This document shows positions 1 to 64,000 of a stretch of DNA of 64,000 nt, in pieces. The stretch's first letter is position 1, and each line of letters begins with the position of its first letter. A model generated the notes under the pieces. It was not told where the DNA came from and made no database searches. It saw only the letters and a program-made list of their open reading frames with translations. The stretch covers positions 3,844,001 to 3,908,000 of the forward strand of contig NZ_CP155071.1 in NCBI RefSeq assembly GCF_039621855.1, given 5' to 3'. This DNA comes from Erwinia sp. HDF1-3R (GTDB lineage Bacteria; Pseudomonadota; Gammaproteobacteria; Enterobacterales; Enterobacteriaceae). The translations under genes and the position numbers were made by a program.

Positions 1-1433
1 AAAACTAATTTGTAATTTTTAGCATCAGGCCGTATCATATGATCAGCTAATTTTATATGGGCAGGGAGTTTCTCATTTAGTTTTCCTCGGAACTCTGAAT
101 CGCTTATGAAAAGTTCAGAACCGACAAATCCTTGTGAGAAAAGATGGCTCATACTTTGTGAACCACTATAATATTTCACATGGATAAAATCTGATGCATC
201 TTTAATAAGGTCGCAAAATTCAATTTTACTTTTACCCCCGCCGTGATGAATAAATTTTTGATCCATATGTGTAAATGTTTTGTCAATAAGACACACATTT
301 TCATTGTAGTCTTCTTCTCTCTTAAAGGAGTATACCGGAAATTTATCAGACTCCTCATAATGTAGAATTTTTCTCATCTCATCATCAATTGTTGTTACGA
401 ATTTTCTATCGGCCACATACCATATGGAGTCTCGCAGGATATAGTTTTGATCGCCTTCTTTTATTTCAGCATAAATGCATCTATACAAAGACCATTTCTT
501 TATCGATTCATAATCGGCATTCAAAACATGCAAGCAACTTCTTTTAAGTTCATCAACAGTAACATCCGCATTTTTTCCATTAAAATATTCACATATGTGA
601 TCGACTGACAAGCTTTCATAAATAATACTTCTTTGTCTTCTCTCGAAACAATATCCTATTTGATTTTCCCAATCCACAATTTCTGGCTCACCAAGCCATA
701 TGTCACTGAAGTCTCTTTGTTTTATTAAATCAATTAAAATAGAATCCAATATCTCAATTTCTGCCTCATCGGCTTCTTTGATATTATTAACCCATTCAAA
801 TTCTTCAGGAAGAGGTGACTGATAAATAGATTCTATTTTCGTTAATAACTCAGGTATTGATTTTAAGTCAACATCAGGAACAATTACAAAGGCATCTTTG
901 CCCGTTATTTTATTTCCTAAAACGTCTTCAGTGGAAGTGCCTGTAAGGGTTGTTAGAATATCCATCTCAGAATCTATTTTGAGATTGTATATATCAACTT
1001 CCTTACTGCTCTGACTACGAGTTAGAATATTTGTTTCGTTATGACTACCTTTATCCAAGCTACGGATTTTTTTATGCTCGATACAGTTTAATGTTGTTTT
1101 AAGACCAAAACCTTTGACGATACGGTCATCATTGATTAAGTGATGGCCGGTTCCGAACGGAATAAGATATCTCGTGTTATCAACTTCTATAACCAGAACT
1201 GCTCCAGTGCTACTATTCATACCGAAGAAATCGGGCTTTATGTCCGCCTTTTGGCTTGTAAATAAAGTTGTCCACTCAGGTAGCACTGGGTCTGAAATTT
1301 GCTTTGCATAAAGGTATGCTCTTGCATCATTCATTTCAAATTCAATAGGTTTTTGGACCCTTTCCAAATTCAAAATTTGATCAATATCGTCCGTAATTCT
1401 CTTTGCTTTATAAATTGAAAGTTTTATCTTCAT
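1..1433 (-). CDS. DUF6119 / TIGR04141-type sporadically distributed protein (3' end outside window)
   Basis: An open frame runs without a stop from an ATG at 1433 to the left edge, giving at least 477 residues. It starts MKIKLSIYKAKR. A core segment near residue 418 reads HVKYYSGSQSMSHLF, preceded by a segment rich in acidic and aromatic residues (VCLIDKTFTHMDQ). This pattern fits the family I know as TIGR04141/DUF6119: sporadic proteins of roughly 550 residues, found on mobile elements, with no function I can name. A GGGA ribosome site precedes the ATG. The gene begins only 18 bases after the hxsA stop on the same strand, so it is probably co-transcribed with the hxs genes. The C-terminus is missing because of the window edge. 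Family assignment is from memory of motifs, not a search. Confidence 0.62.
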   Translation of the reverse strand, partial: MKIKLSIYKAKRITDDIDQILNLERVQKPIEFEMNDARAYLYAKQISDPVLPEWTTLFTSQKADIKPDFFGMNSSTGAVLVIEVDNTRYLIPFGTGHHLINDDRIVKGFGLKTTLNCIEHKKIRSLDKGSHNETNILTRSQSSKEVDIYNLKIDSEMDILTTLTGTSTEDVLGNKITGKDAFVIVPDVDLKSIPELLTKIESIYQSPLPEEFEWVNNIKEADEAEIEILDSILIDLIKQRDFSDIWLGEPEIVDWENQIGYCFERRQRSIIYESLSVDHICEYFNGKNADVTVDELKRSCLHVLNADYESIKKWSLYRCIYAEIKEGDQNYILRDSIWYVADRKFVTTIDDEMRKILHYEESDKFPVYSFKREEDYNENVCLIDKTFTHMDQKFIHHGGGKSKIEFCDLIKDASDFIHVKYYSGSQSMSHLFSQGFVGSELFISDSEFRGKLNEKLPAHIKLADHMIRPDAKNYKLV

Positions 1434-1451
1434 TATTTTATTCCCAATATC

Positions 1452-2090
1452 TTATCGGGCAAGTATATTTAATGAGTTCAATAACTCAGTGTCTAATGTT
1501 TCTCTTGCTGGAGTAGGCAATCCATTCGCTACTCTATAATTCTTGATGGCATTTCGTGTTGCAGGCCCCATACTTCCGTCAATATTACCGTTATAGAAGC
1601 CTTTATCGAGTAATGCGAATTGCACTCTCATGATTAACCGCTTACGTTTTTCTGTATCCGAAGTCAGCCCACTACTTGCACGGTTGGCACCTGTGGTTCC
1701 TGGTGAGTTTGTTGTAGTTGAGCTATCAGTATCATTAGAGCGAAGTGAACGGACAGTGGAGGAGGAAGACGATGACGAACGAGTTCCTGAACTGGATGAA
1801 TCTGAGGTGCTTGGTGAGCTGTATGTTTTGGGATAGTAAGGGGTGCTTCCACCATAGTAGCCACCGCCTGATGAAGAACGGTGTGAGCTGTGGCTACGGT
1901 GAGAACTGTGACTTCTGTGTCCTGCAATGTAGAACGGCACTTCGGTATTGAGAGGGGCTATCACCAAATCATGCTCATTCAGGGTCATACCAGGTAAGTC
2001 ACTGGCACCAGTAGATGAATCACTTGCCCAAACAGAGTTATTAAGAGCCAAAAATCCAGGAAGCAGAGCAGCGAAATTAAATTTTTTCAT
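1452..2090 (-). CDS. hxsA: His-Xaa-Ser repeat protein HxsA, presumed radical-SAM substrate
   Basis: This 212-residue protein is the likely modification target of the neighbouring radical SAM enzymes. Residues 1-23 form a probable signal peptide (MKKFNFAALLPGFLAL... with a VWA-S cleavage site). Residues 58-72 hold five consecutive His-x-Ser triplets (HRS HSS HRS HSS HRS), followed by Gly/Tyr-rich and long Ser/Thr-rich linkers. About residues 152-195 form a peptidoglycan-binding-1-like domain (VQFALLDKGFYNGNIDG, then GPATRNAIKNY). The ATG at 2090 is chosen because it gives a signal peptide and overlaps the hxsC stop in an ATGA. A longer frame to 2168 is rejected. The combination of export signal, repeat and wall-binding domain matches the HxsA family. 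The modification and final role are unknown to me. Confidence 0.85.
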   Translation of the reverse strand: MKKFNFAALLPGFLALNNSVWASDSSTGASDLPGMTLNEHDLVIAPLNTEVPFYIAGHRSHSSHRSHSSHRSSSGGGYYGGSTPYYPKTYSSPSTSDSSSSGTRSSSSSSSTVRSLRSNDTDSSTTTNSPGTTGANRASSGLTSDTEKRKRLIMRVQFALLDKGFYNGNIDGSMGPATRNAIKNYRVANGLPTPARETLDTELLNSLNILAR

Positions 2091-3199
2091 ATTATTGGTC
2101 TCGGAGGTTGATGAAAACGGCCTTTTGATGAACTGAAATAACCAGCACAGGAAGACTTCTGAGTGCATTCATCACATTCTTTTGGATAGTAATTTTTCCA
2201 GTCAGAGATCGACTGTGTAGCAAAGCCCCATGCCCTTTCAGGAAGGTGACATAATGGATAATTGAAGATGGTAAGAGGGATACCTGACCTGTGTGCAGTG
2301 TCTAAAGCCGAAAGGATTTGTTCGCTGTAGTTGTCGTGCTCTATGAAGATTGATGACCAGTTCTTACGGGCCCATCCAATCGACTCTAACCCCATCAGGG
2401 AGATCTGGTTAATGTTAGAGAACACTCGGCCAGCAAACTCAACGATGTCATCAAGCTCTGTATAGTTCGCCTGAGTAGGGATGACTCTCAGTTCTATGTT
2501 AATCCCTGAGTTACCAGCATTGATCAGCCCCCTGACGGTATCATCAAATGCACCCTCGCTTCCTACCAGATAGTCATGAACTGTTGCTCTTGAAGAATAA
2601 AGAGGAATGCCAAAAGTGATTTTGATCTTTTCGCTTCGTTCTTTCATCTGCTGAGTGAAGCTGACATCAGCAAACTTCCGTCCGTTGGTTAGAACATGCA
2701 GAGCTGTATCAGGAGAGTTCTCGATGATGAAATCGAGGAAGTGCAGTAAGTCTTCGCCGTAGAGCAAAGGCTCTCCCCCGCTCACTCCCACTACTCCATT
2801 CAGAGAGAAGGAAGCGATAGCGAGAGCTGACTGGTTGAGAAGCCAGTCATCGTTTCCAGCTTTAGGAGGCTGAGAACAAAACAGGCAACTGTTGTTGCAC
2901 CTTTCAGTGACCAGGACAGTGTTATGGTTTGCTCTACGGGACAGAATTACCCGGAGCATGTTGCCGTTGTTGACGATCCCAATGTCACCATCTTCAATGG
3001 AATCGAAAAGTTCCCGGCTCACAATCGAGTCTGCAAAATATACAGGCAGTCTGGAATCGAGTTGTGTTGCAGTGACAAGCAAATTTGGCAGATAGAATTG
3101 AGGATTTTCGGGCTTGGTTTTGCATAGGCGATAGAAGCCTTGATGAACTGGCAAGTCCGATGAAAACCGAAAAATATCGTTTCTCAGCACCTCAGACAT
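2087..3199 (-). CDS. hxsC: His-Xaa-Ser system radical SAM maturase HxsC
   Basis: A 370-residue radical SAM protein. The [4Fe-4S]/SAM motif CNNSCLFC lies near residue 101 and is followed by GVSGGEPLLYG, the usual SAM-contact segment of the fold. The C-terminus carries further cysteines (ECDECTQKSSC) that could bind an auxiliary cluster. With hxsB it forms the two-maturase pair typical of the His-Xaa-Ser system, expected to alter the repeat region of HxsA in the cytoplasm before export. It overlaps hxsB by 8 bases and hxsA by 4, which implies translational coupling. All canonical cysteines are present, so the enzyme looks intact. The chemistry of the modification cannot be read from the sequence. 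Confidence 0.85.
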   Translation of the reverse strand: MSEVLRNDIFRFSSDLPVHQGFYRLCKTKPENPQFYLPNLLVTATQLDSRLPVYFADSIVSRELFDSIEDGDIGIVNNGNMLRVILSRRANHNTVLVTERCNNSCLFCSQPPKAGNDDWLLNQSALAIASFSLNGVVGVSGGEPLLYGEDLLHFLDFIIENSPDTALHVLTNGRKFADVSFTQQMKERSEKIKITFGIPLYSSRATVHDYLVGSEGAFDDTVRGLINAGNSGINIELRVIPTQANYTELDDIVEFAGRVFSNINQISLMGLESIGWARKNWSSIFIEHDNYSEQILSALDTAHRSGIPLTIFNYPLCHLPERAWGFATQSISDWKNYYPKECDECTQKSSCAGYFSSSKGRFHQPPRPII

Positions 3200-4586
3200 A
3201 AGCCCACCTTTTGAGCATCTCAGTCATTGGTCCATCCTGAGAGATTTCATTCAGCAGGAAGCGGAACATCCCTTTGTGATACTGGCAGAAGGTTGACCGA
3301 CTCTTGTCACCAACAGGCTCGCCATGAACACTGATGTTCTGACAAGGATCTGCTCCACAGAAAGGCTGATATGCACACGTGTCACAACCCGGCATGGCAA
3401 AGTTAAATGATGATGAGAGAGCGGAACGGTAATATTCGTTGCTACTGAATGACAGTGAGGCAAACTCTCCTGCACTGAAATCTGCTTCCGGGTTTACTTT
3501 CTGAAGCATACGGCTTTCATCGCTACCGTAGACCTTGCCATCATAGTTGAACAGGATGCAGTTCAGCACGACTCCGCTTGGTGATTTCAGATCTGCATAA
3601 CCACTGAAGCCTGGATTGAAAATCCGCTTTAGATGGATTGAGGCTGAGTGCTCAACGACAGGTATGCCCTTCTGATTCTGAATCAACACTTCCTGCATCA
3701 ACTCTTTATAAAAATCAAAATATTCAGGCATTGAAAGAGTGAAGCTCTGCTTCTGAGCAAACCCATAAGGACTTACCGGCCTGATAAACATGTCGGTTAG
3801 GTCAAGAGACAGATGAGCATCTACTATGGAAGCTGGCTCTTTTGTCAGCTCCTTAGTAACTGTGGTTACCGTAGCTACCCGGTTTGCTCCCAGCTCTTCT
3901 GTGATTTTTCTAATGCCCGTGACGGCTTTGTTGTGAGCCTGAGAATCGGTGAGGATACGGTTTTTATTATGGACGGCTTCATTACCATCAAGAGACACAG
4001 AAAAGGTGATATTCCGGTCTTCAACCCAAGAGAGGATACTTTCATCGAGTATTGAGAGACTCGTGGCAATAACCATTTCAAAAGCATCACTACCTAACGA
4101 ACTCACACACTCCTCGTAAATTGACTGGACGATATCGAACCTGAGAAGCGGTTCTCCGCCCTGAACTTCTATTTTGTAAGGTGAAGTGCCCAGCTTCTTA
4201 ATAGTGCTGACGATTTGTGGTATCAGTCCGGGGTTCAGGTCATAGCCGTCAGCGGTAACCGATGCTCTACTGACCTGACAATACTTGCATGTGTGATCGC
4301 ACCTGAGAGTCGGCACAATCATGAAGATTGGTCTGACGGCCAGTTCGTTCATCAGTCGCTTGGCAAAGGCCGAACTAAGTGAGGCTTTTGAAACTGCCTG
4401 ATTCGCATCGTCTGCAATGAACAATCTGCTTTCAAGTAGCCGGGAGGTTGTTTGTTCAGAAGGAAATTTGTTATCGGCAAGAAGATGTAGCTCTTCGTCA
4501 TTGACGAAGCTGTGAAAGCCAGCAAGGTTGCTGATGAAGACTTTGCCATTGCTCAGGCGGTCAAAGTTGAATGGCATAGTGTTCAT
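3192..4586 (-). CDS. hxsB: His-Xaa-Ser system radical SAM maturase HxsB
   Basis: A 464-residue radical SAM/SPASM-type peptide maturase. The cluster-binding motif CDHTCKYC lies near residue 99, followed by EVQGGEPLLRFD. The C-terminal region has the cysteine pattern of a SPASM-like auxiliary-cluster domain (GCDTCAYQPFCGADPC, then a later FCQYH). The N-terminal 90 residues lack cysteines and may recognise the substrate or bind HxsD. The gene sits between hxsD (4-base overlap) and hxsC (8-base overlap) in a compact leftward operon. This architecture and order match the HxsB family. The role in modifying HxsA is inferred from family context. Confidence 0.86.
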   Translation of the reverse strand: MNTMPFNFDRLSNGKVFISNLAGFHSFVNDEELHLLADNKFPSEQTTSRLLESRLFIADDANQAVSKASLSSAFAKRLMNELAVRPIFMIVPTLRCDHTCKYCQVSRASVTADGYDLNPGLIPQIVSTIKKLGTSPYKIEVQGGEPLLRFDIVQSIYEECVSSLGSDAFEMVIATSLSILDESILSWVEDRNITFSVSLDGNEAVHNKNRILTDSQAHNKAVTGIRKITEELGANRVATVTTVTKELTKEPASIVDAHLSLDLTDMFIRPVSPYGFAQKQSFTLSMPEYFDFYKELMQEVLIQNQKGIPVVEHSASIHLKRIFNPGFSGYADLKSPSGVVLNCILFNYDGKVYGSDESRMLQKVNPEADFSAGEFASLSFSSNEYYRSALSSSFNFAMPGCDTCAYQPFCGADPCQNISVHGEPVGDKSRSTFCQYHKGMFRFLLNEISQDGPMTEMLKRWAYV

Positions 4587-4855
4587 TGAGAGAGTCTCGT
4601 ATCGATGCTCCTCAAAACATTGTCGATGATAGAAGCCCTGACCTGTCCTGTATGTGCCTGAAGCTTCTCCCTGAGCTTGTAATCATTCAGCAATCGCTCA
4701 AACTCGAACTCAACCTCGTCGTTCCAGAGTTCGAACGAAACGAGCCAGTTCTGATCGTTTTCATCAAGCTTCCAGCGGGTAACAGCACTCATCCAATAGA
4801 GGCTGTTACGAAGCACCCATTCAGAATACATTGTTTTTGATATGTTTTTTTGCAT
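4583..4855 (-). CDS. hxsD: His-Xaa-Ser system protein HxsD
   Basis: A 90-residue, acidic and aromatic protein without cysteines, first gene of the hxs operon. It has a WKLDENDQNWLVSFELW segment followed by a charged helical stretch (EFEFERLLNDYKLREKL) that recalls the small peptide-recognition partners of radical SAM maturases. HxsD is the usual small partner of HxsB and HxsC; acting as an adaptor that presents HxsA is an inference. A GGATGG sequence lies upstream of the ATG at 4855. Its stop overlaps the hxsB start. The operon promoter should lie in the AT-rich gap 4856-5176. Confidence 0.78.
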   Translation of the reverse strand: MQKNISKTMYSEWVLRNSLYWMSAVTRWKLDENDQNWLVSFELWNDEVEFEFERLLNDYKLREKLQAHTGQVRASIIDNVLRSIDTRLSQ

Positions 4856-5176
4856 AACATTACCATCCAGAAAGTATCAAGGAAGGAATCAAAAATTTTT
4901 GTTTATCTTTCAAAGAAAGCAATAAACCTCGAAAAAAATGACCATAAACAGCAATATCAAACAACCATTTGTTTTTATTACATTTTATTTTATTGAGTTA
5001 CAGAAGATTCTTATTCTGCAATAATAATCATCATGGATCAAAATGTAAATTTGTTTTGAAAAGTTTTATGATGCATGTCAGTATGATTACTATAATTAAT
5101 GATTTGATTGCATTTAGACCAATAAGGACTTTTACCTAAGCTATTGATTTCAATGTAATGATGGAGACTCCCTCTA
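4856..5176. promoter_or_regulatory. AT-rich divergent intergenic region upstream of hxsD
   Basis: This 320-base gap separates the leftward hxs operon from the rightward 84-residue gene at 5177. It is strongly AT-rich, has no coding frame I can support, and must contain the promoter of the hxs operon. AT-rich DNA of this kind is a usual target of H-NS-type proteins, one of which is encoded on the island. No convincing operator was picked out by eye. Confidence 0.4.
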
Positions 5177-5431
5177 ATGCCTGAGATAACCGCAGAAAAT
5201 GTTTGTTCCACATTTCAACAGTCACTGCATGATTCTGTGGTTATTGAGAGAAATGGCGAGGTGTTCAAAAGTTGCCCTTCGTGCTCCAGCAATGCAGGCA
5301 TACATGTTTTCTACAAATATGATGATTTTGGTATGAGAAATATGGGTGATGGTAGATTAATCGTCCAGTCATGGTGCCAAGGATGTAGATTACAAGACGG
5401 CATGAAACCTAAATTAGTTTTCAAATGTTAG
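5177..5431 (+). CDS. Small protein with a four-cysteine zinc-ribbon-like pattern
   Basis: An 84-residue protein preceded by GGAGAC, a good ribosome site. Two CxxC knuckles are present, CPSC near residue 33 and CQGC near residue 70, separated by a basic/aromatic stretch, plus single cysteines near the N-terminus and at the extreme C-terminus. This spacing suggests one structural zinc site. It is divergent from the hxs operon and could be part of that cargo, but nothing identifies its role. I do not recognise the family. Confidence 0.55.
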   Translation: MPEITAENVCSTFQQSLHDSVVIERNGEVFKSCPSCSSNAGIHVFYKYDDFGMRNMGDGRLIVQSWCQGCRLQDGMKPKLVFKC

Positions 5432-5659
5432 CTATTATTTAATATACTTTTCAATAAGTGTAACAATAAAATTTATAATAATTGAAAAAATAAATGCAAG
5501 TTTTTATTTCATATTAAATTTTCATTAAAGTGTTTGCAAACACTGCAATTTTGCCCTATAAATGTATGCTAAACAACGTTGTCAATTTGACATTAGCATT
5601 TAATATCACGTTTTTATTTTTTTCTAGCACTTATCAATAAATTATTTATGAGGTGAATA

Positions 5660-5998
5660 GTGAACATATTCCATATTATCGTTGTATATGATCATGTAGA
5701 TAATACTAACCCTCCTGTTTACTTTATATTTGACTCAAGAAATTCAACTATTATATACGACGTAAGTTATAGTCTCAATGATGCTCTTGGCATGTTGGCA
5801 TGGGCTTACGAGCAGGATGCCTCGACCTTAACATATCAAAACCACCCGACGAACATATCCATTAACATTTATACTTATGATTTTGATAAAAATAAAATCA
5901 TGCAAGTATATGTCAACAACTCTATTAAAATAAACCCTGTCGAATTAACCACTATAATTAAAAAACAGTTGCAAAAACAGTCAAAATTCTCAATATAA
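5660..5998 (+). CDS. Hypothetical 112-residue protein
   Basis: A frame starting with GTG, preceded by GAGGTG at good spacing. The product is 112 residues, with alternating hydrophobic and polar residues (IFHIIVVYDHVDN, SINIYTYDFDKNKI) that suggest a small alpha/beta fold. There is no signal peptide and no membrane segment. About 230 AT-rich bases without a supported gene separate it from 5431. It ends 8 bases before the convergent gene ending at 6007. I do not recognise it. Confidence 0.5.
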   Translation: MNIFHIIVVYDHVDNTNPPVYFIFDSRNSTIIYDVSYSLNDALGMLAWAYEQDASTLTYQNHPTNISINIYTYDFDKNKIMQVYVNNSIKINPVELTTIIKKQLQKQSKFSI

Positions 5999-6006
5999 AT
6001 TTTCAA

Positions 6007-6270
6007 TCATAAAAAAATAAGTATTTCATTCATATCAAGCAAATCTGACTTAGAGGCGATAAAGATTACTTCTTTGTTGAGGTAGTCTTTAACATCATCA
6101 GTTTCGTAATAAATGAAATTTTGATCTTCTCTGAAATCTGATGTTACGGTTAAAATTACTCTTGCGGACAACCTGCCACTCGGCGCTCTCAATTCTACTT
6201 TTTTTATTTCTTTAACTATACCTTGAAAACACCAGCTTATTTTTATTTCTTTATTTATATTTACAATCAT
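6007..6270 (-). CDS. Hypothetical 87-residue protein
   Basis: The ATG at 6270 is chosen over one at 6318 because it follows an excellent GAGGAG ribosome site. The product begins MIVNINKEIKISW and is predicted to be mainly beta strands (VELRAPSGRLSARVILTVT), with a charged middle and a hydrophobic end. No motif is recognised. It lies between an unknown convergent gene and the inverted repeat/oriT-like region at 6312. Confidence 0.5.
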   Translation of the reverse strand: MIVNINKEIKISWCFQGIVKEIKKVELRAPSGRLSARVILTVTSDFREDQNFIYYETDDVKDYLNKEVIFIASKSDLLDMNEILIFL

Positions 6271-6311
6271 ACTTATCTCCTCTTTTCTATTGAATAACAT
6301 ATTTTTTAAAT

Positions 6312-6352
6312 AAAGCAAGGGCTAACTGAGCGATGCTCAGTTGCCTTGCTTT
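6312..6352. repeat. Two-tier perfect inverted repeat upstream of the mobilisation genes
   Basis: An outer arm AAAGCAAGG (6312-6320) pairs with CCTTGCTTT (6344-6352), and an inner arm AACTGAGC (6324-6331) pairs with GCTCAGTT (6335-6342) around a GAT loop. The transcript would fold into a long hairpin followed by Ts, so it could be a terminator. Its position between two gene blocks, directly before mobC, also fits the hairpin seen in many transfer origins. Confidence 0.6.
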
Positions 6353-6379
6353 TTCTGCCCTTCGGTTGAAAAAGAAAGA

Positions 6380-6412
6380 TAAAAGCCACCCCACAAGCAT
6401 AAGCCAACCCAT
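6380..6412 (-). other. Candidate transfer origin (oriT) nick region
   Basis: Read on the minus strand this stretch contains TTGGCTTATG (core at 6400-6406), close to the TGG/CTTA nick sequence of ColE1-type MOB-P relaxases, with a related GTGGCTTTT copy 14 bases away. It lies about 50 bases from the hairpin at 6312 and 80 bases before the MobC-like gene, where an oriT is expected. This is a motif resemblance only. Confidence 0.35.
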
Positions 6413-6492
6413 TGACACTATTGATCTTTATGGTATTTATTACATATAGCAAACGGACTTGTTATTAAACCTAAATATCAAAAGGAGTTGAT

Positions 6493-6885
6493 ATGGAAAA
6501 AATAAATATTATTTTCGATGATGAGTTTCCTTCTTCATTTACCAATGATCCTATGGCAAAGAAGCTACCGCCTAATCGTCTTCGCAGATACTCTGTGACT
6601 GTCAGATTAAATGAGGTTGAGCTGAGCAAACTAAACCATTCAAGAGGACAGCTAAGCAGGAGCTGTTGGCTGAGATCTTCAGCTTTCAAGCAATTGCCTC
6701 CCTTAGTTCCAGAAGTGAACAAAGAAGCCTGGCATCAACTGACGGCTTCTCTGCAAAAGTTGAATGACCTCACTTCATTTCTTATTCGTCGCGGATCGGA
6801 TGCTCAGCCTTTAAGTAATGAGGTCGATACTCTCAGGCTGAAGCTATCTCATGTGAGAGATGCCCTGCTCTCACTCGATAAGTGA
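6493..6885 (+). CDS. MobC-like mobilisation accessory protein
   Basis: A 130-residue protein, probably the relaxosome accessory factor that binds oriT and helps the relaxase. The central segment (RLRRYSVTVRLNEVELSKL) has the strand-plus-helix layout of ribbon-helix-helix MobC-type proteins, followed by SRSCWLRSSAFKQLP, the region usually conserved in MobC. The C-terminal half is helical. AAGGAG precedes the ATG. Its end abuts or overlaps the relaxase start, the usual mobC-mobA arrangement. Confidence 0.68.
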   Translation: MEKINIIFDDEFPSSFTNDPMAKKLPPNRLRRYSVTVRLNEVELSKLNHSRGQLSRSCWLRSSAFKQLPPLVPEVNKEAWHQLTASLQKLNDLTSFLIRRGSDAQPLSNEVDTLRLKLSHVRDALLSLDK

Positions 6886-6895
6886 TTTTCCGCTC

Positions 6896-8026
6896 GTGAA
6901 AGGAATGCAAAAAATCCGCAGGGGTAAGTGCTTCAAAGGTGTTGTCTCATATGCACTTGCCCCAGCATCTCATCACAAAACAGCTCCTGTAATAATCGGC
7001 GGTAACATGATTGGCTTATCTGTCGATGAGGTGACTGTTGAGTTCATGCGAACACAGAAGCTCCGCCCAGATGTGCAGAAACCTGTCTGGCACAACTCTC
7101 TTCGCCTTCCTGTAGGAGATTCAATCAGTAATGAGCAGTGGAAGCTTGTTGCTGACGACTATATGAAGCGAATGGGCTTCAGTGATACTCATCTCCGTTG
7201 CTATGTCCTCCATGATGACGAGGCCGGCCAGCACATACACATAATTGCTTCTCGCATCCGTATACCTGATGGCCAGCTCTACCTCGGCAGAAATGAGAAC
7301 CTCATCAGCACCAAGATCATTCATGAGCTTGAGCGTGATCATCTGCTTACACGAACCAAAGGTCCATCTCCTCCTTCAGCACCCAAAGTCAGGAAAGCTG
7401 GCAGGAATGAAGAAATGATGGAAGCAAGGATAGGCAACAAAGCACCAAAGAAAATCATTCAGGAAGCAATTGAGGCTGTGCTGAGTTTCTATGGCACCAT
7501 CACCATTGACGATTTCATCTATGAACTCGGTAAGCAAAATATAACAGCCAAAGCGAACATTGCTTCCACGGGTAAAATGAATGGTTTCTCATTTGAGTAT
7601 GCAGGAATCGCCTTCAAAGCCTCCCAGTTAGGTAAAGCCTACTCATGGTCGAGTCTGAGCCAGAAGGTTACCCTCACCGCTACTGTCGAGCCTCATGTGA
7701 TTGATGATGCAGGGTTGCCTGAGGAGGAGTCAGAAGCAATAGAAAGACTGGCTAACATATATGACGAGCCAATGTTCCACTCCCCTGCTATTCCACATAT
7801 TGAGGAGCCGAATATCAAACAGAATGGCAGGGTTCGCTGGCTACTATGGGTGCCATACCTGAAGCAGATTATCCAGGCCTTGAAAGCAACGGGTCTGAGC
7901 ATTCTCAAGCCGTCAATCAAGATGAAACCTTTCCCCTTCGTTACCCCCACCCAAAACCTTGGCGATAAAGAACTACTCGCAATCATCAAAGAAAGCACTA
8001 CTGGGAAAAAAAGATTTTCTTTTTGA
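6896..8026 (+). CDS. MobA/VirD2-type relaxase (mobilisation nuclease)
   Basis: A relaxase of about 376 residues that would nick oriT and pilot the strand during conjugative transfer. The histidine motif GQHIHIIASRI (near residue 118) is the metal-binding HxH signature of this class, and an N-terminal MQKIRRGKCFKGVVSYAL contains the likely catalytic tyrosine. The GTG at 6896 is chosen because relatives commonly start just before the GMQKI segment. An ATG at 6860, overlapping mobC, and an ATG at 6905 are alternatives, and no strong ribosome site decides. No mating-pair or coupling-protein genes are visible, so transfer would need a helper element. Confidence 0.8.
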   Translation: MKGMQKIRRGKCFKGVVSYALAPASHHKTAPVIIGGNMIGLSVDEVTVEFMRTQKLRPDVQKPVWHNSLRLPVGDSISNEQWKLVADDYMKRMGFSDTHLRCYVLHDDEAGQHIHIIASRIRIPDGQLYLGRNENLISTKIIHELERDHLLTRTKGPSPPSAPKVRKAGRNEEMMEARIGNKAPKKIIQEAIEAVLSFYGTITIDDFIYELGKQNITAKANIASTGKMNGFSFEYAGIAFKASQLGKAYSWSSLSQKVTLTATVEPHVIDDAGLPEEESEAIERLANIYDEPMFHSPAIPHIEEPNIKQNGRVRWLLWVPYLKQIIQALKATGLSILKPSIKMKPFPFVTPTQNLGDKELLAIIKESTTGKKRFSF

Positions 8027-8120
8027 TGCCTCTTAAACCTGCTAGTTATCAGTAATTTAAAACGACGCATTAAGTCAAATGAGCTATCTATTCTTATTAA
8101 TAATCATATTGATAGGAAAC

Positions 8121-8196
8121 ACCGATCGATCGTTTTTACAGATCAATTTTACCATCATGATAGTCTATGGCTATCAAAAAGATCTGATCGATCGGT
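8121..8196. repeat. GATC-rich inverted repeat in the gap after the relaxase
   Basis: ACCGATCGATC (8121-8131) is repeated inverted as GATCGATCGGT (8186-8196), separated by 54 bases. Six GATC sites (8124, 8128, 8141, 8181, 8186, 8190) fall within 70 bases. The repeat sits in a non-coding gap of about 300 bases (8027-8332) that otherwise shows no supported gene. Paired arms with clustered Dam sites suggest an operator, a methylation-controlled switch or a replication/partition site. Confidence 0.6.
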
Positions 8197-8332
8197 ACAA
8201 ATGATTTGCTAGACACTCATTACTGGCCGTAATGTAACTTCAAATGAAGCGATATAGCTCACTGATTTATCAGCAAAATAAGCTGATGGATGCGTGCGCT
8301 CTGAATCCAACGAAACAATACTGGATGGTTCT

Positions 8333-8935
8333 ATGACAACAATGACTGAAGTTAAGCAGCCTAATTTCCTGATGATGAAGCGAGTATGGATTGCTATCGC
8401 TTTACCAATCGTAATTTTTTTCTTTTTGGGTATGCAAGGCTTAGTTCAGCTTGCGATGATTTGGGTTTTCGTAAGCATTATGCTTTTGATGTTCGCCTAT
8501 AAGAAGTTCAAAGTTAAGAAGTGGAATGCCAGCACCAGGGATTATTTTAATGAAAAAAATGATGGTATCTACAGTCATGAATATTTCAGTTCATTGATGA
8601 TCATTGATACCAATAAAGGAAAAGTTTTCTTAAAAGAAGAGAACAAACAAAAAACTTATAACCTTTCAGATGTAAAGGAGTGGAGATATAATTTATCACA
8701 CGGAGGCGAAATTGTTGGAGGCGGTTTAAATAGCCTGACCCTAAATAATATTAACACTAACAAAAACCTGTATGAATCTGGCTTCTTCGTAACTGTAAAT
8801 GATGTTCAGCAACCAGAATGGCACATTCGATTTTTCCCAAAAAGCGGGCATATCAATACTCAAGATGGTGTGAGAGATCTTGAACTTCAGCTTAAGAGTT
8901 GGATGCAAGTCTTCGATCAAGTGTTTAATAAATAA
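8333..8935 (+). CDS. Membrane-anchored hypothetical protein
   Basis: The product is 200 residues from an ATG at 8333; a GTG at 8294 in the same frame is an alternative start. Two adjacent hydrophobic segments (WIAIALPIVIFFFLG and LAMIWVFVSIMLLMFAY) near residues 20-55 form a membrane hairpin. The remaining 145 residues look like a soluble beta-rich domain (SLMIIDTNKGKVFLK, EWHIRFFPKSG), presumably cytoplasmic. It is followed after 44 bases by a lipoprotein gene on the same strand. I do not recognise the family. Confidence 0.55.
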   Translation: MTTMTEVKQPNFLMMKRVWIAIALPIVIFFFLGMQGLVQLAMIWVFVSIMLLMFAYKKFKVKKWNASTRDYFNEKNDGIYSHEYFSSLMIIDTNKGKVFLKEENKQKTYNLSDVKEWRYNLSHGGEIVGGGLNSLTLNNINTNKNLYESGFFVTVNDVQQPEWHIRFFPKSGHINTQDGVRDLELQLKSWMQVFDQVFNK

Positions 8936-8979
8936 CTATTAGGTGTAGAAACTACTCCACTAAAATCTGGATTAAACCA

Positions 8980-9552
8980 ATGCTAAATAAAGAAAAATTG
9001 TTAGTTGCTTTGATTGCTATATTTTTAAGTGGATGCCAACAAATTGAGTCTGGTGTAAACACCATTGATTCGTCGATAAAATCGCTAAATGAAAATTTAA
9101 GCACAAGTAAAAAAACCAAAACCCAGGACGGCGGTCAGAACATTGCATTATCTTCTGCAAAGTCAGTCAGTGGTTTAGGTAAAATTTGTTACGATCATGA
9201 TAGCAACACCACAATATCAGAGAAGAAATGGACAGGTAAGGTTGTTAGAATTCAGAATGCTAAAATCCTTAGGGTGTCAGAGTTTAACAGTGCCAAGACA
9301 CTGGGTGCTGATACTCATGGTGAATACGGAATTTTATTTCGAACAACTGATTCAAAGAAATGTATGGGAGTTTTACATATCCAATACTATGATGGTTTAG
9401 AGAGTGATATTGCCAGCTTTAAAAAAGACGAATTGATTACTGTTACCGCAAAAATCAGCAGTTTTTCAGGTGTAAGTAACTGGTCGCAGTATACTGAAAG
9501 CCAGAGCTTTTCTACTGTAATTGATTTAGCTGGTGATGTTACTAAGCTATAA
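8980..9552 (+). CDS. Hypothetical lipoprotein
   Basis: A 190-residue protein with a lipoprotein signal peptide: MLNKEKLLVALIAIFLSGC, where LSGC is the lipobox and the cysteine is residue 19. The next residues (QQIESG) are not an Asp retention signal, so outer-membrane placement is possible. The mature part contains a Ser/Lys-rich linker and a C-terminal domain (residues 75-190) that looks like an OB-type beta barrel (WTGKVVRIQNAKILRVSEF, LITVTAKISSFSGV). It probably forms a unit with the upstream membrane protein. No named family is recognised. Confidence 0.6.
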   Translation: MLNKEKLLVALIAIFLSGCQQIESGVNTIDSSIKSLNENLSTSKKTKTQDGGQNIALSSAKSVSGLGKICYDHDSNTTISEKKWTGKVVRIQNAKILRVSEFNSAKTLGADTHGEYGILFRTTDSKKCMGVLHIQYYDGLESDIASFKKDELITVTAKISSFSGVSNWSQYTESQSFSTVIDLAGDVTKL

Positions 9553-9566
9553 CGCATATGATAAAA

Positions 9567-9587
9567 AGCGGGGTATTACATCCCGCT
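9567..9587 (+). terminator. Hairpin after the lipoprotein gene
   Basis: AGCGGG (9567-9572) pairs with CCCGCT (9582-9587), 15 bases after the lipoprotein stop. The stem is short and the following sequence has no long T run, so termination would be weak. Confidence 0.35.
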
Positions 9588-9697
9588 AATTCCTCATGAA
9601 TTCCTTCTTCAGCATTAAACAAAACCTTTATAAAAGATGAATTCCTTCACTGGTTCTTATAGGTTATAATCAGATCAAGCGATGAAGGAGATGAGCC

Positions 9698-10024
9698 ATG
9701 ACAGAAACGATTACCAGAGAAGAACTTAAAAAGTATGGATTTACGGATAACCAAGTAAATATATTACAAGAATACTCTGACAAAGATAACAAGCCTTTCC
9801 TAACTCTTCTGGAAGAACTGAAGAAACGATTTTATGCTGGAGTACTTTTAATATCTTTAATGACTATCGCTTTGTTGGCATCGGTCGTCAACTATGATAA
9901 TGGGCATTTTATTGGTGTCGTTGTAGTTTCTATTATTTTATATGCATCTGTATTATTTTTGATCCCAATGCAATTTGGCTACAAGGCAATGAAATATTTA
10001 AAGGCAAAGAAAAATTCTCTTTAA
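9698..10024 (+). CDS. Two-helix membrane protein, candidate immunity to the DUF4225 protein
   Basis: A 108-residue protein with a strong ribosome site (AAGGAG). Residues 1-48 are charged and helical. Two membrane helices follow (AGVLLISLMTIALLASVV and FIGVVVVSIILYASVLFL), with a short basic tail. Its stop overlaps the stop of the convergent DUF4225 gene by 4 bases. Small membrane proteins beside membrane-active secreted effectors are often immunity proteins, so that role is inferred from position and topology only. The opposite orientation to its proposed partner is unusual for an effector/immunity pair. Confidence 0.55.
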   Translation: MTETITREELKKYGFTDNQVNILQEYSDKDNKPFLTLLEELKKRFYAGVLLISLMTIALLASVVNYDNGHFIGVVVVSIILYASVLFLIPMQFGYKAMKYLKAKKNSL

Positions 10025-10830
10025 TGATTTTCATTTCTTCCGGTGTGAAGGTCATACATCAGCTTCAAATTAGGCCCATTACTGACAATTTTTAGAGCAA
10101 GAGAAGCTTTGCTTATATTGTTAAAGTGACGGGCATAATCGCTTGGTATGTTTCTGAACAATCTCCAAGCATCAGGCTTAACAGTAAACTTCAATAGTCC
10201 GTATGCTGAGAGTCCTACATCCATTGCTGTGTAAGCTTCCCTGCCTGTAGTTGCATCGAAACCAAGGAATTCAGCCGAAGCGATGTAACCCTCTTTAACC
10301 CATCCAGTATGTTCTTTCTCGCCTATTAGTGAGTATACACTTTCCTCGACAGAGTTGGCTCCGTGCATAACCAGGAACAACCCTGCTCCGGCACCAACAA
10401 CATTCCCGGTGACAAAGGAAGCGACAAAGATTCCAACACCTGTTACAACCTGAAAAGCTCCAGTAACCACCCCTATACCATTGATGATATAACCCAGTTC
10501 GTTCTGGTAACCTTTGACCAATTCTACTGAAGCATGAACTACGGCTTCACCGCTTCTGAGCATACGGTCCTGGATTGACAAGTAATCTTGCTCAATCTTT
10601 AGATTTTGAACACATTCCTGGCACTCATTTTCAGATTTTGAATTACGTATTGTATGAATCTGATTATCAATAAATTTTTGGATCTCATTTTGAAACTGCA
10701 ATCTGGCAAAACCGTCCTTAAGATGGATCGCTGAGATAAAATTTGCTTGGCTAATTAACTGATTAGCCTCAGCATTTGCCATGACTAAAAAGTAATTTAG
10801 GAATCTGTTTTTATCGAGGTAGTTGTCCAT
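10021..10830 (-). CDS. DUF4225 domain protein, candidate type VI secretion effector
   Basis: A 269-residue protein from the ATG at 10830, which follows CAGGG at good spacing; a longer frame to 10920 would overlap hcp and is not preferred. The C-terminal half is DUF4225-like. It has a glycine-rich hydrophobic segment (GYIINGIGVVTGAFQVV, then VGAGAGLFLVMHGANSV) and the characteristic KPDAWRLFRNIPSDY, with a conserved tail. The N-terminal half is soluble and helical with a CQEC pair. The hydrophobic glycine-zipper region suggests membrane insertion. It is divergent from hcp with a 76-base promoter gap, and convergent with a small membrane protein. The effector role is an inference from this context. 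Confidence 0.72.
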   Translation of the reverse strand: MDNYLDKNRFLNYFLVMANAEANQLISQANFISAIHLKDGFARLQFQNEIQKFIDNQIHTIRNSKSENECQECVQNLKIEQDYLSIQDRMLRSGEAVVHASVELVKGYQNELGYIINGIGVVTGAFQVVTGVGIFVASFVTGNVVGAGAGLFLVMHGANSVEESVYSLIGEKEHTGWVKEGYIASAEFLGFDATTGREAYTAMDVGLSAYGLLKFTVKPDAWRLFRNIPSDYARHFNNISKASLALKIVSNGPNLKLMYDLHTGRNENH

Positions 10831-10906
10831 GCATTTGCCCTGTGCGATTATAGATCCAGTAATATATTTAAACAGATTCAGTTGAAAACGAAAAGAGGAA
10901 GCTCGA

Positions 10907-11389
10907 ATGAACACGGACATCTACCTGAAAATCGATGGCATCACTGGCGAGGCTAAAGACAGTAATCATGCTGGATGGATTAACATTGACTCATTCACAT
11001 GGGGTGCAAGCCAGCCCGGTAACATGTCCGTTGGCGGTGGTGGTGGAGCTGGTAAAGTGAGATATCTTGACCTCAGTGCACAAGCACCGATTGATAAGGC
11101 AACTCCAGCTATCATGCGGTATGTATCTAACGGAAAACATATAGCTAAAGTCGAACTATCAGTCTGCAAAGCAGGAGGTAGTCAGATCGAATACTGTCGT
11201 ATCACCCTTGAAGAAGTATTGATTACTAATGCAATTTTTAATGGGTCTTCACAAAGGGATCTCGTAGGTATGACTTACCAGTTCCAGGCTTCTAAGGTCA
11301 AAACACAATACTGGGAGCAGTCCTCTACTGGTGGTAAGGGAGCTGAGTCCCAATCGGCATGGAACATTAAAGAGAATAAAGAAAGCTAA
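10907..11389 (+). CDS. hcp: Orphan Hcp, type VI secretion tube protein
   Basis: A 160-residue Hcp-family protein (Hcp1 type), the hexameric ring unit of the type VI secretion tube and a carrier for small effectors. It starts MNTDIYLKIDGITGEAKDSN, with AGWINIDSFTWGASQ, and ends with MTYQFQASKVKTQYWEQ, all typical of the family. Length is that of a plain Hcp with no fused toxin domain. No other type VI structural gene is in the window, so it is an orphan copy that would use an apparatus encoded elsewhere. An AGGA ribosome site precedes the ATG. Confidence 0.88.
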   Translation: MNTDIYLKIDGITGEAKDSNHAGWINIDSFTWGASQPGNMSVGGGGGAGKVRYLDLSAQAPIDKATPAIMRYVSNGKHIAKVELSVCKAGGSQIEYCRITLEEVLITNAIFNGSSQRDLVGMTYQFQASKVKTQYWEQSSTGGKGAESQSAWNIKENKES

Positions 11390-11457
11390 TTTTCAATTAG
11401 TAATCTTCAAAGCACTCTTTAGGGTGCTACAGATGAATAACTAATAAAGGTCAGAAA

Positions 11458-12621
11458 ATGCTTGATAACAAAGAAACCACCCTTAGATTCAATTCTCCTA
11501 TAGTAATGAAATTATTAAGTTTAGTTCCTTTGGCTGGGATCATTTACTGTTTAGGGGCATCAAGTCTTTGGATATATCTAAACAGATTAGGACGTCTTGA
11601 TGTCTTTTCTTTGGTTTTAGAAAGTGAAAAAACATTTGATATCATCGCCTTCTTTTTGATCATGTCGATAATATTATTCATGCTTTTATTTTATAATCCA
11701 TCCGCATTAATGATTCTGTTCTTCAACAACAAATTTTACAAGAGTGAACGTTATCCTGAAACAATAGAATATTCGAGTAAAGCGATATTAATAACATCTA
11801 TACTCTCAACAACAGCAATTTTTTTCATAGCATTTTATTCATTATTTGAACTAACTTCAAAAAACATATGGACCTTATTCGCAACAGCGACTTTAGTGAA
11901 TATTTTTTGTTTGTACTTCTTTAATAAAAGTTTCCTGAAAGGAGGAGCTTTATATACCAGTGTAGCTCTATATAGATACAAATGGTATTTGATATTCACA
12001 TCGTTGTTAATTGTAGTGATAGCTATAACTCCTATGACTGCCCTATCCTTATTTATCCCTTTAGTTGAAATTAATGATGACTCAACTCCTGAAAGTCTTG
12101 CAAGTGTAGCTCTTGTTTCATTAACTATTATAATTATATCGCAGGTTCCAGCAACACTATTTCTTCGAAAAAAAGACATACCCTCATCGTTTAAAAGAAC
12201 ATGTTTATCGATTGGATTATCTCTTATTTTATTAATTCTGGTTGCTTTTGTTATTAAACCAATCCCCATAATGATAATAGACATTTCAATGAAATTATCA
12301 GGAGTAACAGACTTTAGAGAACATAACTATACAATTAAGTCTGATGATTATCCTATAGAAATTTTTGATTATCCAAATTGGAATATGCAAAAAAATTTAG
12401 CAAATAACAAATACACTATCAAAGGCATTACTTTTTTTTCATACAAAAACATAAGCTTGGTTTGCCCAGTCGATATAAAAAAGACATATAAGGAAGCAAG
12501 AAAATTTTCAATATTCGACAAGGATTTCGATGAGAACACCTTAAATAATCTCGATAAAAAGATGCAATTATGTTTCGTTTTCGACAAAAGTAAAATTATT
12601 CAGTGGAATAACCCAACCTAA
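11458..12621 (+). CDS. Polytopic membrane protein downstream of hcp
   Basis: A 387-residue protein with about seven hydrophobic segments in residues 15-290 (for example LLSLVPLAGIIYCLGASSLW, AFFLIMSIILFMLLFY, LIFTSLLIVVIAI, LILLILVAFVI). A final extracytoplasmic or cytoplasmic domain of about 100 residues contains two cysteines. It begins 68 bases after hcp on the same strand, so it may share the transcript. Genes directly after orphan hcp copies often encode effectors or immunity proteins, and the topology suggests immunity. I do not recognise the family, and the role is a guess from position. Confidence 0.55.
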   Translation: MLDNKETTLRFNSPIVMKLLSLVPLAGIIYCLGASSLWIYLNRLGRLDVFSLVLESEKTFDIIAFFLIMSIILFMLLFYNPSALMILFFNNKFYKSERYPETIEYSSKAILITSILSTTAIFFIAFYSLFELTSKNIWTLFATATLVNIFCLYFFNKSFLKGGALYTSVALYRYKWYLIFTSLLIVVIAITPMTALSLFIPLVEINDDSTPESLASVALVSLTIIIISQVPATLFLRKKDIPSSFKRTCLSIGLSLILLILVAFVIKPIPIMIIDISMKLSGVTDFREHNYTIKSDDYPIEIFDYPNWNMQKNLANNKYTIKGITFFSYKNISLVCPVDIKKTYKEARKFSIFDKDFDENTLNNLDKKMQLCFVFDKSKIIQWNNPT

Positions 12622-12623
12622 AA

Positions 12624-12661
12624 AAAGGATCGTAATTTTATTTCTGTAATTACGGTCCTTA
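12624..12661 (-). terminator. Rho-independent terminator for the leftward unit
   Basis: AAGGATCGTAATT (from 12625) pairs with AATTACGGTCCTT (to 12660) with one G-T wobble. On the minus strand the stem is followed by a run of seven Ts, so it ends the leftward recombinase-side transcript. It also lies right after the stop of the rightward 387-residue gene. Confidence 0.75.
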
Positions 12662-12665
12662 ACAT

Positions 12666-13079
12666 TTAAATTTGCCTTAGTTTACTTTTTGTTGATTTTT
12701 CTTTCATCGAAAATGAGTGTTGTTCGAAACTAACTTTCTGTTGCTTAAATATTTTTTCAACATCGTGATCATTCCATATTATATATTCAACAATGAATTT
12801 ATAATAATAAAGAACTCTTTCCAAACTAACTGTATCAGGTATTGTATGAAAATTAGGGCTAAGCAATGCAGATGAGAGAACAGCAATAATATTACTCGGC
12901 CCTTTCAAATGAGGATTTTCATAGTCTTGCTGATACTTCAAAAAATATCCTACACAAAATAAGTAGGCATCCTGCACAATCTTTTGTTTATTACACTGAG
13001 ACTCATCATATCTAATTATGAATCTATTAAGTAAAATCAAAAACCTTTGATCTGGCAAATATCTTTGTAATCCATTCAT
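12666..13079 (-). CDS. Hypothetical protein downstream of the recombinase operon
   Basis: The ATG at 13079 is preferred because AAGGATG lies 8 bases before it; an ATG at 13088 is in frame. The 137-residue product is helical and aromatic-rich (VQDAYLFCVGYFLKYQQDY, RVLYYYKFIVEYIIW), without membrane helices or known motifs, and with a basic C-terminal tail. It lies 87 bases after the coiled-coil gene on the same strand and ends at a strong terminator, so it may be the last gene of the recombinase transcript. Confidence 0.5.
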   Translation of the reverse strand: MNGLQRYLPDQRFLILLNRFIIRYDESQCNKQKIVQDAYLFCVGYFLKYQQDYENPHLKGPSNIIAVLSSALLSPNFHTIPDTVSLERVLYYYKFIVEYIIWNDHDVEKIFKQQKVSFEQHSFSMKEKSTKSKLRQI

Positions 13080-13166
13080 AGTAAGCATCCTTGCTAGTTT
13101 GTCATCCGTGACATATTATTTATAACGTATTCTATTTTAAAATCAACTTTTCTCACCTTAATAATA

Positions 13167-13589
13167 TTACTCTTTATGAGATTTCTCTCTATCAACTGGT
13201 ATTAGTGGGGCATTTAGTTGATGTTCTTTAATACCATATTTGTAAGCATTAAACTGCCATATTATGAACTGTTGTTTTAAAACTCTGACTTCTTCTTTGA
13301 GCGATTCATTTTTCAACTGCAAATTTTTTATCTGCTGTGAAGCAATGTTGAGATTTGCAGGTCTTTTGACTTCAGATGCTCCAGATTTTATGTTCTTCTT
13401 TTGAAGCTCAAAAGCCCTAACTATCTCTTTATGCTGACTAAGGGATTGTCTTGTCGGTCTCTTACCCAGAAGCTCTGTAACAGAGTCACAAAGGTTTTCC
13501 CAGGTAAACTTACCCTGCTTTGAACCTTGCCAACCTGCAATACAATTTATAATTATTTGTAGATCTTTATTGGTTAGGTGTTTGGCCAT
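13167..13589 (-). CDS. Coiled-coil accessory protein of the recombinase unit (TnpC/GmtX-like)
   Basis: A 140-residue protein. Residues 1-60 look like an HTH-type segment (FTWENLCDSVTELLGKRPTR). Residues 83-108 form a heptad-like coiled coil (QQIKNLQLKNESLKEEVRVL). It overlaps the 610-residue recombinase by 23 bases as the fourth member of a coupled operon. Small coiled-coil proteins accompany paired tyrosine recombinases in Tn554 (TnpC) and in gamma-mobile-trio elements (GmtX). Which of these it belongs to, if either, needs a profile search. Role probably to assist or direct recombination. Confidence 0.6.
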   Translation of the reverse strand: MAKHLTNKDLQIIINCIAGWQGSKQGKFTWENLCDSVTELLGKRPTRQSLSQHKEIVRAFELQKKNIKSGASEVKRPANLNIASQQIKNLQLKNESLKEEVRVLKQQFIIWQFNAYKYGIKEHQLNAPLIPVDREKSHKE

Positions 13590-15399
13590 TAATTTTCTCC
13601 TTGTTTGTTATCTTGTCATCCTTCTTCATTTCTAAAATCCGAGACAGGTGTGAAAAATCGTCACCATGTGTTCTTATAAGCGAACCATCAGGTAGTTCGG
13701 GATTTTCCATCAATGCAACAATCCCCTTCACTCTTTCAAGTGTCTTGGTTTGATGCTGATACCACTTGTCAGCCCCAAGTTCCTCTTCACTGATAGCTTC
13801 TTTAGCCTTATCAACGAGGTCTTTGGTCGTATCAAGTAAGGACCTGAGCCTTTCGAATTTCTGCTTCTCCCCTTTGACACATACCTGCTCACTACAGTTG
13901 ATACAATCAAAGTATTTGCTACAGGGAGCAAAAGTATAATCATGTACACAATATCCATACTCAGTAGTATGAACAGCACCATGCTCTAACTTATTTTTTA
14001 ATTCATGAATAGTTGAAATTTCAAAGTTCTCATTCACATCACTATCGCAGGGAATTATGTTATTTTGATTAATCCCCAGAGCTTTCACTTTTTCAATCAT
14101 TTCATCTTCAGTGATGTGGTTATAAACTCTGTTCTGGGTAATGGACACTCTACCTGACCACTTTGCTATGTCCAGTTCTCCGAGGCCTCCTCTCTGGGCG
14201 AGAGTGTTGAGTAAATGTCTTGCTTGATGAGTTCTGAGAAATAATGGTTTATTATCCTCATCGTGATAACCATGCCTTTCGAAAAGATTCTTATGCTTAC
14301 TGATTTTTGAATAGCCTAACTCTTTAGAGAAGAAGGTATTTGTTATTTTAAACAAATCATTACCAGTTTGACGTTTCATGCTGAGCTGATTATCGAATAG
14401 AGCACAAAGAGCATTACTGAAGCGAACATCCTTTTCCTTATCAAACCAGATTTCTCCGCCTCCTTCTTTTTTCATCTCTTCCTCAAGTATCTTACTTCTT
14501 GCTCTTGAATTTTCAGATAACTTTAACAATCTCTTAATTGCAAGTTTGGCAGTAGGAACCATAATTTCAGGTATCCACTTAATGTTCGCCCCAAAGCCTT
14601 TCAATGAATAGAATCTCAGACCATAGCATTCTTTTCCTTCCCTATTCTTTTCAACAATTTCACAATCAGCTCTAAGTGATAATATTTCAGTTATACGACT
14701 GGGTGCGCACATCAGCAATGCAAACACTGAAGTAACAAACAGGTCTCTTTCGTGAAGGTCATAATCATGCATAGAAAAGATCTCACCAATTGCTCGTAAT
14801 GCTTTTTCATTAGGCAGTTTCGCTAATCTGGCATTGTCTGCATTATCAGAGATCGACAGCCTTGATTCAGGTGGTCTGATGTAACTACTCCACTTCATTA
14901 ATCCACAATTAAGGATTTCTTTCTCATTCAGGAAAGCAACCAATCTCTCCATAAATTTACCACAACTATATGCAACTCCTTTAGTGTAGTTTTCATTAAT
15001 GTCTGACAAGCATTCATCGAGAATTACTGGGTTTAGTGATTTTATGTCACCAGACCCAGTTAAGGCTAAAAGATTTTTTTCAATCACCCTAAGCACAATG
15101 GGAAAAGTTAGTTTATCGAATCCTCTAAGATTAGAGCAAAAAATATATGCTACATATGATTTGCAAAACCCAATGTAAGAGTAATCAAGATCTTCTGCCT
15201 TACTGAACGAGTCCAACTTAACATTCTTTATCTTAAATTTAGAAAATTTAAATATTTTCTTCCAATGATTACTCTCCCATTTGTTATCAAATAGATTTCC
15301 ACTTAGTTGTTCTTTGCAATTTAGAATAAATTCGTTAAGATTTTTCTCTGCTAAGATTTCTGTTCTATTCCTAAAATTGATTATATCACTTTCATTCAT
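13567..15399 (-). CDS. Large tyrosine recombinase with C-terminal cysteine cluster
   Basis: A 610-residue tyrosine recombinase. Catalytic-domain signatures are all present: box I arginine in CAPSRITEILSLR, HxxRH in RTHQARHLLNTL, a tryptophan at the His/Trp position (DIAKWSGR) and the nucleophile in QNRVYNHIT. After the catalytic core, residues about 480-520 hold cysteines (GYCVHDYTFAPCSKYFDC, then INCSEQVC) suggesting a zinc site, followed by a helical tail. Size and tail resemble TnpB of Tn554-type elements. It overlaps the neighbouring recombinase by 8 bases and the accessory gene by 23. It appears intact. Confidence 0.75.
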   Translation of the reverse strand: MNESDIINFRNRTEILAEKNLNEFILNCKEQLSGNLFDNKWESNHWKKIFKFSKFKIKNVKLDSFSKAEDLDYSYIGFCKSYVAYIFCSNLRGFDKLTFPIVLRVIEKNLLALTGSGDIKSLNPVILDECLSDINENYTKGVAYSCGKFMERLVAFLNEKEILNCGLMKWSSYIRPPESRLSISDNADNARLAKLPNEKALRAIGEIFSMHDYDLHERDLFVTSVFALLMCAPSRITEILSLRADCEIVEKNREGKECYGLRFYSLKGFGANIKWIPEIMVPTAKLAIKRLLKLSENSRARSKILEEEMKKEGGGEIWFDKEKDVRFSNALCALFDNQLSMKRQTGNDLFKITNTFFSKELGYSKISKHKNLFERHGYHDEDNKPLFLRTHQARHLLNTLAQRGGLGELDIAKWSGRVSITQNRVYNHITEDEMIEKVKALGINQNNIIPCDSDVNENFEISTIHELKNKLEHGAVHTTEYGYCVHDYTFAPCSKYFDCINCSEQVCVKGEKQKFERLRSLLDTTKDLVDKAKEAISEEELGADKWYQHQTKTLERVKGIVALMENPELPDGSLIRTHGDDFSHLSRILEMKKDDKITNKEKINGQTPNQ

Positions 15400-16924
15400 A
15401 TCTATTGCTCCTTTGTAATTTTAAAGTCTCACATTTTTTTACTACTTCTTCTACAGCCATTATTGTTCTGTCTAATGTTTTACTCATTGTTTCATCATTA
15501 GTATCAGTCATGATTCTTTCTCTTTGTTTTAATAAATGATCTCGTAGTTCTATATGTGGTGCATCAATAAATGGTCGAAAGTGATGGCAGGTATAACAAG
15601 GGACTGGAACATTAGCCTGACATGATTTACAACCACCACATGCTCCAGTGACCTCCCCTGATAAATCCCTTATTGCTAATTCATTTTTCTTTATTGAATT
15701 ATCACCCTGAATTTTACCCTGGAAAAAACCAGCATATTTTTGCATTTGGTTTCCCACTGCTTCTTCAATTCTTGCAACATGATCAGCATTAAACTCAACG
15801 TACACCCCCGTATATTGAGTTGTGGAGTGATCTAATAGTTCTGCAATGACTAATTCGCTGGCACCTTCTCTCGCAGCTCTTGTGCCAACCGTATAACGAA
15901 ATCGTCGAGGGTTTACATTTAATCTTTCATAAGTTCTTTCCGAAATAATATTTTCTGTTTTAGCAATAAAAGTAAGTGTCTTATTTATCTTCACAGAGTA
16001 TTCGTGAGCTTTATCCGATACAAATATTTCTCTCAGTTCGTTATTGATTTTGAAGCTTTCTAACTTTTGCATTGATATAAATAGCGGTGTATTTCCAAGT
16101 TCTTTATCAGTTAACTCTCTTTTAAGTGTGCTACGAGTTTTTTCGATGCTCAAATCACACTGCTTACGGAGTAAATCGTACAATTCTTTTGTCACCTGAA
16201 AGTTTCTAAAAGCTTCTCTGAATCCCAAGCCTTGCTTTATCCTTGGGATGCTAATAACATAAGAATAGCTGTTCTCATTTACTTTTAATCTTCTTATATC
16301 AGATACCTTCATCTGTGAAATCTGTAGTGGCCTTCTTCCAGTTGCGCTTATCAGCAAAGCCATTGCTAATTGAGTAATATCTATGTTTCCCTTATCATAT
16401 GCTCTATAGCAAGCTTCAAGAAAAGATTGTAATTCGATATCAGTAAATGGGCCTTTAACTTGATCTCTTCTTCTTACGACTTCTCCTTTTTTATTGTCAG
16501 GGATTATCAATTTACACAAGAAATCATATGCATCTTCATCTATTCCAGAGTAGCCCAATTCATACCATTTTTTTATGAGTATCCTTACCGATGACATAAT
16601 ATTATTGTTCTTGCCATCAGATCCTCTAAACCTCACAAGGGAAAACTCATCAACTCGCTTTGGCTTTACCTTTACAATAAACCTCCTGAAATTATTATTT
16701 ATTAATTTAACTGAAGCAGGACTTAACTCACAAGCCAGATATTTAAGCACCTTTAAGTATCCTTCCATTAATTCTCTATCAATTACATCCTTAACCATTT
16801 TAATATTTACCGTCACATTTCGGCTTAGCCTCCATGCCTCATCATTTAGAGAAAAGTAATAACCTTTCGTTTTAGCTTCATAAGCGCTCTCATTATCTTC
16901 ACTAACAACATCTACTTTTAACAT
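15392..16924 (-). CDS. Tyrosine recombinase with altered box II histidine
   Basis: A 510-residue tyrosine recombinase family protein. The box I arginine lies in SATGRRPLQISQM. Box II reads NPRRFRYTVGTRAA, where the usual histidine of HxxR is an arginine while the second arginine is kept. The third histidine (LLDHSTTQY) and the tyrosine (GVYVEFN) are present. A cysteine-rich tail (ACGGCKSCQANVPVPCYTC, then HHF) probably binds zinc. It overlaps both neighbours by 1 and 8 bases. The substituted histidine may reduce cleavage activity, making it a structural or regulatory partner, or may be normal for its subfamily. Confidence 0.72.
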   Translation of the reverse strand: MLKVDVVSEDNESAYEAKTKGYYFSLNDEAWRLSRNVTVNIKMVKDVIDRELMEGYLKVLKYLACELSPASVKLINNNFRRFIVKVKPKRVDEFSLVRFRGSDGKNNNIMSSVRILIKKWYELGYSGIDEDAYDFLCKLIIPDNKKGEVVRRRDQVKGPFTDIELQSFLEACYRAYDKGNIDITQLAMALLISATGRRPLQISQMKVSDIRRLKVNENSYSYVISIPRIKQGLGFREAFRNFQVTKELYDLLRKQCDLSIEKTRSTLKRELTDKELGNTPLFISMQKLESFKINNELREIFVSDKAHEYSVKINKTLTFIAKTENIISERTYERLNVNPRRFRYTVGTRAAREGASELVIAELLDHSTTQYTGVYVEFNADHVARIEEAVGNQMQKYAGFFQGKIQGDNSIKKNELAIRDLSGEVTGACGGCKSCQANVPVPCYTCHHFRPFIDAPHIELRDHLLKQRERIMTDTNDETMSKTLDRTIMAVEEVVKKCETLKLQRSNRYE

Positions 16925-18126
16925 TAAACACCTCCTCTATTAATCATATCTTTCTGCATATTCAGAGCTAACTCTGCGGCCTTGTTTTCGGTGAATCTTC
17001 TGTTATAAGTAGAAGCAGTCCCCGAACCCTCTTTCCAGCCCATGAGTAAAGACCTCATTTGTTCTTGCTCATATTGATTTGGTGGACTCTCCATGCGGTC
17101 CATCTTTGAAGAAAATTCATAATTCCAGGTGTGTCTTAATTTATGCCCTGTCATTCTGGAAAGTTCCGGGCAAGAAATCCTTAGGGCATTAATGATTTTA
17201 TGATATGCCTGAATAGATAATGGTTCTCCAAAGGTATTTCCCTTTTTATGACAAATAAAAAGATAACCATTATCCTTTTTCATTCTGTGCTTTCTTCTTT
17301 CGACTTTAATATAATTGGAAATTTCCTGACTTAAGTCATCAGATATAGACAACTTTCTACTTAATGTTTTAACGAGCGGTTGTTTAATCCTTGAGTCATG
17401 AGGATCATCAGCTCTTCTGTTTATAAAAATTGTCTGAGAACCTATATCAATATCTTCGATTTTGATGTTTAGTAGCTCTCCTGCCCTCAATCCCAAGTTA
17501 TAAAGAATCTGTATCATTAGTCTATTTCGCCTTTGAACATCAGAATTAAATGGATTCATTTCTGAACCTATTTTCAAAATCTCAAACAAAATATTAATTT
17601 GATTTTGATTGAGGTTTCTATCTTTTGCTGAATCTTGGTTCCTGAATCTGATCTTAGGTCTATGACTTTTCAATTTCGCAATGAACTTTTCGATAAGCTT
17701 GTGATCTCTTTTATAACTCACTGTGAAAAAGTCACATAACCATTCAAGATATTTAATAATTGCTGTTAATCTGAAGTACTGAGTATTACTATTAACCTTG
17801 CACCCACTATCAAGACTTGCAACCTTCTCTTTTTTCATTCTCTTAGTTATAAATTCTTTTAGTCCATCAATCTCTTGAAGATTAAGAAACTCTGCTGTTC
17901 TGATCCTTGCCTCTATATCTATCTTCTTAAAATTTAAAAACCTGTAAAACAAAGCTATACTCGCTGAATGTAGCTCAATAGTTGAAATAGATTCGTTCTT
18001 CTTTCTTAATTCTGATGATATATATAAACATGGATAATAAAGTGGCACTTTTGAAACTTTATCAGTGATTATGCAACATCTCTCCCCTGTATCCATTATT
18101 ATTGTATTAGTTACTATTCTATCCAT
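16924..18126 (-). CDS. Tyrosine recombinase, first gene of the recombinase operon
   Basis: A 400-residue tyrosine recombinase. Residues 1-170 are an N-terminal core-binding region. The catalytic domain has box I YNLGLRAGELLNIKIED, box II MTGHKLRHTWNY, a tryptophan at the third position (LLMGWKEGSG) and the nucleophile in TASTYNRRF. All residues needed for strand exchange are present. It is the promoter-proximal gene of a leftward operon of overlapping genes (400, 510, 610 and 140 residues). A long AT-rich gap with repeated motifs lies upstream. Three recombinases in a row suggests a recombinase-in-trio or gamma-mobile-trio type element. Confidence 0.78.
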   Translation of the reverse strand: MDRIVTNTIIMDTGERCCIITDKVSKVPLYYPCLYISSELRKKNESISTIELHSASIALFYRFLNFKKIDIEARIRTAEFLNLQEIDGLKEFITKRMKKEKVASLDSGCKVNSNTQYFRLTAIIKYLEWLCDFFTVSYKRDHKLIEKFIAKLKSHRPKIRFRNQDSAKDRNLNQNQINILFEILKIGSEMNPFNSDVQRRNRLMIQILYNLGLRAGELLNIKIEDIDIGSQTIFINRRADDPHDSRIKQPLVKTLSRKLSISDDLSQEISNYIKVERRKHRMKKDNGYLFICHKKGNTFGEPLSIQAYHKIINALRISCPELSRMTGHKLRHTWNYEFSSKMDRMESPPNQYEQEQMRSLLMGWKEGSGTASTYNRRFTENKAAELALNMQKDMINRGGV

Positions 18127-18706
18127 ATGTCTCCTTATTTTATTTACATTTTTTCAGTTCCAGTTTTGTCTAAAAAATCTTGCAAAATAGGTATATGTAT
18201 AACCTACATAGAAAATGACCTATAAGTATCTTGCAAAGAAATTATTGTTTTTTACTTAAAAAAATCAGTAATATCAAGTGGATCTAAATTAATTATTGCA
18301 TTTATGTATAAGGTAGATAGAAGGTTTATTCTATTTACCTAATACTAACTATTCACTATTTTATCCCTTGGTATATCTCACTTTCAAATAATTTCAGTAA
18401 AGTATTTTGCAATATTCCCCTGAATAAATCCTTTATATCTTGCATTTTTAAATTAATTCTAATCAGAATTATTATTTAATTAGCACACCAAAAACACTTA
18501 GTCAAATTTAATATACCATCCTATTTGTCCACTACCGAATTAAGGATATAATTAAAAGGTTTTTAAAGTTGATATTTTACTAACATGAAATCGTGGGTGA
18601 GGATGGTAGTTATAAAAATAAAAACCAATTTTAAATAATGGGATATCAATAGAAGGGGTTTAACTTAGCACTAAAAAGAATTTCATTAAAAATAAAGTAA
18701 AGAAAG
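18127..18706. repeat. AT-rich gap with repeated TTGCA motifs upstream of the recombinase operon
   Basis: This 580-base non-coding stretch shows no supportable gene. Four copies of a motif near ATCTTGCAAA lie at 18178-18190, 18227-18240, 18403-18416 (TATTTTGCAATATT) and 18435-18450. They fall in two pairs separated by about 49 and 32 bases. Being upstream of the recombinase operon they may be recombinase- or regulator-binding sites, or part of an element end. The operon promoter must also be here. Confidence 0.4.
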
Positions 18707-18730
18707 GCCAACCCAACGAAATGGGTTGGC
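18707..18730 (-). terminator. Terminator of the H-NS-like gene
   Basis: GCCAACCCA (18707-18715) and TGGGTTGGC (18722-18730) form a perfect 9-base stem with a 6-base loop. On the minus strand it follows the H-NS-like stop by about a dozen bases and is followed by CTTTCTTT. Confidence 0.8.
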
Positions 18731-18741
18731 TAAAAAATTTT

Positions 18742-19152
18742 CTAGATCATAAAATCATCAAGCTTTTTACCAGTGTCGAGAGCATATTTTATAGCTTTAG
18801 GTGTACGCCCCTGCCCCGTCCAGCTTTTCTCGTTGCCATTTTCGTCCGTATATTTATATTTTGCAGGTCGAGGAATGCGACTTGATTTTTGTTTTGCTGA
18901 TGTTGAGCTTGACCCATAGTTACTAAGTAATTCCTGTGGGTCGATTCCCTCAGCAAGAAGTTGCTCACGGATAGCTTCAAGTTTTTCTTTTCTCTTTTCT
19001 CTTTCTTTCAAGCCTGACTCTTCTTCATGACGTTTTTCTTCAACGATTGATGTCAGTTTTTCAAGAATTTCTTCGAGAATATCCAGTGAGATTTCACGTG
19101 ATTGTGCTCTTAAAGTCCGAATATTACTAAACACTTTAAATTCTTCGCTCAT
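18742..19152 (-). CDS. H-NS family nucleoid-associated protein
   Basis: A 136-residue H-NS/StpA-type protein. The N-terminal half (MSEEFKVFSNIRTLRAQSRE, then a long charged coiled coil) is the oligomerisation domain. The C-terminal domain contains SWTGQGRTPKAI, the minor-groove-binding QGR loop that recognises AT-rich DNA. The ATG at 19152 follows GGGAAGG, so it is preferred over one at 19167. Island-borne H-NS paralogues commonly silence their own AT-rich cargo or modulate the host H-NS; that role here is an inference. It is monocistronic with its own terminator. Confidence 0.88.
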   Translation of the reverse strand: MSEEFKVFSNIRTLRAQSREISLDILEEILEKLTSIVEEKRHEEESGLKEREKRKEKLEAIREQLLAEGIDPQELLSNYGSSSTSAKQKSSRIPRPAKYKYTDENGNEKSWTGQGRTPKAIKYALDTGKKLDDFMI

Positions 19153-19291
19153 TGCGAACCTTCCCATTTTAAAATTTATGAAATGCTACAAATATTTTAC
19201 TCATTGATATTAGTCGAAGAATTCTGAGTGTCACCTATAAAAGCCAAAATTATGTAAGAAAAGCCTAATCCTTAAGATTCCTTCGTCGTTT

Positions 19292-19882
19292 CTAAGAATT
19301 TCTCAGAAATTTATTTATTTCGTGCTTTTCTTGCATCGTAACAGAATTCAATATCATTCGCTTTAAGACTTCAACAAGTGTTGAATGCCAGATTTCTCTC
19401 TCATCAGCCCATGCCCAATCTTTGAGTAGTGCATCTTCAATCGAAAGCCATATCAAAACATAATCACTGTCTTTCAGGTAACCTTTAAAATAGTCATCTG
19501 TAACCCTGAGAGCATGACCGACAATCGCCCTCCCGTTACTTATGGTCCAAAATGGTTGCGGGCAAGTAAAATCTGATAGGGATGCGAATGCCAATCCCCT
19601 AACCTGAGCGGCCTGCATGGTGCCACTAACTTTATGATTGTTTCGCCAAGCCCTAAGATCGCCAAGCAAATAATTCACCCGTTGGTTGCGAGCTTTGCTT
19701 TCAGAGGATTGATACTGCACATACGGTGGACCATCACCATTCTGACGGTAACGAGCAAGAGTTTTAACACTTACTCCCAAATACAGTGCTGCTAAATCTA
19801 CCCCAATGGTGGCATCATCTGGCATGTCACCAAACAAACTCCAGACCTCTGACATTTCTCTCAAGGTTTCAATAGCACTCAT
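19292..19882 (-). CDS. HTH excisionase/AlpA-like protein adjacent to the integrase
   Basis: A 196-residue protein. Residues 25-75 contain an excisionase-like helix-turn-helix (GVDLAALYLGVSVKTLARYR, then GPPYVQYQ and LLGDLRAWR), the layout of AlpA/MerR-type recombination directionality factors. The C-terminal 120 residues are not recognised. Its start overlaps the integrase stop by 4 bases, so the two are translated together. A role in controlling excision is inferred from the fold and the position. Confidence 0.62.
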   Translation of the reverse strand: MSAIETLREMSEVWSLFGDMPDDATIGVDLAALYLGVSVKTLARYRQNGDGPPYVQYQSSESKARNQRVNYLLGDLRAWRNNHKVSGTMQAAQVRGLAFASLSDFTCPQPFWTISNGRAIVGHALRVTDDYFKGYLKDSDYVLIWLSIEDALLKDWAWADEREIWHSTLVEVLKRMILNSVTMQEKHEINKFLRNS

Positions 19883-21342
19883 GCTTGCTTCCCAGAATAT
19901 TCAGGTATTGGTGGGTATTTTGCTGAAGCCAGTAAATTATTATATAACCCTGGCGCAGTCATCAGTATATGTAGCTCAATCCGCTGTAGTGCCTCAAACA
20001 CACGGTTTTTGTCCGGTTCAGTATATCTCTCGGTAGGATCGGTTGTGTTACGGTGATTCAGGAGTTTCTTTACAACAGCATAGGAGCCAATCTCTTCAGC
20101 GATCCTTCCAAAGGTTCTCCTCAAGTCATGAGTTCCCAACTTAACGATTCCAGCCTCTGCACAAAGATACTCTCTGAGGCTTTTACTGTCGCTGTAATGA
20201 CCAGCTTGGCTTCTTGGTGATCGTGCTGGGAAGACCCATTTCCTACGATTAGCCTTTTTTTCCTTACCAAAAACGATATCCCTTCTTTGCTCTAACAAAC
20301 ATCTGACAGCATCACAGATGGGAAGCTCATGATTCGTCCTGTTCTTAGTATCGAAGAAGAAAATTTTCCTATCAGCCAAATCGACATAGCTCGTAGACTT
20401 TGCTTCTTCTGCCGATAGCTCCTCTCTCCAGCATAGAGAAGCTGTTTCTTCCTTTCTCGCTCCCAGTAACACCGTTAGCAGGAGGTAATCGCACCCAAGG
20501 CGATTGAAGCTTCTTTTGTTGTGTAAAGCATCAAGAAATTTACCCAATGTATCTTTTGCGGAAAGCGGATTTCTCACACCTTTTGACTGATAGCTTTCTT
20601 CCAGTTCAGAGCGACTGCGGTATTTCTTTTGCACTCTTAGCACAGTGAATGGGTTGTAAGTGAGAACAGGCAGTCGTTGCTGGCTTTGTGCATTCATAGC
20701 TTCTACATCGATAGAATGTTGAACTGCCACATTTGCCCATCTGAAAGTCTGCTCGGCCGTCGTTCTGGTCTTTGAGGCTATCTCATCAAACTTCTTAAGA
20801 ATGAGGCTTCCTGTGAGGTCATGGACTCTATAGCGCTCCCACTCTTTAAGCTTCTGTTCCGCTTTATCGAGCACCCGGATTGAATTTGGTTTTGCTGGTT
20901 TGCTTCGTCCTAGAAGGTGCTGACGATATTGGGCAAAAATCTCACTTAGGGTCAGTTCAGCGATATCAGCATCTCGCTTAACTGCATTTGGATTTCTTTT
21001 AGTGGATTTCATCGATTGTGCATAGGTTCTCGCAACTTCACGAGCCTGATCAATCGAAGCAAAATCCGATACATTACCTATCGTCGCTCTGATGACCTGC
21101 GAAGGTGACTTTCCCTCTGAAGGACTTCTGTCCCCTCCCGAAACTCTCCTCTGGATGATATAGGTCTTCTTCGTTGCACTGATCTTAACACCAAAGCCAA
21201 CTGGTGAATCACGGTGGCTGTCAGTGATAAGATAAGGCTTACCAGATACATTAGGCACATACATAATTCGTCCATCTGAATCAAACTCGGGTTTTGTCTC
21301 TATAGACAACTTGTTGATTACTATAGATTGACTCAGAATCAT
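19879..21342 (-). CDS. Tyrosine integrase of the mutS-inserted island
   Basis: A 487-residue integrase beginning MILSQSIVINKLSIETK. The N-terminal 120 residues form an arm-binding-type domain (KTYIIQRRVSGG, RATIGNVSDFASIDQARE), followed by a core-binding domain and a catalytic domain with box I LLGARKEETASL, box II GTHDLRRTFGRI, the third histidine in LLNHRNTT, and the nucleophile in TERYTEPD. All catalytic residues are present. The same frame stays open to 21582, well into the mutS coding region on the other strand. The ATG at 21342 is chosen because the extension is not integrase-like. It reads away from mutS, as expected for an island end. Confidence 0.85.
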   Translation of the reverse strand: MILSQSIVINKLSIETKPEFDSDGRIMYVPNVSGKPYLITDSHRDSPVGFGVKISATKKTYIIQRRVSGGDRSPSEGKSPSQVIRATIGNVSDFASIDQAREVARTYAQSMKSTKRNPNAVKRDADIAELTLSEIFAQYRQHLLGRSKPAKPNSIRVLDKAEQKLKEWERYRVHDLTGSLILKKFDEIASKTRTTAEQTFRWANVAVQHSIDVEAMNAQSQQRLPVLTYNPFTVLRVQKKYRSRSELEESYQSKGVRNPLSAKDTLGKFLDALHNKRSFNRLGCDYLLLTVLLGARKEETASLCWREELSAEEAKSTSYVDLADRKIFFFDTKNRTNHELPICDAVRCLLEQRRDIVFGKEKKANRRKWVFPARSPRSQAGHYSDSKSLREYLCAEAGIVKLGTHDLRRTFGRIAEEIGSYAVVKKLLNHRNTTDPTERYTEPDKNRVFEALQRIELHILMTAPGLYNNLLASAKYPPIPEYSGKQA

Positions 21343-21381
21343 CTTCACGATTTTCGCCTCATGTATACCAAAGTGACATGT

Positions 21382-21408
21382 TGTATTCTGGATAGTATCT
21401 AGAATACA
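21382..21408. promoter_or_regulatory. Near-perfect 27-base palindrome between integrase and mutS
   Basis: Arms TGTATTCT (21382-21389) and AGAATACA (21401-21408) flank inner arms GATA (21391-21394) and TATC (21396-21399) around one central base. Only the G390/T400 pair is imperfect. It lies 40 bases before the integrase start and about 58 bases before the mutS frame. It could be the operator for integrase control, an integrase core site, or both. A TTGTAT and a TAGAAT within it resemble promoter hexamers. Confidence 0.55.
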
Positions 21409-21465
21409 TCTGGCATACAAATTTTCGGATTTAGATGGGTTTATCAGGGTTTCACATGGGGCCAC

Positions 21466-24066
21466 TTGAGTACTTCTAAAACCATAAAAATGAGTAAATT
21501 CAATATGAAAGAGTCTATAGACAAGGACTTTTCCACCCATACTCCGATGATGCAGCAGTACCTGCGCCTCAAGGCTGAGCATCCGGAAATCCTGCTGTTT
21601 TATCGCATGGGGGATTTCTATGAACTGTTTTATGACGATGCCAAACGTGCATCACAGCTGCTTGAAATTTCCCTGACCAAACGCGGTGCCTCCGCCGGTG
21701 AACCCATTCCGATGGCCGGTGTACCCTATCATGCCGTGGAAAACTACCTGGCTAAGCTGGTGCATCTGGGTGAATCCGTTGCTATCTGTGAGCAGATTGG
21801 CGACCCGGCAACGAGCAAAGGTCCGGTTGAGCGCAAGGTCGTGCGTATTGTTACGCCGGGTACCATTAGCGATGAAGCGCTGCTTCAGGAGCGGCAGGAT
21901 AATCTGCTGGCAGCCATCTGGCAGGGCCCGCGCGGCTTTGGCTTCGCGACGCTTGATATCAGCTCAGGGCGCTTTCGCCTTGCAGAGCCAACCGATAACG
22001 AAACCATGGCTGCCGAGCTGCAGCGCACGAATCCCGCTGAACTCCTCTATTCAGAAGATTTTGCGGCCATGTCACTCATTGATAACCGTCGCGGTCTGCG
22101 TCGCCGTCCGCTGTGGGAATTTGAGGTAGAAACGGCCCGCCAGCAGCTGAATATGCAGTTTGGCACCCGCGATTTGAGTGGCTTCGGCGTCGAGCAGGCC
22201 GAGCTGGCGCTGCGGGCAGCGGGCTGCCTGTTGCAGTATGCAAAGGATACGCAGCGTACCTCGCTGCCGCATATCCGCTCGCTGACCATGGAGCGCCAGC
22301 AGGATGGCATCATCATGGATGCTGCCACCCGGCGTAATCTGGAGATTACTCAGAATCTGGCCGGAGGCAGTGAAAACACCCTGGCCTCGGTGCTGGATAA
22401 AACCGTTACGCCGATGGGTAGCCGCATGCTAAAACGCTGGCTGCATATGCCGGTGCGTGACAGCCAGATTATCATTAACCGTCAGCAAAGCATTGGCGCA
22501 CTGCAGGATTTTTCTGCCGAACTCTCACCGCTGCTGCGCCAGGTTGGCGATCTTGAGCGGATCCTGGCGAGGTTGGCGCTCCGTACCGCTCGGCCTCGCG
22601 ATCTTGCCCGTATGCGCCATGCCTTCCAGCAGCTTCCGCAGCTGGATGCCCTGCTGGCAGATTGTGAAACACCGCATCTGCAAACGCTGCGTACGCAGAT
22701 GGGTCAGTTTGAGGAGCTGCGGGCGCTACTGGAAAACGCTATCGTGGAAACGCCGCCGGTACTGGTGCGTGATGGTGGCGTGATTGCCCCGGGCTACAAT
22801 GCCGAACTGGATGAGTGGCGGGCGCTGGCGGATGGCGCGACCGATTATCTGGATCGCCTGGAGATCCGCGAGCGTGAGAAGCTGGGGCTGGATACGCTCA
22901 AGGTCGGCTTCAACGGCGTCCACGGCTACTATATCCAGGTGAGTCGCGGTCAGAGTCACCTGGTCCCCATTAACTATGTGCGCCGCCAGACGTTAAAGAA
23001 TGCCGAACGCTATATCATTCCCGAGCTGAAAGAGTACGAAGATAAAGTCCTCACGTCGAAAGGCAAAGCGCTGGCGCTGGAAAAATCGCTGTATGAGCAG
23101 CTGTTCGATCTTCTGCTGCCTCATCTTGAAGCGCTCCAGCTCAGTGCCGCCTCTCTTGCCGAGCTGGACGTGCTGGCCAACCTTGCCGAGCGCGCATGGA
23201 CGCTGAACTACGCCTGTCCGACCCTGAGCGACAAGCCGGGGATTAAACTGACTGGTGCGCGACATCCGGTGGTTGAGCAGGTGCTGAAAGAGCCGTTTAT
23301 CGCTAACCCACTTTCGCTATCGCCGCAGCGCCGTATGCTGGTGATCACCGGTCCGAATATGGGCGGTAAAAGTACCTATATGCGTCAGGCCGCCCTGATT
23401 ACGCTGATGGCGTACATTGGCAGCTATGTACCTGCTGAACAGGCACTTATTGGACCAGTGGACCGTATTTTCACCCGCGTCGGCGCGGCGGACGATTTGG
23501 CGTCTGGTCGCTCGACCTTTATGGTGGAAATGACCGAAACGGCCAATATTCTGCACAATGCCACCGAGCACAGCCTGGTACTGATGGATGAGATAGGTCG
23601 TGGTACCTCGACCTATGATGGTCTGTCGCTGGCCTGGGCCTGCGCTGAAAGCCTCGCGAGCCGTATTAAAGCCATGACGTTGTTTGCTACCCACTACTTT
23701 GAGCTGACCACGCTTCCCGAAAAAATGGAAGGCGTAGCCAACGTTCATCTGGACGCTATAGAGCACGGCGATACCATCGCCTTTATGCACAGCGTGCAGG
23801 AGGGGGCTGCCAGTAAAAGCTATGGTCTTGCGGTAGCCGCGCTGGCGGGCGTGCCTAAGGAAGTGATCAAACGCGCCCGGCAAAAGCTGAAGGAGCTGGA
23901 AACGCTGTCTGGCAACGCCGCAGCGACTCCGGGAGATGGCCCCCAGCTTCCGCTGCTGGTTGAGGAGACCTCTCCCGCAGTTGAAGCGCTGGAAGCACTG
24001 GATCCTGATTCTCTTTCACCACGCCAGGCACTGGAGTGGATTTACCGCCTGAAGTCTCTGGTGTAG
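21466..24066 (+). CDS. mutS: DNA mismatch repair ATPase MutS with island-derived N-terminus
   Basis: MutS recognises base mismatches and starts repair with MutL. From [14 protein letters not shown] onward it is nearly colinear with E. coli MutS: the mismatch-contact GDFYELF (Phe51, Glu53 in this numbering, normally 36 and 38), the Walker [14 protein letters not shown] near residue 628, the signature [10 protein letters not shown] and the Walker [15 protein letters not shown]. The first 21 residues ([20 protein letters not shown], then D) are unlike other MutS starts and come from island DNA. The listed start is TTG at 21466; ATG codons at 21490 and 21505 are alternatives, none with a strong ribosome site. 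The native promoter has been displaced, so expression probably depends on the island end. Confidence 0.93.
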
Positions 24067-24073
24067 CTCGGTC

Positions 24074-24102
24074 CCAGGCCCGCGCTCATTTCGCGGGTCT
24101 GG
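24074..24102 (+). terminator. Hairpin just after mutS
   Basis: CCAGGCCCGCG (24074-24084) pairs with CGCGGGTCTGG (24092-24102) with one wobble and a 7-base loop, 8 bases after the mutS stop. No T run follows, so it may stabilise the 3' end rather than terminate. Confidence 0.45.
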
Positions 24103-24126
24103 CAGTAGCACGACGGCCTGACCTCT

Positions 24127-24254
24127 GTCCTATGGCCTGCTCTTGTCCGACGACCTCACCTTAGTCCGACGACCTGCCCTTGTTCGACGGCATCACGTTA
24201 GTCCGACGACCTGCCCTTGTTCGACGGCCTGACCTTTGTCCGATATCCTGGCTG
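24127..24254. repeat. Degenerate 18/19-base tandem repeat between mutS and rpoS
   Basis: Seven consecutive units begin with GTCCGA or close variants: 24127-24144, 24145-24163, 24164-24181, 24182-24200, 24201-24218, 24219-24237 and a partial one from 24238. Units alternate 18 and 19 bases, so the true period is 37. The best-conserved 18-mer is GTCCGACGACCTGCCCTT (24164 and 24201, identical). A more degraded copy may start near 24109. It has no spacers, so it is not CRISPR. Confidence 0.8.
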
Positions 24255-24266
24255 GGTACAGGCAAT

Positions 24267-24296
24267 AAAAAAGCGGTGGCTTTCGCCACCGCTTTT
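24267..24296 (-). terminator. rpoS terminator
   Basis: AAAAGCGGTGGC (24269-24280) and GCCACCGCTTTT (24285-24296) form a 12-base stem with a TTTC loop, 22 bases after the rpoS stop. T-rich tails on both sides allow it to work in both directions. Confidence 0.85.
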
Positions 24297-24317
24297 CGCA
24301 TTAACTCATACAGACTT

Positions 24318-25310
24318 CTATTCGCGGAACAGAGCTTCGATATTCAGTCCCTGCGCCTGCAGAATTTCACGCAGACGACGCAGACCTTCAACCTGGATCT
24401 GACGAACACGTTCGCGGGTAAGACCGATTTCCCGGCCTACATCCTCCAACGTTGCCGCTTCATAGCCTAACAGGCCGAAACGACGAGCCAGTACTTCACG
24501 CTGCTTGGCGTTCAGTTCGAACAACCATTTGACGATGCTCTGCTTCATATCATCGTCCTGCGTGGTATCTTCCGGGCCGTTGTCTTTATCATCGGCCAGG
24601 ATGTCCAGCAGCGCTTTTTCAGAATCCCCACCCAAAGGTGTGTCAACTGATGTAATGCGTTCGTTGAGGCGCAGCATACGGCTGACGTCATCAACAGGCT
24701 TATCAAGCTGTTCAGCTATCTCTTCGGCACTTGGCTCGTGATCCAGCTTGTGGGCCAGTTCGCGCGCGGTACGCAGATAGACGTTCAGCTCTTTTACGAT
24801 GTGAATCGGCAGGCGAATGGTACGGGTTTGGTTCATGATAGCCCGTTCAATCGTCTGACGAATCCACCAGGTAGCATAGGTAGAGAAGCGGAACCCTCTT
24901 TCCGGGTCAAACTTTTCTACTGCACGGATCAAACCGAGGTTACCTTCTTCAATCAGGTCCAGCAGTGCCAGACCGCGATTGCTGTAACGACGGGCAATCT
25001 TAACTACCAGACGTAGATTACTTTCAATCATGCGGCGGCGCGATGGAACATCACCACGTAGCGCACGACGGGCAAAGAAAACCTCTTCCTCTGCCGTTAA
25101 TAGAGGAGAATAACCAATTTCTCCCAGGTAGAGCTGCGTCGCATCCAGCACGCGTTGCGTTGCGCCTTGTGACAGCAGCTCTTCTTCAGCTAAGTCATTA
25201 TCAGCAGGTTCATTTCCGACAAGAGCCTTCTCATCAAAAACCTCAGCTCCGTTTTCGTCGAATTCCGCGTCTTCATTTAACTCATTAACTTTCAGCGTAT
25301 TCTGGCTCAT
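24318..25310 (-). CDS. rpoS: RNA polymerase sigma factor RpoS (sigma-38)
   Basis: The general stress and stationary-phase sigma factor, 330 residues as usual for the family. Region 1.2/2 is present ([57 protein letters not shown]), as are region 3 and region 4 ([20 protein letters not shown]) with the C-terminal tail ALFRE. It ends at a strong terminator. In relatives its main promoter lies inside nlpD, giving a long leader controlled by small RNAs and Hfq; nlpD is indeed upstream here with a 50-base gap. The frame is intact. Confidence 0.98.
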
Positions 25311-25360
25311 AAGCGGCTCCTACCCGTGATCCCAGGGCAGAACACCAGGGTTCTGCCGGT

Positions 25361-26467
25361 TTATCGCTGCGGTAAATAACGCAACGGGTTTACGGATTTC
25401 CCCTTGTAACGAATTTCAAAATGCAATCTAACCGAGCTCGTGCCGGTACTACCCATAGTGGCAATCTTCTGACCCGCTTTAACTTCTTGTTGCTCGCGGA
25501 CCAGCATCGTGTCGTTATGGGCATATGCACTCAGGTAATCATCATTATGTTTGATGATAATCAAATTACCGTAACCGCGCAGCGCATTCCCGGCGTAAAC
25601 AACGCGCCCTGAGGCGGTTGAAACAACGGGCTGTCCGCGGGTCCCCGCGATATCAATACCTTTATTGCCTCCTTCGGACGCAGAAAAGTTATCAATGATC
25701 TTACCGTCGGTCGGCCATCTCCAGCTACCCACAGGGGTAGTGCTGGTGGTTGTGCTGCTGACGGTTGGGGTGGTAACCGGCGCTGTTGTCGTTGCAACAG
25801 TATTTGTGCCGGATGAGGGCAGCATTTTGCCTTCACTTGGTTTACCTGAATCCTCAGAGTACGTAATTACTGGCTGCTGTGCAACCGTTCCGCCTTTAAT
25901 TTGTGGAGTGGTCGGCTGAGTCGGTACCCCCCCCGCCGTTGCGTCGGCTGCGGTGATAGCGTTACCACCGGTGAGCGTGCCACCGGAGCCATTGCTAACC
26001 TGTAACTGCTGGCCAACATTGAGACTGTAAGGCGCGGATATATTGTTTCTTTGCGCGAGATCGCGGAAATCGTTTCCAGTAATCCATGCGATATAAAACA
26101 GGGTATCGCCATGCTTGACCGTGTAGGTCTGCCCGCTGTAGCTACCTTTAGGAATATTCCCATACGCACGATTGTAAACAATGTGCCCATTTTGGGTGAC
26201 AACGTTCTGATTACTGTCCGAACTGGCCATCACAGGCTGGCTGACCGGCTGTGATGCGTTAGTCGAGATGGAGGTGGGGCGAGCAATCAGGCCACCCCCT
26301 GTGCCGCTGTCCGCACTGGCTGAGGACGTCATACCCGAATCGGCATTACTGCCCACCGAACTGATGGGTGCCTGAGTATTACTGCTGGAGCAGCCAGCCA
26401 GCCAAAAACCTACCAGCGAAACGGCCGCAATACGGCGCAATTTGAAATCTGGGCTTCCCGTGCTCAT
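25361..26467 (-). CDS. nlpD: NlpD, LytM-domain lipoprotein activator of cell-wall amidase
   Basis: A 368-residue outer-membrane lipoprotein that activates AmiC at the division septum. The signal peptide ends in the lipobox LAGC (near residue 26). A LysM peptidoglycan-binding domain ([17 protein letters not shown]) lies near residues 117-160, then a long Thr/Ser/Pro linker, then a LytM/M23 domain from about residue 250 ([20 protein letters not shown]). The LytM domain lacks the full HxxxD and HxH zinc ligands, as in other NlpD proteins, so it is an activator and not an enzyme. It lies between pcm and rpoS and normally contains the rpoS promoter. Confidence 0.96.
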
Positions 26468-26616
26468 TTAAATCCCCCGTTACGGCACAACTGCGGCGGC
26501 TGTCCGGCCTGCTATCGGCTGGACAGCGGTGTTGATAAAAATTCAATTATTCAGATAGTAACAATATCGTCATTCGCTCGCTATTCACAGATGTATGCAA
26601 TTGCGTACGATCTCAA

Positions 26617-27243
26617 TCAGGCCAGTTCGCCCTTCACCAGCGGAACAAAACGCACCGGCTCGATGGTGTCGACAATATACTCATCGGCGCGACGGCGGAT
26701 CCGCTTCAGCTGCTGATGCTCTTCCCCTACCGGCAACACCATAACTCCTCCCTCATCCAGTTGGGACATCAGCTCAAGCGGAATTTCCGGTGGCGCAGCG
26801 GTGACAATAATAGCGTCAAATGGCCCGCGTGACGGCCAGCCCTGCCAGCCATCCCCATGGCGCGTGGAGACATTATGCAGATCCAGCTGTTTCAACCGCC
26901 GTTTGGCCTGCCACTGCAGGCCTTTAATCCGCTCAACGGAAAAAACGTGTTCAACGAGATGCGCCAGGATCGCCGTCTGATATCCTGAGCCGGTACCGAT
27001 TTCCAGCACGCGCGACGCGGGCGTCAGCGCCAGCAGCGAGGTCATTTTCGCCACCATATAGGGCTGAGAGATGGTCTGGCCGGAACCAATCGGCAGCGCC
27101 ATATTTTCCCAGGCCTTATGCTCAAAGGCCTCATCGACAAAGCGCTCACGCGGCACCTCCTCAATGGCTTTTAGCAGGCGTTCATCCTCAATGCCCTGCT
27201 GGCGCAGCTGCGCCAGCAGGGTATCAATACGTCTGCTCACCAT
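26617..27243 (-). CDS. pcm: Protein-L-isoaspartate O-methyltransferase
   Basis: Repairs isoaspartyl damage in ageing proteins using S-adenosylmethionine, in the cytoplasm. The product has 208 residues, the same as in E. coli. Motif [17 protein letters not shown] near residue 80 binds SAM, and the [13 protein letters not shown] segment forms the substrate site. The start overlaps the surE stop by 7 bases, forming the conserved surE-pcm-nlpD-rpoS order tied to stationary-phase survival. Confidence 0.97.
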
Positions 27244-27998
27244 TGGCGGTCCACTCCAGCCTGATCCAGCCAGTCTGCCAGCACTGCCTGAGCGGCATGG
27301 GCCGTTAAATCCACATGCAGGGCGGTGACGGAGACATAGCCCTCATCAACGGCGGCAAAGTCGGTATCCGGCCCGGCATCCAGTTTTTCGCCGGGCGGCC
27401 CGATCCAGTAAAGGGTATTGCCGCGCGGATCCTGCTGCGGGATCACCCCATCGCTGGGATGGCGGCTACCGCAGCGGGTGACGCGTATACCTTTGATTTC
27501 AGAGAGCGGGAGGTCCGGTACGTTGATATTGAGAATGCGCCCGGTACGTAGCGGCTCACGCTGCAAAGCGCGCAGGATCGTGCAGGTGACCGCCGCCGCG
27601 GTCTCGTAGTGCTGGTGGCCGTTAAGGGAGACCGCCAGCGCGGGCAGTCCAAGGTGACGCCCTTCCATCGCGGCGGCTACGGTACCGGAGTAGATCACAT
27701 CGTCACCGAGGTTGGGCCCGGCATTGATGCCGGACACCACAATATCGGGTCCGGGCTGCATCAGCCGGTTCACGCCCAGGTATACGCAGTCGGTCGGCGT
27801 GCCCATCTGCACGGCGATATCGCCACCGGGGTAGCTAAAGGTACGAAGCGGCGTTTCGAGCGTCAGTGAGTTAGAAGCGCCGCTGCGATTGCGATCGGGA
27901 GCAACAACCTGCACGTCAGCGAATTCCCGCAGTGCCGTAGCCAGCACCTGAATACCAGGCGCATGAATACCGTCATCGTTACTCAGCAATATTCGCAT
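27237..27998 (-). CDS. surE: 5'/3'-nucleotidase SurE
   Basis: A metal-dependent phosphatase acting on nucleoside monophosphates and short polyphosphate. The product has 253 residues. The start [16 protein letters not shown], with the metal-binding DD pair, is the canonical N-terminus and fixes the ATG at 27998; a longer frame to 28043 is discarded. [20 protein letters not shown] is the second active-site segment. It overlaps truD by 20 bases and pcm by 7, in one leftward operon. Confidence 0.97.
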
Positions 27999-29028
27999 CG
28001 TTACCTTCCTGTTCGACAATTTCCCGCACCACGCTGGTGGCAAAGCTGCCTGCCGGAAGCCAGAAGTTCAGCTCAAGGGTCACGTCATCCCACCAGCGCC
28101 AGAGCAGATCGCGCGGCACCACCAGTAGCGCACGACGCGCCGCTTCCACGCGCTCACGCTCAAGCAGTGTAATCAATTCTGCTTCCGCTGCCAGACTTTG
28201 TTGTTCAAATGCCAGCGCGCTGCCTTTGGTTCCCCACTCGCCGCTGCCGGGGAGCGGCGCGGTGATGCGCAGTTCATCCTGGCTGACGCGGGCTTGTAGC
28301 GTCTCCAGCTCAGCCGCGTCGGCCACAAACCAGCTGCCTCGTCCGGTGAGCTGCAGCGCGTCACCGTCCATAACCTGCTTAAGCGATCCCTGCTGCGCCA
28401 GGCGATCGCTGGCAACCTGATTAAACAGCGCGCTGCGGGCAGCAGAGAGCAGGAAGCTGCGCTTGCTGCGTTCGCGAACGCGTATTTCATTCGACGCCCA
28501 GCGCTGTGCCATCACCAGGTTATTCCCCTGATGCCCAAAGCGCTGTTCACCGAAGTAGTTCGGGACGCCAGCGACTTTAATCTGCTCCAGCCGCTGCTCA
28601 ACCGCCTCGCGGTCAGTCACCTGCCGCAAAATCAGGGTGAATGCATTTCCCTGTAGCGCACCGGTACGCAGTTTGCGCCGGTGCCGCGCGCTTTCAAGCA
28701 CCTCGCAGCCTTCCAGCTGAAAGGCTGAGAAATCGGGCGTAATTTTTCCGGGAATGCGCAGGCAAAACCACTGTTCGGTCACGGCATGACGATCTTTCAT
28801 GCCGGCAAAGCTGACGTCCCGTGGATGTACACCGGCAAATTTAGCCAGCGCCTCTGCGACAAAGCGGGTGTTACAGCCATTTTTACGCACGCGGACCAGC
28901 AGCTGTTCGCCGTCGCCGTCTGGCTGATAGCCCAGATCTTCAATGACAATAAAGTCTTCCGGGTTGGCTTTGACCACGCCCGCAGACGTGGGTTTACCAT
29001 GCAGCCAGCTCAGCTCGTTCAGGGTCAT
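27979..29028 (-). CDS. truD: tRNA pseudouridine(13) synthase TruD
   Basis: Makes pseudouridine 13 in tRNA-Glu. The product has 349 residues. The catalytic aspartate lies in the family motif [16 protein letters not shown] near residue 80, preceded by [13 protein letters not shown]. The TRUD insertion domain follows ([12 protein letters not shown] near residue 155). The start overlaps or abuts the ispF stop at 29028, and its end overlaps surE. Confidence 0.97.
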
Positions 29029-29507
29029 TATCTGGCCGCCTTTATCAGCAGCGCCACCGCTTCACAGGCGATGCCTTCCCCGCGACCGGTAAAGCCCAGC
29101 TTTTCCGTGGTGGTCGCCTTAACGTTGACGTCATCCATATGGATACCCAGGTCTTCGGCGATATTGATGCGCATCTGCGGAATATGGGGCAGCATTTTCG
29201 GTGCCTGAGCAATCAGGGTCACGTCTACGTTACCCAGGGTATAGCCCTTTTTAGCAATCTGTCGCCAGGCTTCGCGCAGCAGCTCGCGGCTGTCCGCGCC
29301 TTTGTAAGCGGCATCGGTATCAGGAAACAGCTTGCCAATATCGCCGAGAGCCGCCGCACCCAGCAGCGCATCGGTCAGCGCATGCAGCGCCACGTCGCCA
29401 TCGGAATGCGCCAGCAGCCCTTTATCATAAGGAATACGTACGCCGCCGATAATCAGAGGGCCTTCGCCGCCAAATGCGTGTACATCAAAACCGTGCCCGA
29501 TACGCAT
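29028..29507 (-). CDS. ispF: 2-C-methyl-D-erythritol 2,4-cyclodiphosphate synthase
   Basis: Fifth step of the non-mevalonate isoprenoid pathway, forming the cyclodiphosphate and releasing CMP. The product has 159 residues, typical length. [14 protein letters not shown] carries the zinc ligands (Asp8, His10), and [20 protein letters not shown] is the family signature. It shares its terminal base with both ispD and truD, so the three are translated as a block. Confidence 0.98.
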
Positions 29508-30223
29508 TATGCGCTCTCCTCATTATGTGATTGTGTCAGGTAAAAAGCCGCCAGCGCCAAATCCTCGGGCCGCGTCACCTTGATATTATCGCTGCGACCG
29601 GGGATCAGTTCAGGATGATAGCCACAGTATTCCAGCGCAGAGGCCTCATCGGTGATGGTCGCCCCCTCGCCCAGCGCCCGCACCAGGCAGTCGCGCAGTA
29701 ACGCCTGCGGGAAGAGCTGCGGCGTCAGCGCATGCCAGAGGTCCTGACGTTCTACGGTATGCGCAATCGTCTCCCTGCCCGGCTCACCGCGCTTCATGGT
29801 GTCACGAACCGGCGCAGCGAGGATGCCGCCCACCCGGCTGGTTTCAGTCAGCCTGAGCAGCCGTGTCAAATCGTCAGGGTGCAGACAGGGACGTGCTGCG
29901 TCATGCACCAGCACCCAGGCGGCATCGGACGCCACCTGTAGTCCGGCCAGCACGGAATCGGCACGCTCCTGACCGCCCATTACCACCGTAATCCGCGGGT
30001 CGTCCGCAACAGGCAGCGTGGAGAAAAAACGATCGCTGGGGCTGATGGCGACAATAATGCGCCTAATCGCCGGATGGGCCAGCAGGCTATCCAGCGTATG
30101 TTCCAGTATGGTTTTACCGTTAATGGCGAGATATTGTTTCGGGCATTCTGACTGCATGCGGCTACCGATACCCGCTGCGGGTACGATAGCGATGACGTGC
30201 GGAAAAGAGACGGCGATGTTCAT
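29507..30223 (-). CDS. ispD: 2-C-methyl-D-erythritol 4-phosphate cytidylyltransferase
   Basis: Third step of the same isoprenoid pathway, joining CTP and methylerythritol phosphate. The product has 238 residues. [20 protein letters not shown] is the CTP-binding signature, and [16 protein letters not shown] is the second conserved segment. It lies 3 bases after ftsB and overlaps ispF by one base, the standard ftsB-ispD-ispF order. Confidence 0.98.
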
Positions 30224-30226
30224 GGC

Positions 30227-30547
30227 TTATCGCTGCTGACCGTTGGGGATCCCCTGCTGCGCGTTTCGTTTATTTTGATCCGGCACAAGGCGATAGAAGG
30301 TCTCACCGGGTTTAATCATCCCCAGCTCGTTACGTGCGCGCTCCTCAATTGCTTCAGAACCGCCGTTAAGGTCGTCGATTTCTGCAAACAGCTGATCGTT
30401 TCGCGCTTTTAACTTCGCATTACTGCTTTGTTGTACCGCTACGTCTTCATTGACGCGCGTATAATCATGTATGCCGTTCTTGCCCAGCCAGAGCGAATAC
30501 TGCAACCAGCCGAGAAGTACAAGTAACAGCAGCGTAAGTTTTCCCAT
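30227..30547 (-). CDS. ftsB: Cell division protein FtsB
   Basis: Bitopic inner-membrane divisome protein that bridges FtsL and FtsQ. The product has 106 residues: a short cytoplasmic start, one membrane helix ([19 protein letters not shown]), a periplasmic leucine-zipper coiled coil ([20 protein letters not shown]) and the conserved [18 protein letters not shown]. The ATG at 30547, after GGGGCGGGG, is chosen over a frame to 30673. Confidence 0.96.
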
Positions 30548-30747
30548 CCCCGCCCCCTGAAAAACGGCCCAATCATCCCATAACTTTTGGCCGGACTCCA
30601 CTCTGTCGGTGAAATAGCAGCATATTGGTGGTTCGGTGAGCATAGTTGCAAGAGAATCCGGGCTACCCGGCAAAATTTTGTAACCGCAGTGGGGATTCAG
30701 ACATCATATCCGCCCCTAAAAGCAGGCGGTGAAAGGCGGGCAGTCGA

Positions 30748-31068
30748 CTACCACCCGGAGAGCAGCGTGAAAAGCAGCCAGAACAGGCAGACCACCGCCG
30801 CTACGGTGACCACTATCGTCCAGAGCAGATGGCCCCGCAACAGCAGGCTGGTGGCAATGCCGGTCAGAACGGAAACGGGCAGCAGTGCGAGAAAGAATGG
30901 CCACGTGTAGAGAAAAAAGAACAGCGTATTCGAGCCGTAGAGCAGAAACGGGATCGCCAGCGCGAACCAGTAAGCGGCGAAGCCCACCACTCCGCCGGGG
31001 AAAGACCAGGAGGTCTCTTCCGGGTCTCGGTCATCTTTGCGGGCCAGCATGGGCGTTACGTTTTGCAT
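30748..31068 (-). CDS. ygbE: YgbE family inner-membrane protein (DUF3561)
   Basis: A 106-residue protein with three hydrophobic segments (GFAAYWFALAIPFLLYG, FFLYTWPFFLALLPVSVL, LWTIVVTVAAVVCLFWLLF). Its position between cysC and ftsB is that of ygbE in E. coli, and the sequence layout agrees. Function is unknown. A gap of 200 bases without a supported gene separates it from ftsB. Confidence 0.88.
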   Translation of the reverse strand: MQNVTPMLARKDDRDPEETSWSFPGGVVGFAAYWFALAIPFLLYGSNTLFFFLYTWPFFLALLPVSVLTGIATSLLLRGHLLWTIVVTVAAVVCLFWLLFTLLSGW

Positions 31069-31124
31069 AAGTATCCTGTTGACGCGTAAGTCGGCCCGCT
31101 CTGAGGCGATTCGCCGTGGCTATC

Positions 31125-31733
31125 TCAGGCGTTGATAATATCGTGCTCACGCAGCAGATCTAACACTTGAACCAGCAATTTTGTTACCAATTGTTCCCCG
31201 TCCAGGTGGATTTCAGGCCGCTCGGGTGCCTCGTAAACCGCATCAATACCGGTGAAATTCCGCAGCTCTCCCGCCCGGGCTTTTTTGTAGAGTCCCTTTG
31301 GATCACGGGCCTCACAGATGGCCAGCGGCGTATCGACAAAGACTTCGATAAAGCGCCCTTCCCCTTGCATGTCGCGCACCATTTGACGTTCCGCACGGTG
31401 GGGCGAAATAAAGGCGCTGAGCACCACCAGCCCGGCATCCACCATTAGCGTGGCCACTTCACCCACGCGACGAATATTCTCTTTACGGTCATCGTCGCTA
31501 AAGCCGAGATCGCGGCAGAGCCCATGACGCACGTTGTCGCCATCCAGCAGGTAGGTGCTGACGCCAAGACGGTGCAGCGCCTGCTCAACCGCGCCCGCCA
31601 CCGTAGACTTACCGGACCCCGAGAGTCCGGTGAACCACAGTACTACGCCCCGATGGCCGTGCTGCTGCTCACGCGCGTCGCGCGTGATCGGGTGATCGTG
31701 CCAGACAACATTTTCGTCATGAATGGCGGCCAT
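31125..31733 (-). CDS. cysC: Adenylylsulfate (APS) kinase
   Basis: Phosphorylates adenylylsulfate to PAPS in assimilatory sulfate reduction. The product has 202 residues. The P-loop is [15 protein letters not shown] near residue 36, with [16 protein letters not shown] and the phosphoserine-region [13 protein letters not shown] following. It starts one base after the cysN stop, as last gene of cysG-cysD-cysN-cysC. Confidence 0.98.
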
Positions 31734-31734
31734 C

Positions 31735-33162
31735 TTACTGTCCGCCCAGCAGATCGCGCGCGTTCCAGTGCGGGAAATGACGGCGTACCAGTGCGTTCAG
31801 CTCCAGCTCAAAGGCACTGAAGTCGCCCTGATGCTGGGGTGCATCCGCATGCGGCTCGCGGATCATCCCGGCGCCCACCGTGACGTTGGTCAGCCGATCG
31901 ATAAAGATCATGCCGCCGGTTACGGGGTTCTGCTGATAGCTATCCAGCACCATCGGCTCTTCAAACGTCACATCCACCAGGCCGATACCGTTGAGCGGCA
32001 GGCTATCCACATCACGCTGGGTCAGGCTGTTGATTTCAACCTGATGCTGAACGTTATCCACGCGCGCGCGGGTTTTCTTACCGGCGATTTTGATATCGAA
32101 GCTCTGGCCAGGCATCAGCGGCTGTTCCGCCATCCATACCACGTCAACGCTGGCAGACTGGACGGGCGCTATCGTTGCGTCTGCATTTACCAGCAGATCG
32201 CCACGGCTGATATCAATTTCATCCTGTAACACCACGGTTATCGCTTCGCCCGCCTGCGCCTGCTCTAAATCGCCGTCAAAGGTTACCAGGCGGGTAACCG
32301 TCGACTCAACGCCGGACGGAAGCACCTTGATGCGCTGTCCGACCTGGAGCGAACCCGAAGCCAGGGTGCCCGCATAGCCGCGGAAGTCCAGGTTGGGGCG
32401 GTTAACATACTGCACCGGGAAACGCATCGGCTGCTGTTCAACCACCCGCCTGATTTCAACGGTTTCCAGCACGTCCAGCAGCGTCGGGCCGCTGTACCAG
32501 CTCATGGCCGCACTCGGGGAGGCGACATTCTCGCCCTCCAGCGCGGACATCGGTACAAAACGAATATCCAGATCGGCAGGCAGCTGAGTCGCGAAATCCA
32601 GGTAATCCTGGCGGATCTGTTCAAAGGTTTCTTCGCGGTAGTCCACCAGGTCCATTTTATTGATCGCCACCACCAGATGGCGAATGCCCAGCAGCGTGGA
32701 GATAAAGCTGTGGCGACGGGTCTGATCCAGGACGCCTTTACGCGCGTCAATCAGCAGGATAGCTAAATCACAGGTGGAGGCGCCGGTTGCCATATTACGG
32801 GTGTACTGCTCGTGGCCGGGGGTGTCGGCAATAATAAACTTGCGCTTCTCGGTGGAGAAATAGCGATAGGCAACGTCAATGGTGATGCCCTGCTCCCGTT
32901 CTGCCTGCAGGCCATCGACCAGCAGCGCCAGATCCAGTTTCTCACCCTGCGTACCGTGGCGCTTGCTGTCCGTGTGCAGGGAGGAGAGCTGATCCTCATA
33001 AATCTGTCGGGTATCGTGCAGCAGACGGCCTATCAGCGTACTTTTGCCATCGTCTACGCTGCCGCAGGTCAGAAAGCGCAGCAGGCTTTTATGCTGCTGC
33101 GCATGCAGCCAGGCTTCGACGCCGCCCTGATCGGCGATTTGTTGTGCAATGACGGTATTCAT
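31735..33162 (-). CDS. cysN: Sulfate adenylyltransferase subunit 1 (GTPase)
   Basis: The GTPase subunit that drives ATP sulfurylase. The product has 475 residues. GTPase motifs are G1 [15 protein letters not shown] (near residue 36), G3 [12 protein letters not shown] and G4 NKMDLVDY, followed by two EF-Tu-like beta domains. It lies 9 bases after cysD, with which it forms the active complex. Confidence 0.98.
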
Positions 33163-33171
33163 ATCGGCTCC

Positions 33172-34080
33172 TTAGAAATAACCCTGGCGTTTCTTCAGCT
33201 CCATTGAGCCGGACTGATCGCGATCGATAACGCGCCCCTGACGTTCACTGGTGGTGGACACCAGCATCTCCTCGATGATTTCCGGCAGCGTCTGCGCTTC
33301 GGACTCCACCGCACCGGTCAGCGGCCAGCAGCCCAGGGTACGGAAGCGCACCATCCGCTGCTTAATCACTTCACCGGGCTGGAGATCAATGCGGTCGTCA
33401 TCAATCATCATCAGCATTCCGTCGCGTTCCAGCACCGGACGCTCGGCTGCCAGGTAGAGCGGAACAATTTCGATATTTTCCAGGAAGATGTACTGCCAGA
33501 TATCCAGCTCGGTCCAGTTGGAGAGGGGGAATACGCGAATGCTTTCACCCTTGTTTATCTGGCCGTTGTAGTTGTGCCACAGTTCAGGACGCTGATTTTT
33601 CGGGTCCCAGCGGTGAAAGCGGTCACGGAAAGAGTAGATACGCTCTTTTGCGCGGGATTTTTCTTCGTCGCGCCGCGCACCGCCAAAGGCAGCATCAAAG
33701 CCATATTTGTTCAGCGCCTGCTTCAGCCCTTCCGTTTTCATGATGTCCGTATGTCTGGCGCTGCCGTGTACGAAGGGGTTGATGCCCATCGCCACGCCTT
33801 CCGGATTACGGTGTACCAGCAGCTCCGCGCCGATATCCTTCACCATGCGATCGCGAAACGCGTACATTTCACGAAACTTCCAGCCGGTATCGACGTGGAG
33901 CAGCGGAAAAGGCAGCGTGCCGGGATAGAAAGCCTTCCGCGCCAGATGCAGCATCACCGAGGAGTCTTTACCGATTGAGTACATCATTACCGGGTTGCCG
34001 AATTCTGCCGCCACTTCACGGATGATATGGATACTTTCCGCTTCCAGTTGACGCAGGTGGGTGAGTCGTTTTTGATCCAT
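33172..34080 (-). CDS. cysD: Sulfate adenylyltransferase subunit 2
   Basis: The catalytic ATP sulfurylase subunit, a PP-loop enzyme producing adenylylsulfate. The product has 302 residues. The PP-loop [18 protein letters not shown] lies near residue 36, and the [20 protein letters not shown] segment is characteristic. It follows cysG by 9 bases. Expression of this operon is normally CysB-dependent. Confidence 0.98.
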
Positions 34081-34089
34081 AACTTTTCC

Positions 34090-35526
34090 TCAAGCCAAAT
34101 TCACAACGGCGGACTCACGTCCGGCCTGCTGCGCTGAATGTTGAAACCACGCCAGCTGCTGATGCAGATTGACCACTTCGCCAATGACCAGCAGCGCTGG
34201 CGTTGGCGCGCGCTGCGCGAGTTCTTCGAGTTGTTGCAGCGTGCCGGTCAGCACCTGCTGATCCTGACGCGTGCCGCGTCCGATGACCGCAACCGGCGTC
34301 GCGGCGTCACGACCGTGGGCGATCAGCTGTGCGGCGATTTCCGCCGCCTTGACCGTTCCCATATAGATAGCCAGGGTCTGACGGGCGCGGGCCAGTGAAG
34401 GCCAGTCCATGCCTTCACCGTCGGCGCGGCAGTGGCCGGTGATAAACAGCACGCTCTGGGCATGATCCCGGTGGGTAAGGGGAATGCCGGCATAGGCCGT
34501 CGCACCCGCTGCGGCAGTGACGCCGGGGACCACCTGAAAAGGGATCCCCGCCTCGACCGCCGCCTGTAGCTCTTCGCCGCCGCGTCCAAAAATAAAGGGG
34601 TCGCCGCCCTTAAGACGCACCACGCGCCTGCCCTTTCTGGCAAGTTCTACCAACAGGCGGTTGGTCTCTTCCTGCGGTACCGAATGCGCGCTGGCGCGTT
34701 TGCCCACGCAGATGCGATCTGCATCGCGGCGCACCAGGTCCAGGATCTCGTCGCTGACCAGATGGTCATATAGCACCACATCGGCCTGCTGCATCACCTG
34801 TAGCCCGCGCAGCGTGAGCAGCCCCGGATCGCCCGGTCCCGCCCCCACCAGAATAATTTCGCCCTGATTCGCCTCAGGGTGTGCCAGCTGCTGGTCAAGC
34901 GTTTCTCTTGCCCCCTCAACGTTCCCGGAGGCGACCTGGCTGGCAAACAGGCCGTTAAAGGCCGTTTCCCAGTAGCGGCGCCGCTCAGACATTTTGGTAA
35001 AGCGCTGTTTGACCTTGTCCCGCCACTGACCGGCGATTTCTGCCATCTGCCCAAGGTTAGCGGGCAGCAGCGCCTCAAGCTTCTCACGCAGCAGCCGCGC
35101 CAGAACCGGCGCGGTGCCGCTGGAGGAGATAGCCACCACCAGGGGAGAGCGATCGACAATAGAGGGAAAGATGAAGGAGCATTTAGGCTGATCGTCAACC
35201 ACGTTTGCCAGCAGGTGGCGGGCGCTGGCGTCTTCAAATACCTGCGCGTTCAGCCGGGCGTCGTCGGTCGCCGCGATAACCAGAAATACGCCTTCCAGCT
35301 GCGTACTGTGGTAGCGGTCTGCCAGCCATTCCACGTCGCCGCTGTCGGCCAGCTGAGCCAGTTCTTCGCACAGCGCCAGCGCCGCAATCAGCACCCGGGC
35401 ACCCGCCCGGCGCAGCAGAACAATCTTGCGTGCGGCAACGTCACCGCCGCCCACTACCAGCACCGGTTTGTTTCGGATGTCAGCAAATATTGGGAGATAA
35501 TCCACGTCGGCCTTGTTGTTAATCAC
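34090..35526 (-). CDS. cysG: Siroheme synthase CysG (trifunctional)
   Basis: Makes siroheme, the cofactor of sulfite reductase CysI, from uroporphyrinogen III. The product has 478 residues. Residues 1-150 are the NAD-dependent dehydrogenase/ferrochelatase part ([20 protein letters not shown]), and residues about 215-460 are the SAM methyltransferase ([32 protein letters not shown]). It is placed at the head of cysDNC, an arrangement seen in several Enterobacterales but not at this locus in E. coli, and it links cofactor supply to sulfate activation. Confidence 0.97.
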
Positions 35527-35574
35527 AGAGAGTTAGTGCGACTATACGGCCCCGGCTTGAGGTGAATGAAATTA

Positions 35575-35610
35575 CTTATTGGAATGAGTAGTTACTGAAT
35601 GGAATAAGGT
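35575..35610. promoter_or_regulatory. Direct/inverted repeat upstream of cysG
   Basis: GGAATGAG (35581) and GGAATAAG (35601) are direct repeats 20 bases apart, and CTTATT (35575-35580) is inverted as AATAAG (35603-35608). The cluster lies 50-85 bases before the cysG start, where a CysB site and promoter would be expected. The match to a CysB site is not established. Confidence 0.3.
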
Positions 35611-35803
35611 AGCGGCAAAGCTTCGCATAAAATGTGCTTAGCGGATGATATTCAGGGAGTTTCAGCGCGCACAGGTTGCCCGCCCGCTACGCTGCCTGGC
35701 GCATTTTTATTAGCAGATTTATCCATCCCGACAACAGCCTGCTGGCTGTTACCTGCTGCATATCGCATGATGCCGGTGACCTCCTGCCTGCCGGACTGTG
35801 CTG

Positions 35804-35932
35804 CCTGTGGACCCTAAACAGCTGGATACGATCCTTGCTGAAGACCCCTTTGTCGCAGTGGCCGACTATAGCGTAATCAAAATGAATATTACCCGTACCG
35901 CCGCCGATTTCGATATTCTCAAGGGCACGTGA
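35804..35932 (+). pseudogene. Fragment of a YciI-like (YCII domain) gene
   Basis: One frame from CCT at 35804 to a TGA at 35930 reads PVDPKQLDTILAEDPFVAVA, then DYSVIKMNITRTAADFDILKGT. The DPF...ADY...T pattern is that of the C-terminal part of YCII-domain proteins. Upstream, pieces such as PAGCYLLHI appear in other frames, so the N-terminal part is broken by frameshifts. The remaining stretch 35611-35803 shows no supported gene. Confidence 0.4.
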
Positions 35933-36195
35933 TGCTGGCAACAAGGGTCGCAGCACTTTTGTCTGTGCCACTAAAGAACAGATTTTATTTTTAATAAACA
36001 CAGCAAAGTTAAATTGAAAAGCCAACCGCATTAAAAATTTCCACTGCGGTTATTTTGTTTTTCTTACCATCAAAAAATGCAATAAATCTCCCCTTCGTTA
36101 CGGAATATCCCCCTTACAATTCAATTATGCTTTTCCATTTAGCATTTACGGTGAGTTTCATCCTTTTTTTCCGGCTAAAAAATTCAAGGATAACC

Positions 36196-37500
36196 ATGAA
36201 AAATATTATCATTCTCATCGCTTTATTATCTTCAATACCACTGCAGAGCAGCTATGCAGATGATGTGGTTACGCAGCCTTCAAACGACGCTATCAGAAAT
36301 GACCGGATGATTGGCCCATCGCCTTATGACCTGAGTTCCTGGAACCGTCAGGTTGGAGAGGGTAAGCCAACTTATACCTATGTCAGATGTATTTATAAAG
36401 TCTCAGCGGATGACACTGATCCAGAAAGCAATTATGAGTGGGCCATTAATCAGGATAACAGCTGGTATAAACTTAATGGCCACTGGCAAAGCGATGGGTT
36501 ATTCTCCTGGGCAAACATGTTTTACACCGATGTTGACCAGGGTGAATTACAGAGCATTTGCAAATTCACTCTGGAGAAGAAGCATCTCACTCCTCAGCAA
36601 ATCCTGCCCTATGCGGCTAATAATATTTTATCATTCAACCATACCGCCTGGAGTTCGACGCAACCTCAGGATGTTGATAAAAAAATAGAAAGAATGGTTG
36701 TTTTTGGCGATAGCCTGTCTGATGTGAATAACATGTATACGGCTACCAATTTCCTGGCCCCTAACAGGAACACATGGTTCAACGGCCACTTTACCAACGG
36801 TTTGGTATGGCACGAATATCTGGCTAAAAGAATGAATATTACCTCGTACAGTTGGGCGGTAGGCGGTGCAACCTCCGATGCCGGGTCGGCCGTTCCTTTC
36901 ACGCCCGGATTCAGTGAGCAAATCGCTTCTTTCCTGAAGTACTATAAATCCGCAGGCAGCTATGATATTGCGAAAACGCTGTTTACCGTGCTGTTTGGTG
37001 GTAATGATTTCATTAATGCTGATAAAGACCCCACCTATGTGGTTAATGATATCTATCTGGGGGTACAAAACCTGATAATTAATGGCGCTAAGCAGATAGC
37101 CGTAATAAATCTTCCTGATATTTCTAAAGCGCCCGCTGCGCATCAGATTGCGTGGATAGTCGATCAGAAGACGAAAGAGTATAACCGGCAGCTGGCACAA
37201 ATGGTGTCCGATCTGAATATCACTTATGCAGGTAAAGCAGAGATTATTCTGATTGATATCAACACGCCGTTCACCGACGTTTTAACGAATCCGCAAAAAT
37301 ATAATATCAGTAATACCCAGGATACCTGCCTGAATCTGAACAACAGTGCGGAGGCTAACTTTATCTTTCAATATAAACCTTCTGCCGCCTGTATAACTAA
37401 CAGCCGCTTTGTATTTTGGGATCACATCCATCCCAGCACCGTTGTACATGAAATTATTGCGAACGATATTTATGACGACTTGACGAGTAAATTAAAATAA
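36196..37500 (+). CDS. Secreted GDSL/SGNH lipase, thermolabile-hemolysin type
   Basis: A 434-residue exported ester hydrolase, probably a phospholipase or glycerophospholipid acyltransferase. The signal peptide MKNIIILIALLSSIPLQSSYA is cleaved before DD. Residues 24-160 are an N-terminal domain with cysteines at 65 and 122. The catalytic domain has block I VVFGDSLSD (Ser173), block III FGGNDFIN and block V WDHIHPS with the catalytic Asp/His. This order matches the Vibrio thermolabile hemolysin and PlaA-type family. The ATG at 36196 follows AAGGAT and fits the signal peptide; an ATG at 36055 is rejected. Base use is more AT-rich than the cys genes on both sides, suggesting acquisition. Confidence 0.82.
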   Translation: MKNIIILIALLSSIPLQSSYADDVVTQPSNDAIRNDRMIGPSPYDLSSWNRQVGEGKPTYTYVRCIYKVSADDTDPESNYEWAINQDNSWYKLNGHWQSDGLFSWANMFYTDVDQGELQSICKFTLEKKHLTPQQILPYAANNILSFNHTAWSSTQPQDVDKKIERMVVFGDSLSDVNNMYTATNFLAPNRNTWFNGHFTNGLVWHEYLAKRMNITSYSWAVGGATSDAGSAVPFTPGFSEQIASFLKYYKSAGSYDIAKTLFTVLFGGNDFINADKDPTYVVNDIYLGVQNLIINGAKQIAVINLPDISKAPAAHQIAWIVDQKTKEYNRQLAQMVSDLNITYAGKAEIILIDINTPFTDVLTNPQKYNISNTQDTCLNLNNSAEANFIFQYKPSAACITNSRFVFWDHIHPSTVVHEIIANDIYDDLTSKLK

Positions 37501-37509
37501 TACGTTCTA

Positions 37510-37541
37510 ATCGCCTCCAGACTATCTGGCCTGGGGGCGAT
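37510..37541 (+). terminator. Hairpin after the GDSL lipase gene
   Basis: ATCGCCTCCAG (37510-37520) pairs with CTGGGGGCGAT (37531-37541) with one wobble, 9 bases after the stop codon. The downstream bases are only moderately T-rich, so termination strength is uncertain. It separates this gene from convergent cysH. Confidence 0.5.
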
Positions 37542-37628
37542 ACTGGCCATCCCTCTCTTTTCGTCGCTCCCCAGGGCTGGGAGCCATCAAACCCCATTAC
37601 TGTGGTGAAGATGCTTTACTAAGGCAGC

Positions 37629-38360
37629 TTATTCGTGCAGCCCGCACTCGCGTTTCAGGCCAAAGAAACGCGTCTCTTCTTCCGCCATTCCCGGCTCCCA
37701 TTTACGCGTGGTATGTGTATCCCCTACCGAGAGATAACCCTCATCCCACAGCGGATGGTAACCGAGGCCATGCGCTTTCAGATATTGATGAACCTGGCGA
37801 TTATCCCAGTCGATAATCGGTAACACCTTAAACACGCCGCGCTGAATCGCCAGTACTGGCAGATTCGCCCGGCTGCTGGACTGATCGCGGCGCAGGCCAG
37901 CAAACCAGGTCCGTCCGTTCAGCGTTTCCAGCGCGCGGCTCATCGGTTCGACCTTATTAATTTGGTTGTAGCGCTCTATCCCTTCCACGCCCTGTTCCCA
38001 GAGCTTGCCGTAGCGCGCCTCCTGCCAGGCGGCACTCTGCCCGGCGCGAAACACCTGAAGGTTGAGATCCAGCTTCTCCGTCAGCTCGTCAATAAAGCGA
38101 TAAGTTTCCGGGAACAGGTAGCCGGTATCGGTCAGTATCACCGGGATGCCCGGCTTCGCCTGACTTACCAGATGCAGGCTGACCGCCGCCTGAATACCAA
38201 AGCTCGAGGAGAGCACCGCCTCGCCGGGCAGGTTCTCCAGCGCCCACAGCACGCGCTCCTGGGCGGAGAGCGCCTCAAGCTGGGTATTCACCTCGGCCAG
38301 CGCCATTACGCGCTCAACTTTCGGCAGGTCATTTAGTGCAGAGAGATCGAGTACAGACAT
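37629..38360 (-). CDS. cysH: PAPS reductase
   Basis: Reduces PAPS to sulfite with thioredoxin. The product has 243 residues. The PP-loop-type segment [15 protein letters not shown] and the C-terminal ECGLHE with the single catalytic cysteine are present. Absence of the extra cysteine pairs of the iron-sulfur APS reductases marks it as the PAPS-specific type, consistent with cysC in the same genome. It is the last gene of cysJIH, 15 bases after cysI. Confidence 0.98.
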
Positions 38361-38375
38361 GTCGCGCCTCCGTCA

Positions 38376-40091
38376 TCATTCCCAAAAATCACGTGCCGGG
38401 TCGAGAACCGGCTTCACTACGCCCGCGCGCAGGGTAAAGTCACCGAAGCCTTCATCCGCCTCACGCTCTTTCGACCAGCGGCCTATCAGCTGTTCAAGCG
38501 TAGACAGGATTTCATCTTCATTGATGTTTTCCCGGTACATACGCGGAATACGCGTACCAATGCGGTTGCCGCCCAGATGAAGGTTGTAGCGACCCGGTGC
38601 CTTGCCCACCAGCCCAACTTCAGCCAGCAGCGCACGACCACAGCCGTTCGGACAGCCGGTGACGCGCAGCACGATGTGCTCATCACCCACGCCGTGGCGG
38701 GTCATGATATCCTCCACGCGGGTGACAAACTCGGGCAGAAAACGTTCCGCCTCCGCCATCGCCAGCGGGCAGGTCGGAAATGAGACGCAGGCCATCGAAT
38801 TTTCACGCTGCGCCGTCACGCTTTCCATCAGCGCATGTTGACGCGCCAGCGCTTCGATAGCCGGTTTATCCGCCTCCGCTACGCCCGCCACAATCAGGTT
38901 CTGGTTGGCGGTCAGGCGGAAGTCGCCCTTGTGGATTTTTGCAATCTCCGCCACGCCGGTTTTCAGCGCGCGGCCAGGGTAGTCCAGCAGGCGGCCATTC
39001 TCGATAAACAGCGTCAGATGCCATTTATTATCAATGCCTTTTACCCAGCCGAAGCGGTCGCCACGGGTGGTAAACGTATAGGGGCGCACCGGCTCAAAGG
39101 TGATGCCGGCCCGGCGTTCCACTTCCGCCTTAAAGACGTCCACGCCCACCCGCTCCAGGGTGTATTTGGTTTTGGCATTTTTACGATCGGTACGATTCCC
39201 CCAGTCGCGCTGGGTGGTCACCACCGCTTCCGCTACCGCCAGCGTTTTATCCAGCGGCAGGAAGCCGAATTCGCTCGCCGTGCGCGCCCAGGTCGCTTTA
39301 TTGCCGTGGTCGATGGACAGTCCGCCGCCCACCAGCAGGTTAAAGCCAATCAGCCTGCCGTTTTCCGCGATGGCGATAAAGTTTAAATCGTTGGCATGCA
39401 GGTCGACATCGTTATGCGGCGGCACCACCACGGTCGTTTTGAACTTACGCGGCAGGTAGGTTTCACCGAGAATCGGTTCTTTATCCGTGGTAGCAACCTT
39501 CTCCCGATCCAGCCAGATCTCCGCATAGGCGCGGGTCTGCGGCAGCAGGTGCTCAGAGAGCTTTTTCGCCCACTCATAAGCTTCCTGATGCAGCTCAGAC
39601 TCGACCGGATTGGAGCTGCACAGCACGTTGCGGTTGACATCGTTAGCCGTTGCCAGCGAATCCAGCCCCACTTCATGCAGCATCTGGTGCGCGGGCTTCA
39701 CGTTGCCCTTCAGGATGCCGTGAAACTGGAAGGTCTGCCGGTTGGTCAGGCGGATGCTGCCATAGATGGTGTTGTCTCTGGCGAATTTGTCGATAGCCAG
39801 CCACTGAGTTGGCGTGATAATGCCACCCGGTAGCCGGCAGCGCAGCATCATCGCATGACGCGGTTCCAGCTTTTGTCCGGCGCGCTCAGCGCGGATATCG
39901 CGGTCGTCCTGCTGGTACATGCCGTGAAAGCGGATTAGCAGGAAGTTATCGCCGGTAAAACCGCCGGTCAGGCCGTTATTAAGATCGTCGGCGATGGTGC
40001 CACGCAGATAGTTGCTCTCTTTTTTCAGGCGCTCGGCGTCAGCCAGTTTGCCTTCAACCACCAGCGGCCCGGGATGTTTGTCATTGCTCAT
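38376..40091 (-). CDS. cysI: Sulfite reductase hemoprotein subunit
   Basis: Carries the siroheme/[4Fe-4S] centre that reduces sulfite to sulfide in six electrons. The product has 571 residues. The coupled-cofactor cysteines are in [17 protein letters not shown] (near residue 434) and [17 protein letters not shown] (near residue 480). It shares one base with the cysJ stop. It depends on siroheme from CysG, also encoded in this window. Confidence 0.98.
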
Positions 40092-41893
40092 TAGTAAACG
40101 TCTCGCTGATAGCGGCGCGCTATGCGCAGCTCACTTAAAAATTCGTCGGCGGTATCCACATCCATACCGCCATGCTCGGCCACCACGTCCAGCAGCGCCT
40201 GCTCCACATCCTTCGCCATTCTGTTGGCATCGCCGCACACATAAATATGCGCACCCTGCTCGATCCAGCGCCACACTTCGGCCCCTTTGGCGCGTATTTT
40301 GTCCTGTACATAGACCTTATGTTGCTGATCGCGTGACCAGGCCAGGTCGATATGGGTCAGCAGCCCGTCTTTAACGTAGCGCTGCCATTCAACCTGGTAG
40401 AGAAAATCTTCGGTAAAGTGCGGGTTGCCAAAGAACAGCCAGTTCTTACCCGTAGCGCCATCATTATCGCGCTGCTGCATAAAGGCGCGAAAAGGGGCAA
40501 TCCCGGTGCCGGGGCCGATCATAATCACCGGTGCATCCGGATTGGCCGGCAGGCGGAAGTTATCGTTATGCTCAATAAATACCCGAACTTCGGCATCCTC
40601 TTCCAGGCGCTCTGCCAGGAAACCGGAGGCGCCGCCGGTGCGGGTACGCCCCTCTATATCGTAGCGCACCACGCCAACGGTGATATGCACTTCGCTTTCA
40701 CTTTCGGCCTGCGAAGAGGCAATGGAGTACAGGCGCGGCGTCAGCGGACGCAGCAGCGAGATAAGCTGCTCAGCGTTCAGCTCGACCGGAGCCTGGCGGA
40801 CCATATCAACTATCGGAGTCGACTGGGCATAGTGCTGTAGCGCCTGTTTTTCATTAATCAGCGTCAGCAGGGCCTCATCACGCGAGAGCCTGCCGTATTC
40901 CGCCACGATCTGCGGCGTGTTGACCGTCAGTTCCAGATGCTTTTGCAGCGCGTCGGAGAGCGCCAAAGGCTGACCGTTTATCTCAACCTGCTCATCACCC
41001 TTCAGCCAGAGTAGCGCCAGCAGCTCGGCGACCAGCGCCGGGTCGTTTTCATACCATACGCCCAGTGCATCGCCCGGCTGATAGCGCAGACCGGCATCGC
41101 CCAGTTCGATTTCGATATGCCGCACGTCTTTATCCGAATCGCGGCCGGTAATCTTCTGGTTCAGCGCAAAGCTGGCGGTCAGCGGCTCCTCTTTGCTGTA
41201 GGGGCTGCTGAAGACTTCATTAACCGCCCCCGTCGCCGTAGCAGCGGCCTGTGACGGCGACTCTGCCGGTACCCGCGCCTTCAGAATATCGACAATCTGC
41301 CCACGCCACTTCTCGGCAGCAGCGGCATACTCTACATCGGCGTCAACGCGCTCGAGCAGGCGCTCGCCGCCCATTTCTGCCAGTCTGCCGTCGAAATCCT
41401 TACCGGCTTTGCTGAAGAATTCATAGGACGTATCGCCCAGACCAAAGACGGCGAATGCCGTATGGTCGAGTTTTGGCGCTTTTTTGGACATCAGAAACTT
41501 GTGCAGCGCCACGGCTTCTTCCGGCGGATCACCCTCGCCCTGCGTGGAGGTCACCACGATCAGCAGCTTTTCCTGCGCGATTTGCTTGAATTTGTAGTCG
41601 CCGGCGTTAACCAGATTAACGTTCAGGCTGGCCGCCAGGAGATCGTCGCGGAGCTGCTCAGCCAGGCGACGGGCGTTACCGGTCTGCGAGGCGGAAAGCA
41701 GCGTAATCGCGGGCGCTTCTGTCGGGGTCGGCGCACTCATCGTTGCGCCGGGCGTCTGATTAACCATTCCCCAGAAGTAGCCTGAAAGCCAGGCAAGCTG
41801 GGTGGTGGAGAAATCGCCGGTGGCCGCCTGTAAACGGGCGAGCTGTTCCGGATGAAGGGGAAGCAGTGAACCTGGGGGTGCCTGAGTCGTCAT
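40091..41893 (-). CDS. cysJ: Sulfite reductase flavoprotein subunit
   Basis: Passes electrons from NADPH through FAD and FMN to CysI. The product has 600 residues. The FMN/flavodoxin domain is near residues 64-200 ([33 protein letters not shown]). The FAD domain follows (RLYSIASSQ near residue 390), then an NADPH domain ([15 protein letters not shown]) and the C-terminal ARRYQRDVY. It is the first gene of cysJIH; the promoter lies in the gap 41894-42130, which has no gene. Confidence 0.98.
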
Positions 41894-42130
41894 TGCGTTG
41901 AAGATTCCAGTATCGGGGCCGGGCCGTAAAAAGACAGCGTGTTCGGAACAGGGTAACGACTCGCATAATAACCCTTAAATAAGGGTTGGTAATATTAAAT
42001 AACCAAAATGACTAAGCGGTTTTTTGTATAACATCTAGCTACAAAAGAGGTTGATTAATTTTTTATTATTCATGCATTTATTTAACACGCATGAAACAGA
42101 CCCGGTTTAAAACAGGAATAGATGGGGAAA

Positions 42131-42176
42131 GAAGTGCGGAAAAAGGCTTTTTCCGTTAGACTTCGCCGGTTTTTTC
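42131..42176 (+). promoter_or_regulatory. Leader hairpin with T run before queD (attenuator-like)
   Basis: GAAGT (42131-42135) pairs with ACTTC (42160-42164), and inside it CGGAAAAAG (42137-42145) pairs with CTTTTTCCG (42147-42155). A T run (42170-42175) follows 5 bases later, and queD starts at 42201. The shape resembles an intrinsic terminator placed in a leader. No preQ1 aptamer was recognised by eye. Confidence 0.45.
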
Positions 42177-42200
42177 AGTGATTAAAGAATGAGACTGTCT

Positions 42201-42560
42201 ATGGCTACCACGCTGTTTAAAGATTTTATGTTCGAGGCTGCTCACCATCTGCCTAACGTTCCGGCCGGGCACAAATGCGGCCGCCTGCACGGGCACTCCT
42301 TTTTGGTACGGCTCGAAATAACCGGCGAAGTGGATGCGCATACCGGATGGATCATGGACTTTTCCGAACTGAAAGCGGCCTTCAGGCCCCTCTATAACCA
42401 GCTGGATCACTATTACCTTAACGAGATCCCCGGCCTGGAGAATCCCACCAGCGAGGTGCTGGCTAAGTGGATTTGGGACAGAATGAAGCCGACGCTGCCG
42501 CTGCTCAGTGCGGTAACGATCAAGGAAACCTGTACCGCAGGCTGCGTGTATAAAGGCTAA
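42201..42560 (+). CDS. queD: 6-carboxy-5,6,7,8-tetrahydropterin synthase
   Basis: Second committed step of queuosine precursor synthesis. The product has about 119 residues. Zinc-binding histidines are in [10 protein letters not shown] and CGRLHGHSF, with the catalytic cysteine in HKCGRLHGH and the C-terminal [12 protein letters not shown]. The ATG at 42201 (MATTLFKDF) fits the E. coli start; an in-frame ATG at 42189 adds four residues. It is convergent with queE, the next enzyme of the pathway. Confidence 0.95.
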
Positions 42561-42568
42561 ATCACCGC

Positions 42569-42588
42569 GCAGGCCGCTCCCGGCCTGC
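42569..42588. terminator. Hairpin between convergent queD and queE
   Basis: GCAGGCCG (42569-42576) pairs perfectly with CGGCCTGC (42581-42588) around a 4-base loop, 8 bases after queD and 9 before the queE stop. There is no T run on either side. Confidence 0.45.
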
Positions 42589-42597
42589 CGATGGCTA

Positions 42598-43269
42598 TCA
42601 GGCGATATTCAGGTATTTGTGCGTCTGCATTGATAAGCGCCAGTTCCTGGCGATACAGGTTTCGATACACAGGCGGGTCGCATCTTCTTTCTGGCTTATC
42701 GGCTGTAGCGCAATAATGCGTGGTTTTTCATCACTCAGCGTAGCCAGCAGTGCGTCGAGCGCGTCGATATCCCGCTGACGCGCCACCGGATGCTTAACCT
42801 CATCCGCGCGCACCAGTGCCTGGTTCAACACATCATAGCCGCCGCGCATATTTACCTTGGGCGAGACCGTTACCCAGGTTTCGCGACTGCATTGCACCTC
42901 GTGCGTCCCGCTGGTTTCAATCTGGCAGCTAAAACCCTGCGCCTGTAACGCCTGGGTCAGGGGCGTCAGGTCGTGGATGCAGGGCTCGCCGCCGGTGATC
43001 ACCACATGCTTTGCGGTCCAGCCGCGTCTGTCTATCACTGCCAGCAGCATCGCTGCATCTGCCGCGCCCCAGGCATCGGTTTCGATGGTTTTCAGCAGGA
43101 TGTCGCCCAGCGAGGTCTCCCGATCGGCCAGCTTATCCCAGGTGTGTTTCGTATCACACCAGCTGCAGCCCACCGGGCATCCCTGCAGGCGGATAAAGAT
43201 TGCCGGAACGCCGGTGTAAAAACCTTCGCCCTGCAACGTCTGGAACATTTCATTTATCGGGTACTGCAT
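42598..43269 (-). CDS. queE: 7-carboxy-7-deazaguanine synthase
   Basis: Radical SAM enzyme that contracts the QueD product to 7-carboxy-7-deazaguanine. The product has 223 residues. The cluster motif is CPVGCSWCDTKHTW (CxxxCxxC, near residue 31), followed by VITGGEPCIHDL. The N-terminus YPINEMFQTLQGEG is typical of QueE. In E. coli QueE also affects division through interaction with the divisome; that cannot be judged here. The frame is intact and ends convergent to queD. Confidence 0.96.
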   Translation of the reverse strand: MQYPINEMFQTLQGEGFYTGVPAIFIRLQGCPVGCSWCDTKHTWDKLADRETSLGDILLKTIETDAWGAADAAMLLAVIDRRGWTAKHVVITGGEPCIHDLTPLTQALQAQGFSCQIETSGTHEVQCSRETWVTVSPKVNMRGGYDVLNQALVRADEVKHPVARQRDIDALDALLATLSDEKPRIIALQPISQKEDATRLCIETCIARNWRLSMQTHKYLNIA

Positions 43270-43404
43270 GACTTTCTCGACCAGCTGTGAATTTAAGGGC
43301 GCAGATTATGGCAGATCGGCGCATTTTAACCAAATCGCTTTGTGCTGGAACCCGGGGGGCTGTTTGTCCACTCAGATCGACTCCCCCCCTTATAAGGCAT
43401 GCCG

Positions 43405-44370
43405 ATGAATATTGCTGCTGAACGCTTATTAAATCGTACATCTCCGGATTTCAGTGACAGTGCGTTGAATACTCAAAAAAATCCTCTGGCCGATCTGGTC
43501 CCGGGGAGGCAGGAGAGTAGTCTGTCAAAGAGCATTCTTTTTGGCTCGCCGGCCAGCAGTAACCTGCCGGACCTTTCACCACAAACGCAGGAGAGTGCAG
43601 CGGGTAGCGGCGGCCTCTCCTCCGCACTGAATCATTTTATTCAGCTTATTAGCAGCCAGATGCAGTCCGCAGGCTCATTATTAACTTCGCTGGTCCAGCA
43701 GGTTAATAAGGCGCATGCAGCAGAGACTGAGACGAAAACAGAGGGATCGGCAGACGGCAACGCGCCTGCGGTTAACGCAGCGGAATCTTCCTCCGGCGCG
43801 GCGGCAGTCAGCAGTGATGCTGATATCGATCCCAGCCAGAACAGCATGACGTTTGAGAATAAGGGGGATAAGCCGATGACGCTGTCATTTACCCCTAACG
43901 CCGACGGCAGCGCGAAACCTGACGATCTGACCCTACAGCCAGGGGAGACGAAGACGCAGAAGTTCGATGCTAACTGGTCAGGCAATTTCCGCAGCACGGC
44001 GGGTGATGGGGCAAACGCCACGCTGGGTGAAGTGAAATTTGATGGCGGCAGCGGCCAGACCTACTATGACGTCAGCTACATAGAAGGAAATAATGCGGCG
44101 ATGACGATTGGTCCGACGAAGGGGGACGGACGGGTTTCGGGTACGCTTGACGATCTGGTATCCGGTGCGCCGGACGATATTAAGGCGAAAGATGCGGGCG
44201 GTAACGTGTACGGGCTGAAAAAATCCACTACCGCCGAGCAGCAGGATCCGGCGGTAGTGAAATATTACCGTGAGCACGTGGCCGCAGATAAGGGATATGT
44301 CATCCCTTCTGACAATGACAGCACGCTCGGCAGCAGTTCTAAAAACCTTAAGGTTGAGCTTAAGGGCTAA
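43405..44370 (+). CDS. Cysteine-free Ser/Gly-rich protein, candidate harpin-like secreted protein
   Basis: The product has 321 residues from the ATG at 43405, which has AAGG at good spacing. It contains no cysteine and a single tryptophan, and is rich in Ser, Gly, Ala, Asp and Asn. Residues 1-70 are polar and disordered; residues about 72-105 form an amphipathic helix (LSSALNHFIQLISSQMQ, SLLTSLVQQVNKAHA). From about residue 140 a beta-rich domain follows (SMTFENKGDKPMTLSF, GQTYYDVSYIEGNNAAMTI), which recalls the thaumatin-like/BYS1-type fold. There is no Sec signal. Composition and layout resemble harpins and other type III helper proteins of plant-associated bacteria, but no exact family is recognised. 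Its stop overlaps the convergent acyltransferase stop by 4 bases. Confidence 0.6.
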   Translation: MNIAAERLLNRTSPDFSDSALNTQKNPLADLVPGRQESSLSKSILFGSPASSNLPDLSPQTQESAAGSGGLSSALNHFIQLISSQMQSAGSLLTSLVQQVNKAHAAETETKTEGSADGNAPAVNAAESSSGAAAVSSDADIDPSQNSMTFENKGDKPMTLSFTPNADGSAKPDDLTLQPGETKTQKFDANWSGNFRSTAGDGANATLGEVKFDGGSGQTYYDVSYIEGNNAAMTIGPTKGDGRVSGTLDDLVSGAPDDIKAKDAGGNVYGLKKSTTAEQQDPAVVKYYREHVAADKGYVIPSDNDSTLGSSSKNLKVELKG

Positions 44371-46256
44371 GGCATAAATTTGTCCTGACGCATGACCTGG
44401 ACGGCCTCTTTTGCCACGTCTTTAGCGCCGCTGAGCGTCAGGTGCCCGTAGTCGTTAGAAAGCGGATGCCCATCAGAGGCGAGCCCACGGCAAACATCGT
44501 GCGGACAGATAATGGAGTAGATCGAAATATAGGGAATCTTCTCCGTAGCCACTGCCTGCTGCATTGCCACATCGGTAGTTTTAATACTGTGGTCGATGGA
44601 GGCCGCAACCAGATCTTTACGGCCATCGGTCTGGTAAGCCAGCAGATCCGGCAACGCCTCGGTGTATTCGATAGTCGGCCCCAGAACGATAATGTTATCC
44701 GACACGCTTTTCAGCTGCGCCAGCGTCGCCTTCAGCGGGGCAATATCCTCCGGTAGCCAGCGGGCAGAAATGATCACTCCGTCAATATGATGAGAAGGGA
44801 TCCAGTTACCGTAGAGATAGTCCACCAGCTCGGTGCAGGGATTGTGCAGGCTCTGCCTGTAAAGCGGTTTGCAGCCGGCCGACGTCGCCTGGATAACGTT
44901 GATCCCATCCCCCGCGGCAAGGCTGAGCGCCCGCCACAGATGGGCCGCGTGACTGTCACCGATAACGACGTAGTTTTTCGCCGTCGCCGAGGTTTTCAGG
45001 CAGTAGTCACGATCGAAAGGTTTATCCTCTTGACTCTTGCCATCGACAAAGCAGCGGCCTGGACGGTACTGATAGTCAAAGTCCGGCATCTCTTTATACT
45101 GCGAGTACTGCGCCAGCATCAGCGCCTCGCTGGAGAACTGCCCGGCATTATTACTGAGATGCCCTTTATACAGCGAGCCGGAAGCCATCAGCACCAGCCC
45201 CACTACCGAGGCGGTGACGATCCTGCTGGGCGAGAACCCCGACAGCCGATAGCGGAAGGGGATTTCAATCAGGTAGCGTGACGCCACGGCCAGACCAAGG
45301 GTAAGCCCGACAATCGTCAGTTCGCGTATGCCCGGGGCAAGGTTAAAGAACATGCGGCTGTAAACAATGATCGGCCAGTGCCACAGGTAGAGGCAGTATG
45401 AAATCATCCCGATATACACCACCGGCTTAAGGGAAAGCAGCCGGGAGACCATCGCCCGCTCACCCGCCAGGATGATCAAAAAACTGCCGAGGCAGGGCCA
45501 GAGCGCATTCCATGCCGGAAAAGGTTTTTCCGTCGTCAGCCAGAGAAAACCGATCAGGATCAGCGCCAGCCCGGTAAGACTCATCAGATGCTTAACTCCC
45601 TGCGACAGCTTTGCCAGCTTCGCTTCCAGCCCTGCTACGGCAATCAGCCCGCCCAGCGCCAGCTCCCATGCCCGCGTCGGCAGCAAATAAAAGGTAAAGG
45701 TGGGCTTGCGCGTGACGGCATAGATGCTCAGCAGCAGCGAGGCGGCAATAATCAGCAGCATTACCCGCGAGGTATGCTGGCGAAAGCGCCGCACCACAAA
45801 CAGCAGCACGACCGGCATCACAATGTAGAACTGTTCCTCGACGGCCAGCGACCAGGTATGCAGCAGCGGCTTCAGCTCCGCCGGGCCCGCAAAGTAGCCG
45901 GTGGTTTTCCAGAAGAAAATATTCGATGAGAAGAGCAGCGTGGCGAGAGAGCTGTTGCTGAGATCGCTGAACTGCGCGGGCAGCAGGTGGTAATAGCCAA
46001 ATATCAGGGTGGAGAGCAGCACAACGAACAGCGGCGGCAGGATACGTAAACAGCGGCGCTTATAGAATTCAAGATAAGAAAATGTATTGGTCATGCCACC
46101 CTGGTAAATAATGCCGCAGATGAGGTAGCCTGATATCACAAAGAAAATATCCACCCCGGTAAAACCGCCGGGGATCCCTCCTATCCCCATGTGATATGCA
46201 ATGACTGGCAGTACAGCCAGCGCGCGTAATCCATCCACATCCGCCCGGTATTTCAT
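44367..46256 (-). CDS. OafA/YrhL-type membrane acyltransferase with SGNH domain
   Basis: The product has 629 residues. The N-terminal half is an acyltransferase-3 domain with about ten membrane helices, starting MKYRADVDGLRALAVLPVIA with the conserved RADVDGLRA and YHMG motif and ending near residue 350. The C-terminal 250 residues are a periplasmic SGNH hydrolase-like domain with VVIGDSHAAHLW (Ser) and a DGHPLSNDYGHLT end. Such proteins O-acetylate lipopolysaccharide O-antigen or other surface sugars; the substrate here cannot be read. The ATG at 46256 is chosen over a frame to 46331 because the family starts at this motif. No sugar genes surround it. Confidence 0.87.
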   Translation of the reverse strand: MKYRADVDGLRALAVLPVIAYHMGIGGIPGGFTGVDIFFVISGYLICGIIYQGGMTNTFSYLEFYKRRCLRILPPLFVVLLSTLIFGYYHLLPAQFSDLSNSSLATLLFSSNIFFWKTTGYFAGPAELKPLLHTWSLAVEEQFYIVMPVVLLFVVRRFRQHTSRVMLLIIAASLLLSIYAVTRKPTFTFYLLPTRAWELALGGLIAVAGLEAKLAKLSQGVKHLMSLTGLALILIGFLWLTTEKPFPAWNALWPCLGSFLIILAGERAMVSRLLSLKPVVYIGMISYCLYLWHWPIIVYSRMFFNLAPGIRELTIVGLTLGLAVASRYLIEIPFRYRLSGFSPSRIVTASVVGLVLMASGSLYKGHLSNNAGQFSSEALMLAQYSQYKEMPDFDYQYRPGRCFVDGKSQEDKPFDRDYCLKTSATAKNYVVIGDSHAAHLWRALSLAAGDGINVIQATSAGCKPLYRQSLHNPCTELVDYLYGNWIPSHHIDGVIISARWLPEDIAPLKATLAQLKSVSDNIIVLGPTIEYTEALPDLLAYQTDGRKDLVAASIDHSIKTTDVAMQQAVATEKIPYISIYSIICPHDVCRGLASDGHPLSNDYGHLTLSGAKDVAKEAVQVMRQDKFMP

Positions 46257-46593
46257 TTTAGCCTGGTCCTGATTACATTTAGTTACCGGGAAATTACATA
46301 AAATTACCTGATATTTCGCCTTTACTAACAATAAATAGGAGCATTCTGTACGGAGAGGATAAGCAATTAACTTCTTGATATATAATTATAAAAATAATAA
46401 TTACTGGCGAAAGCCGCTATTTTTTCAGATAAACCTTAGCCCTAATCAGTCCACTTATTACTGGATTAGCGACGGACCATGGCCGCGTTAAACCTTTCCA
46501 TCTGTTAACGGGCCGCCATAATCACCTTTGGCAATGCGCCAGCCCGGACTCACCCTGCGTCGCCCCTGGCTGGCCCGGTGAAGACGTAACCGG
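46257..46593. other. Intergenic region upstream of the acyltransferase gene
   Basis: A 337-base gap: the part near 46330-46440 is AT-rich and likely contains the acyltransferase promoter. The rest, up to the vdcD stop, is GC-richer and shows no supported gene or strong hairpin. Confidence 0.4.
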
Positions 46594-46827
46594 TTATCGG
46601 TTGTTGGACAGTAGCGGTGGAATGGTTGGCACCTCCGGCGCGGTATCAATGTCTTTCTGCGTCATGCGAAAGGCTTCGGGATAATGCTCGCGCTGCGTGC
46701 GGCGGGCGGGTTCCGTATCGCGCCAGGTGTACAGGCAGAGCTGGCACTGGTAAAGGGTCCAGATGCCTTTAACTGGCGACGTGGCCATCGTTTCAATGCG
46801 CTTATCGGCACAGCGTGGACAGATCAT
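46594..46827 (-). CDS. vdcD: Hydroxyarylic acid decarboxylase small subunit D
   Basis: The product has 77 residues. Two CxxC pairs (CPRCADKR at the start and CQLCLYTWRDTEP in the middle) form a zinc-ribbon-like site. The sequence matches the small D subunit of non-oxidative hydroxyarylic acid decarboxylases (VdcD/ShdD/YclD type), needed for activity with some substrates. It lies 10 bases after vdcC on the same strand. Confidence 0.88.
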   Translation of the reverse strand: MICPRCADKRIETMATSPVKGIWTLYQCQLCLYTWRDTEPARRTQREHYPEAFRMTQKDIDTAPEVPTIPPLLSNNR

Positions 46828-46837
46828 TTGCGGCTCC

Positions 46838-48265
46838 TTATTTACGACTGGCTAACATGGCGGTCAGTTTCTCAACCCACTGCGCGGTTTCGGGGAGATC
46901 TTTCACCGGTTGGCTGTAGTGCCCACGAGCGTCTGGTGCAACCGGCGTGGTGGCATCAATGATCAGTTTGTCGGTGATACCCGCCGGGCTCGAGCCGGGA
47001 TCCAGTTCCAGCACCGACATGTTGGGCAGCTGTACCAGATCGCCAGCCGGGTTCACCTTCGAGGATAGCGCCCACATCACCTGGGGGAGATCGAAGGGAT
47101 CGACATCCTCATCCACCATAATCACCATCTTCACGTAACCCAGTCCGTGAGGCGTGGTCATTGCCCGCAGGCCAACCGCGCGCGCAAAGCCGCCGTAGCG
47201 TTTTTTGGTAGAGATAATTGCCAGCAGTCCGTGGGTGTACATGGCATTAACCGCCTGCACCTCAGGAAACTCTGCTTTGAGCTGCTGATAGAGCGGAACA
47301 CAGGTAGCGGGGCCAATCAGATAATCTATTTCCGTCCAGGGCATACCGAGATACAGCGACTCAAAAATCGGCTTAGTGCGGTACGAAACCTTATCGATGC
47401 GCACCACCGTCATGTTGCGGCCGCCGGAATAGTGCCCGGTGAACTCACCAAAGGGCCCTTCAATTTCACGCTTACGCCCTTCTATCACCCCTTCGAGGAT
47501 CACTTCTGACCCCCAGGGTACGTCAAAACCGGTAAGGGGAGCGGTGGCGATGGGACAGGGACTTTCACGCAGCGCACCGGCCATCTCATATTCCGACTGA
47601 TCGTATTTGAGCGGCGTCGCGCCCATCAGCGTGATGATGGGATCATTTCCAAGCGTAATGGCAATCGGCAGATCCTCGCCCCGCTCCTCCGCTTTATGCA
47701 GGTGCAGAGCAATGTCATGCATCGGCACCGGCTGCAGGCCAAGCTTGCGCTTGCCCTTTACCTCCATACGGTAGATCCCGACGTTCTGCTTGCCAAAATG
47801 CTCCGGATCCAGTGGGTCGCGAGAGACCACGCAGGCCTTATCCAGATAGAAGCCGCCATCACCATCGTTAAGCCGGAACAGCGGCAGGATATCGAACAGG
47901 TTGATGTCGTCGCCATCCCGGGTATTTTCGGCCCAGCCGGGGTTTTCCCGCCGCTCAGGCGTCACCGGGAAGTTATCCCAGCGGCGAATAAACTCATCCA
48001 CCTGCTGCTTCACCGGCGTATTGGGCGGCAGGCCGAGCGAAATGGCATGGTTTTGCCACGAACCGAGCGTATTCATGACCACGTGGGCATGATTAAAACC
48101 CTTAATCCGGGTGAAAGAGAGGGCGGGCGCCCCTTCGCCAATGCGGCCAGTCGCATTCGCCGCGGCGGCGATATCGGGCTCGGCGTTGACTTCTTCATCA
48201 ATATGGAGCAGTTGCCCCTGCTCATCCAGCGCCCGAAGAAAACTGCGTAAATCATCAAATGCCAT
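46838..48265 (-). CDS. vdcC: UbiD-family hydroxyarylic acid decarboxylase subunit C
   Basis: The catalytic subunit, a prenylated-FMN-dependent decarboxylase acting on compounds such as vanillate or 4-hydroxybenzoate. The product has 475 residues. It begins MAFDDLRSFLRALDEQGQL and contains GEFTGHYSGGRN (with the active-site glutamate) and MTTPHGLGYVKMVIMVDEDVD. The B subunit (flavin prenyltransferase) that normally precedes C is not in the window, so cofactor supply would come from UbiX elsewhere. A MarR-family gene diverges upstream, with two matching palindromes between. Confidence 0.88.
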   Translation of the reverse strand: MAFDDLRSFLRALDEQGQLLHIDEEVNAEPDIAAAANATGRIGEGAPALSFTRIKGFNHAHVVMNTLGSWQNHAISLGLPPNTPVKQQVDEFIRRWDNFPVTPERRENPGWAENTRDGDDINLFDILPLFRLNDGDGGFYLDKACVVSRDPLDPEHFGKQNVGIYRMEVKGKRKLGLQPVPMHDIALHLHKAEERGEDLPIAITLGNDPIITLMGATPLKYDQSEYEMAGALRESPCPIATAPLTGFDVPWGSEVILEGVIEGRKREIEGPFGEFTGHYSGGRNMTVVRIDKVSYRTKPIFESLYLGMPWTEIDYLIGPATCVPLYQQLKAEFPEVQAVNAMYTHGLLAIISTKKRYGGFARAVGLRAMTTPHGLGYVKMVIMVDEDVDPFDLPQVMWALSSKVNPAGDLVQLPNMSVLELDPGSSPAGITDKLIIDATTPVAPDARGHYSQPVKDLPETAQWVEKLTAMLASRK

Positions 48266-48426
48266 GGTTAACCTTATGAATGCATTCCGTTTGCAGGAAC
48301 CGTTGCTCAGACGCTGTCATCCAGCTGGCGGCTACCGCAACCTTTCAGCCTTCACCCTGTTAAAAGTTAAGTTGACCGGTATCAGCCAGCAGAATCGCCT
48401 TAAGCCGATATTAGCCTTCTGAATAT

Positions 48427-48440
48427 GTTCGTGTACGAAC
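48427..48440. promoter_or_regulatory. Palindromic operator 1 for the MarR regulator
   Basis: GTTCGTGTACGAAC: arms GTTCGT and ACGAAC around two central bases. It lies 162 bases before the vdcC start in the divergent promoter region. A near-identical second site is at 48498. MarR dimers bind such palindromes. Confidence 0.65.
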
Positions 48441-48497
48441 CATATAAATTCAGCCTAATACTGATTTGCACTGCTGACAACATCAGGCGAGCATAAA

Positions 48498-48511
48498 GTT
48501 CGTATACGAAT
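48498..48511. promoter_or_regulatory. Palindromic operator 2 for the MarR regulator
   Basis: GTTCGTATACGAAT has the perfect 12-base palindrome TTCGTATACGAA and differs from operator 1 at only two positions. Its centre is 71 bases from that of operator 1 and about 100 bases before the marR-type start. Confidence 0.65.
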
Positions 48512-48604
48512 ATTTCAGCGCACTCTGTTGCAGGCGAAATTTTCGTGATGGTTTACAGAATGGAGTATTCTTGCGCTCTCAGATGCGGGCCTCGGGACTC
48601 TATA

Positions 48605-49045
48605 ATGATCAATAAACTCGGCAATATTCCCTTTCACCTGATGCGCCAGCTGCTCCAGGAGCACACCGCGCTGTGGCAAAAGTCCTTACCCGATCTCACA
48701 AAGCAGCAGTATTCCGTGCTCTGTGCGGTGGCAGAGAAACCGGGCATTGAGCAGATGGATTTAATGGATGATGCACTGATGACCAAGGCCACCCTGGCCG
48801 AGCTGCTGGTGAGGATGGAAAAAAAAGGTTTGGTGGTACGCACAGCGGGGGAAACGGATAAGCGTCGTCGCTTGATTACTCTGGCCCCCAAAGGGGCTGC
48901 CGTGCTTCTGGAGGCACGTCCGGTTGCCGCAGCCGTGGATGCCGCTTTTCTTGCCCGTCTCGACGCGCCACAGCAGCAGGATCTGGTCACGCTGCTGCAA
49001 ACCCTGCTCTGCGCTAAGGCCGAGGATGCTGCGAGTAAGCCATGA
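48605..49045 (+). CDS. MarR-family transcriptional regulator, likely controlling vdcCD
   Basis: The product has 146 residues. The winged-helix core includes LTKQQYSVLCAVAEKPGIEQ, the recognition helix TKATLAELLVRMEKKGLV and the wing TDKRRRLITLAPKG. The ATG at 48605 begins MINKLGNIPFHLMRQ, typical of the family; an upstream frame to 48545 is less likely. It is divergent from vdcC, and the two palindromes between them would let it repress both genes, relieved by a phenolic acid. That regulation is an inference from context. Confidence 0.85.
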   Translation: MINKLGNIPFHLMRQLLQEHTALWQKSLPDLTKQQYSVLCAVAEKPGIEQMDLMDDALMTKATLAELLVRMEKKGLVVRTAGETDKRRRLITLAPKGAAVLLEARPVAAAVDAAFLARLDAPQQQDLVTLLQTLLCAKAEDAASKP

Positions 49046-49137
49046 TTCAGTGAGGGGAAGAGACGCTTTTACAGAGGGAAGATGCCAGCCACAGCGCGGC
49101 CATCAGGGTAGGCGGATGCGGTAACAGTCATGCAAAT

Positions 49138-49170
49138 AAAAAAGCCAGGCCCCATGGGCCTGGCTTTTTT
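49138..49170 (-). terminator. eno terminator, bidirectional
   Basis: AAAAAAGCCAGGCCC and GGGCCTGGCTTTTTT form a long perfect stem closed by a short loop. A T run on both strands lets it end eno leftward and the MarR-type gene rightward. Confidence 0.88.
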
Positions 49171-49230
49171 GTCGCGAGCGGGAAGCAATTGATGCGCCCC
49201 GTCGCAGCTCACGCAGACAGGCTACGGAGA

Positions 49231-50616
<1,386 letters not shown>

Positions 50617-50714
50617 TCAAACGCTCGCGAACGAAGGCTTCTGAGGTCTCATCCCCTGCGCCTGGCGCAGAGGGATGTCTGACGGGTGGCGATAGTACGC
50701 CGCTATGAAAACAC

Positions 50715-52373
<1,659 letters not shown>

Positions 52374-52537
52374 TTAAAGACGATGGAATAACCAAGACGG
52401 GAAAACAGTATACGGGAATCCCCTCCGCCCCACAATTAATCGTTTTTGGTTATGCGCTTTCCATCGCACTGACCGCAGAATCGTACCCGATTACGCCCGC
52501 GCCGGATTTGACCTGAATCACATTTTGTTGAATCGAG

Positions 52538-53365
52538 TCAGCTGGGGATTTCGCCTGACTTTGCGTCAGGATCGGCAGAACCCTTCTCCTGCAACTTCAC
52601 CTGCTGCCAGGCCGACTCCATCTGCTCAAGCGTCGCCTCAGTCATCTGCATTCCCTGCCCGGCGATAATCTGCTCAACCTGACGAAAGCGGCGTTCAAAT
52701 TTATCGTTTGCCTTTTGCAGGGTCGTTTCCGCTTTGCTGCCAAGGTGGCGGGAAAGATTCACCGTCGCAAACAGCAGATCGCCGATCTCCTCTTCCAGCT
52801 TTTGCGGGTCGATCACCGCCTGTTTCGCCTCAAACATCACCTCGTCGATCTCTTCATACACTTTGTCCACCACCGGGCCCAGCGTATGCCAGTCAAAGCC
52901 GACGTTGCTGCAGCGTTTCTGGATCTTGTGCGCGCGCATCAGGGCGGGCATGGCGCGGGGAATATCATCAAGCGCGGAGTGCCGGGCCTTCTCTGCCCGC
53001 TCGCCGGTTTTAATCTGCTCCCAGTTCGCCAGCACCTCTTTGCTGTCACTGACTTGCACATCACCGAAGACGTGCGGATGACGACGCTCCAGCTTGTCGC
53101 TGATGGTGTTGCAGATGTCGTCGAAGTTAAAGCGCCCCTCTTCATTCGCCATCTGGGCGTAGAACACAATCTGGAACAGCAAATCGCCCAGTTCGCCCTG
53201 AAGATCGTCAAAATCCTCACGGCTGATAGCGTCCAGCACTTCCCAGGTCTCTTCAAGGGTATAGGGGGCGATTGAGGCCCAGGTCTGTTCGCGATCCCAC
53301 GGGCAGCCATGCTGCGGATCGCGGAGGGTTTTCATGATGCCCAGCAGGCGATCGAGAGCGTTCAT
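52538..53365 (-). CDS. mazG: Nucleoside triphosphate pyrophosphohydrolase MazG
   Basis: Hydrolyses nucleoside triphosphates to monophosphates and lowers ppGpp-linked effects in E. coli. The product has 275 residues, about a dozen longer than E. coli MazG; the extra residues are a polar tail. Two MazG domains are seen (LRDPQHGCPWDREQTWAS, EELGDLLFQIVFYAQM-type helix, and EEEIGDLLFATVNLSRHLG). It lies 63 bases after relA with no mazEF genes between them. Confidence 0.95.
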   Translation of the reverse strand: MNALDRLLGIMKTLRDPQHGCPWDREQTWASIAPYTLEETWEVLDAISREDFDDLQGELGDLLFQIVFYAQMANEEGRFNFDDICNTISDKLERRHPHVFGDVQVSDSKEVLANWEQIKTGERAEKARHSALDDIPRAMPALMRAHKIQKRCSNVGFDWHTLGPVVDKVYEEIDEVMFEAKQAVIDPQKLEEEIGDLLFATVNLSRHLGSKAETTLQKANDKFERRFRQVEQIIAGQGMQMTEATLEQMESAWQQVKLQEKGSADPDAKSGEIPS

Positions 53366-53428
53366 CAGTTTTCCAATTCTTTCAGGGCAGAAGCGGCCTG
53401 GTCGATCGTTGCGGCCAGGCCAGGGAGG

Positions 53429-55660
53429 TTAATGCAGTCGTCTGGCGTCGATAATGTCCGGCACCTGGTTCAGCCGCGCCAGCACGCGGCCCAGCACCTG
53501 ATGGTTGTAGATTTCAATGTCCATATCAATGGTAGCCAGCTGTTTTTTGGTGTCGCTGCGACTGGAGACGCCCAGCACGTTGACCTTCTCATTCGCCAGA
53601 ATGGTGGTGATATCGCGCAGCAGCCCGCTGCGATCGTTAGCCGTCACCCGCACCACCAGCGAATAGCCGCTTGAGTAGCTTTCACCCCAGACGGCATCCA
53701 CGATGCGCTCGGGTGCGTGCGACATCAGCTCCGTCAGCTGGTCACAGTCGGCGCGGTGAATTGAAATGCCGCGCCCCTGGGTAATAAAGCCGACAATATC
53801 ATCGCCGGGGATCGGCTGGCAGCAGCGAGCAATGTGGTGCATCAGGTTGCCGACGCCCTCAACCACCACGCGTCCGCTCTCCTTGCTGCGTGGCGCGGCA
53901 GATTTCTGGGTGAGCTGGCGAAGTGCTTCGCGATCTTCCTCCTCTGCGCTCGGCTTATTCAGCTTCGATTGCAGGAAGTTGACCATCTGATTGAGGCGAA
54001 TATCACCGCCGCCAATCGATGCCAGCAGTTCGTCCAGGGAGTTGACGTTATAGCGCGGCAGCAGCAGCTTCTCAGCCTCTTTAATGCTGATATCCAGCTG
54101 ATCCAGTTCGCTGTCGAGGATTTGGCGACCGGCAATGATGTTCTTATCGCGATCCTGCTTACGGAACCAGGCGTGGATTTTGGAGCGACCGCGGCTGGTG
54201 GTGACATAGCCAAGATTCGGGTTAAGCCAGTCACGGCTCGGGTTAGGCTGCTTCTGAGTGATAATGTCAATCTGATCGCCCATTTGCAGCTGGTAGGTGA
54301 ACGGCACGATGCGCCCACCAATTTTCGCCCCGATGCAGCGGTGACCGATGTCGCTGTGGATGTGGTAGGCAAAGTCGAGCGGTGTCGAACCCGCAGGCAG
54401 GTCGACCACGTCGCCTTTTGGCGTAAACACATAGACCCGGTCGTCAAAGACCTGGCTGCGCACCTCGTCAAGCATCTCTCCGGTGTCGGCCATCTCCTCC
54501 TGCCAGGCGATCAGCTTACGCAGCCACGCAATACGCTCTTCGTGGCCTGAGGCCCCGCGTGCGCTGCCGCCGCTGGTGCCGCCCTCTTTATACTTCCAGT
54601 GAGCGGCTACGCCGAGTTCAGCGTCTTCATGCATCTGCCGGGTACGGATCTGTATTTCAACCGTTTTGCCCTGCGGCCCCAGCACCACGGTATGAATCGA
54701 CTGATAGCCGTTGGGCTTGGGGTTAGCCACGTAATCGTCAAACTCGCTCGGCAGGTGGCGATAGAGCGTATGGACAATGCCCAGCGCGCCGTAGCAGTCC
54801 TGAAGACGTTCGGCAACAATGCGCACTGCCCGCACGTCAAACAGCTCATCAAAGGTCAGCGCCTTTTTCTGCATTTTGCGCCAGATGCTGTAGATATGCT
54901 TCGGACGGCCATAAACCTCGGCTTTTACTCCCTCCTTCACGATTTCAGTGCGCAGGGATCCGACGAAGGTGTCAATATAGTCTTCGCGATCGATGCGTCT
55001 TTCGTGCAGGAGTTTTGCGATGTGTTTGTATTCGTCCGGATGAAGATAGCGGAAGCAGAAATCTTCCAGCTCCCACTTCAGCTGACCAATCCCCAGACGG
55101 TTCGCCAGTGGCGCATAGATGTTTGTACACTCTTTCGCCGCCAGCACGCGCTCATCTTCCGGCGCGTCTTTGACCTCCCGCAGGTGGGCAATTCGCTCCG
55201 CCAGCTTGATCACCACACAGCGGAAGTCCTCCACCATTGCCAGCAGCATGCGCCGGACGTTATCGACCTGTTCGGAGGCCATGGAGTCATTGTGCGTGGC
55301 CTTAAGCTGACGGATGGCGTCCATATCACGCACGCCGTGCACCAGCGAGACAATGGCCTTACCGAACTCCTCTTCCAGCACCGCTTCGGATACAACGTTA
55401 GCATCGGCCAGAGGAAACAGCAGCGCCGCGCGAAGACTTTCGTTATCCATACTCAGCATGGAGAGAATTTCGACCATCTCGACGCCGCGCCACAGCAGCA
55501 GCGCGGCATCCGGATGATTGCGTGTCGCCTCGTCGCAGTAGCGCCAGGTATCGGCCAGTCGTTCACATGACTGCTGGTTAGAGATCCCCAAACTGGTGAT
55601 CCATTGGTCGAGCGCAAACTCGCCAGCCGTATTCAAATGTGCACTTCTTACCGCAACCAT
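53429..55660 (-). CDS. relA: (p)ppGpp synthetase RelA
   Basis: Ribosome-associated stringent-response enzyme that makes (p)ppGpp when uncharged tRNA is present. The product has 743 residues. The N-terminal hydrolase domain is degenerate, with FPLADANVV in place of the HD motif, as in other RelA. The synthetase domain has YGRPKHIYSIWRKMQKK and PKPNGYQSIHT, followed by a TGS domain (VFTPKGDVVDLPAGST), a zinc-finger-type region (HIARCCQPIPGD) and a C-terminal ACT domain. It is between rlmD and mazG. Confidence 0.98.
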   Translation of the reverse strand: MVAVRSAHLNTAGEFALDQWITSLGISNQQSCERLADTWRYCDEATRNHPDAALLLWRGVEMVEILSMLSMDNESLRAALLFPLADANVVSEAVLEEEFGKAIVSLVHGVRDMDAIRQLKATHNDSMASEQVDNVRRMLLAMVEDFRCVVIKLAERIAHLREVKDAPEDERVLAAKECTNIYAPLANRLGIGQLKWELEDFCFRYLHPDEYKHIAKLLHERRIDREDYIDTFVGSLRTEIVKEGVKAEVYGRPKHIYSIWRKMQKKALTFDELFDVRAVRIVAERLQDCYGALGIVHTLYRHLPSEFDDYVANPKPNGYQSIHTVVLGPQGKTVEIQIRTRQMHEDAELGVAAHWKYKEGGTSGGSARGASGHEERIAWLRKLIAWQEEMADTGEMLDEVRSQVFDDRVYVFTPKGDVVDLPAGSTPLDFAYHIHSDIGHRCIGAKIGGRIVPFTYQLQMGDQIDIITQKQPNPSRDWLNPNLGYVTTSRGRSKIHAWFRKQDRDKNIIAGRQILDSELDQLDISIKEAEKLLLPRYNVNSLDELLASIGGGDIRLNQMVNFLQSKLNKPSAEEEDREALRQLTQKSAAPRSKESGRVVVEGVGNLMHHIARCCQPIPGDDIVGFITQGRGISIHRADCDQLTELMSHAPERIVDAVWGESYSSGYSLVVRVTANDRSGLLRDITTILANEKVNVLGVSSRSDTKKQLATIDMDIEIYNHQVLGRVLARLNQVPDIIDARRLH

Positions 55661-55691
55661 AACCTCTCCTGGCGTCCCCCCTGCCGGGGAT

Positions 55692-57008
55692 CTATTTTCG
55701 GCTAAACAGCACCATGGACTCTACGTGCCCGGTATGTGGAAACATATCAAGCAGTGTAACCCGTTCCAATTGGTAGCCCGCTGTCAGAAGAATCTGACAA
55801 TCCCGGGCAAGTGTAGTCGGATTACAGGAAACATAAACTACCCGTTCCGGCGCAAGTTTAATAATGTGATTCATTACACCTGCCGCGCCAGCCCGTGCCG
55901 GATCCAGTAAAACCTTGTTAAACCCTTGTGCAGCCCACGGCTGCTGCGCCACGTCCTCTTCCAGATTATGCTGATAAAAGGTGACATGGTTCAGATTATT
56001 CAGTGCGGCATTATACGCACCCTTCTCCACCAACGCTGTCACCCCCTCCACACCGATAACACTTTCTGCATAATTTCCCATGGGAAGCGAAAAATTCCCC
56101 ATGCCGCAGAACAGGTCCAGTACACGATCCTGAGGATGCAGATCCAGCCATGCCAGCGCCTGGTGCACCATCTGCTGGTTCAACGCTGCGTTGACCTGAA
56201 TAAAGCCGCGTGGACTAAACGTAAGCGTCAGATCGTCGAGCCGATAATAAGGCATTTCGCCGCTAACCTGCTCAAGCGTATCACTGTCCGGCGCCAGGTA
56301 TAATGCAATCTGATGATTATGCGAAAAGCGTTCCAGTTTGCGACGATCCTCCTCGCCGAGCGGGTCAAGATGACGTAAAACCAGCTGTGTGCCGTTATCC
56401 GCCTGAATCAGTTCAACGTGGCCCAGCCGGTCGCTCGCCTGCAGGCTGCTCAATACCTGGTGCAGGGGGTTGATCAATGCTTCAAGCTCGGGCTTCAAAA
56501 CAGGGCACTGGGTAATATTGACCAGCTCGTCTGAAGAGGACCGCCGGAAACCCATCTGCAATGTCTGACTGCGCCGATGCCAGGAGAGTCCCAGTCGTGC
56601 GCGGCGGCGATAGCCATAAGCCTCGCCGGCAATGATCTGCGTTACCTCCACCGGCTGCCCGGTCGCCTGTCCCAGCATTCTTGCCAGCGACTGTGCTTTG
56701 CTGCGCTGTTGCAGTGCAGGGGAGGCATGCTGCTGTGAACAGCCGCCACACTGGCTGAAATGTGGGCAGGCAGGCGTCACCCGCTCCGGGCTGGTAGAGA
56801 GCAGACGTTTTGCGTTCCCCCTGGCCCAGGCGCGTTTATCTTCAACAATTTCAACCTCGACCTGTTCACCCGGCAGCGCGCCATTGATGAAAAGCGCCTT
56901 GCCATTGTGCCTGGCCACGCCCTGTCCTGCCCCGTCCAGCTCATATACCATCGTCGTCACGATCTGGCGGGTCGTCACGCGGCGTTTTGCAGAGTAGAAT
57001 TGCGCCAT
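55692..57008 (-). CDS. rlmD: 23S rRNA (uracil(1939)-C(5))-methyltransferase
   Basis: Methylates U1939 of 23S rRNA. The product has 438 residues. It starts [16 protein letters not shown] with a TRAM domain, then the [4Fe-4S] cysteines [14 protein letters not shown] near residue 80, the SAM site [15 protein letters not shown] and the catalytic cysteine in [12 protein letters not shown]. It is divergent from barA with a 117-base gap. Confidence 0.97.
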
Positions 57009-57125
57009 TATTCAGTTTCATTCCGAAAGTAGTGAGCGAAAAAACGTGCGTAGCCTACACCAGCGATCGGATTAATTCGACCCGCGTGACGCGTCAGCTG
57101 GTTTATTACGTGCTTCAGGAAGATT

Positions 57126-59846
57126 ATGACCAAATATAGCCTGCGGGCACGCATGATGATCTTGATTCTGGCCCCCACCCTGATGATTGGGCTGATGCTA
57201 AGCACCTTCTTCGTGGTGCATCGTTATAACGAACTTCATCGCCAGCTGGTGGATGCCGGTGCCAATATTATTGAACCACTGGCGGTTGCCAGTGAGTATG
57301 GCATGACCTTCCACAGCCGCGAGTCGGTGCGCCAGCTGGTCAGCCTGCTGCACCGTCGCCATTCGGAAATTGTACGCGCAATTACCGTCTTTGATGCGCA
57401 GAACCAGCTGTTCGTCACCTCGAACTTTCATATCAGCCCGTCCAGGCTGCGCGTACCCGACGGAGAAAAGCTCCCGGCCACCCTGACCTATGAACGCGAA
57501 GGTAGCGTGGTGATCCTGCGTACGCCGATTGTGTCTGAAAGCTACTTTCCTGATGAGTCGCCCGGCGACGATGCCAAGCCTACCGGCAACCCGCTGGGCT
57601 ATGTCGCCATCGAACTTGATCTTCAGTCCGTCAGGCTTCAGCAGTACAAGGAGGTGTTCATCTCCACGCTGATGCTGCTGTTTTGCCTCTGTCTTGCCAT
57701 GCTGTTTGCCTACCGACTGATGCGTAATGTCACCGGGCCCATTCGCGATATGGTCAGCACCGTTGACCGCATCCGTCGCGGCCAGCTGGACAGCCGCGTC
57801 TCCGGCTTTATGCTGGGTGAGCTTGATATGCTGAAGAACGGCATTAACTCCATGGCGATGTCCCTGACCGCCTACCACGAGGAGATGCAGCAGAATATCG
57901 ATCAGGCGACCTCCGATCTGCGTGAAACGCTGGAGCAGATGGAGATCCAGAACGTCGAGCTGGATCTGGCGAAGAAGCGCGCCCAGGAGGCAGCCAGGAT
58001 TAAATCCGAGTTCCTTGCCAATATGTCCCATGAACTGCGCACCCCGCTGAATGGGGTGATTGGCTTCACCCGACAAACGCTGAAAACGTCGCTTAACGTT
58101 ACCCAGCGTGACTATCTTCATACCATCGAGCGCTCGGCCAATAACCTGCTGAGTATCATCAATGACGTACTCGATTTTTCCAAGCTGGAAGCCGGGAAGC
58201 TGATACTGGAAACCATCCCCTTTCCGCTGCGCGTAACGCTGGATGAGGTGGTGGTGCTGCTGGCTCAGTCGGCGCATGAGAAGGGGCTGGAGCTCACCCT
58301 GAGCATTCAGCATGACGTGCCGGATAATGCCATTGGCGACCCGCTACGCCTGCAGCAAATACTGGTCAACCTGCTGGGTAATGCCATCAAATTCACCGAA
58401 CGCGGCAATATTGATATTCGCGTGGAAAAACGCTCCCTCAGCAATAATCGGGTCGATCTTGAGGTGCAGATCCATGATACCGGCATCGGCATTTCTGAAA
58501 AACAGCAGTCCCAGCTGTTTCAGGCTTTTCGTCAGGCGGATGCCAGTATTTCACGCCGCCACGGTGGCACCGGGCTGGGGTTAGTGATCACGCAGCGGCT
58601 GGTGAATGAAATGGGCGGTGAAATTTCGTTCCACAGTCGGCTAAACCAGGGGTCGACCTTCTGGTTCAATGTTGATCTGGCGCTTAATCCTAATGCTGCA
58701 AGCGACCCGCGCGCCATGGAGTGCCTGCAGGGCAAAAGGCTGGCCTATGTGGAAGCCAATGAGGCCGCCGCGCAGGCAACCCTGACGATGCTGGAGGCGA
58801 CGCAGATGACCGTCAGCTACAGCGCCACGCTCAACGGCCTGGCAGAAAGCCATTATGACGCGTTGCTGTTAGGTCTTCCCGTTACCCACGAGGCTGAGAT
58901 TGAGTCAGAGGACCTGCTTCCGGCGCTGCAGCGGGCCGACAACGTGATTATGGCGCTCCCCTGCCAGATGCAGGTTTATGCGGAAGAACTCAAGGCCCGT
59001 GGCGTCAGCGCCTGCCTGATTAAGCCCGTTTCCCTGACTCGCCTGCTGCCAGTCCTGATCGACCATCATTCCCGCGTGCTTCCCTTCCCGGTGCCGCGTC
59101 AGCGATTGCCGCTTACGGTGATGGCGGTGGATGATAATCCTGCCAATCTGAAGCTGATTGGTGCCCTGCTGGAAGAACAGGTTGAGCATATTGTTCTGTG
59201 CGACAGCGGTAAGAATGCCATCCGCATGGCGAAGGATCGCGAACTGGATATTATTCTTATGGATATTCAGATGCCCGAAATTGATGGCATCCGCGCCAGT
59301 GAGATTATCCGTCAGCTCCCTCAGCATTACTCCACCCCGATTGTGGCCGTTACGGCGCACACGCTGGACGGTGAGAAAGAGCAATTTATAAAGGCGGGCA
59401 TGAATGACTACCTGGCTAAACCGATTGACGAGGAGCGTCTCAGCCAGCTGCTGGCACGCTACTCGTCGGTTAAGCCTCCGGTTTTAGTCAAAATCCCTGA
59501 TGTCTCCGCTTCGCTTGACTGGCAGCTGGCGCTCCGTCAGGCCGCGAATAAGCCCGATCTGGCGCGTGAGCTGTTACAAATGCTGGTCGATTTTCTGCCG
59601 GAAGTGCGGGCGCTTGTGGAGCGCTATATGGCTGAGGATAACGTGCCGGGACTGCGCGATATCATTCATAAGCTGCACGGGAGCGCCAGCTACAGTGGCG
59701 TACCGCGTATGAAGCAGCTCTGTCAGCAGCTGGATCGTAGTCTGCGGAACAATCCTCACATAGAGGGAACCGAACCTGAGCTTTTTGAGCTGCTTGATGA
59801 AATCGAAAATGTGGCCCGACTTGCCAGGGAGCGGTTGGATCGGTAA
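57126..59846 (+). CDS. barA: Hybrid sensor histidine kinase BarA
   Basis: Inner-membrane tripartite kinase that phosphorylates UvrY and so controls the Csr system. The product has 906 residues. There are two membrane helices (near 10-28 and 178-198) around a periplasmic domain, then HAMP, a HisKA domain with the phosphorylated histidine in [12 protein letters not shown] (near residue 302), and HATPase motifs ([26 protein letters not shown]). A receiver follows with the aspartate in [13 protein letters not shown] (near 712), and a C-terminal HPt with [13 protein letters not shown] (near 846). All phosphorelay residues are present. Confidence 0.97.
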
Positions 59847-59882
59847 GGGCCTGCCTTAACGGCCCGACCGCCGTTTGCTCCC

Positions 59883-61031
59883 TCAGGGGCGCGGCATCTG
59901 CTGACCGATGGCCAGTGAGGCGGCGATATTTCTCGCCGTCATACGCACGTTTTCCGCCGCGTTCTCCAGCGCTTCCTCAAGGGTACAGATGCTGTAGATC
60001 ACGCTGAATACGGCATCTAACCCATGCTGATGCACCACCGCCACGTCATCGGTCAGGCTGCCTGCAATGCCGATAACCGGTTTGTTGTAGCGTTTTGCGA
60101 CCTGCGCGACGCCAATCGGCACTTTGCCGTGAATGGTCTGGCTGTCAATGCGCCCCTCACCGGTTATCACCAGCGTTGCATCCCTGACCAGTTCATCCAG
60201 ACCCAGCGCTTCGGTAACGATTTCAATACCCCGCCGCAGCTCCGCATGGCAAAACGCATGCAGCGCCACGCCCATTCCCCCCGCCGCGCCGCCGCCCGGC
60301 AGTTGCAGCACATCGATATCCAGCTCGCGCTGGATCACGTCGGCATAGTGGCCCAGCGCGGCATCAAGCTGGCTGACCAGTTCTGGCGTGGCGCCCTTTT
60401 GCGGGCCAAAAACGGCGGAAGCCCCCTCCTTGCCCAGCAGGGGGTTCGTCACGTCGCATGCGACCTCAAAACGACGCTGTTTAATACGCGGATCGAATTT
60501 GCTCAGATCAATGTCAGCCAGCTGCGCCAGCTGGCCGCCGCCGAAGCCAATCTGTTTTCCCTGGCTGTCCAGCAGCTGGGCACCGAGTGCCTGTAACATC
60601 CCTGCGCCGCCATCATTGGTGGCGCTACCGCCGATACCAATAATGAAATGCTCTACGCCCCGATCGAGCGCGTTACGGATCAGCTCTCCCGTTCCCCATG
60701 AGGTGGTGATCAGCGGGTCGCGGCGGCTGACCGGCACCTTTTCCAGTCCGCTCGCCGCCGCCATTTCAATAAAAGCCCGGCTGCCATCGCCAGATAGCCC
60801 GTAAAATGCCTCGACGGGCTCGCCCAGCGGCCCGGTCACGCTGAGCGTAACGAAGGTTCCGTTCGTTGCGGCGACCATCGCCTCAACCGTACCCTCGCCG
60901 CCATCTGCGACCGGCAACCTGACATACTCCGCAGCAGGAAAAATTTCACGAAATCCCAGCTCAATCTGCACGGCGACCTGCTGGGCAGACAAACTCTCTT
61001 TATATGAATCCGGTGCGATTACTATTTTCAT
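59883..61031 (-). CDS. garK: Glycerate kinase (type 2, GarK/GlxK)
   Basis: Phosphorylates D-glycerate to 2-phosphoglycerate. The product has 382 residues. MKIVIAPDSYKESLSAQQVA is the canonical start, with LPVADGGEGTVEAM and FIIGIGGSATNDGGAGML as conserved substrate and ATP segments. It is the last gene of the gudD-garL-garR-garK run; its product 2-phosphoglycerate feeds into enolase, also encoded in the window. garK is chosen over glxK by operon context. Confidence 0.93.
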   Translation of the reverse strand: MKIVIAPDSYKESLSAQQVAVQIELGFREIFPAAEYVRLPVADGGEGTVEAMVAATNGTFVTLSVTGPLGEPVEAFYGLSGDGSRAFIEMAAASGLEKVPVSRRDPLITTSWGTGELIRNALDRGVEHFIIGIGGSATNDGGAGMLQALGAQLLDSQGKQIGFGGGQLAQLADIDLSKFDPRIKQRRFEVACDVTNPLLGKEGASAVFGPQKGATPELVSQLDAALGHYADVIQRELDIDVLQLPGGGAAGGMGVALHAFCHAELRRGIEIVTEALGLDELVRDATLVITGEGRIDSQTIHGKVPIGVAQVAKRYNKPVIGIAGSLTDDVAVVHQHGLDAVFSVIYSICTLEEALENAAENVRMTARNIAASLAIGQQMPRP

Positions 61032-61074
61032 ACGTTATCCGGGCGCTGTGAACCGGCCTTAGCCAGCGAGTCAG

Positions 61075-61100
61075 GTCCCGGCCTGTCAGCAGGCCGGGAC
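61075..61100 (-). repeat. Intercistronic hairpin between garR and garK
   Basis: GTCCCGGCCTG (61075-61085) and CAGGCCGGGAC (61090-61100) form a perfect 11-base GC-rich stem with a 4-base loop, just after the garR stop. No T run follows, so it probably stabilises the upstream mRNA or reduces read-through into garK. Confidence 0.6.
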
Positions 61101-61106
61101 AGGATG

Positions 61107-61991
61107 CTAATGAGTAATTCCAACGTTGGTTAACTTCTCATAATAGCAAGCCAGCGCGCTATGGTCGGCATCCCCCAGCCCGTCGGCGCGCAGCATCTGC
61201 ATCATCTCCATCACCGCCGCCGTCAGCGGCAGCTGTGCGCCCACTTCATGGGAGGTATCAAGCGCATTGGCTAAATCCTTGATATGCAGGTTAATACGGA
61301 AGCCGGGTTTGAAATCCCGCGCCAGCACCATGGGCGCTTTCGCATCCAGAACCGTACTGCCCGCCAGCCCGCCGCGAATCGCCTGAAAAACCTGCTGCGG
61401 ATCCACCCCGGCTTTGGTTGCCAGCGTCAGCGCTTCTGACATGGCTGCAATGTTCAGCGCGACAATCACCTGATTGGCAAGCTTGGTGACGTTACCCGCG
61501 CCGATATCACCGGTGTGGATCACGGAACCTGCCATCGCTTTCATGATCTCATAGCACTTATCAAACAGCGCCTTGTCACCGCCCACCATGACCGACAGCG
61601 TACCCTCAATGGCTTTGGGTTCTCCACCGCTTACCGGTGCATCCAGCAGCGCTATCTCTTTCTGCGCCAGCGCCTGGTGAAATTCCCGGCTGGCCAGCGG
61701 GGCAATGGAGCTCATATCGATCACAATGGTGCCGGGCCTGGCACCCTGAATAACGCTCTCTTCCCCCAGCAGCACTTCCCTGACGTGCGGAGAGTTAGGC
61801 AGCATGGTAATTATCACCTCGCACTGTTCCGCCACCGCTTTCGCACTTTTAGCCACTACGGCCCCTGCGCTGACCAGTTCGGCTTCGCTCTCTGTATTAT
61901 GATCGCGAACCACCAGCGAATAGCCTGCCTTCAGCAGATTTTTACTCATGGGCTTACCCATGATACCCAGACCAATAAAGCCAATTTTCAT
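61107..61991 (-). CDS. garR: 2-hydroxy-3-oxopropionate (tartronate semialdehyde) reductase
   Basis: Reduces tartronate semialdehyde to D-glycerate with NAD(P)H. The product has 294 residues. The Rossmann start MKIGFIGLGIMGKPMSKNLL, the DAPVSGGEPKAIEG substrate signature and the catalytic lysine in GNVTKLANQVIVAL mark the beta-hydroxyacid dehydrogenase family. It lies 21 bases after garL. Confidence 0.95.
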   Translation of the reverse strand: MKIGFIGLGIMGKPMSKNLLKAGYSLVVRDHNTESEAELVSAGAVVAKSAKAVAEQCEVIITMLPNSPHVREVLLGEESVIQGARPGTIVIDMSSIAPLASREFHQALAQKEIALLDAPVSGGEPKAIEGTLSVMVGGDKALFDKCYEIMKAMAGSVIHTGDIGAGNVTKLANQVIVALNIAAMSEALTLATKAGVDPQQVFQAIRGGLAGSTVLDAKAPMVLARDFKPGFRINLHIKDLANALDTSHEVGAQLPLTAAVMEMMQMLRADGLGDADHSALACYYEKLTNVGITH

Positions 61992-62012
61992 CTTGCTTCT
62001 CCTGTAGGGGAA

Positions 62013-62783
62013 TTATTGCTTAAAGCGATCGCACAGGGCCTGCGTGGCGCTACGGAAGACACCCACATCACTGCCAACCGCGACAAAACCCGCTCCCCAT
62101 GAAAGGTAACGGCGCGCATCGGCCTCGACCGGAGCCAGTATGCCGCTCGGCTTACCCGCAGCCTTTGCCCGCTCGAAAATATGCTTTATCACCTTAAGCA
62201 CCTCGGGGTGTGCAGGCTGACCGAGATAACCCAGCGCGGCCGAGAGATCGCCAGGCCCGACAAAAATGCCATCCACGCCCTCGACGGCTGCAATCGCATC
62301 AATGTTATCCACCGCCTGCTGCGTTTCGATCTGCACCAGCACGGTAATGTTGTCATTAACCGTGCTGTTGTACTCCGGCACGGTGCCGTACATATTGCTG
62401 CGATGCGAAACGGAAACGCCGCGGATCCCAAGGGGCGGATAGCGCGTTGAGGCCACCGCCCGCAAGGCTTCCTCCTGCGTTTCAACAAAGGGGATCAGAA
62501 AGTTGGAAAAACCAATATCCAGCAGCCGCTTAATAATGACCGGCTCGTTGCATGGTGGGCGAACAACCGGCGCGCTGACGCTGCCTTTAAGCGCCATCAG
62601 CTGCGGTACGAAGGTGGTGATATCGTTTGGCGCATGCTCGCCGTCAAGTACCAGCCAGTCGAACCCGGCCAGCCCCAGCACTTCGGTAGAGATTGGGCTG
62701 GCCAGTGCGCACCAGCTGCCAATTAGCGTTTCTCCCGCCAGCAGGCGCTGGCGAAAACCGTTTGGATTGCTTATATAGCTCAT
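62013..62783 (-). CDS. garL: 5-keto-4-deoxy-D-glucarate aldolase
   Basis: Cleaves 5-keto-4-deoxyglucarate to pyruvate and tartronate semialdehyde. The product has 256 residues. It belongs to the HpcH/HpaI class II aldolases: [31 protein letters not shown] with the conserved histidine, [16 protein letters not shown] with the metal-binding glutamate, and [13 protein letters not shown]. It starts 18 bases after gudD. Confidence 0.95.
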
Positions 62784-62801
62784 CAGTGACTCCTGAAAAA
62801 G

Positions 62802-64000
62802 TTAGCGCACAAGGCAGGGGCGTTTGCGGTCAAAGGTCCAGCCGGGGTGCAGATACTGCATCGCCCGGGCGTCGTTACGTGCGCCGCCGGGCAGGCTTTG
62901 ATGCAGGGCATGAGCCTGCTCTACCCTCGCCCAGTCCAGCTCAATGCCCAGCCCCGGCGCATCAGGCAAGGTAATGCTGCCGTTACGGATTTGCAGGGGT
63001 GCTTTGGTCAGACGCTGCTCGCCTTCCTGCCAGATCCAGTGGGTATCAATGGCCGTAGGCTTACCCGGCGCAGCCGCCCCGACGTGGGTGAACATCGCCA
63101 GTGAAATATCAAAGTGGTTATTAGAGTGGCAGCCCCAGGTCAGTCCCCAGTCGTCGCAGAGCTGTGCGACGCGTACTGCGCCGCTTAGCGTCCAGAAATG
63201 TGGATCCGCCAGCGGGATATCGACGGCGTTGAGCATCACCGCATGGTTCATTTCCCGCCAGTTGGTGGCTATCATATTGGTGGCAACCGGCAGGCCAGTT
63301 GCCCGGCGGAATTCGGCCATTACTTCACGTCCGGAATAGCCCTGCTCCGCACCGCAGGGGTCTTCGGCATAGGTCAGAATACCGTTCATATCTTTGCACA
63401 GGGCGATCGCTTCATTCAGAGACCAGGCGCCGTTGGGGTCCACGGTTATTCGCGCATCAGGAAAGCGCTTCTTCATCGCCCTGACAGCCTCAATCTCCTG
63501 TTCGCCAGGCAGTACGCCCCCCTTCAGTTTGAAATCCTTAAAGCCATACCTGTCCTGAGCGGCTTCGGCAAGCCGCACGATCGCTGCGCTGTCCATCGCC
63601 TGCTGATGCCGCAGGTGATACCAGTCATGGCCGCGCGTTTCGCCCTCGAGGTAAGGAAGGTCGGTTTTTTCACGGTCGCCGACGTAAAACAGGTAACCCA
63701 GTACCCTGACCTCATCGCGCTGCTTACCCGGCCCAAGGAGTTCCGCCACCGGCACCCCCAGCCACTGTCCCAGCAGGTCGAGCAGCGCCGCCTCCAGCGC
63801 GGCAACGACATTCACCCTGAGCTCAAAGGTCCAGGCCCCCTTGCCGAAGGTGTCAAAATCGTCGGACTGGCTGCCCTTATGGACGTTCTGCACCAGCCGG
63901 TTCATCCTCGCGATCTCCTTTCCCTGCACCTGGGGAATGGCATCCATCAGCGTTTGATAAATAGTTTCACCGCCGGGTGCTTCACCCACGCCCGTATGCC
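62802..64000 (-). CDS. gudD: Glucarate dehydratase (5' end outside window)
   Basis: Enolase-superfamily enzyme that dehydrates D-glucarate to 5-keto-4-deoxyglucarate. The frame stays open to the right edge, reading [11 protein letters not shown] there, which corresponds to about residue 50 of the 446-residue E. coli GudD, so some 50 N-terminal residues are missing. The catalytic [13 protein letters not shown] lysines, the metal ligands in [11 protein letters not shown] and [10 protein letters not shown], and the [12 protein letters not shown] histidine are all present. GudX is a close paralogue; the active-site lysine pair and operon context favour GudD. Confidence 0.92.

Follow-up and report, generated by a model that had tools for sequence, protein, structure and literature searches.

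The His-Xaa-Ser (Hxs) radical SAM system is described by four protein families (TIGR03976-TIGR03979). In one published account, Haft and Basu are given credit for the His-Xaa-Ser motif, and modification of the H-x-S repeats by HxsB and HxsC is termed putative (PMC9062424). A second point of comparison is provided by the defence hotspots of P2 phages and P4 satellites, mobile elements on which conserved anchors flank variable defence genes; the P2 hotspot is located at cos, between A and Q (PMC9122126). Our literature search found no functional study of Hxs or of the TIGR04141/DUF6119 protein family.

We analyzed a 64,000-nucleotide stretch of the Erwinia sp. HDF1-3R genome (the window) together with related loci. 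The explanation that we favor, with little more than even confidence, is that hxsDBCA and its upstream region form a mobile cassette heading an exchangeable slot, in which DUF6119 would be an autonomous cargo acting on DNA, with HxsA having a separate role.

Organization of the hxs locus

The window shares with the Hxs system four contiguous genes in the order D-B-C-A, each of which scores above its curated NCBIfam cut-off (95 against 50 bits for HxsD, 573 against 370 for HxsB, 404 against 268 for HxsC, and 160 against 122 for HxsA). It also shares the radical SAM CxxxCxxC motif in both HxsB and HxsC, and the H-x-S repeats in HxsA, five of which are in register (at 58, 61, 64, 67 and 70, with a shuffled mean of 1.1). 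HxsA further contains a peptidoglycan-binding domain and, from the start at 2090, a signal-peptide-like N-terminus; the protein looks exported. The coordinates are collected in Table 1.

Table 1. Features of the hxs locus and its host island in the window
Feature	Position	Strand	Evidence or remark
Slot gene, TIGR04141/DUF6119 protein	1..1433	-	N-terminal 477 of 536 aa; TIGR04141 2e-144, Pfam DUF6119 4e-112
Junction, hxsA stop to slot-gene ATG, 18 bp	1434..1451	-	point of cargo change in relatives
hxsA, 212 aa	1452..2090	-	TIGR03979 4e-47; PG_binding_1 1.3e-5
hxsC radical SAM maturase, CNNSCLFC	2087..3199	-	TIGR03977 2e-121
hxsB radical SAM maturase, CDHTCKYC	3192..4586	-	TIGR03978 4e-172
hxsD	4583..4855	-	TIGR03976 2.6e-27
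Upstream region with one sigma-70-like site	4856..5050	-	site 5049-5021, 10/12; candidate promoter only
Relaxase of the island	6860..8026	+	PF03432 1.8e-23
Three consecutive genes, two with Phage_integrase domain	13567..18126	-	domain search, comparison with E. coli 1283 element
Island right end, 78-bp direct repeat (88%) in mutS 5' end	21486..21563	+	repeat comparison

The initial annotation described hxsD-B-C-A as mutually overlapping and followed closely on the same strand by a large gene of the TIGR04141/DUF6119 family, and all of this holds. The overlaps read from the sequence are 4 bp (hxsD/hxsB), 8 bp (hxsB/hxsC) and 4 bp (hxsC/hxsA), the last value assuming the hxsA start at 2090, the longest ORF beginning at 2168; the large gene starts 18 bp past the hxsA stop. 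Its product belongs to the family far above the cut-off, as TIGR04141 gives 482 bits for the window part against a curated value of 35. The window edge cuts the gene, and the full-length ORF of 536 aa (L001:9823-11433 on the minus strand, the remainder being L001:9823-10000) matches profile positions 1-516 with 536 bits. No membrane-like segment was seen in the DUF6119 protein, and no PADLOC 2.0 model matches its window part.

A single transcript of hxs and DUF6119 is likely, since the 18-bp gap is too short for a promoter or terminator, and no terminator-like site was found in it. Promoter and terminator scans gave no excess over shuffled sequences, and sigma-70-like sites were fewer than in shuffled sequence, and the slot gene may have its own promoter within hxsA. 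A conserved block found upstream of hxs in relatives is hardly present in the window copy.

The operon is carried by an island with the recombinase, relaxase and terminal direct repeats of integrative mobilizable elements, and judged by these genes and repeats the island is predicted to be mobilizable. The relaxase matches that of the E. coli 1283 element at 62% over 262 aa, two of the three consecutive genes match genes at the same end of that element at 39% and 29%, and the other copy of the 78-bp repeat lies before the window, 25.3 kb off (L001:6148-6225).

Cargo exchange at the end of hxsA

Seven cargoes were found behind hxsA: DUF6119-A, DUF6119-B, Gabija, a Gabija-like pair, a SIR2 protein, PRTase-CE/ATPase and an ATP-grasp trio. 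We read gene by gene 14 E. coli loci, of 151 genomes with hxsB DNA, and one Klebsiella plasmid, of 331 records with a match; four loci (L195, L200, L206 and L207) come from a viral-contig collection. The cargo count excludes IS transposases and phage genes that follow hxsA, as well as two same-strand genes, one matching DUF3313, behind the ~100 bp DUF6119-like remnant in the slot of L160.

The position of the exchange is nearly constant. Among 54 pairs of hxs cassettes with at least 88% identity and two different filled slots, which are not independent of one another, 52 lose homology between -22 and +3 bp of the hxsA stop, and these span 15 of 16 cargo pairings. For instance, L161 and L200 agree at 97% up to +2 of the stop, L138 and L200 at 97% up to 0, and L140 and L263 at 94% up to +1. 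In same-cargo pairs (n=31) homology runs on for at least 1.6 kb. The two misfits are L140/L159, where homology extends 29 bp, and L206/L207, where good homology ends 372 bp before the stop and is followed by 194 bp at 67%; the latter two loci agree at 95% on both flanks of their differing cargo. Co-variation of HxsA with the cargo was rejected as an explanation: HxsA of L207 is divergent, but L161 and L200 have nearly the same HxsA and different cargo.

Gabija (GajA-GajB), which is complete by itself, fills the same slot in relatives and is absent from the window. In E. coli G47-1 it is recognized by PADLOC (GajA 2.8e-274, GajB 1.5e-205), and in A16 by annotation; the Gabija-like pair of L207, with identities to it of just 25% and 22%, is not scored by PADLOC. 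The slot has been emptied behind hxs in a P2-like prophage and in the Klebsiella plasmid, and L142 and L048 retain just the first 35 bp of the ATP-grasp trio. The hxs genes of the P2-like prophages seen lie between ogr and a D-type gene, and not at the published cos hotspot (PMC9122126). Our locus further differs from the P2/P4 hotspots in being anchored by a RiPP-type operon, which is carried by a mobilizable island and has its cargo in the same orientation.

The fixed point of cargo change may be mere recombination between conserved anchors. In a plain defence-island hotspot, hxs would be a conserved neighbor or recombination anchor with no regulatory or functional tie to the cargo, and several observations agree with this: the other side of hxs varies too, with Kiwa, Pycsar and ABC-3C as further defence genes on hxs islands; five of the seven cargo gaps (44-137 bp) have room for a promoter; junctions at the gene end are expected from selection for an intact hxsA; and DUF6119-A itself has been exchanged between L158 and L263. 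We nevertheless consider this account unlikely, though deserving of serious attention, in view of the orientation of all seven distinct cargoes on the hxs strand, the capture of DUF6119 at least twice (see below), and the short distance from hxsA to DUF6119-A and the ATP-grasp trio, which is 18 bp in the window, in L206 and in L140 and 20 bp in L263, with a ribosome-binding-site-like stretch.

Occurrence of DUF6119 genes with and without hxs

Pairing of hxs with DUF6119 is not confined to one genome and recurs across Enterobacterales. In a search of 398 genomes, hxs adjoins three of 12 DUF6119 loci. Close DUF6119 DNA was detected in 71 of 5,426 E. coli genomes and a joint DUF6119+hxsA query was covered by at least 80% at one place in 70 of the 5,426, the two sets being counted separately and their overlap not listed genome by genome. 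These carriers are largely clonal; with 60 of the 71 genomes within one identity band, they are not independent. In other E. coli the gene found 68 bp after hxsA is type B, only 17% identical to type A, and since so divergent a type occupies this position, the pairing arose at least twice. The divergence of DUF6119-A correlates with that of HxsB (r 0.68; 108 of 5,040 permutations as high), compared with r 0.96 for HxsB and HxsC, and this partial co-divergence suggests some joint history.

The near-equal E. coli counts, the partial co-divergence and the two independent captures agree with a dedicated five-gene system, as proposed by the initial annotation. The pairing is real and recurrent, but an obligate unit is not supported. 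Members of the family usually occur without hxs, unlike the window gene: in 79 fetched loci, hxs is present in three, an hxsD relic in three, and no hxs was seen in 73, of which four (L063, L075, L092 and L094) have less than 3.7 kb of upstream DNA in the record (nine of the 79, with internal stops or contig-end cuts, were excluded from the DUF6119 tree). In addition, cargo is exchanged behind closely related hxs. Nor is there support for the further proposal that the DUF6119 protein serves modified HxsA, be it as effector, as sensor or as processing partner. In the three genomes with only an hxsD relic, DUF6119 is intact and under purifying selection; four relatives are embedded in type I restriction operons, with the S gene on one side and the R gene on the other; unrelated genes take its place behind hxsA; and direct action of HxsA on DUF6119 is unlikely because HxsA looks exported. 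We therefore regard a dedicated five-gene system as very improbable.

Possible function of the DUF6119 protein

Residues E373, D391, E405, D408, K420 and Q434 are invariant in all 86 DUF6119 sequences, and H418 is alanine in both type-B sequences. Judged by these invariant residues, the protein is possibly a metal-dependent nuclease using E373, D391, E405, D408 and K420; the conserved acidic residues and lysine of the C-terminal domain may resemble PD-(D/E)XK, a likeness that we drew by eye. Profile alignment by hhalign gave probabilities of 1.4% with Mrr_cat and 0.4% with NOV_C, the positive control of Mrr with NOV_C also reaching only 0.9%, and a search against PDB returned no match for the whole family and one, not credible (E 0.59), for the C-terminal domain.

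DUF6119 genes lie in neighborhoods of defence genes. Their nearest neighbors (137 of 140 proteins, three being omitted for length) match 251 PADLOC models, and 113 genes situated 7.5 kb or farther away match 32, a qualitative comparison as models are redundant and near proteins longer. DUF6119 is probably an autonomous, DNA-acting defence gene.

Distant Hxs loci

The genes behind hxs could also be effectors of a common module. Hxs would then be a sensor or maturation module with a swappable 3' effector, as in CBASS, and modified HxsA at the envelope would sense infection and license any effector in the slot. Effector-like genes (SIR2, PRTase-CE/ATPase, the ATP-grasp trio and DUF6119) do lie directly behind hxs. 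Among distant hxs loci, L157 has a patatin at a distance of 14 bp, L154 a trypsin-like protease 43 bp past an ORF that takes the place of hxsA, and L150 a second SIR2 protein at a distance of 310 bp. We consider this arrangement improbable: Gabija is self-sufficient, DUF6119 persists without hxs, as does hxs without DUF6119, HxsA appears exported, and a malic enzyme (L163) and a MauG-like gene (L164) also occur behind hxs. Moreover, the window operon has an exchangeable cargo gene, while of 14 distant plasmid Hxs loci most have no cargo by annotation, their gene tables being incomplete, with hypothetical proteins not scanned and one record ending behind hxsC. No named defence effector was seen directly behind these operons except for one gene of the thermonuclease family and, in a different locus, an AAA ATPase at a distance of 380 bp. 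A cargo slot as a general Hxs feature accordingly lacks support, and a general rule of Hxs plus effector is weakened by these mostly bare loci and by the malic enzyme and MauG-like neighbors. Under envelope sensing, the slot effector in distant relatives would be a patatin or a protease.

Conclusions

In the cassette-and-slot explanation that we favor, the constant part would be the upstream region with hxsD-B-C-A, a mobile cassette on mobilizable islands, and the 3' part a slot for swappable genes on the same strand, which include several known or probable defence genes. The hxs transcript would extend into cargo at the 18-bp gap. In the cytoplasm, the DUF6119 protein would counter invading DNA on its own, and HxsA would be modified by HxsB and HxsC, exported and bound to peptidoglycan. 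Its role would be a separate envelope-level function, one that is also spread, cargo-free, by a P2-like prophage and by a Klebsiella plasmid.

Natural genetic experiments are available in closely related hxs cassettes whose cargo differs, in cargo lacking hxs and in hxs lacking cargo, and the exchangeable slot makes Hxs and DUF6119 testable together. DUF6119 is a candidate defence protein outside all PADLOC 2.0 models, and the hxsA stop codon offers an anchor for spotting defence genes in Enterobacterales.

Organization of the hxs locus and its island

The hxsDBCA genes overlap by 4, 8 and 4 bp (with the hxsA start taken at 2090) and are followed, 18 bp behind hxsA on the same strand, by a large gene, as the initial annotation had described; a profile match bears out its assignment of this gene to the DUF6119/TIGR04141 family. 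The gene extends past the window edge and encodes 536 amino acids in full, in which no membrane-like segment was found. A CxxxCxxC motif is present in both HxsB and HxsC. HxsA carries five consecutive H-x-S repeats (mean in shuffles, 1.1) and is probably exported, since it combines a hydrophobic, signal-like N-terminus (assessed by eye) with a peptidoglycan-binding domain.

The window copy lies on a 25.3-kb element that appears to be inserted at the start of mutS, because a direct repeat of the mutS 5' end bounds it. Genes of Kiwa, Pycsar or ABC-3C (the last by annotation) occur on related E. coli islands, several of which are at ssrA, and four viral-collection contigs (L195, L200, L206, L207) look like the same islands in content. 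At five loci (L045, L142, L196-L198) hxsDBCA adjoins genes of a P2-like phage, with ogr on one side and a D-type gene on the other, both on the opposite strand, and no cargo gene lies behind it. At six others (L138, L140, L161, L162, L200, L263) a conserved block upstream of hxsD contains a 14-bp palindrome, CCGCTTTAAAGCGG, that may serve as an operator; this block is absent upstream of hxsD in the window copy.

Features of the window, its island and related loci (L numbers, individual loci; L001, the window's own locus including DNA before the window)
Feature	Location	Strand	Remarks
hxsD, hxsB, hxsC, hxsA, then TIGR04141/DUF6119 gene	1-4855	minus	four hxs genes above NCBIfam cut-offs
Direct repeat, mutS 5' end	21486-21563 and L001:6148-6225		78 bp, 88%
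Serine recombinase, two ParB-like genes	L001, before window		on island
Relaxase	6860-8026		on island
Three genes, two with integrase domains	13567-18126		on island
GajA-GajB	L046, L143, L200	hxs strand	PADLOC 2.8e-274 and 1.5e-205 (L046); L200 99% identical; L143 by annotation
Diverged AAA-nuclease/UvrD pair	L207	hxs strand	25% identical to GajA, 22% to GajB
919-aa SIR2 protein	L162	hxs strand	same genus as window
1,085-aa PRTase-CE/ATPase	L161	hxs strand
ATP-grasp trio	L140	hxs strand
Mrr-type restriction gene	L068		precedes DUF6119
DprA-like gene	L055		precedes DUF6119
Shedu C-terminal match	L120		precedes DUF6119; below Shedu cut-off

Exchangeable cargo behind hxsA

In other close hxs loci the place directly 3' of hxsA, the cargo slot, is occupied by alternative genes, all on the hxs strand. 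Pairwise comparison of 19 loci yielded 54 pairs at ≥88% identity whose slots are both filled, but with different cargo. Homology stops between -22 and +3 bp of the hxsA stop in 52 of the 54; it starts 100-230 bp upstream of hxsD in 39 of the 54, the remainder having a longer stretch of island in common. Two pairs deviate at the hxsA end: L140/L159, where homology ends 29 bp past the stop, and L206/L207, which are 95% identical on either side of different cargo and have unlike hxsA 3' parts, good homology being lost 372 bp before the stop and followed by 194 bp at 67%. Pairs with the same filled slot (n=31) remain homologous for at least 1.6 kb. When one slot is emptied (38 pairs), homology ends within the -22 to +3 interval in 26 and continues for 15-103 bp in 12. 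Remnants at such loci, namely ~100 bp behind hxsA matching DUF6119 loci (L160) and ~35 bp matching the start of the ATP-grasp trio (P2-like prophage L142, Klebsiella plasmid L048), point to loss of cargo with retention of hxs.

The window-type gene, DUF6119-A, has itself been exchanged between loci, since L158 and L263 differ by a dS of 1.03 in DUF6119 versus 0.12 in hxsB. Pure exchange is nevertheless countered by a correlation of DUF6119-A with HxsB distances across seven loci (r 0.68, a value reached in 108 of 5,040 permutations, against 0.96 for HxsB versus HxsC), which suggests a partly joint history.

Another DUF6119 gene lies 68 bp 3' of hxsA in E. coli F9792, FDAARGOS_946, PSJ-16, EC21Z-048 and TB182A; in two of these strains, FDAARGOS_946 and TB182A, it carries an annotated frameshift. 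Although the protein of F9792 is recognized by the Pfam model for DUF6119 (5e-27), it shares only 17% identity with the window protein, and the hxs-linked sequences do not form one clade on the tree (second type represented by F9792 and PSJ-16), indicating that the pairing arose at least twice.

Farther hxs operons are followed by genes for patatin (at 14 bp), a second SIR2 protein (at 310 bp) or, 43 bp past an ORF that takes the place of hxsA, a trypsin-like protease, but in other cases by a gene for malic enzyme or a MauG-like protein. Judged by the annotation of named proteins, no defence effector directly follows the operon in 14 distant plasmid loci, apart from a thermonuclease-family gene next to hxsC in Methylobacter and an AAA ATPase gene 380 bp past the operon in Acidiphilium; the slot is thus established only within the enterobacterial clade.

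Distribution of the hxs-DUF6119 pairing

Among 398 genomes of the phylum, TIGR04141 occurs in 11 (12 loci) and HxsB above cut-off in 14; the two adjoin in three (G000, G166, G300) and lie ~17 kb apart in a fourth (G302). Close DUF6119 DNA is present in 71 of 5,426 E. coli genomes and hxsB DNA in 151, and a joint DUF6119-hxsA query was covered to ≥80% at one place in 70. As 60 of the 71 fall into one identity band, they represent few independent events. One E. coli copy (CT02, L002) is decaying, because an IS3 element splits hxsD and its TIGR04141 gene is annotated as frameshifted.

The proposed five-gene system is upheld insofar as the pairing recurs beyond this genome, but not as an obligate unit, given the exchangeable slot and the distribution over species genomes: of their 79 DUF6119 loci, 73 showed no hxs in the locus DNA examined, and hxs is present at three (Yersinia, Serratia, Enterobacter). 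Two Pectobacterium loci and one from Brenneria (L051-L053) retain about the first half of hxsD before an intact DUF6119 gene, and hxsB, hxsC and hxsA were not found in their locus DNA. The dN/dS of DUF6119 among these genomes is 0.08-0.10; if the common relic predates their split, DUF6119 would have been kept without hxsB, hxsC and hxsA. The window's own genome has a second, 40% identical DUF6119 gene (L144:9575-11176; C1, ~4.22 Mb) near a same-type integrase (36%) and a 904-aa NB-ARC/TPR protein, with no hxs seen in the 20 kb examined there.

Predicted role of DUF6119

DUF6119 is most likely a defence gene, as judged from its restriction-operon context and neighbours rich in defence models. 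It stands between specificity-subunit and type I R genes in Asticcacaulis (L117), Cognatishimia (L123), Roseicyclus (L125) and Sedimentitalea (L127), overlapping them by 4-8 bp, and overlaps an R gene by 8 bp in a cyanobacterium (L112). Pfam scans covered two S genes (L123, L125), two R genes (L127, L112) and an M-type gene of L097, the remaining assignments being made by clustering; PADLOC found six R and six S matches among the neighbours. The nearest neighbours (137 proteins) matched 251 PADLOC models versus 32 for distant ones (113 proteins), a qualitative comparison because models are redundant and near proteins longer. In the C-terminal part, E373, D391, E405, D408, K420 and Q434 are invariant in 86 of 86 sequences, a pattern reminiscent of a metal-dependent nuclease; profile tests did not confirm a fold.

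Searches by name in one literature collection found no functional study of Hxs genes, DUF6119 or TIGR04141. In the most likely scheme, hxsDBCA and its cargo would share one transcript, as their spacing suggests, HxsA would be modified and then act at the envelope, and DUF6119, to judge from context and motif, would act alone on incoming DNA.
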